Shown piece by piece: positions 1 to 43,149 of a stretch of 43,149 nucleotides of DNA. The stretch comes from Candidatus Hydrogenedentes bacterium ADurb.Bin170 (GTDB lineage: Bacteria > Hydrogenedentota > Hydrogenedentia > Hydrogenedentales > CAITNO01). The stretch covers positions 1 through 43,149 of the forward strand of contig MWCY01000024.1 in assembly GCA_002070275.1 (NCBI GenBank), written 5' to 3'. Below the pieces are notes generated by a model. The model searched no databases. It was not told the DNA's origin and worked only from the letters and a program-made list of their open reading frames with translations. Every line of letters begins with the position of its first letter. The first letter of the stretch is position 1. Position numbers and translations under genes: made by a program.

Positions 1-1220
1 ATACAGAAGTCGATATCAATATCAGGCATGGTTTTCCGCTCAGGATTTAAAAACCGCTCAAAAAGCAGGCCATACTGAAGCGGATTCACATCGGTGATAA
101 AAAGCGCATAGGCAACGAGACATCCCGCCCCGGAACCGCGACCAGGCCCGACAGGAATGCCTTCTTTCCGGGCATAATTCAGCAGATCCCAAACCACCAG
201 AAAATAATCAACAAACTGCATCCGGGAAATGACTCCCAACTCAAACTCCACACGCTCCACCACGGCAGAGGGCAGTTCATCGCCAAAACGTTTGTGCAGT
301 CCCTCAAAAACCTGTTCCCTTAAATACGCTTCTTTACTTTTTCCCTCGGGCACAGGATAATTGGGAATCAGTTTCAAGTTTGTCGGGATCTCTGCATTGC
401 AGCGTTCCGCAAGAAGCAGGGTGTTGGAAACGGCTTCCGACCAGCGGGAAAAACAGCCCGCCATTTCATCGCCTGGCCGGAAATAAAAATCGTGGTTATA
501 AAAACGCATCCGATTCGGGTCGTCAAGCGTTTTTTTAGTCTGAAGGCACAAAAGGATATCATGCGCCTGCCAGTCGCTTTCATCAAGATAATGGCTATCG
601 TTTGTGGCAACCGCCGGAAGACCGTACTGCTGTGCCATTTCCCACAGCATGGGATTGATACGCTCTTCCTGGGGCATGCCGTGGTTCATCATTTCGATGT
701 ATACATGGTCGTTTCCGAAAATACCCAGATAGGTATCCAGCGTGCGCGCCGCCTCTTCCTGCTTTCCCTGCTCCAGCAATGAAGGAACCCTGCCCTGCAG
801 GCATGCAGTCAGCAGGATCAACCCCTCTTTATGCTCCTCCAGCGCTTCAAGATCAATCCGGGGCCTGTAATGCCAGCCCTCCAGATAGCCGATAGAGCTC
901 AGACGACAGAGGTTGTGGTACCCCGTCTCATTTTCGCAGAGCAGCACCAGATGATTGCTTGCCTCTTTGGCGCTTTTTCCGCTTTTGCTCTTGCGTGACC
1001 CGGGGGCAATGTACATCTCGCAGCCAAGAATAGGTTTGATGCCCGCCTGTTTGGCGGCACCCTGAAACTCCAGCAGTCCGAAAAGTGAACCATGATCTGT
1101 AAGCGCACAAGCAGGCATGTCATAATCGACACACCGCTGTATCAGTTCCGACGGCTTCGATAGACCGTCCAGAAGGCTGTAATGCGAATGAACGTGCAGA
1201 TGGACAAAGGGTGTGCTCAT
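1..1220 (-). CDS. dnaE: DNA polymerase III alpha subunit, 5' part (runs off the left edge)
   Basis: This is the catalytic subunit of the replicative DNA polymerase. About 406 N-terminal residues are present and the rest lies beyond base 1. The start [19 protein letters not shown] is the classic PHP-domain opening (HxHxxxS), followed by [10 protein letters not shown]; a GPGRGSGAG motif is encoded near 130-155, and PDIDIDF, which carries catalytic aspartates of the C-family polymerase palm, lies near 20-45, almost at the window edge. The ATG at 1220 has GGAG about 10 bases upstream, inside the end of the upstream gene. That gene's TGA overlaps this ATG (ATGA), so translation is probably coupled. 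dnaE rather than polC is inferred from the PHP domain being at the very N-terminus with no exonuclease insert seen. Confidence 0.96.
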
Positions 1221-1690
1221 AATGACTCCAGTACTTTAAGGATCAGTAAAAAAGCGGCATCTGCCGTCTGCGCTTTAATGGCATCCCGATCACCGGTAAA
1301 AAAGTGCTTTTGTGCCAGGACGCTGCCGCGGCACGCCGCAGCAATCCACACGGTGCCCACAGGTTTTTCAACTGTGCCGCCACCGGGACCGGCTATTCCG
1401 GTCACTGCGACGCCGACATCGGCGCTCAGGCGTGAGCACACCCCTGTAACCATGGCGCGTGCCACCTCTTCACTCACAGCGCCTTTAGCGGCAATCATTT
1501 CTGCCGGGACGCCGAGCAGAGCTGTTTTCGCACTATTGGCGTAGGACACAACGCCTCCCAGAAAACACTCGGATATTCCCGGGATATTGGTCAGCCGATG
1601 AGCAATCAATCCGCCGGAGCAGGATTCGGCAACCGCGAGGCGCAGCGATAAAGCGCGGCATCGTTCTGCAACTGTCTTCTCTGTCGCCAT
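1217..1690 (-). CDS. pncC: CinA C-terminal family, nicotinamide-nucleotide amidase-like protein
   Basis: A stand-alone CinA C-terminal domain of about 157 residues. The family removes the amide of nicotinamide mononucleotide to give nicotinate mononucleotide in pyridine-nucleotide recycling. Seen in the sequence: [16 protein letters not shown] (the conserved AESCTGG-type motif with the active-site Ser), [27 protein letters not shown] and [12 protein letters not shown], all family hallmarks in the right order. The MocF-like N-terminal half of long CinA is absent. The start at 1690 is chosen because family similarity begins just after it; two in-frame ATGs at 1705-1708 are possible alternatives with GGAAG upstream. 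The stop overlaps the dnaE start, so the two genes form one transcription unit. Confidence 0.9.
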
Positions 1691-1865
1691 AGTAAAAACC
1701 CTCATCATTTGTCTTCCGGGAAACCCCCTGCTTCCGTACACCTCAGAGGCTCAGGGCACTCCAGAGAGTTATTGTGCCACATCCATCCCCTCTTTTTACA
1801 GCATTGAATTTCGTATTGTTCTTATTATGGAAAATGAAATATTCTCAGATGCCCCCGTGAATGAC

Positions 1866-1895
1866 TTGAAATAAAGAGATGGCTGCGGGTACAGT
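1866..1895 (+). promoter_or_regulatory. Possible sigma-70-like promoter for the M14 peptidase gene
   Basis: TTGAAA at 1866-1871 and TACAGT at 1890-1895 are separated by 18 bases. A strong ribosome site (CAGGAGG, 1921-1927) and the ATG at 1934 follow. Prediction by eye only. Confidence 0.35.
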
Positions 1896-1933
1896 GAAAG
1901 GCACTCTATATAACCAGTGTCAGGAGGCGTTCT

Positions 1934-4528
1934 ATGTTATTCCCTGCTCATACCCGTTCCCTTTTTGCCCTTCTCTGTCTGACTCTCCTGCTGACAGCCC
2001 CCTTCCCGGCAGTTGCCGCCGAATTCTCCATTGATGCGGATTATCCGGGTGGCAATATCCTGATTAAGAAGATCGAGGGCGATCAGGTTCTGTTGGCACC
2101 GGATCTTCGGGACACAGCCGGGTGGTGGTTTTACTGGAATTTCAGGGTAACAGGTGCTGCCGGCAGAACAGTGACTTTTCAGTTTGACGGGCAAAGCCCT
2201 ATTGGCGTAAGAGGGCCCGCTATCAGTCAGGACGGCGGCGCAACCTGGGCCTGGATGGGTGCGGAATGTGTGACAAAAAACAGTTTCGACTATACTTTTT
2301 CTGCCGATGCCGGTGAAGTTCGTTTTGCATTCACCATTCCATACCTGCAGAGCGATCTGGACGCTTTTTTGAAAAAGCATGAAAAATCCAGTTTTCTCTC
2401 CGTTACCACCTTATGCGCTACAGGAAAAAACCGAAGCGTTGAAAAACTCCATATCGGCAACCTTGAGGGCGATCCACGCTTTCGTGTGCTGATTACAGCA
2501 AGGCACCATGCCTGTGAAGCCATGGCTAATTTTGTACTGGAAGGGCTGATGGATGTCATACTGGCCGATACGGAAGACGGCTGCTGGTTCGGCCGTAACG
2601 TGGAATTAACGGTTATTCCCTTCATGGATAAAGATGGCGTGGAAGACGGCGATCAGGGGAAAAATCGGACACCCCGCGACCACAACAGAGATTATATAGG
2701 CGTGAGCGTGCACAAAGAAACCGAAGCACTGCGCACCTTTGTGCCCAATTGGGCAAATGGAAAACTCAGGGTTGCTCTGGATCTGCACTGTCCGCACATT
2801 CGGGGCAGGCACAATGAAGATATCTACATTGTCGGCAGCCGTCACGAGGAAATGTGGGTGGAAGAGCAGCGTTTCGGCAGCCTGCTTGAGGAGGCGAACC
2901 GCGACGGGCTTCTGCCCTACAGCTGCAGCAACAATCTGCCTCACGGGAAAAGCTGGAATGTTTCACGCTCCTACTCGGCGGGACTCTCCTTTGACGGATG
3001 GGCTTCAGGACTCGACGGAATTCAGCTCGCAACAGCCTTTGAGATTCCCTACGCCAATGCGGGCGGTACTGCTGTAACGCCAGAAAACTCCCGGAATTTC
3101 GGCAGCTCCCTGGCGAAGGCACTGCGCGCCTATCTCCAGGAAAAGGAAAAAGTAGAGAGAAGAACCTCCGAATATCCTGTTTTCTCCGGCGGTGTATTCC
3201 CGTCTCTCACGGTAATGGCACAGGGCAAAGGCAGCACCTCTGAAGCAGGCATCGGCGCCCTGATTCCCTGGGGCAACAGGTTGTGGGCAGTGGGCTATGT
3301 CGCCCATATTAACGGGCAGGGGCTGGGCCTTTATGAAATCCGGGAAAACATGACCATGGAACGCCATCCTGCATCCATAACAGGCACCTACGCCAACCGG
3401 ATGGCGCATTGGCCGAGCGGACAGGCATTTATCGGCCCCTATGCCATCGATGCTGACGGGCAGGTACGCACCATCGAAGCCTTTCGGGAAATCCGGCTTG
3501 CGGCAACCTGTGCGCATCTGACAGATCCCAGAAACAAGGTTTACTTTCTCGGGATGGAAGGCGGTTTCTGGGAAGTTGACGTAAAAAGTCTGGAGGCAGT
3601 CTTTCTTTTTGATCTGAAAAAAGAATTGGGACTTCAGGATGTGCTGGTGCATTTTAAAAGCGCCCATACCGCTCAGGGCAGGGTTGTTGTGGCTAATAAC
3701 AATTACGATGAGCAGGAGTACCTGGGCCTGCGTCAGGCGGGGCGTCTGGCAGAATGGGATGGCTCGTCCTGGAATATTGTCGAGAGAAATCCTTTTGTAG
3801 AAGTTGCCGGCACTTTTGGCAACGACAGTTACGGCGGCGACACACTTTACGCACTGGGCTGGACTGATTCCTCCTTGGTACTTCGTGTGCTGGTTAAAGG
3901 TGAATGGCGCCGCTACCTGCTCCCCAAATCGAGTCAGTGCTGGGATCATGCCTGGAATACGGAATGGATGCGCATCCGCCACGCCAGCACCGAACGGCTT
4001 ATGATGGATGCCCATGGCACCTTTTTTGAGCTCCCTCCATTCGCCTACGGCGGAGAAATCTGGGGGATCCGTCCCGTCTGCACCCATCTGCGGGTCGTTC
4101 CTGATTACTGCCACTGGCGTGGATTCTTTGTGATGGCATCAGATCAGATTGATCATGACCAGGGGCAGCCCCAATCAGGGCTCTGGTTCGGCAATATTGA
4201 TGACCTCTGGTCAATGGGCAAGCCTTCGGGCTGGGGTGGCCCGTGGCGGAATACGGCGCTGCAGGCGGGAGACTGCTCAGACCCCTACCTGATGACCGGC
4301 TATGATGCCAAGGGTTTGCATCTCCACTGCCAGGCAGATGAGCCGGTCCGGATCGATGTGGAAGTGGATTTTCTGGGTAACCGGCAATGGGTACCATATC
4401 ACTCTTTTGAACTGACTCCCGGGCAGACATACCGGCATCACGAGTTTCCCGCCGGCTTTTCCGCCCACTGGGTACGCCTCCGTGTGAATCAGCCCTGCAC
4501 CGCTACGGCGCAGTTCTTTTACAATTAA
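1934..4528 (+). CDS. Exported M14-family zinc carboxypeptidase with a propeller-like C-terminal half
   Basis: 864 residues with a clear signal peptide (hydrophobic segment, cleavage near FPAVAA). Residues 45-150 resemble the N-terminal beta domain of cytosolic carboxypeptidase-like M14 proteins (GWWFYWNFRVTGAAG). Residues 150-400 form the M14 catalytic domain: zinc ligands H192 and E195 (HxxE in HHACEAM), third ligand H285 (DLHCPH), a substrate-binding-like DHNRDY segment and catalytic E370 (AFEIPY). Residues 400-864 are a different module with motifs such as GALIPWGNRLWAVGY, ANRMAHWPSGQAFIGPY, YFLGMEGGFWEVDV and AEWDGSSWN; from memory this matches a secreted, probably beta-propeller family of Bacteroidetes and Planctomycetes-type genomes. 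It probably trims peptides or amidated glycan-peptides outside the cytoplasm; the substrate is unknown. GAGG sits 7 bases before the ATG, which fixes the start. Confidence 0.85.
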   Translation: MLFPAHTRSLFALLCLTLLLTAPFPAVAAEFSIDADYPGGNILIKKIEGDQVLLAPDLRDTAGWWFYWNFRVTGAAGRTVTFQFDGQSPIGVRGPAISQDGGATWAWMGAECVTKNSFDYTFSADAGEVRFAFTIPYLQSDLDAFLKKHEKSSFLSVTTLCATGKNRSVEKLHIGNLEGDPRFRVLITARHHACEAMANFVLEGLMDVILADTEDGCWFGRNVELTVIPFMDKDGVEDGDQGKNRTPRDHNRDYIGVSVHKETEALRTFVPNWANGKLRVALDLHCPHIRGRHNEDIYIVGSRHEEMWVEEQRFGSLLEEANRDGLLPYSCSNNLPHGKSWNVSRSYSAGLSFDGWASGLDGIQLATAFEIPYANAGGTAVTPENSRNFGSSLAKALRAYLQEKEKVERRTSEYPVFSGGVFPSLTVMAQGKGSTSEAGIGALIPWGNRLWAVGYVAHINGQGLGLYEIRENMTMERHPASITGTYANRMAHWPSGQAFIGPYAIDADGQVRTIEAFREIRLAATCAHLTDPRNKVYFLGMEGGFWEVDVKSLEAVFLFDLKKELGLQDVLVHFKSAHTAQGRVVVANNNYDEQEYLGLRQAGRLAEWDGSSWNIVERNPFVEVAGTFGNDSYGGDTLYALGWTDSSLVLRVLVKGEWRRYLLPKSSQCWDHAWNTEWMRIRHASTERLMMDAHGTFFELPPFAYGGEIWGIRPVCTHLRVVPDYCHWRGFFVMASDQIDHDQGQPQSGLWFGNIDDLWSMGKPSGWGGPWRNTALQAGDCSDPYLMTGYDAKGLHLHCQADEPVRIDVEVDFLGNRQWVPYHSFELTPGQTYRHHEFPAGFSAHWVRLRVNQPCTATAQFFYN

Positions 4529-4545
4529 AAATCCGTCAACAAGCA

Positions 4546-4575
4546 GCAGGAAACAAAACACCTGCCCTTTTTGTT
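4546..4575 (+). terminator. Weak intrinsic terminator after the M14 gene
   Basis: GCAGG (4546-4550) pairs with CCTGC (4561-4565) across a 10-base loop, followed by CCTTTTTGTT. The stem is only 5 bp, so the call is weak. Confidence 0.35.
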
Positions 4576-4775
4576 GCATTGATTTAATGCTATTTTCCGT
4601 AGATAATAGCAAAATAACCGATAAATATAATTTCAATAGAGGATAAATATTCAGGGTTTACTTTCAGCCGACCCGGGTGGTTTTCCGCCTGCTCCCTCCT
4701 GATACGGCTGTAATGGTGTTCCTTGCAGTCTTCGCAGGATTTTCCCCCAACCTTCAAATCCGGAAAGGGATTACT

Positions 4776-5891
4776 ATGAAAAGTACGCGTGTTTTAATTG
4801 GTCTTCTGACACTGGCACTGTGCATGGCCATGGCTTTTCATGCCACTGCACAGGAAAAGAAATTTAAAACGGAAAATATTATTTTTGTTATGACCGACGG
4901 TCTGCGCTGGCAGGAAGTCTTTCAGGGTGCTGAAGAGTCCCTGCTGCCGGAAGCAAAATCAGGCATCCATCCCAGTCGCGCCGCCTACTGGCGGGACACA
5001 CCGGAAGAACGCCGGGAGATCCTGATGCCCTTCACCTGGAAAGTCATGGCAAAAGAAGGGCAAATTTTCGGTAACCAGAATAAAGGCAGCGTCTCTCAGG
5101 TATCCAACGGCTACAACTTCTCTTATCCCGGTTTCAGCGAGGTGGCCTGCGGTTATGGCTTCCGTGATGTTGACAGCAACAACAAAATTTACAATCCTCA
5201 TCTCAATGTTTTTGAATTCCTTAACAATATGCCTGCCTACAAAGACAAGGTCGGATGTTTCGGGGCCTGGGAACTCTTCCCCTGGATTCTCAACCGCGAA
5301 CGCAGCGGCATGCTGGTCAATGCAGGCTATGAGCCGCTGGATACAGGAAAGTCCTTTCCCGAATATGAACTGCTCAACAGGATGAAAAAAGAAACAACAC
5401 ATTACTGGGGCGGCGAGCCTTTCGATTCCATTACTTTTGAAACCGCTTACGCCTATTTTAAACGTGAGCAGCCCCGGGTTCTTTTTCTGGCACTGGGCGA
5501 AACAGACGAATGGCCTCATGGCGGACGCTATGACCTCTACCTTGATGCAGCAAGACAGGCCGACAATGCTGTGCGATACCTTTGGGAAACAGCCCAGTCA
5601 CTGGATCAGTACCGCGACAAAACCACGCTGATTTTCACCACAGATCACGGCCGCGGCTATGCACCTCTGGAATGGAAGAGTCACGGTGAAGATGTTGCAA
5701 ACTCGGAAAATACCTGGATGGCTTTCCTGGGACCCGATACGGAACCTCTGGGCGAACGCGAAAAGGTGGAACGCGTCACTGCCAGCCAGCTCGCTGCCAC
5801 GATGGCGGCTTTTCTAGGTGAAGATTTTCGGGCGGCTGCCCCTGAAGCGGGCAAGCCCATTGATGACGTGCTGGGCAGCACAAACAACTAA
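4776..5891 (+). CDS. Exported alkaline-phosphatase-superfamily hydrolase
   Basis: 371 residues from the ATG at 4776, preceded by GGAAAGG; the open frame extends further upstream but without a good ribosome site. A signal peptide (VLIGLLTLALCMAMAFHATAQ) starts the protein. Metal-binding and catalytic motifs of the superfamily are visible: FVMTDGLRW (first Asp ligand), SNGYNFSYPGFSE (nucleophile region), ALGETDEWPH (Asp/His), TTDHGRG (Asp-His) and a late His in WKSHGED. The family hydrolyses phosphate or sulfate esters; the exact substrate cannot be told. It lies 21 bases before a second superfamily member and both are probably co-transcribed. Confidence 0.85.
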   Translation: MKSTRVLIGLLTLALCMAMAFHATAQEKKFKTENIIFVMTDGLRWQEVFQGAEESLLPEAKSGIHPSRAAYWRDTPEERREILMPFTWKVMAKEGQIFGNQNKGSVSQVSNGYNFSYPGFSEVACGYGFRDVDSNNKIYNPHLNVFEFLNNMPAYKDKVGCFGAWELFPWILNRERSGMLVNAGYEPLDTGKSFPEYELLNRMKKETTHYWGGEPFDSITFETAYAYFKREQPRVLFLALGETDEWPHGGRYDLYLDAARQADNAVRYLWETAQSLDQYRDKTTLIFTTDHGRGYAPLEWKSHGEDVANSENTWMAFLGPDTEPLGEREKVERVTASQLAATMAAFLGEDFRAAAPEAGKPIDDVLGSTNN

Positions 5892-5912
5892 GGTACAAAA
5901 GAAAGATATCGA

Positions 5913-6791
5913 ATGACACACAAGAAATACACCAGAATTATTTTTGCTCTTCTTTTCACCATGATCTGGACAGCGGCAGCCTCAGCGGTGCCCCTCGCCA
6001 GCCATGTTTTTATTATCAGCTATGATGGGGGCGCTCCGTATGTCATGAAAGACTGCGACATGCCGGTTCTGAAAGGCATGCTGGATCAGGGCGCCTGCAC
6101 CTGGGAGGCACAAACTATTTTTCCCAGTGTCACCCTCATTGCACACACTTCCATGATGACCGGCATGGGCCCGGCAAAGCACAAGGTAACCTGGAACGGC
6201 GATGAGCCGGACAAAAAACTGGAAGTGACGACCTGCTTTGCGGAGGCAAGAAAAAAAGGACTCCATACAGCCTTCTTTCCGGGAAAAGACAAACTTCTCC
6301 TGATCGCAATTCCTGATTCGATGGATCACGCTGAATGCCCCGGCTATGAATCAGACAAAGTGGCTGCCGCTGCTGCCGAATACATTGTCGCAAACAAACC
6401 CAACCTGACTTTTGTGCATTTCGCTGAGACGGACGGACTCGGGCACAAGCGCGGGTGGGGATCTGATGAACAGAAAGCAGGATTTGCCAATGCCGACAAA
6501 GCTCTGGGCGTCCTGAAAGAAGCCGTGGAAAAAGCCGGTATCGCTGATGACAGTGTGTTCATCATCACGGCAGATCATGGCGGTCACAAAAATACGCACG
6601 GAAGCAATAAACCCGAAGACATGACTATTCCCTGGATTCTGTGGGGTAAAAATGTCAAGCCAGGCCACACCATCTCTGAAGACGTGACCGTTTATGACAC
6701 GGCCGCCACGGCATTATGGCTTCTGGATGTGGAAATTCCGGAATCCTGGGACGGGAAAGCCATCACCAATGCTTTTAATACGCCAGAATAA
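5913..6791 (+). CDS. Exported nucleotide pyrophosphatase/phosphodiesterase-like enzyme
   Basis: 292 residues with a signal peptide ending near ASAVP. It belongs to the type I phosphodiesterase/nucleotide pyrophosphatase branch of the alkaline phosphatase superfamily: ISYDGGAP (Asp ligand), IFPSVTLIAHTSMMTG (Thr nucleophile in the FPSxT pattern), FAETDGLGH (Asp/His ligands) and ITADHGGH with a later His in NTHGS. It is shorter than many NPP enzymes and lacks extra domains. It is likely a periplasmic or surface phosphodiesterase acting with the preceding gene, 21 bases away, on related phosphoesters; that pairing is inferred. Confidence 0.87.
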   Translation: MTHKKYTRIIFALLFTMIWTAAASAVPLASHVFIISYDGGAPYVMKDCDMPVLKGMLDQGACTWEAQTIFPSVTLIAHTSMMTGMGPAKHKVTWNGDEPDKKLEVTTCFAEARKKGLHTAFFPGKDKLLLIAIPDSMDHAECPGYESDKVAAAAAEYIVANKPNLTFVHFAETDGLGHKRGWGSDEQKAGFANADKALGVLKEAVEKAGIADDSVFIITADHGGHKNTHGSNKPEDMTIPWILWGKNVKPGHTISEDVTVYDTAATALWLLDVEIPESWDGKAITNAFNTPE

Positions 6792-6871
6792 TCAGGCGAC
6801 GACAGCAGGTAGAAAATATCGGACTGCCCACCTGACGTAACAGCGACTGATCACCCGAAAAAACACCTCCC

Positions 6872-6920
6872 GCCCGGGCTGAAGTTCTCCCCCCATGAAC
6901 ACAGCCCGGGCTTTTCTTTT
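6872..6920 (+). terminator. Intrinsic terminator after the phosphodiesterase pair
   Basis: GCCCGGGCTG (6872-6881) pairs perfectly with CAGCCCGGGC (6902-6911) across a 20-base loop, followed directly by TTTTCTTTT. It closes the two-gene phosphatase operon. Confidence 0.75.
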
Positions 6921-6960
6921 CCGTGTCGGACACCTTTAAGAAAAGACAAGGCTTTTACGC

Positions 6961-6990
6961 TTGGTGCTCTCCAGGACAATGTGCTATCAT
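6961..6990 (+). promoter_or_regulatory. Promoter for the small membrane protein
   Basis: TTGGTG (6961-6966), 18-base spacer, TATCAT (6985-6990). A perfect inverted repeat TCGAGAG-T-CTCTCGA follows at 7018-7032 in the presumed 5' leader, between the promoter and the ribosome site. Confidence 0.5.
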
Positions 6991-7061
6991 TCCCTAAGGA
7001 ACATAGTACTCGCTCAGTCGAGAGTCTCTCGAACCATTCTAAAGCAGAAGGTATAACGCAG

Positions 7062-7217
7062 ATGGCAAATGAAGAAAAAGGCTTATGGGGTTTTCTCAGT
7101 TATCCCTGGATGTGGATCATGATGATGGTTGTGGAAATTGTGCTGATGCCGGTTAACTGGTTCTGCTATGCCGTTAATCTTCCGCCCGTTAACATAGAAA
7201 CTCCTTTTATTTACTGA
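7062..7217 (+). CDS. 51-residue single-span membrane protein of unknown function
   Basis: Short gene starting at MANEEKGLWG, with AGAAGG about 11 bases upstream; the open frame extends back to 6981 but that part covers the promoter and leader. A single hydrophobic segment (YPWMWIMMMVVEIVLMPVNW) fills the middle, rich in Trp and Met; the C-terminus ends NIETPFIY. It has its own promoter, leader hairpin and downstream terminators, which supports a real, independently expressed gene. I do not recognise the family. Confidence 0.6.
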   Translation: MANEEKGLWGFLSYPWMWIMMMVVEIVLMPVNWFCYAVNLPPVNIETPFIY

Positions 7218-7221
7218 GCGC

Positions 7222-7279
7222 ACGGGCAAAATGCCCGTTATTTCCTCCTCTACCCCTGGAGGGAGGATAATCTTTTTTT
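7222..7279 (+). terminator. Terminator region after the small membrane protein
   Basis: ACGGGCA (7222-7228) pairs with TGCCCGT (7232-7238) over a 3-base loop, a few bases after the stop codon. A second weaker hairpin (CCTCC with GGAGG) is followed by a run of eight or nine T near 7272-7280. Together they probably end transcription. Confidence 0.5.
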
Positions 7280-7432
7280 TGCAGAGCCTCGGAATTTCTT
7301 GTATTTAGTATTTCATTTTCCTGCGCATCACCCACATTCCTTCCTTTTCACGATCTGAAACTATTTCAGTATCTGAACAGTCTTTAATTTCAGAAGCAAC
7401 CTGTACTGCAGTAACATGCAAAAGGAGTACCC

Positions 7433-9955
7433 ATGCCTTCTGAAATTAAAACAGGAAAACTTTCTGCTCTGCTGATCCTTTTTTTATTGCTGGGAACAGG
7501 ATTCCTGTCCTGGTGGATGGCGCAGGCGCCTGCCCCTCTGAATGCGCAGGCTCCAAAGGAAGATTTTTCGGCAGAGCGTGCTTTAGAACATATTAAAATC
7601 ATGGCTAAAGAACCCCACCCTGCCAGCTCTCACGCCAATGATCGGGTTTTTGAGTACCTTCTGGATCAGGCTGCTGCTCTGGGCCTGGAAATCGAAGTGA
7701 TTGATACACCCTTCATTCACGAAGGACGGAATTCTGCTGAGTGGGGGCGTGCGATCCTCGGGCGTATACGCGGCACAGACTCTACCAAAGCCTTTGCCAT
7801 GGACGCGCATTTTGACTCAGTGCCTTACGGTTCCGGTGCTGCCGATGATCTTTCAGGCATTGCGACCATGCTGGAAACGGCGCGCGCATTGCAGGCCCGC
7901 GCTCCCCTTAAAAACGATTTGATCTTTGTTTTTGCCGATCAGGAAGAAGTGGGTGCCAATGGTGCCAAGGCATTCAGGCGCCACCCCTGGTTTAATGACG
8001 TAGGTGTCATGCTGGGTTTGGAAACCAGAGGTGTCTGCGGTCCTGCTCTCATGTTTGAAACCTCTCAGAACAACGGCAAACTCATCCGTGAGCTGAAAAA
8101 ATCCGGCGTCTCTGCCCGCGCCAATTCCATTATGTTCAGCGTCTACGACCGGCTTCCATTCGGAAGCGATTTCGGCCAGTACAAGCGTGCTGTACCGGGG
8201 TATAACGTTGCCTACATCGACGGATTCGGTTACTACCACACCCGTCTGGACAACCCGGAAAAAATCTCTCTTGCCAGCCTGCAGCACCATGGAGATTATG
8301 CACTGGGGCTGGCACTGCATCTTGGCAATATGGATCTCAATGATTTTTATGAGCCCAATGCCACTTTTTTCAATCCACTGGGCTCCTATATGATTGTGTA
8401 TCCCCAGTCCTGGGACAACGCCTTTACTTTTGCAGCACTGGTGCTGCTTGTTATTGCGCTGGTGATAAATCTTAAAAAGGGCGGAATTCGAATCTTTCGA
8501 TTTCTGGCCGCCCTGCTGGTGACAGTCTTAACCTTCATCCTGGCCGCCCTGCCCGGACTTTTATCGCTGATCGCTTTTGTGGTCTACCGCGAAGCAAGTC
8601 TGTATCAGAACACGCTCTACTGTCTGGGTATTATTGTCGCCGGGATGGGAATTATTCTGCTTATTTACGGACTTACAACCAAACTCCTGCGCGCCACCGA
8701 GCTTCTGGGAGCGGTACTCTGTTTTTGGGCGCTTCTTCTCTATCCTGCCCATAGCTGGCTTGCAGGGGGCGCCCACATTGTTATCTGGCCGATGATTTTC
8801 GGATCCGTCCTGCTTCTGGTGCTGGGACTCTTATATCGGGAGGGCAAGGACTTGCAGCCCGGTACTGTTCTTCTCCTGACTCTTCCTTTATTGCCCGTTT
8901 TGGCATTCCTGGTACCGCTTCTGCAGATGCTTTCCTTTACCTTGACTCCTATGGGTGCAGTGTTGATCAATCTTTTCCTGGTAATCATTGCCGGGCTTTT
9001 CGCCACACAAATTCAATTACTGGTTAAAAAACGCTTCCTCCTCGCCGGTGGCACCGTTTTTCTTGCAGGACTGCTTTTCTTTGGGTGGGGGCTTGCAGCC
9101 AACAGACCCGGTCCGGACAATTCCCGCCTGAATTCCCTCGCCTATGCCGTGAATTTTGACAGCGGCGAAGCGTGGTGGCTCAGCGCCGACCGGACTACCC
9201 GCGAGTGGTTCAAAGATATTGTAGGACGTGAGCTTCCCAAAGGGCTTTTTGAAAATGAAAGCCCCCTCGATGAATGGACATCCCAGTTCTTTCCGACAAC
9301 AGACCGGGCGCCGGCACCGGAGTTCCGTAGGGGAGATATGCGCCCGTATCTGAAGGCAAAAGCACCCGATCCCAATTTTGAGCCCTTCACCATGGAGGTT
9401 CTTGAAGACCGTCGGGAAGCAGGCAAAAGCCGGGTCACCATGCATATAGCGTCACCGCGTCTTGCCGGAGAAATCGCCCTTAAAAAAGTGTCAGCAGGTG
9501 CCGTATACAGTGCGGCATTGGACGGCGAGCCGATCGCAGGTAAAGATGAATCCTGGTCTTTCCATATGAATTTCCTGCCCGCCCGCGGTGCCACGCTAAC
9601 ATTGGAAGTGGACGCAGACGATGCACTTCGCTTCTTCGCCCGGGAAGAGTCCTGGGTTCTGCCTGTGTTTGAACAATACAAACCGCGCACCGCGTCTATG
9701 GCTGCCGAGCCCAACCGTGTTATCGACTATTACAGCCGGCTTCACAGCGAACACTGCTATTCGCTGGCGACTGTCGTTCCGAAAGCATTACCCCCGGAAA
9801 TCGCTCCCGAAGGCGCATCCGCCGATGAGACTGGCACGGAAGAGGGTGTGTCTGCTGAAACACCTGATGCCGGAGGCGGCGGCGAGGTGGAAAGCCTGAG
9901 CGAAACGGAAGATGAAACGCCCGACTCAGAACAGACTGAATCAGCGGCAACATGA
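7433..9955 (+). CDS. Membrane-anchored M28-family metallopeptidase with a multi-span domain
   Basis: 840 residues, start supported by AAGGAG before the ATG. Residues 8-28 form a signal anchor. The M28 aminopeptidase domain (about 40-290) shows the zinc ligands and catalytic residues in order: AHFDSV (H126, D128), GAADDLSG, FADQEEVGA (catalytic and ligand Glu), GLETRG and YYHTRLDNPEKI. Residues 325-560 contain about seven or eight hydrophobic segments, then an extracytoplasmic domain (570-780) and an acidic Glu/Asp/Thr tail (785-840). The layout resembles the endoplasmic-reticulum/vacuolar M28 membrane proteases of eukaryotes and some bacterial relatives. Likely role: aminopeptidase at the outer face of the cytoplasmic membrane. 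Confidence 0.88.
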   Translation: MPSEIKTGKLSALLILFLLLGTGFLSWWMAQAPAPLNAQAPKEDFSAERALEHIKIMAKEPHPASSHANDRVFEYLLDQAAALGLEIEVIDTPFIHEGRNSAEWGRAILGRIRGTDSTKAFAMDAHFDSVPYGSGAADDLSGIATMLETARALQARAPLKNDLIFVFADQEEVGANGAKAFRRHPWFNDVGVMLGLETRGVCGPALMFETSQNNGKLIRELKKSGVSARANSIMFSVYDRLPFGSDFGQYKRAVPGYNVAYIDGFGYYHTRLDNPEKISLASLQHHGDYALGLALHLGNMDLNDFYEPNATFFNPLGSYMIVYPQSWDNAFTFAALVLLVIALVINLKKGGIRIFRFLAALLVTVLTFILAALPGLLSLIAFVVYREASLYQNTLYCLGIIVAGMGIILLIYGLTTKLLRATELLGAVLCFWALLLYPAHSWLAGGAHIVIWPMIFGSVLLLVLGLLYREGKDLQPGTVLLLTLPLLPVLAFLVPLLQMLSFTLTPMGAVLINLFLVIIAGLFATQIQLLVKKRFLLAGGTVFLAGLLFFGWGLAANRPGPDNSRLNSLAYAVNFDSGEAWWLSADRTTREWFKDIVGRELPKGLFENESPLDEWTSQFFPTTDRAPAPEFRRGDMRPYLKAKAPDPNFEPFTMEVLEDRREAGKSRVTMHIASPRLAGEIALKKVSAGAVYSAALDGEPIAGKDESWSFHMNFLPARGATLTLEVDADDALRFFAREESWVLPVFEQYKPRTASMAAEPNRVIDYYSRLHSEHCYSLATVVPKALPPEIAPEGASADETGTEEGVSAETPDAGGGGEVESLSETEDETPDSEQTESAAT

Positions 9956-10008
9956 TCTTTTCAGACATCCATGCCTTGCGCTGTTTACGGCTTCTTTTCT
10001 GAAGCAAA

Positions 10009-10062
10009 AAAGCGGGGTGCGTACCATAGCGTCCGGACGTGTCTCCGCTTTAGCCTTTTTTA
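10009..10062 (+). terminator. Possible terminator after the M28 gene
   Basis: AAAGCGG (10009-10015) pairs with CCGCTTT (10045-10051) and a run of six T follows within a few bases. The loop is about 29 bases and contains a small GTCCGGAC palindrome. Confidence 0.45.
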
Positions 10063-10168
10063 CGCCCGACCTGCTACAATCATGATAAGAAGATTCGGGG
10101 TCTTTTCACCTGCACAGCCCCGGCAATTCGATCTGTTTCTCTGAAAAAACATTCGGGTCGTTTTTATC

Positions 10169-12325
10169 ATGATATCGTCTAATACTCAGGAAAAACCTGT
10201 ACGCACAGCCGCCCTTGCTGCCGAACCGCGCAATCTATACCTGATCAGCCTGCTTCTGGTAGGTGTCATCACATTCTTTTTTTATTTCAGCATGACCGGC
10301 GTCCCGCTGCAGGGCGGAGATCTGGAGCTGCTCGTACTCCCCCGGTATCTGCACAAGCCGATCAGCAGTGCCGCACTCCAGCAGGAGCTGCCCAATGCGC
10401 CTGCCGCAAGAGCCGTATTAACTTTTTTGTGGTCTCTCTCAGATGGATCCGCGAAGAACCTTCGTCTCTTTTGCCTCGTGCTTCATGTACTGTCCGCGCT
10501 TTATTTCTTCGGAATTGTACGACGCTGGACAGGAAAACCAACATCTGTTATCCCGCCTTTACTGGGTGGCTTTCTTTTCTGCGTGCTTCCGACTGTGCCG
10601 CCGCTGCTGGCAGGTGCCTCCGGTCTGTCGCAGCTTCTGGGCACTTTCTTTGCCCTCATTTGTGCCAATTCCTACCTTGCCGTTACGGAAGATCCGGACC
10701 GTCGCAGACCGCTGCACCTTTTCGCAACACTCGCTTTCGCTCTGTTGGCGGCAGGATCCTATTACGGGCTCATCGCCCTGCCTCTTGTTCTTCTGCTGCT
10801 TGATGCGACACGGCTTGAAAAGCACCGTGAAACAAGAATGTCACCCGACTGGATCATGCTCTTCTCCGTCACAGGCGTCCTGGCGGCCCTCGGAATAGTT
10901 GTCTGCTTTTCAGACTCATTTTCTTTCCGACGTTTATATATCCCCTATCATCTGCTGTTCATGGTATGCATCCTTTTTCTGATAAGGACGCTTCTTCTCT
11001 TCCGGAGTAAAATTTTAAAAAACATACTGCTTGTTTTACTGAACCTTCTGCTCATTGCAAGTGCTGTCATTTCCTTTCAGCAGACTATGGCATTTTGGGA
11101 ACCCTTGAGCCGTATCGAAAAAACGGATGCTCCCGATAAAATCATGCGCGGTGCTTTGCAGTGTATTGCACTTGCAGAAAAAGAGGATATTCCGGCTGAG
11201 CGAATCGATCAATTGCGCCAGGCAGCGACACTCTGGAAAACATCGCCGCCCGACTTGAGCGGTGAGGGCATATATAAGCTTGCCTTTGCGCGAGTTCTGG
11301 AAGAAACGAATGCTCCTGACGAAGCTCTTGCACACTATGCCGAACTGCGGGAGCACTTTTCTTTCACTGAAAACGGGCTGGAAGGTGCAGCCGGAATGGC
11401 AAGACTTCAGGAGCCAGGAGAAAATGCCTCTTTTATTCTGGAGCTGCTGGAAAGTATTTCAAGACACAGGGACCTTTCGCAGGCGGAGGAACTGCAATCG
11501 GCCCTGACCCATATGCGCCTCGGTGATGCCCGAAATGCCGCCCTTCATTTTTCACGGCTGTCCGGGCTGCATCCTCAATCTCCTGAAGGACAACTGCGCG
11601 AACAGAGTCTGAAGATCCGCAGTACCATTGACGCCCTGGCAGAAGAGTCCCAAAAGAAAATCGAGGCTGATGCCAAATCCATGGAAGGGTTTGTCAGCCT
11701 TGCAGAAAGCCACTTGCTTGCCGGAAATCATCTTCAGGCTTTTTACTGGCTGGAATTTGCCCTCAGACGGGATTCCTCTGTCCCGAAAGCCTGGGAATTG
11801 CTGGGCGTTCTCAGTGCAATGAAAGGCGCCGAAAAGAATTTTGTTGAGAAATGGGGCGCCTTAAAAGCAGCCGATGACAAGGCCTGGATTGATCTTGCCC
11901 ATAAATCTGCTTTCTCTCAGGCCTGGGATGCTGCCTTTGTCTATTTGAATCAGCCCGGAAAGTCACCCGATTTTTCTGCTGAAGAATTAATGGCTGTTTT
12001 TTCTTTGGAGCAGAAACGGCTTGATCAGGCCGAAAGCTGGTTTTTAAAAGCGGCGGACCTGATGCCTGATTCATTTCGCCCCAGACTGTTTCTCGCAGAT
12101 CTGGCTCTCGTGCGGCAGGACAAAGAAAAAGCAGAAGAATGGCTTAAGGCTGCCCGGGATCTTCAGGCGCCGCAAGCCGAACTTGATCGGCGGGAAACCG
12201 TTCTGAAGACGGGGCTGCCCGCGCCAAATGCGGTGCCTGATTCCGGGGTGCCTGTTCCGGCGCTGCCTGCGTCGCCTAACACCGGTGCAAGTCCCGGGGT
12301 ACCTATGCGTACACTGATAGAGTGA
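10169..12325 (+). CDS. Membrane protein with C-terminal TPR repeats
   Basis: 718 residues. Residues 20-310 contain about eight to ten hydrophobic spans, resembling the membrane part of PMT/O-antigen-ligase-like TPR proteins of PVC-type bacteria, although no catalytic motif is recognised. From about 340 to 690 the protein is alpha-helical with degenerate tetratricopeptide repeats (for example LAESHLLAGNHLQAFYWLEF, and LDQAESWFLKAADLMPDSFR). A Pro/Ala/Gly-rich tail (APNAVPDSGVPVPALP) ends it. The ribosome site at 10169 is weak, so the start is uncertain. Its stop overlaps a GTG of the mgtC-like gene region, so the two are probably co-transcribed. Function unknown; scaffolding or glycosylation of envelope proteins is possible. 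Confidence 0.75.
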   Translation: MISSNTQEKPVRTAALAAEPRNLYLISLLLVGVITFFFYFSMTGVPLQGGDLELLVLPRYLHKPISSAALQQELPNAPAARAVLTFLWSLSDGSAKNLRLFCLVLHVLSALYFFGIVRRWTGKPTSVIPPLLGGFLFCVLPTVPPLLAGASGLSQLLGTFFALICANSYLAVTEDPDRRRPLHLFATLAFALLAAGSYYGLIALPLVLLLLDATRLEKHRETRMSPDWIMLFSVTGVLAALGIVVCFSDSFSFRRLYIPYHLLFMVCILFLIRTLLLFRSKILKNILLVLLNLLLIASAVISFQQTMAFWEPLSRIEKTDAPDKIMRGALQCIALAEKEDIPAERIDQLRQAATLWKTSPPDLSGEGIYKLAFARVLEETNAPDEALAHYAELREHFSFTENGLEGAAGMARLQEPGENASFILELLESISRHRDLSQAEELQSALTHMRLGDARNAALHFSRLSGLHPQSPEGQLREQSLKIRSTIDALAEESQKKIEADAKSMEGFVSLAESHLLAGNHLQAFYWLEFALRRDSSVPKAWELLGVLSAMKGAEKNFVEKWGALKAADDKAWIDLAHKSAFSQAWDAAFVYLNQPGKSPDFSAEELMAVFSLEQKRLDQAESWFLKAADLMPDSFRPRLFLADLALVRQDKEKAEEWLKAARDLQAPQAELDRRETVLKTGLPAPNAVPDSGVPVPALPASPNTGASPGVPMRTLIE

Positions 12326-12354
12326 AGCCGGATCGGGGCAAAGGATCAAAAGAG

Positions 12355-13077
12355 ATGGAGTACTTTCTGACAGACACAGGCTTTCATATAGAAGCGGAAA
12401 ACTGGCTGGAAGTGCTGTTCAAACTTCTCGCATCCCTCTTCCTCGCATCCGTCATAGGTATCGAAAGGCAGCGTAAAGGGCGGAGTGCAGGTCTGCGTAC
12501 TCATGTGCTGGTAGCGCTTGGATCCACGCTCCTGATGCTCGTGAGCGCATACATGTATGAAACTTTCGGAGCAGCCGCACAGCCCTTTGACCAGGCACGG
12601 ATTGCGGCAGGAATTATGACCGGCATCGGTTTCCTCGGAGCAGGAACCATTATCACATCCGGGCATGATAAACTGGGGCTCACAACGGCCGCAACGGTGT
12701 GGTTCACTGCAGCGCTGGGCATTGCTGTGGGGGCGGGATACCTCATCACAGCCTGCCTTGCCACCGCTTTCGTTCTGGCTGTTGTCATAGGCTTCGCAGC
12801 GCTCTCCCCTCTGCTTCCTCAGTACGGATCCTTTCTGCTGAGCATGCAGCTTCCCGCTTCGGAAGGAGATATCTCCCGAATTCTCCGACATATCGAAGAG
12901 GCAGGCAGGTTTGAAGTGCATACTACAGCCATACAAAGCCTGGAGGAAGGACACAGGCTTCAGTATACCTTCCATATCCACAGTCGATCCGACAAGGATT
13001 TCTTTCGTCTCACAGAAATGCTGCACCGCCATTACAGCCAGGCTGCTAACGTCAGTCTTGAGCGCATCCAGCTGTAA
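12355..13077 (+). CDS. MgtC/SapB-family membrane protein
   Basis: 240 residues from ATG 12355. The family signature is clear: LASVIGIERQRKGRSAGLRTHVLVALGSTLLML, then ARIAAGIMTGIGFLGAGTIITSG and TTAATVWFTAALGIAVGAGY, giving about four or five membrane spans, followed by a soluble C-terminal domain of about 80 residues with an ACT-like pattern. MgtC homologues are linked to growth in low magnesium and to control of membrane ATP synthase, but the role outside pathogens is unsettled. An earlier in-frame GTG at 12322 overlaps the TPR gene's stop; I prefer 12355 because the family alignment begins there. Confidence 0.9.
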   Translation: MEYFLTDTGFHIEAENWLEVLFKLLASLFLASVIGIERQRKGRSAGLRTHVLVALGSTLLMLVSAYMYETFGAAAQPFDQARIAAGIMTGIGFLGAGTIITSGHDKLGLTTAATVWFTAALGIAVGAGYLITACLATAFVLAVVIGFAALSPLLPQYGSFLLSMQLPASEGDISRILRHIEEAGRFEVHTTAIQSLEEGHRLQYTFHIHSRSDKDFFRLTEMLHRHYSQAANVSLERIQL

Positions 13078-13140
13078 AATCGCAGCCTGATCAGAACCCT
13101 CTTTTTTTCACGGGGAGCCGTCGGAAAAAAGGCTGTACCT

Positions 13141-13184
13141 GAACAAAAAGAACCTCCGGCAACAGTGTCATCTGCTGCCGGAGG
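13141..13184 (-). terminator. Intrinsic terminator of the PKD/PhoPQ gene, probably bidirectional
   Basis: CCTCCGGCA (13153-13161) pairs perfectly with TGCCGGAGG (13176-13184). On the minus strand the stem is followed by TTCTTTTTG, a good T tract; on the plus strand a weaker T-rich stretch (CAGTTTCATTTT) follows, so it may also end mgtC transcription. Confidence 0.7.
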
Positions 13185-13225
13185 CAGTTTCATTTTGCAG
13201 GGTACAACCTGCCCTGAGTCCGGAC

Positions 13226-16200
13226 TCAGGGAAGCAGCAACTGCATATTCATGTATTCAGGGATATCCCACCGGGCGCTTAAACTGCTGCTCGCAGTCTG
13301 AATAACAACTGTCAGCGGCTCGCCCTCATAGACAACATTGAGCGTATTGCGCTTTGAATCCGTCAAAGCATTGTTGTTCGTTACATTTAACAGCACTTCC
13401 GAGGTGAAGGTGCTGATGGTGGAATTAAGCAGGAAACTCAAGGTCTCATAGGGATCCTGCGAGGTGCCGAAAACCAGGCCAGGCACGGGGTACCTCATCT
13501 GATCCAGCGTCATATCAAAACGCGTGATACCCGGTGCTGCCGGTACATAAGCAGAACGATACTCATTGCGCCCGTCAGAAAATACCAGCGCCGTACCGCG
13601 GGAAAGACCGGTGCGCGCTGTCGCAACGGCTTCCCTCAAGTTAAGGGAATCATAGAGTGCTTCACGCAGCAGCGGCATACCCGTAGACAAGTCGGCATCG
13701 CTGGTAAGATTGGGGATATCAACACCTGAAATGCCGCCCAGATTAATGCCTGTACGCCCGAAGGTCAGCCCTGCATAGGTAAACACTGTATGCGGAATGC
13801 CCTGATCCGGAATGTACATGACAGCACACTGGTAAGGCGCTATCTTCAATCCCATAGACTCATTCACCGTGGCGCTGTGCATCGAATGAATCCTCGGCGC
13901 CTGGTCTTTAATCAGATTGCCGTATGCCGCCGTCGAATAAATACCGGAAGCGCTGGACGCATGGATTATGGCGGCATGTGCCATATTGAGCATGTCTTTG
14001 GTCACGGTCACTTTACGCGCCCGTGCTATGCCGCGTATCTCTTCCTGCAGTCGGTTATCCAGAACATTTCCTTCAAGCTCTTCCCAGATATCCAGCAGCA
14101 CTTCCTGAGAAAGTCCGGATGCCGCGATGATTGCAGGAACAGCATCGTTGATCTGATCGCCAAGCACTTCTCCGTAATAGCGCCCCATTTCATAAGGCGT
14201 GCCATACACCACAGCGACAGGAAGTTTAGTTTCGCTGAAGGGTACTGCATCGGGCCGCTCGGTATTGGCGAGATACCCTGTAAATTCAGGATAAACAATT
14301 TCGCCGTTCACAATAGGAAGCGTCCGGACACCGGTTGTGAACACCAGATTGGGAACAGGAATACCCGGAATTGCCAGCGTGCTTGTGTTCGCATATTCCA
14401 GCTGAATAAAGAAGGCGGTGTAATGCCCGGCCTTAGGTGCGGGCGGCAGTGCACGATACACTGTGCTGCCGGAAGTTGGCGACAGCGTGGTATAAGTCCA
14501 CTCAACGCCCTGTTCTTTCATGACTTCATTCCTGAAGTCCCTCTTATCAGAGGTTGCCTGACACAGACGCACCCGGACAGGCAGCCGTTGAGGAGATACC
14601 CGGACGACAATAGCCCCGTCCTGCTCGAAACTTTCGGTAAATCCCGGAAGTGCTTCTCTTTGGGTCACACTGAGATACCAGGCGAAAAATTTACCCAGGG
14701 GATTTTCGGGATCAGAAATGTCCACCCCGTCGATGCCGCCAAGATCATGACCTGCATTCGGAATGTAGCAAAGATGTTTATCCCCTTTAAGGTCATTGAA
14801 ATAGAACTGTGTCGAGTCAGGAACAAAGAACTGATCGCCGGTGCCGTTCATCATAAATTTCGGCATCGGATAGCTGCCTTTAAGCGCATACTCATAGGGA
14901 TCAATCCGGTTCAGAAGCGACTGCGCCTCTTTCGAAATCGTTCCGTCTTGCTCATTGGGAAGCAGCTGATCAAACACACCTTCCTGCGCATAGGGATAAA
15001 TGGCAGGTGCCCAGTAGCCATACGACTTGCGGTGGTGTGCCAGATGCTCATCCATATTCAGCACGTTAATCACAATGGGGGCGATCGCTTTAATACGGGA
15101 GTCGGCAGCACCGGTCAGCCAGGTTGTCCAGCCCCGTTTTGATGCGCCGGCAACGACAAAACCGTCCAGTGTAATGCCATTTTTGGCGAGGACATCTTCA
15201 GCCGTATCCATGCCCTTCACCGCTGATTTAACCATGGGGAAAAGAGCGGGCCACTGGAAATTCGGCTTACCCTCTGTTTCCCGATATGCCTTCAAATACT
15301 CATCGTAAGAGTAGGCGATAATATCGTCCTCGGTACGGCGGCGCAGGATGATATCTTCTCCGCTGTAATTATCCTGCCGCCCGGCGGGGATCACTTCATC
15401 CAGAAAAACAATGGGCTGGCAGGGGATATTGCGAATATGAACGATGGTGGTACCGGACAGCACAGACATCCGCGCAAAAGCAGGCTCCACTTTCGCCGGA
15501 GAGGTGCGACTGCCGCCATCAATGAACAACATGGCTGTTTTCGTCAGTTTAACAGCAGGCTCGAAAATGGTCATGGGATGGAACCATTCAACATAATCCG
15601 GATGGACACTGTTATCGGGGTTCCACCGCTGGGAGGTCATTTTATCAATGAGATAGACGGTACCTGCTGTCCTTCCGTCAACCCGGAGCGGCTCTACCCG
15701 CGGCGTGGAATATGTATAGGCGCCATCATTAAGGGCAACATAGTGTTCGAGATCAAGGAGGCCGTTGTCCTCTTCGTCCTCGCCCTCGCCTGTGTCTATT
15801 GTATCAACTATGGAAATATACCCTTCCCGGGTGAATGTGTCGGTCAATCCATCCGGATCGCCGCCCGTCACAGTAAGCGTGACAGTATACAGTCCTTTTT
15901 TCGTATAGACATGGGTCGGATGCTGCACCGTGCTGGTGTTACCGTCGCCGAAATCCCACGCCCACGCCACATTGCCGTCATGACCGGGAACAGACCGATC
16001 TGTGAAGCGGATTGGAGCATCCACTTTCTGCTTGGTGGGCGCAGCGGTAAAATTTGCCTTGGGAGCACGGTAAGTGAGCGTTAGCGTCTTTTCCTTTGAG
16101 CTGTATCCCTTTTCTGTCTGCACGCTCAGCGTTACTTTAAACTCGCCCTTGCCGTTGTACCGGTGCACAGGAGATGCTTCATTGCTGATCGTACCATCGC

Positions 16201-17257
16201 CGAAATTCCAGCTGCGGTCGGTAATGGTGCCTGTCCCCGGGTGGGAACGATCATAAAAACGAATCTCCTCTTTTACGTAGAGTGCCCCTGCATCGGATTC
16301 AAAACTGAAATCCGCAACCGGACCGCTGCCGGAACGGACGATCACAAAGTTTTCTTTAACCGATTCAAGCAAACCATGGCTGGTTTTCAGCTGCAGCGTT
16401 ACCGTAAAGACGCCTGTTTTCGCATAGCGATGAACGGCTGTTTTTTCTTTGGAAAAATTAGTTTCCGTGCCATCGCCAAAGATCCATTTCCGGCCTGTGA
16501 CTGTAATGTTGTCCAGCGAAGAACGGTCTGTAAAAATAACTTCTTCCCCAAGACCCGGCGCCTTGGTGGAGACATCAAAATCAACATGTGCCGCCGGGTT
16601 TTCAACACGGATCAATGCCGACTGCAATACCGTGCGTTTTATGTTTTCACTGGTCTGGATGGTCAGACGAACATCATAAACGCCCGGCCGTTCGTAAACA
16701 TGCACCGGATTGATTGCCGTTGACTCGTTGCCGTCTCCAAACTCCCATTTCCAGGAAACAAGCCTTCCGGCTTTCTCGGACACCTGACTTGCGTCGATGA
16801 ACTCAACCGCTTTTCCCAGCGCCACCTGGCTCTGCCGGACATAAAAATCAGCCTGGGCAATCTCTTCCGCAACCACCTCCACTGTCTTGGGGGACGCCGG
16901 ATTTGCGTGAAGACGAAGGGTGCCCGTATTCAAACCCATCGCAAGCTTATCCCGATCAATACGCACCCTGATCTGCAGATCGTGATAAGGCCCCTGACTG
17001 ATGCAGCCGTCTTTGAAATCCAGACAATTCTGCGGAATAATCCAGGGCTGATCGGCAGAAACTTCCAAAGGCTCCGTACGGGTGCCTGTGTGGTTCACAT
17101 GCACAGCCAGTCCGTCTTCCGTGCGGTCATGTCCGAAATCAAGCGTATCTTTGGAAAGCACCAGTTCCACGCCCACTTGCGGCGGACAGCCGGGCAGTAT
17201 CAACGCCATAAGGAACAAACCGGCGATCATGCCGGCAACTGTACGCCTGTTCTTCAT
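13226..17257 (-). CDS. Giant lipoprotein: four PKD domains + PhoPQ-activated pathogenicity-related domain + C45/Ntn-hydrolase-like domain
   Basis: 1343 residues from the ATG at 17257, which has AAGGAGT 8 bases upstream. The N-terminus ends in LILPGC, a lipobox-like site (Cys24). Residues 134-470 hold four PKD repeats, each with WxFGDG followed by a HxY strand (WEFGDGNES, WIFGDGTE, WNFGDGTI, WDFGDGNT). An acidic linker (DTGEGEDEEDNG) leads to a PhoPQ-related alpha/beta-hydrolase-type domain (about 500-930) with LEHYVALNDGAYTY, the nucleophile elbow GASKRGW near residue 703, and GTGDQFFVPDS and NAGHDLGG late in the fold. Residues 1010-1300 resemble the C45 acyltransferase/phospholipase-B-like Ntn group (YGTPYEMGRYYGE, FTYAGLTFGRTGINLGGISG), but the usual nucleophile Cys is not seen at SGIYSTAAYG. 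Probably a surface hydrolase on peptide or amide substrates. It has its own promoter and terminator. Confidence 0.85.
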   Translation of the reverse strand: MKNRRTVAGMIAGLFLMALILPGCPPQVGVELVLSKDTLDFGHDRTEDGLAVHVNHTGTRTEPLEVSADQPWIIPQNCLDFKDGCISQGPYHDLQIRVRIDRDKLAMGLNTGTLRLHANPASPKTVEVVAEEIAQADFYVRQSQVALGKAVEFIDASQVSEKAGRLVSWKWEFGDGNESTAINPVHVYERPGVYDVRLTIQTSENIKRTVLQSALIRVENPAAHVDFDVSTKAPGLGEEVIFTDRSSLDNITVTGRKWIFGDGTETNFSKEKTAVHRYAKTGVFTVTLQLKTSHGLLESVKENFVIVRSGSGPVADFSFESDAGALYVKEEIRFYDRSHPGTGTITDRSWNFGDGTISNEASPVHRYNGKGEFKVTLSVQTEKGYSSKEKTLTLTYRAPKANFTAAPTKQKVDAPIRFTDRSVPGHDGNVAWAWDFGDGNTSTVQHPTHVYTKKGLYTVTLTVTGGDPDGLTDTFTREGYISIVDTIDTGEGEDEEDNGLLDLEHYVALNDGAYTYSTPRVEPLRVDGRTAGTVYLIDKMTSQRWNPDNSVHPDYVEWFHPMTIFEPAVKLTKTAMLFIDGGSRTSPAKVEPAFARMSVLSGTTIVHIRNIPCQPIVFLDEVIPAGRQDNYSGEDIILRRRTEDDIIAYSYDEYLKAYRETEGKPNFQWPALFPMVKSAVKGMDTAEDVLAKNGITLDGFVVAGASKRGWTTWLTGAADSRIKAIAPIVINVLNMDEHLAHHRKSYGYWAPAIYPYAQEGVFDQLLPNEQDGTISKEAQSLLNRIDPYEYALKGSYPMPKFMMNGTGDQFFVPDSTQFYFNDLKGDKHLCYIPNAGHDLGGIDGVDISDPENPLGKFFAWYLSVTQREALPGFTESFEQDGAIVVRVSPQRLPVRVRLCQATSDKRDFRNEVMKEQGVEWTYTTLSPTSGSTVYRALPPAPKAGHYTAFFIQLEYANTSTLAIPGIPVPNLVFTTGVRTLPIVNGEIVYPEFTGYLANTERPDAVPFSETKLPVAVVYGTPYEMGRYYGEVLGDQINDAVPAIIAASGLSQEVLLDIWEELEGNVLDNRLQEEIRGIARARKVTVTKDMLNMAHAAIIHASSASGIYSTAAYGNLIKDQAPRIHSMHSATVNESMGLKIAPYQCAVMYIPDQGIPHTVFTYAGLTFGRTGINLGGISGVDIPNLTSDADLSTGMPLLREALYDSLNLREAVATARTGLSRGTALVFSDGRNEYRSAYVPAAPGITRFDMTLDQMRYPVPGLVFGTSQDPYETLSFLLNSTISTFTSEVLLNVTNNNALTDSKRNTLNVVYEGEPLTVVIQTASSSLSARWDIPEYMNMQLLLP

Positions 17258-17337
17258 AAAATGCACTCCTTGCGTCTTCCGACGAAGCATTTAAAAGATA
17301 ATCCCCGGGCGGATTAAAAACAAAATTCACAGCTATT

Positions 17338-17366
17338 ATAATGCCATTTTCCGCCCTCTTTGTCAA
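17338..17366 (-). promoter_or_regulatory. Strong promoter of the PKD/PhoPQ gene
   Basis: On the minus strand TTGACA (17361-17366) and CATTAT (17338-17343) are separated by 17 bases; an overlapping TATAAT lies 3 bases further on. A hairpin CAAGAAT/ATTCTTG (17364-17379) overlaps the -35 box. An untranslated leader of about 70 bases follows. Confidence 0.6.
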
Positions 17367-17427
17367 GAATTTATTCTTGCCAAAAAAGAGCAATATTGCG
17401 AAAAAAACAAAACAGATTACTGAAAAC

Positions 17428-17979
17428 TTACCGGACCAGCCCTGCTTCCACTTCTGCCCGGCGGGCTTTTCCGGCAAGCAACTCAACAAGATAAAGCGCA
17501 AACTCCATTGCAGTACCCGGTCCGCGGGAAGTGATGATATTTCCATCCGCTTCCAGCACGGTACCTGTGTAACAGGCATTTTCAGACAGAGCGACATCCA
17601 GCACACCCGGATAGGCGGTATAAAGCTTTCCGGACAGGAGCCGTTCCTGATCCAGAATAAGCGGTGCCGCACAAATAGCGGCGACAGGCATGCCTTCCAA
17701 AGCACGTTTTTTTAGCCAGCCCGTAAAGAAGGGCGCATTCATGAGCGCCCGTGTACCACCCATACCGCCCGGCAGCACAACAACAGACACCTCTTCATTG
17801 AGAATCGCTTCTTCCAGAAGCTGATCCGCCTGCAGCACAACGCCGCGGCTCGCTGAAACAACGGTTTGATTCAATCCTGCGCTGATAACCTGAAGCCCGC
17901 CACGGCGCATAATATCAATGACTGTAACAGCCTCGAGTTCTTCGCAGCCGGGAGCAAGGGGTACCAGAACTACACTCAT
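17428..17979 (-). CDS. DJ-1/PfpI family protein (YajL-like)
   Basis: 183 residues, the usual length. The family's key residues are present: the conserved Glu in PLAPGCEELEAVTVIDI and the reactive nucleophile Cys in MPVAAICAAPLIL, with VVVLPGGMGG before it and a late TSRGPGTAMEFAL motif. Members are oxidative-stress chaperones or glyoxal/methylglyoxal deglycases; which activity applies cannot be told. It is on the minus strand downstream of the IMPase-like gene, 83 bases away, and may be co-transcribed with it. AGAGG lies about 13 bases before the ATG. Confidence 0.9.
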   Translation of the reverse strand: MSVVLVPLAPGCEELEAVTVIDIMRRGGLQVISAGLNQTVVSASRGVVLQADQLLEEAILNEEVSVVVLPGGMGGTRALMNAPFFTGWLKKRALEGMPVAAICAAPLILDQERLLSGKLYTAYPGVLDVALSENACYTGTVLEADGNIITSRGPGTAMEFALYLVELLAGKARRAEVEAGLVR

Positions 17980-18062
17980 TCGACAATAACCTCTCAGGAT
18001 TTTTAATTCCCGGTAAATCGGGCCGACGGCCTGCAGTGCACCTGCAATTATCGGACTCAGCC

Positions 18063-19541
18063 CTAGTTGTGCAACAGTTTCAATTTTTCCTGGTATTGTT
18101 GGATGCGGGCCTCAAAAAAAGTCAGCAATTTATCGTGGAGCGCCTTATTTGCGGCAGCAATCAAAGAGCGGTGATTACCCTCTGTCGTATCCGTCAGCAG
18201 AAGATCATCAAAAGACTGACCATAGGCATCTGTAACGATGCAGCCGGACTCCTGGGCGATCAGCAGCGCCGCTGCCATATCGTAAGGCGCGATGCCGATT
18301 ACTTTTCCTTTGCCTGCAAAATGAAAGACCTTCCGCAATTCCTCAGGCATATCGCGATAGTATCGGTTGGCAAAATCTACACAGGCATCCATTTGATTGG
18401 TGAGAAGACGGGTCAGGCTGAAGGAGGTGCTGTTGCAGCTGAAAAACCCGCCTTTCAAACTGGAAAGATCGATGAGCCGCGCCGCTGTCGGAAAAATCAG
18501 TTCTGCCGGTCGGGCGGGAACAGTCATGGACCAGGTGAGCGCCTCAAGATCGGTATTTGCGGAAAGTTTCGGACGTTTCAGACTGCCATTCACATAATAC
18601 TTGGCACCTTTACCCCGCTCAGCGACAAAGTAGCGGTCTGCTGTGAGTTCCATAACACAGGCACACTCAATATCGCCAATGGTCGGCCTTTCCAGCACCC
18701 GGGTGGAGGCGAGGGCAACGACGCATCCTTCAAAGCCATTTTTTGCCGCTCTGGTGCCGTCGATGGGATCGACAATAAGCAGGTGTTTAGGGGGTTTACT
18801 TGTAATGGTGGAATACCCGACGTCTTCCGAATAAAGGGACAGTGGCAGATTGGCTGACTGCAGGTAGGCATTCAGTGCTTTTTCCGCCACTCTGTCAATT
18901 TGAAAAGTTACATCGCCGCTTGGCGCATCACTGACAATTTCCCTGCCTTTCAGGGATTGAATCATCGGCAGCACCGCATTCTTAATCGCCTGTGCAACGC
19001 TGACCAAAAACTGGGTGTTCACTGTGGTGAATCGGGCTTTATCCGAAGTGACGGGGGCTTCGCTAACTTCGACGGCCTCGGCAGAAGTCGTTTTACCCGC
19101 TGCTTTAGGCGGTGTTTTCTTTGCGGCGGGGCTGCTCTTCGCGACTGCCTTGTCCGGAGCTGCGTCCTCTTTTGGTGTTTGCGCTGCAGCGACAGCAGGC
19201 GTTTTTGTTCGGGGCGCTTTCTTCTCAGGCGCAGGCTTTACCGCTGCCGCCGGCTTTTTTGCAGTTGCAGGCTTGTCGGCTGCTTTAACAGCAGAAGGTT
19301 TCGCTTGAATTACCTTCTTTACTTTTTTTTCTGCATCTGCCTTTTTTCCGGGCGTTTCCGCACCTGCTTTGGGCACTTTTGCCGCTTTCTTTTCAGGATG
19401 AGATTTTACCGCTGTTGCCTTCTTTTTTACGGGGGCTTCTTTCGCTCCGGAAGAAGCCTTTGCTGAAGTTTTTTTCTCGTCTTTTCGGGCGGTTTTTTCT
19501 TTAGGAACAGCCACTTGCTTTTCTTTTCTTCCTGAAGCCAT
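18063..19541 (-). CDS. Inositol-monophosphatase-like protein with a histone-H1-like Lys/Ala/Pro tail
   Basis: 492 residues from ATG 19541 (AAGGA upstream). The first 165 residues are low-complexity Lys/Ala/Pro repeats (KKTSAKASSGAKEAP, AVKPAPEKKAPRTKTPAVA) very like histone H1 or bacterial H1-like proteins, becoming more acidic near the end. From about 175 to 490 an IMPase/FIG-type phosphatase follows: YSEDVGYST, the metal-binding LIVDPIDGTRAAKNGF near 250-265, and GIAPYDMAAALLIAQESG near 415-430, matching the family's three motifs, although the WD of the last motif is YD. Such enzymes dephosphorylate inositol phosphate, 3'-phosphoadenosine-5'-phosphate or fructose-1,6-bisphosphate. The tail predicts DNA, RNA or polyphosphate binding; it is cytoplasmic, as no signal peptide is seen. 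Confidence 0.85.
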   Translation of the reverse strand: MASGRKEKQVAVPKEKTARKDEKKTSAKASSGAKEAPVKKKATAVKSHPEKKAAKVPKAGAETPGKKADAEKKVKKVIQAKPSAVKAADKPATAKKPAAAVKPAPEKKAPRTKTPAVAAAQTPKEDAAPDKAVAKSSPAAKKTPPKAAGKTTSAEAVEVSEAPVTSDKARFTTVNTQFLVSVAQAIKNAVLPMIQSLKGREIVSDAPSGDVTFQIDRVAEKALNAYLQSANLPLSLYSEDVGYSTITSKPPKHLLIVDPIDGTRAAKNGFEGCVVALASTRVLERPTIGDIECACVMELTADRYFVAERGKGAKYYVNGSLKRPKLSANTDLEALTWSMTVPARPAELIFPTAARLIDLSSLKGGFFSCNSTSFSLTRLLTNQMDACVDFANRYYRDMPEELRKVFHFAGKGKVIGIAPYDMAAALLIAQESGCIVTDAYGQSFDDLLLTDTTEGNHRSLIAAANKALHDKLLTFFEARIQQYQEKLKLLHN

Positions 19542-19667
19542 AGAGGTTCCTTGCGTTGCTCGCAAACCTGAGAGCACGATGCGTTTTTACAGACCCCAGC
19601 ATTCTATCGCATAGATCCCATCCGGTTTTTATGCCTGCCTTCCCGGCTATAGGGTGCCTGTTCTGAT

Positions 19668-22600
19668 TTATCCACGCCGTCTGAAAAGGGCCAGTGCCAG
19701 CATGCTGACACCCAGCAGCAAATATTCACCCAGAAAGTTTTTGGGAATTTTCCGGGCACCGCAGCATCCTGTGCGCCCGAAGCAGCCTACGCAATCATCA
19801 TCTTCTTCGCCTTCAACAGGGGACTCGCCTTCAATTTCACCTTCGACAACTTCAGGCGTCTCGCCTTCGGCATTCGCCTTCTCTTTTTCAACAGTGACCG
19901 TACGGACAGCCGTTGCCGTGTTGCCGGAAGCATCCGAAGCTCCATAGGTTATTGTGTAAACACCTATCTTTCCGGTGTCTACCTGACCATCTACGCGGAG
20001 ATCGACCTGCCCGCTGCAGGAGTCATAGACCCTGGCACCACGCTCAAAATAGACACTGCCTTGCGTCAGCTTCAACGCTGACTCGCCATTAAGTTGAATA
20101 ACGGGCGCTGTTGTATCCCGGACAATCACGGTACGCTGCCCGACCAGCAGTTCCGTACCGGCAGGAGTCGTGGCATAATAATTAACCCGCACCGTACCCG
20201 TAGTCTCACCGATGACTCCGAAGTAATCCACACTGCGGGAGTAGACGTTCAGCTTCTTCTCTTTGTAGCGGACTTCAACGCCGGGATCCGTAAAGTGCGA
20301 TCCGCATTCCAATGCAATTTCCGCTTCGCCCAGCATCACGATTTCAACATCATCGGCAGTCAAATCAACAATATTCACTGTGCGAGTCACTGAAGCAGTG
20401 TTGCCCGATTTATCTTCGGCGGAATAGGTAATCGTGTAGCTGCCCGGCTTTGAAGTATCTATTGCTTTTGGCAGAGGCTCCTGCTTGATACTGTCGAGAA
20501 CACCTTCGCATTCATCCACGGCGCTGCAGCCCAACTCCACATATTTTGTACCGCAAAGCAGTGTCACCACGGCGTCACCTTTAAGCGTCATCACAGGAGG
20601 ATCGGTGTCCTGAATCCGGAAACGCATCAGGTACGGTGCATCAGGATCAATAAGAAATCCTTTTTCATTCAGAATATCGGCGAAGACTTTCTCGTTAAGC
20701 AAAGGCTGCGTCTGACGATCCAAATAGGAAACCAGAACCGCCACATAATCGCCAAGACGCCCTTTCAGCTGTTCCGGCACATATTCCGAAGGCTCTCCGG
20801 TTCGTTCCCGTTTGATACTGCCGTCATTCTGGAATTTCCAGACAAAACGGTCAACCCGGTCGGCAAAACAGTTATTGATCACACTGTTGTTCAGAAGAGT
20901 ATTTATATCTTCCGTACAGCTAACGAGATAAAATCCGTCTTCGTCATCCATCGGCAGATCCGGAACAAGACGCGTTGCCGCTTGCGTGCGAACTATGCGC
21001 ACAGATTCTTCAAAGCGCTTGGAAAGGACACCGGGACTGGCAAACACATTAACGCCGCCGTTGGAATGAAACACATTCGGCAAGCCGTCGGATGCAAGGG
21101 GTAAATTGGTATTGCCTTCAGCATCCGTGACAACATAGACAATGATATAAGAGCCCGGGTCTTTTTTGAAGAGGTCATTAGCGCCGTAGTCGACCGGTCT
21201 GCCCTTCTTATCACGAACCACGTCAGGCACCGCATCCGTCGCCAGATCACCCAACAGACGCCAGACGTATTTCTGCAGTTTCAGATCAGTCGCCGGACTG
21301 CAGCCATCGGTAAGCGTATATGCATCCTGTGTTGTCGTATCAAAGCACGGAATAAACCACTCGTTGTTCTGCAATGTTCCGAAAGTGTCCAGTATTACTC
21401 CAGGTTCCTGATTGTCTACCACTTCTACTTGCACTGTCAAAGCAAGCCCTCTTGCCGGATCGTCAGGAAAACTTCTGTACGTTACCGAGTAAATACCGAC
21501 TTCCGGATTTTCCAGATCCAGTCCCCCTGTATCCGTGACATAAGCAGGTACATTCAGGACATTACAGCCCAGAAGATCAAATTTTCCCTGGGAAAGGGTA
21601 ATCGACCTGCCACACTGAAACTTATTGGCTTCTAAATAGACCTGCGACGGTATCCAGGAGCTGCCGCCGCTTTCTTTGAAAGAAAGAATCGGCGGCACAT
21701 AAACAATTATGGCGGGGCGTTCTTTGTATGCCCGATTGTTACGGGGATCCCTTGCCTCATACCAGATACGTTCATAGACGGTATGCGCTTCGGCAATGCC
21801 GCTGGCAGCGAGCTTAAGCAGCTGTTTGGAAATCTCACCGGAACCGTACGCCTGCGTCTGCGATGAAATCACATAACCGTCATCGCATCCGTCTGTCGCA
21901 TAGAAACCTTCATCGGGACGCAAAGGCCACCAGCGCTGTAATCCGTATTCATCCACAATGACAGCACCTTCCGCCGATGGGTCAAGCTTGATGTACTCAC
22001 ACCAGTTAAGTGTCACCGCCGAATCTTCCGGGCTGCTCACCGGTGCTTGATTCTTGTCAAGAAGCGTGATGACCGGCATGGCATCATTCACCTGAATCGT
22101 CCGCTTTGCGATGTGATTGCCTGCTTTGTAGACAAGGTGGTAGGTGCCAGGCACGTTCCAGTTTACTACGCCACTTTTGCTGATCTTGTAAGACGCATCC
22201 CCTTCACAGGAGTCATAATAACGATCCAATTTCTCCAATTGTAAAATTGTGGGCCATATGGAATCGTCGCCGCAGTTCACGGAAAAATTAGGGTCGCCCG
22301 CCAGCGTCAGCCATCCGCCATACCGGGGGAGTACATCACGAACGGCAACTCCGATATTTCTGGAAGTGTCGGGAGCATAGTAATAGAGGCGATATCCTGC
22401 CAGATTGCGTTTGCTTCCCGGAGACTTGAGTTGATTAGGATTTAAGTCCGTATATTTCCCGTTCCAGAGCTCCTCCTCCCAGACATAATTATCCTCAATA
22501 TACACTTCCACCATGAAAACATATACTTCATCCAGCGGCACAGCAATATCGCAGGCATCAAAGACTTTCACCCCCGGGTCTTCCCAGGTTTTGCCGCTGC

Positions 22601-23255
22601 ACCGCCACTCCATCGGGTTGGCGCCCCAATCAGGAATTTCGTAAACTACACCTCTCCCTATAGGGAAGAAATACCAGACCATTGCCATTCTCTGCGCCCA
22701 TTCGGGCCAATTTGCAATGTCTGCCAGAGTAAGTTCAAACTCATCCGGTTTCGGATGTTCCTCTTCTCCCTCCTGATCGTCAAAAGGTCCGAACTGCTGT
22801 TTCAGCCAGATAAGCCATAGCGGCGGAACAGGCTTCTTATCCGGATCGAAGGAGACAGGGATCAGCCGGAGCGGCACTTCACCCGTCACATTGTCCAAAT
22901 CTTTTTCGAGGGCAAAAATCGGGGGTATTGTGTCCACAATTATGACGCGCCGGCTTGCTGTTGCCGATGCGCCCGTACTATCCACCACCCTATAAACAAT
23001 GTCGTACTCGGCATTGAGAATCGATGTGTCCAGGTTGTAAAGCCCATCAACAACTATATCGCGGGTTATATCCACTCCGTTACTATCTGTTGCAATCGCT
23101 CCCTGATCATCGTACGCAACACTGCATTCCCAGTAATGGGGATTGGGACCATTAATCTTAATTGTCGGCTTTGCCAGTGCGGGAAGGCTGCAGCATACTG
23201 TAAGCAGGACAAGAGAAAAAAGACCGCTCTTCCACCCGAACGCTTTCGCTGTCAT
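19668..23255 (-). CDS. Very large exported surface protein with HYR/DUF5011-like domains and a C-terminal anchoring tag
   Basis: 1195 residues. Signal peptide (GLFSLVLLTVCCSLPALA). The body is beta-rich: repeated Ig-like units of the DUF5011/HYR type, recognisable as PPVMTLKGDAVVTL...GSYTITYSAEDKSGNTASV near 890-965 and APVIQLNGESALKL...GVYTITYGASDASGNTATA near 1040-1125; similar but more diverged units occur from residue 30. A Glu/Gly-rich linker (VEGEIEGESPVEGEEDDD) is followed by CVGCFGRTGCCG, a hydrophobic span (LLLGVSMLALALF) and RRRG. This three-part end looks like a sorting signal. Likely an adhesin or surface-layer component. GGA lies about 10 bases before the ATG. Confidence 0.8.
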   Translation of the reverse strand: MTAKAFGWKSGLFSLVLLTVCCSLPALAKPTIKINGPNPHYWECSVAYDDQGAIATDSNGVDITRDIVVDGLYNLDTSILNAEYDIVYRVVDSTGASATASRRVIIVDTIPPIFALEKDLDNVTGEVPLRLIPVSFDPDKKPVPPLWLIWLKQQFGPFDDQEGEEEHPKPDEFELTLADIANWPEWAQRMAMVWYFFPIGRGVVYEIPDWGANPMEWRCSGKTWEDPGVKVFDACDIAVPLDEVYVFMVEVYIEDNYVWEEELWNGKYTDLNPNQLKSPGSKRNLAGYRLYYYAPDTSRNIGVAVRDVLPRYGGWLTLAGDPNFSVNCGDDSIWPTILQLEKLDRYYDSCEGDASYKISKSGVVNWNVPGTYHLVYKAGNHIAKRTIQVNDAMPVITLLDKNQAPVSSPEDSAVTLNWCEYIKLDPSAEGAVIVDEYGLQRWWPLRPDEGFYATDGCDDGYVISSQTQAYGSGEISKQLLKLAASGIAEAHTVYERIWYEARDPRNNRAYKERPAIIVYVPPILSFKESGGSSWIPSQVYLEANKFQCGRSITLSQGKFDLLGCNVLNVPAYVTDTGGLDLENPEVGIYSVTYRSFPDDPARGLALTVQVEVVDNQEPGVILDTFGTLQNNEWFIPCFDTTTQDAYTLTDGCSPATDLKLQKYVWRLLGDLATDAVPDVVRDKKGRPVDYGANDLFKKDPGSYIIVYVVTDAEGNTNLPLASDGLPNVFHSNGGVNVFASPGVLSKRFEESVRIVRTQAATRLVPDLPMDDEDGFYLVSCTEDINTLLNNSVINNCFADRVDRFVWKFQNDGSIKRERTGEPSEYVPEQLKGRLGDYVAVLVSYLDRQTQPLLNEKVFADILNEKGFLIDPDAPYLMRFRIQDTDPPVMTLKGDAVVTLLCGTKYVELGCSAVDECEGVLDSIKQEPLPKAIDTSKPGSYTITYSAEDKSGNTASVTRTVNIVDLTADDVEIVMLGEAEIALECGSHFTDPGVEVRYKEKKLNVYSRSVDYFGVIGETTGTVRVNYYATTPAGTELLVGQRTVIVRDTTAPVIQLNGESALKLTQGSVYFERGARVYDSCSGQVDLRVDGQVDTGKIGVYTITYGASDASGNTATAVRTVTVEKEKANAEGETPEVVEGEIEGESPVEGEEDDDCVGCFGRTGCCGARKIPKNFLGEYLLLGVSMLALALFRRRG

Positions 23256-23365
23256 AAGGGTTTTCCTTTATACGATATCAGGTATTGCGTTGCAATTCCG
23301 CATCAAAAAACATTACCTCCCCGGGCTGATACAGCCCACCCGAAGGTATTCCAGTGCTGTCAAGG

Positions 23366-23412
23366 CACTTATAAATATACATAAGTGTAACAGTATTCTG
23401 CACATTTGTCAA
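23366..23412 (-). promoter_or_regulatory. Promoter of the 1195-residue surface protein, with an inverted repeat at the start site
   Basis: Minus strand: TTGACA (23407-23412), 17-base spacer, TACACT (23384-23389). An inverted repeat CACTTAT-N8-ATAAGTG (23366-23387) overlaps the -10 box and the expected transcription start and could be an operator. A second TTGACA occurs just upstream. The leader is about 120 bases and contains a GGGCTG-TAT-CAGCCC hairpin. Confidence 0.6.
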
Positions 23413-23460
23413 CTATCTGTCAACAATAAACCTCCTGGGAAACCCCCGTTTTTCCATGCA

Positions 23461-23500
23461 TAAAAAAGAAATCCCCGATGGATTCCAGCCACCGGGGATT
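23461..23500 (-). terminator. Intrinsic terminator after the DUF1858 gene
   Basis: Near-perfect hairpin (AATCCCCG and TGG arms, 23470-23481, with CCA and CGGGGATT, 23489-23500, one mismatched pair) followed on the minus strand by TTCTTTTTTA. Confidence 0.75.
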
Positions 23501-23532
23501 CATTCAATACCGGGCATAAATTACGAAATCTG

Positions 23533-23766
23533 TCAGGAGGCGGAAGTTGCCTCGTTGGTAAAAAGCCCCTCGAGCACTTCGAGCAGAACACTGACTTCGA
23601 CGCCGTAGGCACCGCAAACCTGCTCAATTGTTTCGAAGGCGTTGATATGACAATGCGCACAGCCGCCTAAATGAAAAGCGGCAAACACTTCGGCGGCACG
23701 GGGGTGCAGCTTCATTGCATCGGCTACAGTCATATCTGCTGAAAAACGGGAAGTGTTATCTGACAT
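23533..23766 (-). CDS. DUF1858 (hybrid-cluster-protein-associated) small redox protein
   Basis: 77 residues. The start FSADMTVADAMKLHPRAAEVFAAFHLGGCAHC fits the DUF1858/hybrid-cluster-associated disulfide family, in which a helical domain binds near a GCxxC pair (here GCAHC), followed by a second helical half (EQVCGAYGVEVSVLLEVLEG). It is probably a cytoplasmic thiol or metal-cluster-associated protein; a precise role is unknown. AAGGA precedes the ATG. It has its own terminator. Confidence 0.85.
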   Translation of the reverse strand: MSDNTSRFSADMTVADAMKLHPRAAEVFAAFHLGGCAHCHINAFETIEQVCGAYGVEVSVLLEVLEGLFTNEATSAS

Positions 23767-23869
23767 AGCAAGTCCTTTCTTGTTGTTGCAAGTATAACGG
23801 CAATTTTTCCGGGGTTATTCCCGCAGTTTTGTTATTTTATAGACACCGCCGGTGAATCACTGAAAATGT

Positions 23870-24640
23870 TCATCCGGCAGGGCGCCAGGCACGGAGCAGA
23901 ACACCGGTACCCCGGCGTCCGCAGGCTATTGGCAGGGCAGAACAAATATTTGTCCGGGCGCAGAAATCAATATCCTTTTCCATAGAAATCGCCCTTAACC
24001 GGGCAGCATGGGGCGCGCTGTGAAAAAGACCGGATAGCCCTTCTTTGCTGATACGTTCCTGATACCGGCGGAACGCTTCCGCACCTTCGCCCAGAGAAAA
24101 AACCGCGCCGGGTGCCGGATGTTCGAGACATAGACCCGCCAGCCAAACGGCCGCTGTCCAGTCTTCCTGGGCATCAAACCCCGGATCGCCCGCCAGACCG
24201 GCAGGAATGATCACCGCCTCGGCTGCATCCGTCTGCTGGAGGAAAGATAGGAGTGCGGCACCGTTGACTGTGGTTGCCATCACTGCCGCAAAAGCACCGC
24301 TGGCACTGATCAGCCGGCTTACACCCGTTGTTGTAGTAAAAATTACAGACCGTCCTCCGGCACAGGCGGCTTCTTCCGGGCTGTTTCCGTAGTCAAATCC
24401 GGCAGGCGGGCGTCCGCCCCGTTCTCCAAACAATACCGCATCCGGCCAGTGACGCTTCATTTCCAGTGCTTCTTCCACCTCACGGACGGCACAAATCTTA
24501 TCGGTCCCTTTTTCAAGCAGCAAAGCGGCAGTCGCACTTGCCCGCAAAGCGTCGACAATTACGGCTACCGCCTTACGCTCCACAGCAAAGCGGCATCCCT
24601 CCTCTCCTTCTATCAGGTGAATACAGAGTGTCTTTGACAT
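23870..24640 (-). CDS. comB: ComB-family 2-phosphosulfolactate phosphatase-like protein
   Basis: 256 residues, the normal family length. Diagnostic motifs: VIVDALRASATAALLLEKG, a GERGGRPPAGFDYGNSPEEA segment and VIFTTTTGVSRL, all matching ComB, a magnesium-dependent phosphatase first assigned to coenzyme M synthesis. Since no other coenzyme M gene is nearby, the true substrate here is uncertain; ComB homologues are widespread in bacteria that do not make coenzyme M. It starts 3 bases after the stop of the upstream exported protein, which implies co-translation. Confidence 0.9.
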   Translation of the reverse strand: MSKTLCIHLIEGEEGCRFAVERKAVAVIVDALRASATAALLLEKGTDKICAVREVEEALEMKRHWPDAVLFGERGGRPPAGFDYGNSPEEAACAGGRSVIFTTTTGVSRLISASGAFAAVMATTVNGAALLSFLQQTDAAEAVIIPAGLAGDPGFDAQEDWTAAVWLAGLCLEHPAPGAVFSLGEGAEAFRRYQERISKEGLSGLFHSAPHAARLRAISMEKDIDFCARTNICSALPIACGRRGTGVLLRAWRPAG

Positions 24641-24643
24641 AAT

Positions 24644-25597
24644 TTAGCGTCTCCTTCCAGGCACTTCGTCGCTTGCTTCGCCCTTCAGGCTCAGACGCCG
24701 CAAACGGATAGCGCAATCATAACTGCCGGGCACTTCCCAGCCCAGATTGAAAGACGTGAACTGAAGGTCCTTCAACTCCGAGTGCGTCAGGTGCCCATGC
24801 TCCTTCGAAGCATCGAGCGCATCCTGCAGCAAGGGAAGCAGATCAGCACTGAGGGTATGCCATTTCCCCGGAAGAACCGGCTCCGAATAAAAACGATCGC
24901 CCGACAATGTGCAGATAAATTTACCTGTTGCGTCATTTTTGCCGATGTCCAACGCCTGATGCCCCGGCGAAATGCCAAAACGCACATCATACACGGGCAG
25001 CCCGAACCATATCATGTCTCTGAAATCAGCACTTTTCTTATTCAAGTTATGAACTGTAAAAAATACACCTACCTGTGCCGTATGAAGGGACGGGTCCTGA
25101 GCTGTGTCCCGCACCGGAATACACTGCTCAACAAAAAACTCCAGATGAAATGTGAGCGATTGCCAGTCAGAACAGGCAACAGCGCGCAAACGCTGCTCCA
25201 CCAGCAAATGAGGCCAGGGCTCTCCAAAGCGCCGCAGCCGGTCAGGATATTCCGCACCGCCGTTCACACGAAGCGTCACGCCTTCGCCCGCCAACCCGCC
25301 TGGATGAAGCAGGACTGTTTTTCCGGCGTTTGACAGACTGCGGGTACCGTCCGGCAGTTTTTCTTCCTCCGCCGTGACCAGACTATAACGGGTCCCCCAT
25401 TGGGCAAGCCGCCATCGGGGTCCTTTAAAGGAAGGATGGGTCACAAAAATTTGGGATACAGTGAGCGGCTTTTTCGTGGATGCCACAGCGGACAATTCAA
25501 AGCCGTGGCGGAGGGACGCGTCTTCAAAAAGTTCCTTTCCGTCCGATACGGAAGCGATAAAACAAAGGGACAATACCCAAATAATATGCTGATTCAT
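24644..25597 (-). CDS. Exported protein of unknown function
   Basis: 317 residues with a signal-peptide-like start (IIWVLSLCFIASVSDG). Most of it looks like all-beta structure with many Trp and aromatic residues (GPRWRLAQWGTRYSLV, SDWQSLTFHLEFFVEQC, FNLGWEVPGSYDCAIRLRRLSL), reminiscent of a carbohydrate-binding or jelly-roll fold, but I do not recognise a family. No catalytic motif can be named. It precedes comB by 3 bases and is probably the first gene of that unit. Confidence 0.7.
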   Translation of the reverse strand: MNQHIIWVLSLCFIASVSDGKELFEDASLRHGFELSAVASTKKPLTVSQIFVTHPSFKGPRWRLAQWGTRYSLVTAEEEKLPDGTRSLSNAGKTVLLHPGGLAGEGVTLRVNGGAEYPDRLRRFGEPWPHLLVEQRLRAVACSDWQSLTFHLEFFVEQCIPVRDTAQDPSLHTAQVGVFFTVHNLNKKSADFRDMIWFGLPVYDVRFGISPGHQALDIGKNDATGKFICTLSGDRFYSEPVLPGKWHTLSADLLPLLQDALDASKEHGHLTHSELKDLQFTSFNLGWEVPGSYDCAIRLRRLSLKGEASDEVPGRRR

Positions 25598-25628
25598 TTC
25601 CGGATTCCTTGATTACTGATGAAGACCC

Positions 25629-25653
25629 GCCATTCGTTCCGGAATAGCGGGAC
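25629..25653. other. Hairpin in the divergent intergenic region upstream of manA
   Basis: CCCGCCATTC pairs with GAATAGCGGG apart from one mismatch. It lies in the 245-base gap between divergent genes (25598-25842). No convincing promoter boxes were found there, though each gene must have one. Confidence 0.35.
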
Positions 25654-25842
25654 TCATCAACCTGCCACCGGGGATGTCCGGTGCGGAGAGGCATCACTAT
25701 ACAGGAGAACTGAAAGCATGAACAAACGCAGTGCCCGGACCATTTCTTTTTCCCGGTCCGTCCGCTGCAAAGTTTTCTGATGCCGTCCTTTTGCTGTACC
25801 ATGCTCTCATCATTGCGGCACTATGGAGCAGGAATAAACGGC

Positions 25843-26931
25843 ATGAACTTCGGTATTCTACAATTTTCTGAACAGTATGCCCCCCGATTATGGGGCGGAA
25901 GCAGACTTGCAGCCCTGGGCAAAATGCTGCCGGCAGATCAATGCATCGGCGAAGCGTGGCTGATTGCTGATCATCCGCAATGCGAAAGCCGGGTTATTTC
26001 AGGCGAACGAAAAGGCGACACGCTGCGCACGCTTATGGAAGAATGGGGCGACAGGCTGCTGGGCACTGCAGCACACCCGGCGGCAAACCACCGCTTCCCG
26101 CTGCTCCTGAAACTGATCGATGCCGGGGATATGCTTTCCGTGCAGGTGCATCCTGACGACGCGGCGGCAAAGGCACTCCACGAGCCTGACGGCGGCAAGA
26201 CAGAAATGTGGCACATTCTGAATGCGGCACCGGACAGCCGGATAATCTCAGGCACCAGACACGGTGTCACCGCCGACAGCTTCCGCACCTCTCTACCTGA
26301 AGGCGGCTGCGGAAAACTGCTCCGCGAATTTCCTGTTTCTCCGGGTGATTCCATCTTTGTCCCCGCCGGGGCGGTACATGCCATAGGTGCCGGTATCCTG
26401 CTTGCGGAAATTCAGCAGAACAGCGATATCACCTACCGGCTTTACGACTGGGGTCGGGTCGATGTCCGGGGAATTCCCCGGGAGCTGCATGTGGACAAGG
26501 GGTTACAAGTTGCCCGTTTTGGCGAGGACACGAGCGGCCGGATGGCACCTCTCCGCTGTACCGGAGAAACCTGCGTAAGCGAATATCTCTGCGCCAGCCG
26601 CTTTTTTGCGGCACAACGGATTACCCTGTATCACAAAACACGTTTCACCATGACCGGAAGCTCTTTCAGAATCATTCTGGCGCTACAGCAGCAACTGGTT
26701 CTGGAAGACCAATTCGGCACCGCTTCGCTCCAGCCAGGAGAGGCAGCACTCGTTCCTGCCTGGCTTCCCTGGTGGGAAGCGTCGGGTACCGGCTCTTTTC
26801 TGTGTTTTTATGTGCCCGATGCGACGGCAGACATTATCGAGCCACTCCGGCGACATGGCTATAGCAACAGACAGATTCTCTCACTTGGCGAGGGCGACCC
26901 CGGCAGGATGTTGCAGTCCCTGCTTCAGTAA
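25843..26931 (+). CDS. manA: Mannose-6-phosphate isomerase, class I type
   Basis: 362 residues from ATG 25843. It interconverts mannose-6-phosphate and fructose-6-phosphate in the cytoplasm. Zinc-site motifs are visible: MLSVQVHPDD (Gln and His), GKTEMWHIL (Glu) and PAGAVHAIGAGILLAEIQQNSDITYRLYDWGR (His, active-site Arg region). The N-terminus APRLWGGSRLA matches the family's opening. The open frame runs back to 25780, but similarity begins at MNFGILQFSEQY. It stands alone, converging on the FAD oxidoreductase gene 35 bases downstream. Confidence 0.93.
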   Translation: MNFGILQFSEQYAPRLWGGSRLAALGKMLPADQCIGEAWLIADHPQCESRVISGERKGDTLRTLMEEWGDRLLGTAAHPAANHRFPLLLKLIDAGDMLSVQVHPDDAAAKALHEPDGGKTEMWHILNAAPDSRIISGTRHGVTADSFRTSLPEGGCGKLLREFPVSPGDSIFVPAGAVHAIGAGILLAEIQQNSDITYRLYDWGRVDVRGIPRELHVDKGLQVARFGEDTSGRMAPLRCTGETCVSEYLCASRFFAAQRITLYHKTRFTMTGSSFRIILALQQQLVLEDQFGTASLQPGEAALVPAWLPWWEASGTGSFLCFYVPDATADIIEPLRRHGYSNRQILSLGEGDPGRMLQSLLQ

Positions 26932-26966
26932 AATCTGATCGTGTCGTCTCATCGTCTTAATCCGCG

Positions 26967-28949
26967 TCAGGCGTAGCAGCGCATTTCATAGAGCCGCACG
27001 ATATCACAGCCGTTGGTGGCAGTCACCTCCAGGCGCACCGCCTGTGCCTGGACCGGCGAGAACGCATGGCGGCGCAGTCGCTGATAATTCCCTTCAACCT
27101 GAACAAGCTCTTTCCATTCACCGCCCCCTGTTTCCCTGTAGAGCAGGCGGTAATCTCTGGAAGTTTCCGGTTGTGCCGAGCGCTTCTGAGGCGTGCGCAC
27201 ACTCTGCTCCCCGGACAGCGTCAGCTCTCGACTGAAACCGGAGTCATGGGTCAGCTGTATCAGAGAAATAGTGTGAGGACTTTCCCAGCCAAGTTCGATC
27301 CAGGCGGTTCCTGCCTGCAGTTCAGCGCCCCACCGGTTGTTCCACTCTTCGCCCATATCACGCACCAGACCGTTAATTATATTCTCCGGGCGGCTGCCTT
27401 CCACCGTATGAGAGGCACGGACATAGGAAGCACGGCGAGCCAAATCGGCAGCATCTTCATTGGCAAGCCCGGGAATGGTTTGGTCATCCCGAAGCAGCTG
27501 CTGCTGATACTGTTTCAGAAGCTCCTTGTCTTCATAAAGCGCCTGAGGCGTCATGTTCCGGGCGGCACAGAAGGCGGCGGCGGTGCCGATTGCCTGACCC
27601 TCAACCGCACAGGTACCCATAACCCGGGTAGAAGTAAAGGCAACGTGTGAAGCACTGATATTGCGTCCGGCCATAAAAAGATTCGCGATATTCACGGAAT
27701 AAAGGGCGCGCAGCGGAATACCATAGACATTTTTGATATTCTGCGAATCGCTCGGAACCAGATCAACTGCATCAAAGCCGCCCGGCGGATGATCATCAAA
27801 AGGCCAGCCACCTACGGCGACAGCATCCTCGAAAGAACCGTTCATTCCGAGCAGGTCCTGTTCCGTAAGCACATGCGGCCCGACAAGACGACGGCTCGCA
27901 CGTTTTCCCGGAATCATTCCTATCCAATCCATGCCCCAATTGGCACTGTCGGGATGGTCTCCTGAATTTTTGATGTAGTCCCAGACACCGAGCACAATGG
28001 ACAGCAGTTCCTTGCGAATGGCTTCATTATTGCGGATGGCATCATCTTCACCGCCCCACTCAATCCACCAGTATCCATATTCCCAGGATCTGATTTTGCG
28101 CAAACGCAGCTGCTCCGCCTGCACTTTGCGCGCCCAGGGCGGCGGCGTAAAGGGAATGGGGTACCCGTAGTCTTTTGCCATGAAAAGAATGCTGCTGCCC
28201 AGCGTTTCTGTGCCTGCTGTTTTCGGAGCGCGGACTTCATTATATTTATCTCTGGATTCATGCCCTACTACATAGGCAGCACCTGCCTCCACCCCCAGCC
28301 TGCAGTCACCGGTACAGTCGGCAAAAAGAGGCGCTTCAATACGATAAAGCGTTTCGGTAAGATCGCTGCGCGCCCAGACTTCCCGGATACGATTGTCCGA
28401 TACCACTGCGCGGAATACGGAGGTGTCCAGAAGCAATGTAATATTCGGCTCACTGACCACTTTGTCGTAAAGCAGCAGATCCCAAAGTTCAAAAGACCAC
28501 TGAGGATTATGTTTCGCATCTTCCAGACGCAGCTCTTCCAGAATGCCGCTTTCCCGCCAGCCCAGTCTGCTCCGGTGACAGCTGGCACCGACTATGTGCA
28601 TACGCACCTCGCTGCTGGCATTGCCGCCCAGGCGTGAGCGATTCTGCACAAGTACCACCCGTGCGCCCGTCCGTGCAGCAGCAAGGGCAGCACACACACC
28701 TGCCATTCCCCCGCCGGCAACAAGAAAATCGCAGTGCAAATCCACCTGCACCATGTTCGGCTCATGGGGAGGCGGCGCACCGGGAGAGGTCGGCACGGCA
28801 GCAACAGCCTTTTCCACCCCCGGCGGCAGCGGTGCATCGGCGCCCTCCGCCCGGTCTGCCCGAATAAAAAGACTGTAGCCCGCCGCCATTCCTGATCCGC
28901 CGGCCGCTTTTAAAAAACCGCGTCGGCTGGTGTTTTTTCTGTCAGACAT
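26967..28949 (-). CDS. Tat-exported FAD-dependent oxidoreductase with a C-terminal binding domain
   Basis: 660 residues. A twin-arginine signal (TSRRGFLKAAGGSGMAAGYS) opens the protein, so it is exported folded with its cofactor. The FAD-binding Rossmann motif is FLVAGGGMAGVCAALAAARTG followed by LVQNRSRLGGNASSEVRM, typical of the FAD_oxidored family (PF12831 group); a second FAD motif is NLFMAGRNISASHVAFTSTRVMG near 460. The last 130 residues (WIELGWESPHTISLIQLTHD, VRLEVTAT) look like a discoidin-type sugar-binding domain. Such secreted flavoproteins are common in polysaccharide-degrading PVC and Planctomycetes genomes; the substrate is unknown. AAGGAG precedes the ATG. Confidence 0.9.
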   Translation of the reverse strand: MSDRKNTSRRGFLKAAGGSGMAAGYSLFIRADRAEGADAPLPPGVEKAVAAVPTSPGAPPPHEPNMVQVDLHCDFLVAGGGMAGVCAALAAARTGARVVLVQNRSRLGGNASSEVRMHIVGASCHRSRLGWRESGILEELRLEDAKHNPQWSFELWDLLLYDKVVSEPNITLLLDTSVFRAVVSDNRIREVWARSDLTETLYRIEAPLFADCTGDCRLGVEAGAAYVVGHESRDKYNEVRAPKTAGTETLGSSILFMAKDYGYPIPFTPPPWARKVQAEQLRLRKIRSWEYGYWWIEWGGEDDAIRNNEAIRKELLSIVLGVWDYIKNSGDHPDSANWGMDWIGMIPGKRASRRLVGPHVLTEQDLLGMNGSFEDAVAVGGWPFDDHPPGGFDAVDLVPSDSQNIKNVYGIPLRALYSVNIANLFMAGRNISASHVAFTSTRVMGTCAVEGQAIGTAAAFCAARNMTPQALYEDKELLKQYQQQLLRDDQTIPGLANEDAADLARRASYVRASHTVEGSRPENIINGLVRDMGEEWNNRWGAELQAGTAWIELGWESPHTISLIQLTHDSGFSRELTLSGEQSVRTPQKRSAQPETSRDYRLLYRETGGGEWKELVQVEGNYQRLRRHAFSPVQAQAVRLEVTATNGCDIVRLYEMRCYA

Positions 28950-29011
28950 CTAAGACTCCTTGTATTGCACCGGATCTTCTGAAGAAAAACCGGCATCCCG
29001 TTGTTCGATTC

Positions 29012-29041
29012 AGTATAGCCTCTCTTTGGAAAGGCATGCAA
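29012..29041 (-). promoter_or_regulatory. Promoter of the FAD oxidoreductase gene
   Basis: Minus strand TATACT (29012-29017), 18-base spacer to TTGCAT (29036-29041). The -35 box is weak. Confidence 0.4.
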
Positions 29042-29066
29042 AAGCCGGAGAAACGGAATAAAACAG

Positions 29067-29096
29067 TTGCCAGAAAGCATGTCCTCAGGGTACACT
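29067..29096 (+). promoter_or_regulatory. Promoter of the TPR/SprT-like gene pair
   Basis: TTGCCA (29067-29072), 18-base spacer, TACACT (29091-29096), about 65 bases before the ATG at 29161. It is divergent from the FAD gene promoter, so the region is a shared control region. Confidence 0.5.
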
Positions 29097-29160
29097 TAAA
29101 GCGGCTCGTTTTTGTGGTTATCCGGAGCAGTGCCGTCTTTCTATTCACAGGGGCATCTTT

Positions 29161-30114
29161 ATGAAGCGGTATTCCTATTGGCTTGTCGTTGCAACAGTGG
29201 CTTTCATTGCGCTGCTTGTTGTCGGCTGGCGTTATCTGGATCCGCCCAATCAAGGTTTTCGGATTTACACAAAGCGCATGGTTTCCTATACGTTGGAACT
29301 GCTGGAAAATGACCCGACCGTGCAGCTTCCCGAGACCCGTGCGTGCGTGCGGCTGGTGGCTGCCAGCGCCGAAGCGAGCTGGCTGAATACTCCGGAGGCT
29401 CTTTATATTCTTGCGCTGCAGTACGAGCGGGAGAACTCGACGGAAAACGCTGAACTGTGGTTTCGCGAGGTAATCCGGTTGGCGCCTGGCTGGAGCTGGC
29501 CTTATGTGAATCTGGGAATATTACTCGCGCGCACCGATGCGGGCAGGCTGGAAGAAGCGGCAGAACTTCTGACTGCAGCGATTGCACTGCAACCCGACTG
29601 GGTTCGTCCCTACAACAGCTTGAGCGTGGTGCTACGCAGCCTCGGCAGGCTGGAAGAAGCGGAGGCAATGGCGATTGCAGCGATCACACTCGAACCACAG
29701 GATGTTGCGGCGCACAACAACTACGCCAACCTGCTGGCGGTGATGGGCAGGTATGAAGAAGCAGAGGAGCATTACCGCTATGCCATGGAAAACGCTCCGG
29801 AGAACTCCAAGCCACCGTATAACCTTGCCTGCCTGTATTGTGCACGGGGACTTGATGAAGAGGCGCTGGACTATCTTGCCTTCGCCATCACACTCAGCTC
29901 CGATGCCCGCCTGGATGCTGCAAGCGACCCCTGCTTCAGTGCGCTGCGCGACAACCCTTACTTTCAGGAATTAATTTACGGTGAGCCTGAGGCTGTACCG
30001 GCAGAGGAGACCGGGCTGGAAGAAGGAGCAGCATCCGAACCCCCTGAAGAAACAGAAGCGGATGCTGAAGAAGGTGACCCCGGAGAAAGTACGGAAGCGA
30101 GTGAACATGAATAA
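29161..30114 (+). CDS. Membrane-anchored TPR protein
   Basis: 317 residues. A single hydrophobic segment at residues 5-22 (YWLVVATVAFIALLVVGW) anchors it, so the rest is probably periplasmic. Residues 80-260 contain about five tetratricopeptide repeats (for example YINLGILLARTDAGRLEEAAELLTAAIAL-like and YNSLSVVLRSLGRLEEAEAM units), which act as protein-protein docking platforms. The last 50 residues are a Glu/Ala/Thr-rich acidic tail. GGGGC lies just before the ATG. Its end overlaps the next gene by 8 bases, so the two are translated from one message. Confidence 0.82.
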   Translation: MKRYSYWLVVATVAFIALLVVGWRYLDPPNQGFRIYTKRMVSYTLELLENDPTVQLPETRACVRLVAASAEASWLNTPEALYILALQYERENSTENAELWFREVIRLAPGWSWPYVNLGILLARTDAGRLEEAAELLTAAIALQPDWVRPYNSLSVVLRSLGRLEEAEAMAIAAITLEPQDVAAHNNYANLLAVMGRYEEAEEHYRYAMENAPENSKPPYNLACLYCARGLDEEALDYLAFAITLSSDARLDAASDPCFSALRDNPYFQELIYGEPEAVPAEETGLEEGAASEPPEETEADAEEGDPGESTEASEHE

Positions 30115-30889
30115 CAGCGGACGACCTCAGCAGTTAGAATTTGACTGGGGGCAGGAAGATCCCACTTTTCTTTGCCCGCCGGAGTTGCATGCCTGCCCTT
30201 CCACCGAGATAAAAGCCAGACTTGAACACCAAACCGGGCTGCAGATCGATTTGTCTATTACCGAATGCAGTCAACTTATGCTCGCCTTTCGCATAATCGA
30301 AGAAAAAAAGAAGGTGCTGGTTCATATGCACTCTATGTTTCTTTGTGCATCAGAAGACGTGATTAATCATATAGCGAAGTGGCTGCTCAACCCCAATTCA
30401 AAAAGGTCTTGCTCTTTTCTGCAGGAACACATCAGAAAGTACGAAATCATTGCCCGGCAAAATCAGGGGGCAACACACCGCTACAAGATAATTCATCAGG
30501 GGCGATTCTTTAATCTGGGTGAGATCTTTAAACAGGTTAATCAGTCTTCTTTCAATAACGAGGTCACAGCGACGATTACCTGGAGCCGCCATACAAAAGG
30601 GAAAGCCCGTTCCATCAGACTCGGTTCGTATCGTTCCTGTTGTCATCTGATACGCATCAATCCCCGGCTCGATCAGAAATTTGTACCTCTCTTTTTTATC
30701 CGGCATGTTATCTATCATGAAATGCTGCATTCCATTTTTCCACGCCAGAAGACGGCAAGCGGCAGAAACAGCATCCACTCAAAAGAATTCCGGGCATTGG
30801 AACGGAAATCACCCGACTATGAAGCGGCCACGCAATGGGAAAAAACGCCGGGCAATATCGGGCGTCTGCTCGGCAGACAGAAACCTTGA
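30107..30889 (+). CDS. SprT-like zinc metalloprotease-like protein
   Basis: 260 residues from ATG 30107, which overlaps the TPR gene end; the longer open frame upstream is the TPR gene in another frame and is not used. The gluzincin signature is HEMLH (H204, E205, H208) in FIRHVIYHEMLHSIFP, preceded by SSFNNEVTATITWS and IRLGSY, in the pattern of SprT/WLM-like proteases; a downstream HSKEF supplies the possible third ligand. SprT/Spartan relatives cleave DNA-protein crosslinks, but many SprT-like bacterial proteins are uncharacterised. No signal peptide, so cytoplasmic. Confidence 0.8.
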   Translation: MNNSGRPQQLEFDWGQEDPTFLCPPELHACPSTEIKARLEHQTGLQIDLSITECSQLMLAFRIIEEKKKVLVHMHSMFLCASEDVINHIAKWLLNPNSKRSCSFLQEHIRKYEIIARQNQGATHRYKIIHQGRFFNLGEIFKQVNQSSFNNEVTATITWSRHTKGKARSIRLGSYRSCCHLIRINPRLDQKFVPLFFIRHVIYHEMLHSIFPRQKTASGRNSIHSKEFRALERKSPDYEAATQWEKTPGNIGRLLGRQKP

Positions 30890-30927
30890 ATTCATCTGTC
30901 GAAAAAGGATGTCGTACACAAAGCAGT

Positions 30928-31716
30928 TTACCGGTTCCGTTTCTTTTTCCGGCGTGACGCCAATGGCTTGCTAAGGGGCGGTTTCATTCCCAGCCAGATC
31001 TGACGGGGATACCAGGTCTCGGAAAGGCTATGCCGGACAAAAAGAAGATATATTTTTGCCAGCAGTCCCCGAATCCCCCGGAGCTCCGCAACAATCTGGC
31101 AGGCGCCGCGCCAGCTTCGCTCACTGAAACGGGAAGCAAGAAAGGCGCGCAGCCGGCGAGGCTTATTTGCCCTCAGCGCCGCGCGCTCTTCACGATGAAA
31201 AAAATGCATCACGGCGATGAGCGGGCTGCGGATATTAGGTTCCAGAACAAGCAGGAGCCCCCCCGGTTTAAGAACACGCCGTATTTCCTCTATCGCCCCT
31301 TCCCGGTCTCCTGTGTGATGAAGCGCATCCAGCACAACAACGGCATCGAAAGTCTCGTCATCAAAAGGAAGTGATTCTGCCGTTCCTTCCTGCAGATAAA
31401 CACCCTGCAGTTCCCGGGCAAGGACGAATTTCCGGGCTACAGCAAGCATTTCCTGCGAAGGTTCGATACCGTCAAGCCGCTTCGTCAACGCACACAGCCA
31501 TTCAAAATACAAACCCGTGCCGCATCCGACATCCAGAATGCGGTTGTATGGAGCCCCTTTTGTCAATTCCGAAAAAACATCCTGATAGAATGCGGCGACA
31601 TGAGGAAGCGCGCTCATGCGAAAAGGGTCGAAGCGATCGCTGAACCCGCAGCAGGAAAGCCGGGTACGCCTGTTCCCTTCCACTATTCCTTTAAACTGAT
31701 CGTCCTGCTCAGGCAT
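30928..31716 (-). CDS. Class I SAM-dependent methyltransferase
   Basis: 262 residues. Motif I ILDVGCGTGLYFEWL, acidic end of strand 2 (LDGIEPSQEM), ESLPFDDETFDAVVVLDALHH and VLKPGGLLLVLEPN follow the Methyltransf_11 order, so it is a Rossmann-fold methyltransferase of the ubiquinone/small-molecule type. The last 90 residues contain a helical hairpin and a Lys/Arg-rich end (SRRKKKRNR), possibly membrane associated. The substrate cannot be told. It converges on the SprT-like gene 38 bases away. Confidence 0.88.
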   Translation of the reverse strand: MPEQDDQFKGIVEGNRRTRLSCCGFSDRFDPFRMSALPHVAAFYQDVFSELTKGAPYNRILDVGCGTGLYFEWLCALTKRLDGIEPSQEMLAVARKFVLARELQGVYLQEGTAESLPFDDETFDAVVVLDALHHTGDREGAIEEIRRVLKPGGLLLVLEPNIRSPLIAVMHFFHREERAALRANKPRRLRAFLASRFSERSWRGACQIVAELRGIRGLLAKIYLLFVRHSLSETWYPRQIWLGMKPPLSKPLASRRKKKRNR

Positions 31717-31800
31717 ATTCCGGATCTTTCATCCTTCTTTTGACGAAATCGTTTTCTTGTTTTTACAAGCCCCCGGCATTTAAGTCCCTTTCGGCTGCTG

Positions 31801-31844
31801 AAAAATAGTACCGGCTCCGGGATCCGACAGGAGCCCGAAGCCGG
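31801..31844 (-). terminator. Intrinsic terminator after the pilin-like gene
   Basis: CCGGCTCCGGG (31811-31821) and CCCGAAGCCGG (31834-31844) form an 11-bp stem with one wobble pair and a 12-base loop; the minus-strand T tract is TACTATTTTT at 31801-31810. Confidence 0.72.
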
Positions 31845-31868
31845 AAAAATCAGCCGGGAAAAATACAA

Positions 31869-32816
31869 TCAGAAGATGGAGGAAACGAGAGCGACTTCCT
31901 TGGTAACCGGCGCTTTTTCACTGGGATATTTCAGGAAGGAAACATGACCATCCATATAAAGCACATTGGCGCCGCCCGGGATATGGTTGAACCGATCCAC
32001 CTTGGAAGAGACAAGATCCCACATGATGGCTACATCGCTCTGTGCCATATTGCTTGCCGCCGGATTGTTGATATCCGTGATGAGGAAGCGTTCTATACCT
32101 TCACGGAGACGGTAAACCACATCGCTTCCGCCATTGCCCACAGGCGACACGCCTTTTGTATCTTCTTCAAAGGGAGGCCAGGGACCGCGGCGGTTATAGG
32201 GCATGGCTCCCATATTGTTTTCCTGGAAAATCTTCAGCCACTGTCTCTGCAGCTGTGCCGGTGCCTTCGTATTGGCAGGCACTGTAAAACCCGGGCTGGT
32301 AATCTGAAGTATGGAGATCAGCGCCGGATCAATATCTACGAGATTGGCAGGGACGCTGTCGCAAAGGTCATAGGCAAATCCGAAATAGGAGTAGGAAAAG
32401 TTTGCCTTGTACCAGTCGTTGTAGGAAGTGTCGCCGTCCTGGCCGATAAACTGGAGGATTGTTGTCCCGTTATCGTAGTACATATCCTGTATTTTGTGGG
32501 AAGCACTGGAGGGACATACATAAATGTTCGGGTCAGAAATGTATTCCGGATACACTGCCACACAAAGAGGTGTCAGCAGTACACCAAAGCAGGGAGAGCA
32601 ATAGGTCTGATGCTGGACAGGCGGGTATTTTTCACCCGGTGCTTCATTGGCATACATCTTGAAGGACAAACCGAATTGCTTCAGGTTGTTGGCGCAGCTG
32701 GAGCGGCGTGCCGCTTCACGGGCGCGTGCCAGCGCCGGCAGGAGTATCGCTGCCAGAATACCGATAATAGCAATAACGACCAGCAGCTCAATCAACGTAA
32801 ATCCTTTTCGTTTCAT
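31869..32816 (-). CDS. DUF1559-type pilin-like (prepilin N-terminal) protein
   Basis: 315 residues. The start [20 protein letters not shown] is the classic class III/type IV prepilin N-terminus, with cleavage expected after the Gly and Phe methylated. [30 protein letters not shown] follows, the DUF1559 hallmark. Near the C-terminus [18 protein letters not shown] is the typical H-X9-DG-type motif of this family, which is massively expanded in Planctomycetes, Lentisphaerae and Hydrogenedentes and is an important taxonomic clue. It probably forms pseudopili or surface structures made by a type II/IV system elsewhere in the genome. Confidence 0.92.
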
Positions 32817-32860
32817 GCCAGCATTCCTTTTTTGGTTGGAACAATATGTATAAAGAAAAT

Positions 32861-32889
32861 ACTATAAACAGTATAACAGATTTTTTCAA
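32861..32889 (-). promoter_or_regulatory. Promoter of the pilin-like gene
   Basis: Minus strand TTGAAA (32884-32889), 17-base spacer, TATAGT (32861-32866), in an A/T-rich stretch; a second overlapping TATACT with a TTGCTT box is possible. The ATG at 32816 has AAGGA about 9 bases before it. Confidence 0.6.
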
Positions 32890-32940
32890 AAAAGCAAGTA
32901 AATCAGCAACGGCACACAAAAGCCTCTTTTAGTGAAGAAA

Positions 32941-32983
32941 ACAACAGAAAATGAGCCTCTTCTCCAGTTTTTTCAAGGCTCAT
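32941..32983 (-). terminator. Terminator of the ldh operon, overlapping the last stop codon
   Basis: ATGAGCCT (32951-32958) pairs perfectly with AGGCTCAT (32976-32983), an 8-bp stem over a 17-base loop; on the minus strand TTTCTGTTGTTTTC follows. The stem starts inside the last codons of the BNR gene. Confidence 0.55.
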
Positions 32984-34064
32984 ATTCCGTAACTGCTCTT
33001 TCATCAAATACGGCAAGCATGATGGAAGTGCGGCTATTGGTTGTATAAATCAGATAAATTTTATCATCCGAACCCTGGATGGCATAGGGATAAGCAAAGT
33101 CATTGTCCCCTCCGGCAATCATCCGTCGGAAAGGCCAGGTTTCCCCGTTATCCGTGCTGACCGCCAGCGTAAGCGGCGTACGGTCGGACATGCTGTCATT
33201 GTAAACCAGGAGCAGGTGACCATTCTTCAGTTTAATCAGTTCCACAGCGGAGTTGGGGTTGGGAAAGTCAGTACGCACGGCATCAGTCCAGCTAAATCCA
33301 CCGTCTTTTGAATCTGAACGCAGCATCCAGCCGTCTTCTGTGGGGCCGTATCCGCCGCCGCGCCGCATGAAGCAGAAGAGGTCGGTCGCACTGATCTGCA
33401 CGACCTGAGCCTGCAAATTACCCTCAGGGGAGCGGATTCTATTTTTGGATTCCGTCCATTCCTGCGTTTTTGGATTGTAGCGCAGAAAATAACTCACGGA
33501 ACTGGAATCTGTGAATTCCCGGTCGTCCCCTTTTTCATTGTAAAGGGGCAGCAGATATTCCCCTGTATCCAGAACGATGGGCTGCCCCCGCACCATGGAC
33601 CCTTCCTCCATGCAGAGCATGAATGAATCAGACCAGCTTTTTGCGCCGTCCAGGGAAATTTTTGCTTTCACCCTTGCATTAGACCAGGTATCGCCGTACT
33701 GATTGTTGTAGAACAGCCATACAACGCCATCCGGCGCCTGCCAGACCACGGGGTTCCCCACGCCCTGAAAGGGTGTTTTGGCAATGATTTTCGGAGCCGA
33801 CCATTTCTTTTTTCCCTGCTTGCAGCGGGATCCGTACACCGCTGTTTCTGCAGAATATTCATTTTCACCGCCGTAATAGGCGACATAATAATCCCCGTTT
33901 TTCAACTGGGTGATCGATGCCGGATGTTTGTAGGGTCCGGGATGCTCTTCACCGAAGAGTCTGTAGATTTCGACATTGGTCTCGAAATGGGGCAGAATCA
34001 GATCCGCTTGAGCCGATCCGACGCAGACAAGCAGCAGTAATGACATGGTAATCAAACGACGCAT
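32973..34064 (-). CDS. Exported BNR-repeat (sialidase-fold) protein
   Basis: 363 residues from ATG 34064 (AGGAG upstream; a longer frame to 34130 lacks a ribosome site). A signal peptide ends near GSAQA. The body is a six-bladed-propeller BNR/Asp-box protein: Asp-boxes SLDGAKSW, SKDGGFSW and STDNGETW, with HPASITQLKNGDYYVAYYGG and NSAVELIKLKNGHLLLVYND motifs of the exo-alpha-sialidase-like (BNR_2) family. A true sialidase triad cannot be confirmed by reading; many such Planctomycetes-type proteins act on other glycans. It ends the operon that starts at ldh, 65 bases after the parvulin-like gene. Confidence 0.85.
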   Translation of the reverse strand: MRRLITMSLLLLVCVGSAQADLILPHFETNVEIYRLFGEEHPGPYKHPASITQLKNGDYYVAYYGGENEYSAETAVYGSRCKQGKKKWSAPKIIAKTPFQGVGNPVVWQAPDGVVWLFYNNQYGDTWSNARVKAKISLDGAKSWSDSFMLCMEEGSMVRGQPIVLDTGEYLLPLYNEKGDDREFTDSSSVSYFLRYNPKTQEWTESKNRIRSPEGNLQAQVVQISATDLFCFMRRGGGYGPTEDGWMLRSDSKDGGFSWTDAVRTDFPNPNSAVELIKLKNGHLLLVYNDSMSDRTPLTLAVSTDNGETWPFRRMIAGGDNDFAYPYAIQGSDDKIYLIYTTNSRTSIMLAVFDERAVTEYEP

Positions 34065-34129
34065 TTTATTTTCTCCTTGTGCTATACAATCTGAAAACTT
34101 AAGATCAGGCAGTCGGACGCCAGCAACCA

Positions 34130-35257
34130 CTAAACAGCAGCAGGCCCCTGCATATGTGAAGGATCCGGCAGTTTATCCTCGTATATCTCCACTTTATTAT
34201 CTTCGCGCAACAGGTGCATCATCTTCGCTTTAATAAGCGGCACGATAACCTGCGGGCGCGCCTGCTCATAAGGCAGCAATGACTGAGGACGGCTGGCGAT
34301 CACTTTACAGATGAGATAATAGGGCGGCTGTTCCGTAATCACTGTTTTTCCGGAAGAGTCTTCGGTACGCTGCTGGGAGGCGCGCAAAAATACCGGACCG
34401 ACAATATCGCCGGGCTGAGCCCCCGACGCAGCTTCCCAGAAAGCACGAAGATGTACTTTCTGCGGGTCATTAATAATGCCTGCCGTGATTACGTAATCGG
34501 TATTGTCTTCCTTCTCTTTTTCCATATATTCCTCAAGAAGGCTATCAAAACTTTCCCCCGCCTGCAGGCGTTCACGAAGTGCCGAAGCACGGGCGGCCGC
34601 ATCGGGCGCATCCACAAAACGGATACCTTTGAACTCCAGATACTCGGGAACAATGAACTGTTCCTTCATAAACCCGTACTCCCGTTCGACCTCCCCTTCA
34701 TCAAGCGTTATGCGGCCGTCTTTAAACGCCTCGGCAGCAAGTACTTCGACTGCCTGCTCACCCTGCAGTTTGATGATCATGCGGTCGGTTCCTTCTTCGA
34801 CCTGATCCTTGTTGAACTGGAGCAGTTCGGGCGTCAGTCCGTATACACTCATCAGCGGGGTAATTACACCGGGTGGCGGAACCTCCATAGACCACATGTT
34901 GCGAAGGCTTTCTTCCTCATCGCCGCTGTCCCGGAAAAACATTTCCCGCGCCAGTTCTCTGTCTACAGCAACTCTTCCTTCTTTGGCAAACTGTATGCCC
35001 AGTTTTCTTTTGATGCTGTTGTCAATATGCTGGTTGAGAATGCGTACAAGATCGCTTCTGTTGCGGATCATGGGGCGGACATTGTCCGGCATTTCCCGGA
35101 TAATTTTAAAAAGGTCACCCCGGGTAATGTACCGCTCCCCCACTTTTGCCACCCGGATACGGTCTTTATCCGTCATTTGCCCGCATCCGACAGACAAGAT
35201 CAGACAAAGAGCGAGGGCAGTCAGGCGTGTCCTCTTCTGGAAAAAGCATCGCATCAT
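34130..35257 (-). CDS. Parvulin/SurA-like peptidyl-prolyl isomerase lipoprotein
   Basis: 375 residues. A signal peptide ends at the lipobox LSVGC (Cys25), so it is membrane anchored. Residues 35-175 are an alpha-helical SurA-type chaperone domain (RYITRGDLFKIIREMPDN, NQHIDNSIKRKLGIQF); residues 185-345 look like a parvulin-type domain (VPEYLEFKGIRFVD, RERLQAGESFDSLLEEYM, GAQPGDIVGPVFL, YYLICKVIASRP), although the catalytic residues are not clearly conserved. It probably folds exported proteins, perhaps the propeller and Ig-like proteins around it. GGGAGT precedes the ATG. Confidence 0.8.
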   Translation of the reverse strand: MMRCFFQKRTRLTALALCLILSVGCGQMTDKDRIRVAKVGERYITRGDLFKIIREMPDNVRPMIRNRSDLVRILNQHIDNSIKRKLGIQFAKEGRVAVDRELAREMFFRDSGDEEESLRNMWSMEVPPPGVITPLMSVYGLTPELLQFNKDQVEEGTDRMIIKLQGEQAVEVLAAEAFKDGRITLDEGEVEREYGFMKEQFIVPEYLEFKGIRFVDAPDAAARASALRERLQAGESFDSLLEEYMEKEKEDNTDYVITAGIINDPQKVHLRAFWEAASGAQPGDIVGPVFLRASQQRTEDSSGKTVITEQPPYYLICKVIASRPQSLLPYEQARPQVIVPLIKAKMMHLLREDNKVEIYEDKLPDPSHMQGPAAV

Positions 35258-35308
35258 ATTTCAAAACTCCCTGATCTCATACAAGGAACCGATCTTTCAG
35301 GATGTACA

Positions 35309-37162
35309 TCATGAGCGTCGCCGCAGTGCTTTAATAAGTTCAAACAACCGGTTTTCCACTTGAGTATATTGAACTTTGCCCTGTTTATCAATCATTACTG
35401 TCTGAGGGATGTAGTTAATCCCGTAGTTGACAAAACTGAAGAAGGGATCGTCATCTTTCCCGACGGGAAAAGTCAGCCCGTAACTGCGCACATATTCGGC
35501 AATTTCGTCTGCTTCGTTACTGGCATCATGAATACCGAGCACTACCACGTCTCCCTGATCTTTGTACAGTTCCCACGCCGCCTGCATCTCCTGGAGCCGG
35601 TTCATCGCAAAAACGCTGTTGTCAAAGCCGCCCCAGAAAGTCAGTACGACTACTTTCCCCTTCAACTGTTCCAGTGTCATCGGATGGCTGTTGAACCAGT
35701 CGGTGCAGGCAAAAGCCGGGGCTTCTTTTCCAAGAAGCCGCTCCATATCATTCCGGGCCTGTTCCGGCGGGCGCCGCTCCAGATCCGGCTCAAAGGTTTC
35801 AAGCACAGCTTCGGTCACAGCGGACTGATCGAGGGCAACAGAAAAGTCACACCGTAAAAAACGGAAGGGATGCTCCAGCCTGAAGGCTATGTTTTTCTGT
35901 TCCGGCTGATAAAGAAAATGAATTTCGAAACTGCCGTCCTTTTCTGTGATCAGATGAATGGGCGCGGGCAGATCCAGAGAATGCAGATAAAGCTTTTCCG
36001 GTTCGACTCCGTCGGGAAATTTCGTCTTTCCACGGATAACCGGCAGCGCTTTCAGTTTTATGGGAGGCAGGGTCGTTTTCATGGCTTCTCCCATCTGAAC
36101 AGGAATATCCGCAAGAATCTCTGTCATGAATCCGGGCGGCGGTACAACCCGCACAATACCGTCCGGTCTGCCGATACGTAATTCAAAGGTGCCTGTACTG
36201 TCTGAAACAGCCTCTTCAAAAACAGTTTCTGCCACACGAAACAGGACGCCTGCTCCGGGACAGGGCTTCCCATCCGGGTAAAGAATCGTACCACGGATCA
36301 CATGGGGCTGCGTCAGGACAATATCCTCAGACGCCGCTTCCTCGCCTGAACGAAGCTGCACCGGCTGTGGCTGGGGTGATGCATACTCCCGGTGATGCGC
36401 AACAAGCAAGTAACTGTCTTCAGGGGCCCGGAGATGATAATAGCCTTCCGGATCACTGAGCGCCTCGGCAAATACTTTCTGTTCGCCCACCCCCTGTTGA
36501 AACAAGGTAACCCGGGCACGGGCAACGGCTTTTCCCGACGCTGTAATCCTGCCACGGAGGCGTACGCCTTCATATAAAACAATATCTCTTCTGCGTGAAT
36601 CCACCGGCAGATAGGCGACACTGGAATCGGCGTAATGGTGATGTGCCAGCGTCAGCTTCACATACCCGCCTGCCGGAATGCATGACAGGTTGAGCAGCCC
36701 TTTGTCATCGCTGCGCAGGAAAGGGAAACCCGCCTCAACCAATTCGTCGACAGGCACATGGAAAAGATCATTCACCCGCATGGAAGTGACACGGGCACCG
36801 GCAATGGGCAGAAAATTGTTGTTGATTACCCGGATCAGAACCTCACCGGGAGGCGGCAGGATCAGATTCAATTCCAGGTCACCTATGGGCAGACAGGTCT
36901 GACCACCCAGAGCGTAGCCCTCTTTATAAACTGCCAGCGCCATCATGCGCACGGAAATGTTGTCAAAACGATAACTGCCGTCTGCACCGCTCACTGCTTT
37001 GCGTGCTTCCCGATCCTGGGTGCAGAATACTGCTGCGCCCGACACGGCATTGCCATGAGCATCAAGTGTGAAACCTTTTACGGAAAAAGAAAAGGCAGCT
37101 GCGGGAAAAAGACAGACCAGGCAGAAAACGGTAATGTAAGAACGTAAAAAGGAAGCGATCAT
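35309..37162 (-). CDS. Exported carboxypeptidase-regulatory-like protein with a CxxC-less TlpA/thioredoxin-like end
   Basis: 617 residues with a signal peptide (VFCLVCLFPAAAFS). Residues 28-460 hold about four carboxypeptidase regulatory-like (Cna-B type) beta domains, starting KGFTLDAHGNAVSGAAVFC and repeating with GTILYPDGKPCPGAGVLF. The last 150 residues are a TlpA/AhpC-type thioredoxin fold (LLGKEAPAFACTDWF, LKGKVVVLTFWGGFDNSVFAMN, VVVLGIHDAS, PFFSFVNYGINYIPQTVMIDKQGKV). The position of WCxxC reads FDNSV, so both redox cysteines are missing. It starts 4 bases after its paralogue's stop. Confidence 0.85.
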   Translation of the reverse strand: MIASFLRSYITVFCLVCLFPAAAFSFSVKGFTLDAHGNAVSGAAVFCTQDREARKAVSGADGSYRFDNISVRMMALAVYKEGYALGGQTCLPIGDLELNLILPPPGEVLIRVINNNFLPIAGARVTSMRVNDLFHVPVDELVEAGFPFLRSDDKGLLNLSCIPAGGYVKLTLAHHHYADSSVAYLPVDSRRRDIVLYEGVRLRGRITASGKAVARARVTLFQQGVGEQKVFAEALSDPEGYYHLRAPEDSYLLVAHHREYASPQPQPVQLRSGEEAASEDIVLTQPHVIRGTILYPDGKPCPGAGVLFRVAETVFEEAVSDSTGTFELRIGRPDGIVRVVPPPGFMTEILADIPVQMGEAMKTTLPPIKLKALPVIRGKTKFPDGVEPEKLYLHSLDLPAPIHLITEKDGSFEIHFLYQPEQKNIAFRLEHPFRFLRCDFSVALDQSAVTEAVLETFEPDLERRPPEQARNDMERLLGKEAPAFACTDWFNSHPMTLEQLKGKVVVLTFWGGFDNSVFAMNRLQEMQAAWELYKDQGDVVVLGIHDASNEADEIAEYVRSYGLTFPVGKDDDPFFSFVNYGINYIPQTVMIDKQGKVQYTQVENRLFELIKALRRRS

Positions 37163-37166
37163 AGGG

Positions 37167-39179
37167 CTATTCTTTCACAGCTGCACGGAAAGCGCTGAAC
37201 GGAGGGATACCGGGTGTTTCCAGAAAAAGTGCTCCGGAAGGGGTGTACAAACGTGTCACCGTTTCCGGTGTTTCCGACCGGTACACAGGCACTGCGGCAC
37301 GTTCCGGCTGATAATCGCCGGACACGGCAAGAAGGGTATCCACGCCGATACCGGACAGCTTTTCCACAAAGCCAGAAAGCGCCTCCATAAAAAGCGGCGC
37401 CTCCGCAACCGTGCAGAAAAAAGCGACAGCTGCACGATCGGGCCGGGACGATAGCGCCGGGCCGCTCTGCCAGGGAAGCTCTGTCCAGTGTACGGGCTTT
37501 TTCAGTGCCGATCCCTGCGTGGACGGGACAGCGATCTCTCCCAGATCAATCTTTTCCCCCGGCGCCGGATTAAAATCTTTCGCAGCCTCGGCGGAAAGGC
37601 TTCCCAGAACAGCCACACAGCGTTGAGGTACCCCTGCAGGCGCCCAGCGCCAGTCGAAATATCCGTCTTTATCCGTAACCTGGCGCCAAAGCGTCAGGGG
37701 TTCTTCGAGGCTGTCATCGGCATAGAGCGAACCGACCACCACTCCCGGCAGGGCCTGTCCTTTGCTGTTCACCACCCGGCCCGTCACCCTGCCGAAGGCA
37801 TGCAGCGCCACCGACGCATCAGCCTTCAAGGGCGGTACAAGCGAAAAGAGAGCGCCGGCATCTTCCTGCGGATGCTCGACAAAACCGATGAGCCGTCCGT
37901 CTTTCGGCTGTGCGCCAAACTGAAGGAAGAGGGAGCCGCGGGCATCGGCATACTGCCAGCCGAACTGCCGTGGCTGCAGTAGTGCTGCGCAGGCGCCGGG
38001 CACCGGAGTCGCAGTATCCGATTGCAGCACCTGCACCCTGTAATCAGGCGTCGGCGCAAGCCAGAAGCCGGGCAGTTTCAGCGTACCCGAGGGCGGTACC
38101 ATCACCTGCAGCGCGGCGGGCTCCGGTGCCTGATAGCCGGGCACAGGATCGAGCCGGATTGTATTGCTGCCTTCCGGGGCATTCAGCTGAAACTGACCCT
38201 GTCTGCCGGTACGCGCCACGCCGCCCGCCTGTCCCCGGGTTTCCAGAAAAAATCTCACCCCTGCAAGAGGCTGCCCCGTTTTTGCATCATGCGCCGATCC
38301 GGTGATGATGCCTGTTTCGGAAAGGGGCAAACGCAGGGAAACTTCAGGAAGTTCGCCCGTAAGATCCACCCGCTGCATGCCCGGGCTGATGCGTCCCGCA
38401 CTGTGCGCCTGCAGCAGATATACACCCGGCTTAAGAAGCAGCCGGAAACTTCCGGTGCTGTCTGTTGCCGTTGCCGCCGTATCATGGGGAGGCTGGGTGT
38501 TATGCGCAATTACAACCGCACCGGAGACGGGCCGGTCTGTCCCGGTAATCAGCACAGTTCCCCGCAATGCAACCCCCCGGTGCAGCACGACGCGCACATC
38601 ACCGCTGCCTGAAGCAAGCCCGGTCACGGCTTCGCGTGCATACAGCGGGTGCTCAAATTTCAGAGCGACCTGTCCGTTCTTCGGAAGACCGGACAGATGG
38701 AAGAGTCCATTGTCATCGGAACGGGAAAGAGGAAAACCGAAGGGCTCGAGTTTTGATAGAGGAATACCCACCTTGACAGGAGCGGTAATCGCCAGCGTGA
38801 TAAGACGGGCGCCGGCAATAGCATGCCCTTTTTCATCCACCGTTTTTCCGCTGAGCCGCACTTCCTGCCCCAGACGAATCTGTAGATGCCCCGGATCATC
38901 ACCCGCCGCCAGTGTCAGGTGCGTACCGCTGAAAGCATGCCCGGGCGCCCAGGCGAAGATGCCGACACTGCCGAAAAAGTCTCCGGGAATGACAAAGGTA
39001 CCGTCGGCGGAAACAACTCCTTCGATGACCTCTTTTTCCACGCCCGGCTCAGCGAACACCCGTGCCTTCGCCAGACCGGCACTCTCCTCGTCGGTAACAC
39101 GGCCGGTAATATCCGCCGGAGCTAAAGAACAGCACAAAACCAGGAGCAACGCGGACAGTCCGCACAATACAGTTTTCAT
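37167..39179 (-). CDS. Exported carboxypeptidase-regulatory-like protein, paralogue of the next gene
   Basis: 670 residues, AGGAGT just before the ATG, signal peptide (LLLVLCCSLAPA). About five carboxypeptidase regulatory-like beta domains (ITGRVTDEESAGLAKARVFA, VRLSGKTVDEKGHAIAGARLI, ALRGTVLITGTDRPVSGAVV, GIITGSAHDAKTGQPLAGVRF, VTGRVVNSKGQALPGVVVG). The last 110 residues align in position with a thioredoxin fold (RAAVAFFCTVAEAPLFMEALSGFVEKL) but the CxxC site reads VAEAP and the domain is shortened. It shares motif order (SRSDDNGLFHLS versus RSDDKGLLNLS) with the downstream gene, so the pair arose by duplication. Confidence 0.83.
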   Translation of the reverse strand: MKTVLCGLSALLLVLCCSLAPADITGRVTDEESAGLAKARVFAEPGVEKEVIEGVVSADGTFVIPGDFFGSVGIFAWAPGHAFSGTHLTLAAGDDPGHLQIRLGQEVRLSGKTVDEKGHAIAGARLITLAITAPVKVGIPLSKLEPFGFPLSRSDDNGLFHLSGLPKNGQVALKFEHPLYAREAVTGLASGSGDVRVVLHRGVALRGTVLITGTDRPVSGAVVIAHNTQPPHDTAATATDSTGSFRLLLKPGVYLLQAHSAGRISPGMQRVDLTGELPEVSLRLPLSETGIITGSAHDAKTGQPLAGVRFFLETRGQAGGVARTGRQGQFQLNAPEGSNTIRLDPVPGYQAPEPAALQVMVPPSGTLKLPGFWLAPTPDYRVQVLQSDTATPVPGACAALLQPRQFGWQYADARGSLFLQFGAQPKDGRLIGFVEHPQEDAGALFSLVPPLKADASVALHAFGRVTGRVVNSKGQALPGVVVGSLYADDSLEEPLTLWRQVTDKDGYFDWRWAPAGVPQRCVAVLGSLSAEAAKDFNPAPGEKIDLGEIAVPSTQGSALKKPVHWTELPWQSGPALSSRPDRAAVAFFCTVAEAPLFMEALSGFVEKLSGIGVDTLLAVSGDYQPERAAVPVYRSETPETVTRLYTPSGALFLETPGIPPFSAFRAAVKE

Positions 39180-39191
39180 ATCACTCCTCTT

Positions 39192-40178
39192 CTACTCGTT
39201 GCCTTCCAATTCGTTCAGCGAAGCGCGCAATACCGCCGCCGAGCGGGCTAACGCCTTCTGTTCCTCCGGATTCAGCCTTGCCTCCATGATCCGCTCAACG
39301 CCGCGTCCCGACACGACAGCAGGCACACTGAGGCAAAGCCCTGACACCCCGTATTCACCTTCAAGCAATGTGGAAACCGTGAGCACGCTGTTCTCGTTGC
39401 GGAGAATGGCTCCAGCAATTCGCACCAATGCCAGACCGATGGCGAAATAAGTGGAACCTTTATAATCAATAATGTGGTAAGCGGAATTGCGCACCTGCTC
39501 TTCAATGCTCTTCCGGACACCAAGCCACTCGTCCTGTTTGCCTGTAGGTGTGCACATCCTGCAGGATGTGCAGTATTCATCGATGGGAATGCCCGCGACA
39601 TGCGTCATCGACCAGGCGGCAAATTCACTGTCGCCGTGCTCGCCCAGTATATAGGCATGGATATTGTGGATATCGATACCGCAGTTATGGCTGAGCAGAC
39701 TCCGGAACCGGGCGCTGTCCAGCACCGTGCCCGAGCCCAGAACACGGCCTCGCCGCCATCCCGTTTCTTCTGCCGCCACCTTGGTCAGGATGTCCACAGG
39801 ATTGCTCACAATCACCAGCGTGCCCGGCGAGTTCGCAAGCGCAATATCCCGCGCGACCTGCCGCACAATGGAAGCATTGCGCCGGAGCAATTGCAGCCGC
39901 GTTTCCCCGGGCTGCTGCCTTGCCCCTGCTGTCATTACCAGAAGGGTCGCATCGGCATAGTCCTGCTGATCCCCTACCCGGATCGTAACGGGCGGGAAAA
40001 ATGACTGGCCATGAGCCAGATCCAGCACCTGCCCGCGGGCAAGGTCTTTATTGTGATCAATCAGGACAATTTCATCGGCAAGCCCGCTCTGCGCCAGGGC
40101 ATAACAGAAAGTGGCGCCGACTGAACCGGCACCGATTACAACTACTTTCCGTTTTGGATTGAGCTCAGAAAAATCCAT
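39192..40178 (-). CDS. ldh: L-lactate dehydrogenase
   Basis: 328 residues. It reduces pyruvate to lactate with NADH. The Rossmann motif is VVVIGAGSVGATFCYALA with IVLID (NAD preference Asp); the substrate loop GARQQPGETRLQLL has Gln at the position that separates lactate from malate dehydrogenase; SNPVDILTKVA, DSARFRSLL (substrate Arg) and ILGEHGDSEFAAWS (catalytic His) follow. AAGGA precedes the ATG. It is the first gene of a tight minus-strand run with only 12, 4, 51 and 65 bases between genes, which is odd company for a fermentation enzyme. Confidence 0.94.
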   Translation of the reverse strand: MDFSELNPKRKVVVIGAGSVGATFCYALAQSGLADEIVLIDHNKDLARGQVLDLAHGQSFFPPVTIRVGDQQDYADATLLVMTAGARQQPGETRLQLLRRNASIVRQVARDIALANSPGTLVIVSNPVDILTKVAAEETGWRRGRVLGSGTVLDSARFRSLLSHNCGIDIHNIHAYILGEHGDSEFAAWSMTHVAGIPIDEYCTSCRMCTPTGKQDEWLGVRKSIEEQVRNSAYHIIDYKGSTYFAIGLALVRIAGAILRNENSVLTVSTLLEGEYGVSGLCLSVPAVVSGRGVERIMEARLNPEEQKALARSAAVLRASLNELEGNE

Positions 40179-40265
40179 ACAGTTCCTTGAAAAACAGCTG
40201 CCCCACTCCGCGAAACACGCCTGATTTCAGCGGCATTCCGACAGCCTGCACAGAAATACGGACAG

Positions 40266-40335
40266 CTTACCCGCAGTGTGCGGGTAAGCGCCCGTAATTC
40301 TGTTTCCAAACCGGACACCCGGACAGCAGTCCGGG
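40266..40335 (-). terminator. Two strong hairpins between norZ and ldh
   Basis: CCCGGAC/GTCCGGG (40318-40335, 4-base loop) and CTTACCCGCA/TGCGGGTAAG (40266-40288, 3-base loop, perfect 10-bp stem) follow the norZ stop. Neither has a T tract, so termination is uncertain; they may instead protect the RNA end. Confidence 0.4.
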
Positions 40336-40347
40336 CCACGCTGGCAT

Positions 40348-42627
40348 TTATTCAGCTGAAGAGCGGCGCCAGCTGTTCACATAGGTAAGTGCCCCTGCCA
40401 GGGCCAGAGGCGCACAGCCAAGACCGAGAAATACAACGTCGCCGGGCATACGCAGCCATTCGATGGTGCGCATCAGCCCCTGCGTCAGGAATTCCGGACT
40501 CCGGGCATGCCAGTAGCCGTTGGCGAGGACATCGTAAAGCTGAAATACACCGCCCGGGAAAAGATTCATCACAACCATCAGCACCAGGCCAATGTTAAGT
40601 CCGAAGAAGGAAAGGCCTACCAGTTTCTCCAGTTTCTTCCATTCCGCATCCGTAGATGACTCGCGGAAGGCGAATACCATGAGCGCCACAGCCAGCATGC
40701 CGAATACACCCATCATGGCGGCATGACCATGGTTGGGCGTCAGCAGCGTGCCTACTTCAAAATAACTCACCACCGGCAGATTGATAAGGAAGCCGAAGAC
40801 ACCGGCACCCAGGAAATTCCAGAAGCCCACCGCCATGAGAAAGTAGAAAGTCCAGCGATGCGGAATGGGCACTTTTTTGCCACACTCGTCGCAGTCATTG
40901 CGGGACAAGGATATGAAATCCCAGGCGTCCAGCGTAAGCAGCGTCAGCGGCACAACTTCCAGTGCGGAGAAAACGGCTGAAAGCGCCATGGTGATGTGAC
41001 CCTGGCCGGTCCAGTACCAGTGGTGCCCGGTGCCGATAATGCCAGCACCCAGATACAGAATCGCATCCATATAAACCACACGGAGCGCTGTCTTTTTGGA
41101 TACCATACCCAGAAGGAAAAACATAAGGGCGACCATGGTCGTGGCAAAAAGTTCAAAGAAACCTTCCACCCAGAGATGAATAATCCAGAAACGCCACATA
41201 TCCACAACGGTAAAGTGGGAGCGGCTGCCAAAGAACATGGCAGGCAGATAAAAAAGCGGAATGGCAATAGCTGCATAAAGAAACAGCGACGCAATTTGAC
41301 CCCGTTCGGGATCTTTGCGCACAGGAAGAATACAGCGGGCAATCAGTACCAGCCAGATTACAAGCCCCACCGCTAGCAGCACCTGCCAGGCACGGCCCAG
41401 CTCCAGATACTCCCAGCCCTGATGACCGAACCAGAACCAGAGACTGCCGAGCAGGCGTTTGATGCCCAGCCATTCGCCGCCGAGACTGCCGACCACGATG
41501 GCAACCAGCGCCCAGAAAAGGACATGAATACCCAGCGCCTGCTTTTTCGGTTCATTGCGGTTGACGGCGCCGGCAAGAAAGAGACCACCGGCAACAAAAC
41601 TGGTGGCCACCCAGAAAATGGCAAGCTGCAGATGCCAGGTACGCAGAATGTTGCTGGGCAGCAGCGATGAAAGGTCAAAACCGTAGAAATCGCCGGGCTC
41701 AGCACGGTAGTGGGCGAGCCCTCCTCCAATCGTTGCCTGCACAAGAAAGAGCAGTGCGGCAATAACGAAATATTTCAGGACAGCCTTCTGTCCTGTGGAG
41801 GCTTCACCCGGAAGCAGCTGGGGATGAAGATGATCTTTCTGCTGCCAGCCGAGAAAATCAAAACGGCCGAAAACAAAAAGGGCAAGACCTGTGCCGCCCA
41901 GCAGTGCGATCAGACTCAATGCGCTCCAGAGCAGTGTACCGTGTGTCGGCACATTATTCACCGCCGGAGCATAAGGGAAGTTATTGGTATAGGAAAATTC
42001 TTTTCCGGGCCGGTTGGTCACGGACGCCCAGGATGTCCAGAAGAAAAATGCCGTGAGCAGGCGGAGTTCTTCGGCGTCATCAATATACTTTTCGGGAAGT
42101 CCAAAATTCTGGTGCGGCTCGGAGAAAAATTTGCGCCATACCGCCTGCTGCTGCTCGTAGCTGTAGGCTTCGGCAGCGCTCAGCGTGAGCACGCCGGTGG
42201 AAGGATCATAGCGGTTGACTCTGGAATCCTTTGCCACATTTTCACGGATGCCTTCCTTCTGTTCCTCATTAAGATCCGACCAGCTCTTCTGATATTTCTG
42301 CTTTGCCAGGAGCTCATAGGCATCATTGGTCTGATGGTACAGGTAACTGGTGGAAAAATCCGGACCCAGATACGCACCGTGCCCCCAAACAGTCCCGTTG
42401 TTCATCAGTCCCTGGCGCAGAAAGATCTCCTGACCGGAACGGATATCATCGCCGGTAAAAAGAATATCCCCCTGCTCATTTCTGATCTGGTCGGGTATAG
42501 GCGGCGCGTCCTGATAGGACTTGACTGCCAGCCAGATCAGGACGCTGAAACCGGCGATGAGCACAAGAAAAACACCGTTTTTCCACCAGGGCGACAGCCG
42601 TTCCTCATTCTGCGGATTGTTTTGCAT
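40348..42627 (-). CDS. norZ: Single-subunit quinol-dependent nitric oxide reductase
   Basis: 759 residues, the size of qNOR, with no separate NorC gene. It reduces two NO to N2O with quinol electrons in the cytoplasmic membrane. The N-terminal NorC-like extracytoplasmic extension (about 40-220: GDDIRSGQEIFLRQGLMNNGTVWGHGAYLGPDF) precedes some twelve spans. Heme/iron ligands are visible: RTWHLQLAIFWVA (heme His), IIHLWVEGFFELFAT (FeB His and Glu), GTGHHWYWTG (two His) and LTPNHGHAAMMGVFGM (heme His pair). The segment SRNDCDECGKKVPIPHRW contains a CxxC between two spans. AAGGAAAG precedes the ATG. Confidence 0.95.
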   Translation of the reverse strand: MQNNPQNEERLSPWWKNGVFLVLIAGFSVLIWLAVKSYQDAPPIPDQIRNEQGDILFTGDDIRSGQEIFLRQGLMNNGTVWGHGAYLGPDFSTSYLYHQTNDAYELLAKQKYQKSWSDLNEEQKEGIRENVAKDSRVNRYDPSTGVLTLSAAEAYSYEQQQAVWRKFFSEPHQNFGLPEKYIDDAEELRLLTAFFFWTSWASVTNRPGKEFSYTNNFPYAPAVNNVPTHGTLLWSALSLIALLGGTGLALFVFGRFDFLGWQQKDHLHPQLLPGEASTGQKAVLKYFVIAALLFLVQATIGGGLAHYRAEPGDFYGFDLSSLLPSNILRTWHLQLAIFWVATSFVAGGLFLAGAVNRNEPKKQALGIHVLFWALVAIVVGSLGGEWLGIKRLLGSLWFWFGHQGWEYLELGRAWQVLLAVGLVIWLVLIARCILPVRKDPERGQIASLFLYAAIAIPLFYLPAMFFGSRSHFTVVDMWRFWIIHLWVEGFFELFATTMVALMFFLLGMVSKKTALRVVYMDAILYLGAGIIGTGHHWYWTGQGHITMALSAVFSALEVVPLTLLTLDAWDFISLSRNDCDECGKKVPIPHRWTFYFLMAVGFWNFLGAGVFGFLINLPVVSYFEVGTLLTPNHGHAAMMGVFGMLAVALMVFAFRESSTDAEWKKLEKLVGLSFFGLNIGLVLMVVMNLFPGGVFQLYDVLANGYWHARSPEFLTQGLMRTIEWLRMPGDVVFLGLGCAPLALAGALTYVNSWRRSSAE

Positions 42628-42687
42628 GCTCTTTCCTTTCTTTTTGCAGCCCCACCCTTTACTACTTTCAGGCTGTTAAAATGGAAC

Positions 42688-42742
42688 TTCTATGCATAGA
42701 ACAAATTTATTTTCCAGCAAAGCCGGCAGTGAATGAATTATA
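42688..42742 (-). promoter_or_regulatory. Possible norZ control region: perfect palindrome and -10 box
   Basis: A perfect 14-bp palindrome TTCTATGCATAGAA lies at 42688-42701, 61 bases upstream of the norZ ATG. A perfect TATAAT on the minus strand is at 42737-42742 with no good -35 box at the right distance, which would suit activator-dependent transcription. The ATGCAT core recalls NsrR-type sites, but the match is not exact. Confidence 0.4.
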
Positions 42743-42782
42743 GTACAGACAAATGAGGTAAAAAACAAAATATCCGGGATGA

Positions 42783-42830
42783 CAGTCACTCGGATTCGCC
42801 ACGGGTTTATGTCCTGCGATATACTCCCAT
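42783..42830 (-). repeat. Repeat B, copy 1
   Basis: About 48 bases matching 43090-43137 at roughly three quarters of positions, in the same orientation; shared core CGGATTCGCC. Part of a paired repeat structure. Confidence 0.6.
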
Positions 42831-42852
42831 AAACACAGACCACAAAAGCCCC

Positions 42853-42880
42853 TGCCAATACGGAGATTGGCGTTCCCAGG
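42853..42880. repeat. Repeat A, copy 1 (inverted partner at 43038-43065)
   Basis: 28 bases that are the reverse complement of 43038-43065 with one mismatch. Each copy contains an internal palindrome GCCAAT-N6-ATTGGC followed by GTTCCCAGG, so each can form its own hairpin. Confidence 0.85.
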
Positions 42881-43037
42881 CTGGCGGATTTTATGTTTTA
42901 AGCCAGAGTATTTTGGTATGGGACCCATATAAGTCTCAGGTAATTAGAGGAAAAATATGCGTCTCTAAAGGAAATTTCACTATTGATCACAAAAGCGGGT
43001 AATAGTCCGTTCCACACCAAAGACTGAAAGCGGCTCC

Positions 43038-43065
43038 CCTGGGAACGCCAATCTCCGCATTGGCA
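43038..43065. repeat. Repeat A, copy 2 (inverted relative to copy 1)
   Basis: Reverse complement of 42853-42880 with a single difference (GCAT in place of GTAT in the loop region). Confidence 0.85.
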
Positions 43066-43089
43066 CACAAGCGGATCATGGCAATAATG

Positions 43090-43137
43090 GTCACCCGGAT
43101 TCGCCGCGGAAATACGTCCCGTGACATGCCTCCTCCA
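43090..43137 (-). repeat. Repeat B, copy 2
   Basis: Diverged direct copy of 42783-42830. On the minus strand both copies read in one frame as related peptides (RDVFPRRIRVT versus QDINPWRIRVT), but neither has a complete gene context. Confidence 0.55.
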
Positions 43138-43149
43138 TCAGCCCGGCAC

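Follow-up and report, generated by a model that had tools for sequence, protein, structure and literature searches.

The gene at 18063-19541 on the minus strand of the window (the whole stretch of 43,149 nucleotides that was analysed, from a Candidatus Hydrogenedentota MAG) encodes an IMPase-fold phosphatase with a histone-H1-like tail at its N-terminus. We lean towards the reading that it is a Mg2+-dependent enzyme held on the nucleoid by this disordered lysine-rich tail, in the manner of H1 and HMGA tails. The basis for this reading is at the level of sequence: the fusion itself, its conservation across the phylum, a tail that is predicted to be disordered and is selected for lysine and charge, an intact active site, and AT-hooks in the tails of one family, f7. 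The parts are known, and no published description of their combination was found; our literature search returned no paper on the tailed phosphatase or on H1-like proteins in Hydrogenedentota.

The gene runs from an ATG at 19541 to a stop at 18063 and has 492 codons. Its features are listed here with what supports each.

18063..19541, minus strand: whole gene of the tailed IMPase-fold phosphatase, 492 aa (open reading frame; phylum-wide ortholog)
19548..19552, minus strand: Shine-Dalgarno-like AAGGA just 5ʹ of the ATG at 19541 (similar sequence in most orthologs)
19035..19541, minus strand: H1-like, predicted disordered, Lys/Ala/Pro-rich N-terminal tail, residues 1-169, net charge +25 (composition, AlphaFold2; kind kept in 55/55 orthologs)
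18066..19016, minus strand: IMPase-fold catalytic domain, residues 176-492 (PF00459, AlphaFold2, Foldseek)
18825..18827, minus strand: metal ligand E239, in YSED (invariant in 55/55)
18756..18770, minus strand: DPIDG metal-binding motif, D258-G262, followed by T263 and R264 (R264 invariant in 55/55)
18279..18281, minus strand: metal ligand D421, in APYD (invariant in 55/55)

The preliminary description had placed a Lys/Ala/Pro-rich, H1-like tail at 19045-19541, fused to the N-terminus of an enzyme of IMPase fold whose metal motifs are intact. Such a tail is present and reaches 19035, about 3 residues further than described, and the order of tail and enzyme was the same in all 55 full-length orthologs. 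The tail also looks translated. From the tail start to the domain, the window gene has no further ATG. Among the orthologs, the tail ATG nearly always comes with a Shine-Dalgarno-like sequence, and the boundary of the domain seldom has an ATG. At four loci (L017, L026, L065, L083) the true start is probably the ATG after the one that our rule picked, which leaves the result unchanged. If the start were mis-called, translation would begin at the domain and the tail reading frame would be left unexpressed. The Shine-Dalgarno-like sequence before the tail ATG in most orthologs, the usual lack of an ATG at the boundary and the constraint on the tail codons described below all argue against a mis-called start, and we regard its probability as practically negligible.

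The window tail consists of 24% K, 25% A, 11% P, 14% S/T and 2% R. In the AlphaFold2 model, which was built from 32 orthologs, it had a pLDDT of about 55 and no helix, strand or other secondary structure. It thus has the features of an H1-like tail of the AlgP, HupB or Hc1 kind: great length, predicted disorder, a high content of Lys, Ala and Pro, and a net positive charge. The tails of loci L001 and L007 gave no Pfam family up to E = 10, hence no curated H1, Hc1 or linker-histone match. A protein search with the tail alone returned only the tail itself, which is expected because low-complexity sequence changes fast.

A whole-genome search found the catalytic-domain ortholog in 61 of 68 Hydrogenedentota genomes, and in all 38 genomes of the phylum with a completeness of 90% or more and a contamination of 5% or less. 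Ortholog loci were retrieved for nearly all genomes with the domain, 55 of them full-length, and every one of the 55 had a basic N-terminal tail (48-240 aa, net charge +9 to +66). None of these Hydrogenedentota orthologs, checked for a start directly at the IMPase domain, had one there. Outside the phylum, where the search was one pattern-based scan, the nearest homolog found was in an Actinomycetota MAG (L040), with 33% identity and no basic tail. It starts at a GTG two codons before the domain, preceded by GGAGG. Homologs with tails may occur elsewhere than in Hydrogenedentota. In L040 (11-5939), the tail-less homolog is near genes for a CDP-alcohol phosphatidyltransferase, a lipid acyltransferase and a glycosyltransferase, and it could be a candidate inositol-phosphate or phosphatidylinositol-phosphate phosphatase.

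For the eight close pairs that allowed its computation, dN/dS was 0.13-0.43 for the tail and 0.03-0.09 for the domain; the tail is under purifying selection. The median of K/(K+R) was 0.85 in the tail versus 0.42 in the domain, and it was higher in the tail than in the domain in 55/55 orthologs. In the domain this ratio dropped with GC3 (rho -0.49, p 1.6e-4), while in the tail it showed no trend (rho -0.03, p 0.83); both statistics ignore shared ancestry. Since the ratio stays flat in the tail while it falls in the domain, lysine is kept in the tail against GC drift.

The tail was also specific to this gene. We scanned the 466 called genes in 547 kb around the orthologs for strict KAP segments, defined as stretches of 60 aa that hold 12 or more K and, in total, 46 or more residues from the set K, A, P, S, T, V and R. 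The scan gave 31 hits, and all 31 were the tailed phosphatase (31 of 39 anchors); the 427 neighbouring genes had none. We therefore rejected the idea that KAP tails are a general habit of the phylum, as far as the genes in these flanks of about 547 kb are concerned. None of the IMPase-family paralogs inspected, two in the window genome and others in relatives, had such a tail. These results bear on whether the tail arose by non-adaptive expansion of low-complexity sequence, or serves as a general aid to solubility without a specific partner. Its divergence is fast, with tail identity of 25-40% where the domains are 81-86% identical and lengths from 48 to 240 aa, and repeats have expanded in some tails (L023, L026), as such an origin would predict. 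A tail of this origin is hard to reconcile with its retention in 55/55 orthologs with a charge that is always net positive, with lysine held against GC and dN/dS below 0.45, with its absence from paralogs and neighbours, or with the AT-hooks of f7 described next. We consider a non-adaptive origin improbable.

The family f7 (L078-L081) is the only AT-rich one, with a GC of 31-38% in the fetched sequence versus 47-67% at all other loci, and its tails carry RGRP AT-hooks: two each in L078-L080 and one in L081. An example of an f7 tail reads ...IKKRGRPKKGD...MKRKRGRPPMEK... The Pfam AT_hook model (PF02178, curated score 17.4) was run on three f7 tails and scored above the curated value in two, L078 (20.5 bits) and L081 (18.1 bits); L079 reached 12.1 bits, below this value, yet it has two RGRP cores. 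Two RGRP cores occurred in none of 20,000 shuffles of f7 tails. In the tail of the window protein itself there is neither an AT-hook nor a match to Pfam.

The four f7 genomes were also scanned for a codon pattern of Lys-Arg-Gly-Arg-Pro followed by a basic-type codon. There were two sites per genome, and one was the tailed phosphatase each time. The remaining four sites were in frames of at most 47 codons, so the only open reading frame of real size was that of the tailed phosphatase. The raw count was no higher than that of a reversed-pattern control; it is the repeated match in the same gene, not the raw count, that carries weight. The AT-hook state of f7 belongs to one clade and is probably one event. 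The tree gives no order of AT-hook and KAP tails, as the root within the phylum is unresolved and the sole outgroup has a very long branch. Outside f7, the tail of L076 has a variant core, PGRPRK. As a separate observation, the primary sigma factor RpoD in the genome of L076 (G005; L104/L110/L135, G005:C49) has a basic N-terminal extension with two KRKRGRPRKQ AT-hooks, and the other RpoD genes fetched, including that of the window genome, have no AT-hooks.

The interchange of tail types has a counterpart in Myxococcus CarD, in which an HMGA-type AT-hook tail and an H1 tail are functionally interchangeable. CarD resembles the tailed phosphatase in joining a structured domain that does not bind DNA to a disordered basic tail of the AT-hook or H1 type, with tail types that can be swapped. 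It differs in being a transcription factor with a C-terminal tail and an acidic stretch, instead of a phosphatase-fold enzyme with an N-terminal tail, and the interchange seen here is between natural relatives. On one enzyme, the natural interchange of H1-like and AT-hook tails is best explained if both kinds serve to keep the enzyme attached to nucleic acid; the interchangeability reported for CarD points together with the f7 AT-hooks to the same tethering. The tail would thus act as H1 or HMGA-type tails do in DNA-binding proteins of bacteria. It would bind DNA rather than RNA, polyphosphate or membrane, and would hold the phosphatase on nucleic acid, most likely the nucleoid, where the enzyme would be catalytically active with Mg2+.

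Lysine-rich disordered tails of the H1-like kind can bind RNA and polyphosphate as well as DNA. If the tail bound polyphosphate, the enzyme would sit on polyphosphate granules as AlgP of Pseudomonas does. AlgP is an H1-like protein with KPAA repeats that localises to these granules, and its repeats bind DNA and position the granules (PMC9239181). Some tails of the phosphatase are near-perfect AAKKP repeats (L015). AlgP itself binds DNA, however, and without polyP kinases its interaction with the nucleoid appears to be a global one, and we know of no reason why the AT-hooks of f7 would serve polyphosphate. The probability of a polyphosphate-bound enzyme is low in our judgement. Pseudomonas AlgP and PhaF remain useful for comparison with the tailed phosphatase. 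Like it, they have a long Lys/Ala/Pro tail; their KPAA peptides bind DNA, and a tethering role has been proposed for them. Unlike the phosphatase, they have the tail at the C-terminus and combine it with granule-associated helical regions, not with an enzyme. HupB of Mycobacterium and HupS of Streptomyces also have related tails (PMC5676037, PMC11229371), lysine-rich ones on bacterial nucleoid proteins, and differ in that the body is an HU domain, which itself binds DNA.

The catalytic domain matched PF00459 (Inositol_P) over residues 180-476 with 66.5 bits against a cut-off of 27. AlphaFold2 predicted the domain fold from residue 176 to about 491, with pLDDT of 80-96 in most blocks. The metal ligands E239, D258, D261 and D421 were invariant in 55/55 orthologs; residue 263 was T or S, and the arginine following DGT/DGS was invariant. 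Foldseek placed SuhB and the FBPase/IMPase AF2372 together at the top (E about 1e-17). It did not settle the substrate, as SuhB, FBPase/IMPase, IMPA and HisN scored alike. The best curated model for the window protein was FBPase/IMPase of class IV type (NF009321/PRK12676), with 102 bits against a cut-off of 264, and PRK12676 was matched by all 37 members scanned. The SuhB/IMPase, HisN, NADP-phosphatase and CysQ/HAL2 models were all weaker; the SuhB/IMPase equivalog NF008027 gave 33 bits against 332. The window genome has two further PF00459 genes, one HAL2-like (238 bits, cut-off 267) and one HisN/IMPase-like, which also matched the FBPase/IMPase model with 108 bits. By these profile scores, the catalytic domain represents a third, divergent paralog that comes closest to the archaeal-type FBPase/IMPase but stays far below the family cut-offs. 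The archaeal enzymes (AF2372, PH1897) share its fold, metal site and best curated model and are among the top PDB matches. They differ in having no tail, with about 252 residues in the solved enzymes, and show about 20% identity in the structure alignment.

SuhB, which is both an IMPase and a Nus factor, suggests another possible partner for the tail. The tail might tether the enzyme to RNA or to the machinery of transcription or ribosome assembly, and the enzyme would then moonlight as a transcription or ribosome-biogenesis factor. Besides the shared fold and the top Foldseek rank, the general ability of lysine-rich disordered tails to bind RNA speaks for this. SuhB is an IMPase acting with RNA and RNA polymerase, as it binds RNA directly and joins rRNA transcription complexes (PMC6614801, PMC4807359). 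SuhB has no tail, however, the match to NF008027 is weak, the RGRP AT-hooks of f7 favour AT-rich DNA, and no conserved family of nus, rRNA or ribosomal neighbours was found among the loci. We hold tethering to RNA to be unlikely, though less so than a polyphosphate partner.

For the substrate, a small sugar-type phosphate seems the best fit, with fructose-1,6-bisphosphate or inositol phosphate leading, ahead of 3ʹ-phosphoadenosine-phosphate (PAP). The preliminary description had imagined a phosphatase tethered to the nucleoid, RNA or polyphosphate and acting on PAP or a nucleic-acid-linked substrate. The tethering to nucleic acid gains independent support from the f7 AT-hooks. PAP is an unlikely substrate, since the HAL2 model gave only 18 bits against a cut-off of 267 and CysQ did not match; PAP is probably handled elsewhere, because a distinct HAL2-like paralog without a tail is encoded in the same genome. 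A nucleic-acid-linked substrate found no support.

In 17 Hydrogenedentota genomes, FBPases of class I (above cut-off), II, III and V were not found, and the control genomes were positive. The class I hits below the threshold, in four genomes, were the tailed phosphatase itself and nothing else. That these classes were not found in the 17 genomes makes fructose-1,6-bisphosphate an attractive substrate. PFK genes with the signature GGND...PKTIDND, which we take to mark the PPi-type PFK, were present and widespread in the same genomes. A PPi-type PFK could run gluconeogenesis in reverse, so an FBPase may not be strictly needed. Inositol-phosphate synthase (MIPS) was likewise not found in the 17 genomes, with positive control genomes, and the inositol pathway was set aside for this reason.

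Gene neighbourhoods were compared for a conserved operon, which was rejected: the neighbours differ between families, nothing is fixed and no pathway is indicated. SurE is divergently upstream of the tailed phosphatase in several families. In five f5 loci (L014, L059, L061, L068, L093) a G6PDH-like gene is directly downstream on the same strand, which gives a weak hint to sugar phosphates. Two large proteins are encoded near the gene in the window. One of 1354 aa (13226-17290) has four PKD domains, a PhoPQ-activated pathogenicity-related domain (PF10142) and a C-terminal region of about 430 aa with no Pfam match, and close relatives have a counterpart two genes downstream. The other is a surface protein of 1195 aa (19668-23255) with Ig-like domains (PF16403), an EGE-rich stretch and a cysteine motif, and its C-terminal hydrophobic segment, ending in RRRG, resembles a sorting signal.

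The neighbours also bear on whether the polybasic tail binds anionic membrane lipids, which would make the phosphatase one related to lipid head groups. The lipid genes near the tail-less L040 homolog resemble a phosphatidylinositol-mannoside cluster and would fit this. No such conserved neighbours were found in Hydrogenedentota, however, MIPS was not found, and the tail is poor in hydrophobic and aromatic residues and has no amphipathic or lipid-anchor sign. The AT-hooks of f7 also argue against a lipid partner, to which we give very little credence.

We return to a phosphatase held on the nucleoid. A more specific form of this reading, which we put forward as speculative and doubtful, is that across the phylum the enzyme belongs to central metabolism, possibly as the FBPase of Hydrogenedentota, and that its stable nucleoid tether changed between H1-like and HMGA-like tails as the base composition of the genome shifted, so that a pool of metabolites would be linked to the chromosome.

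In bacteria, tails of the H1-like and AT-hook types have been described on transcription factors, HU proteins and organisers of granules, and here one is on a phosphatase of metabolic type. The natural exchange of an H1-like tail for one with AT-hooks, with the enzyme staying the same, is the comparative counterpart of the CarD domain swap, and the ortholog set with both tail types is ready-made material for testing tail function. A lysine-selected tail in every good genome of the phylum suggests that Hydrogenedentota keep this enzyme on the chromosome (or on RNA or polyphosphate) for a reason.
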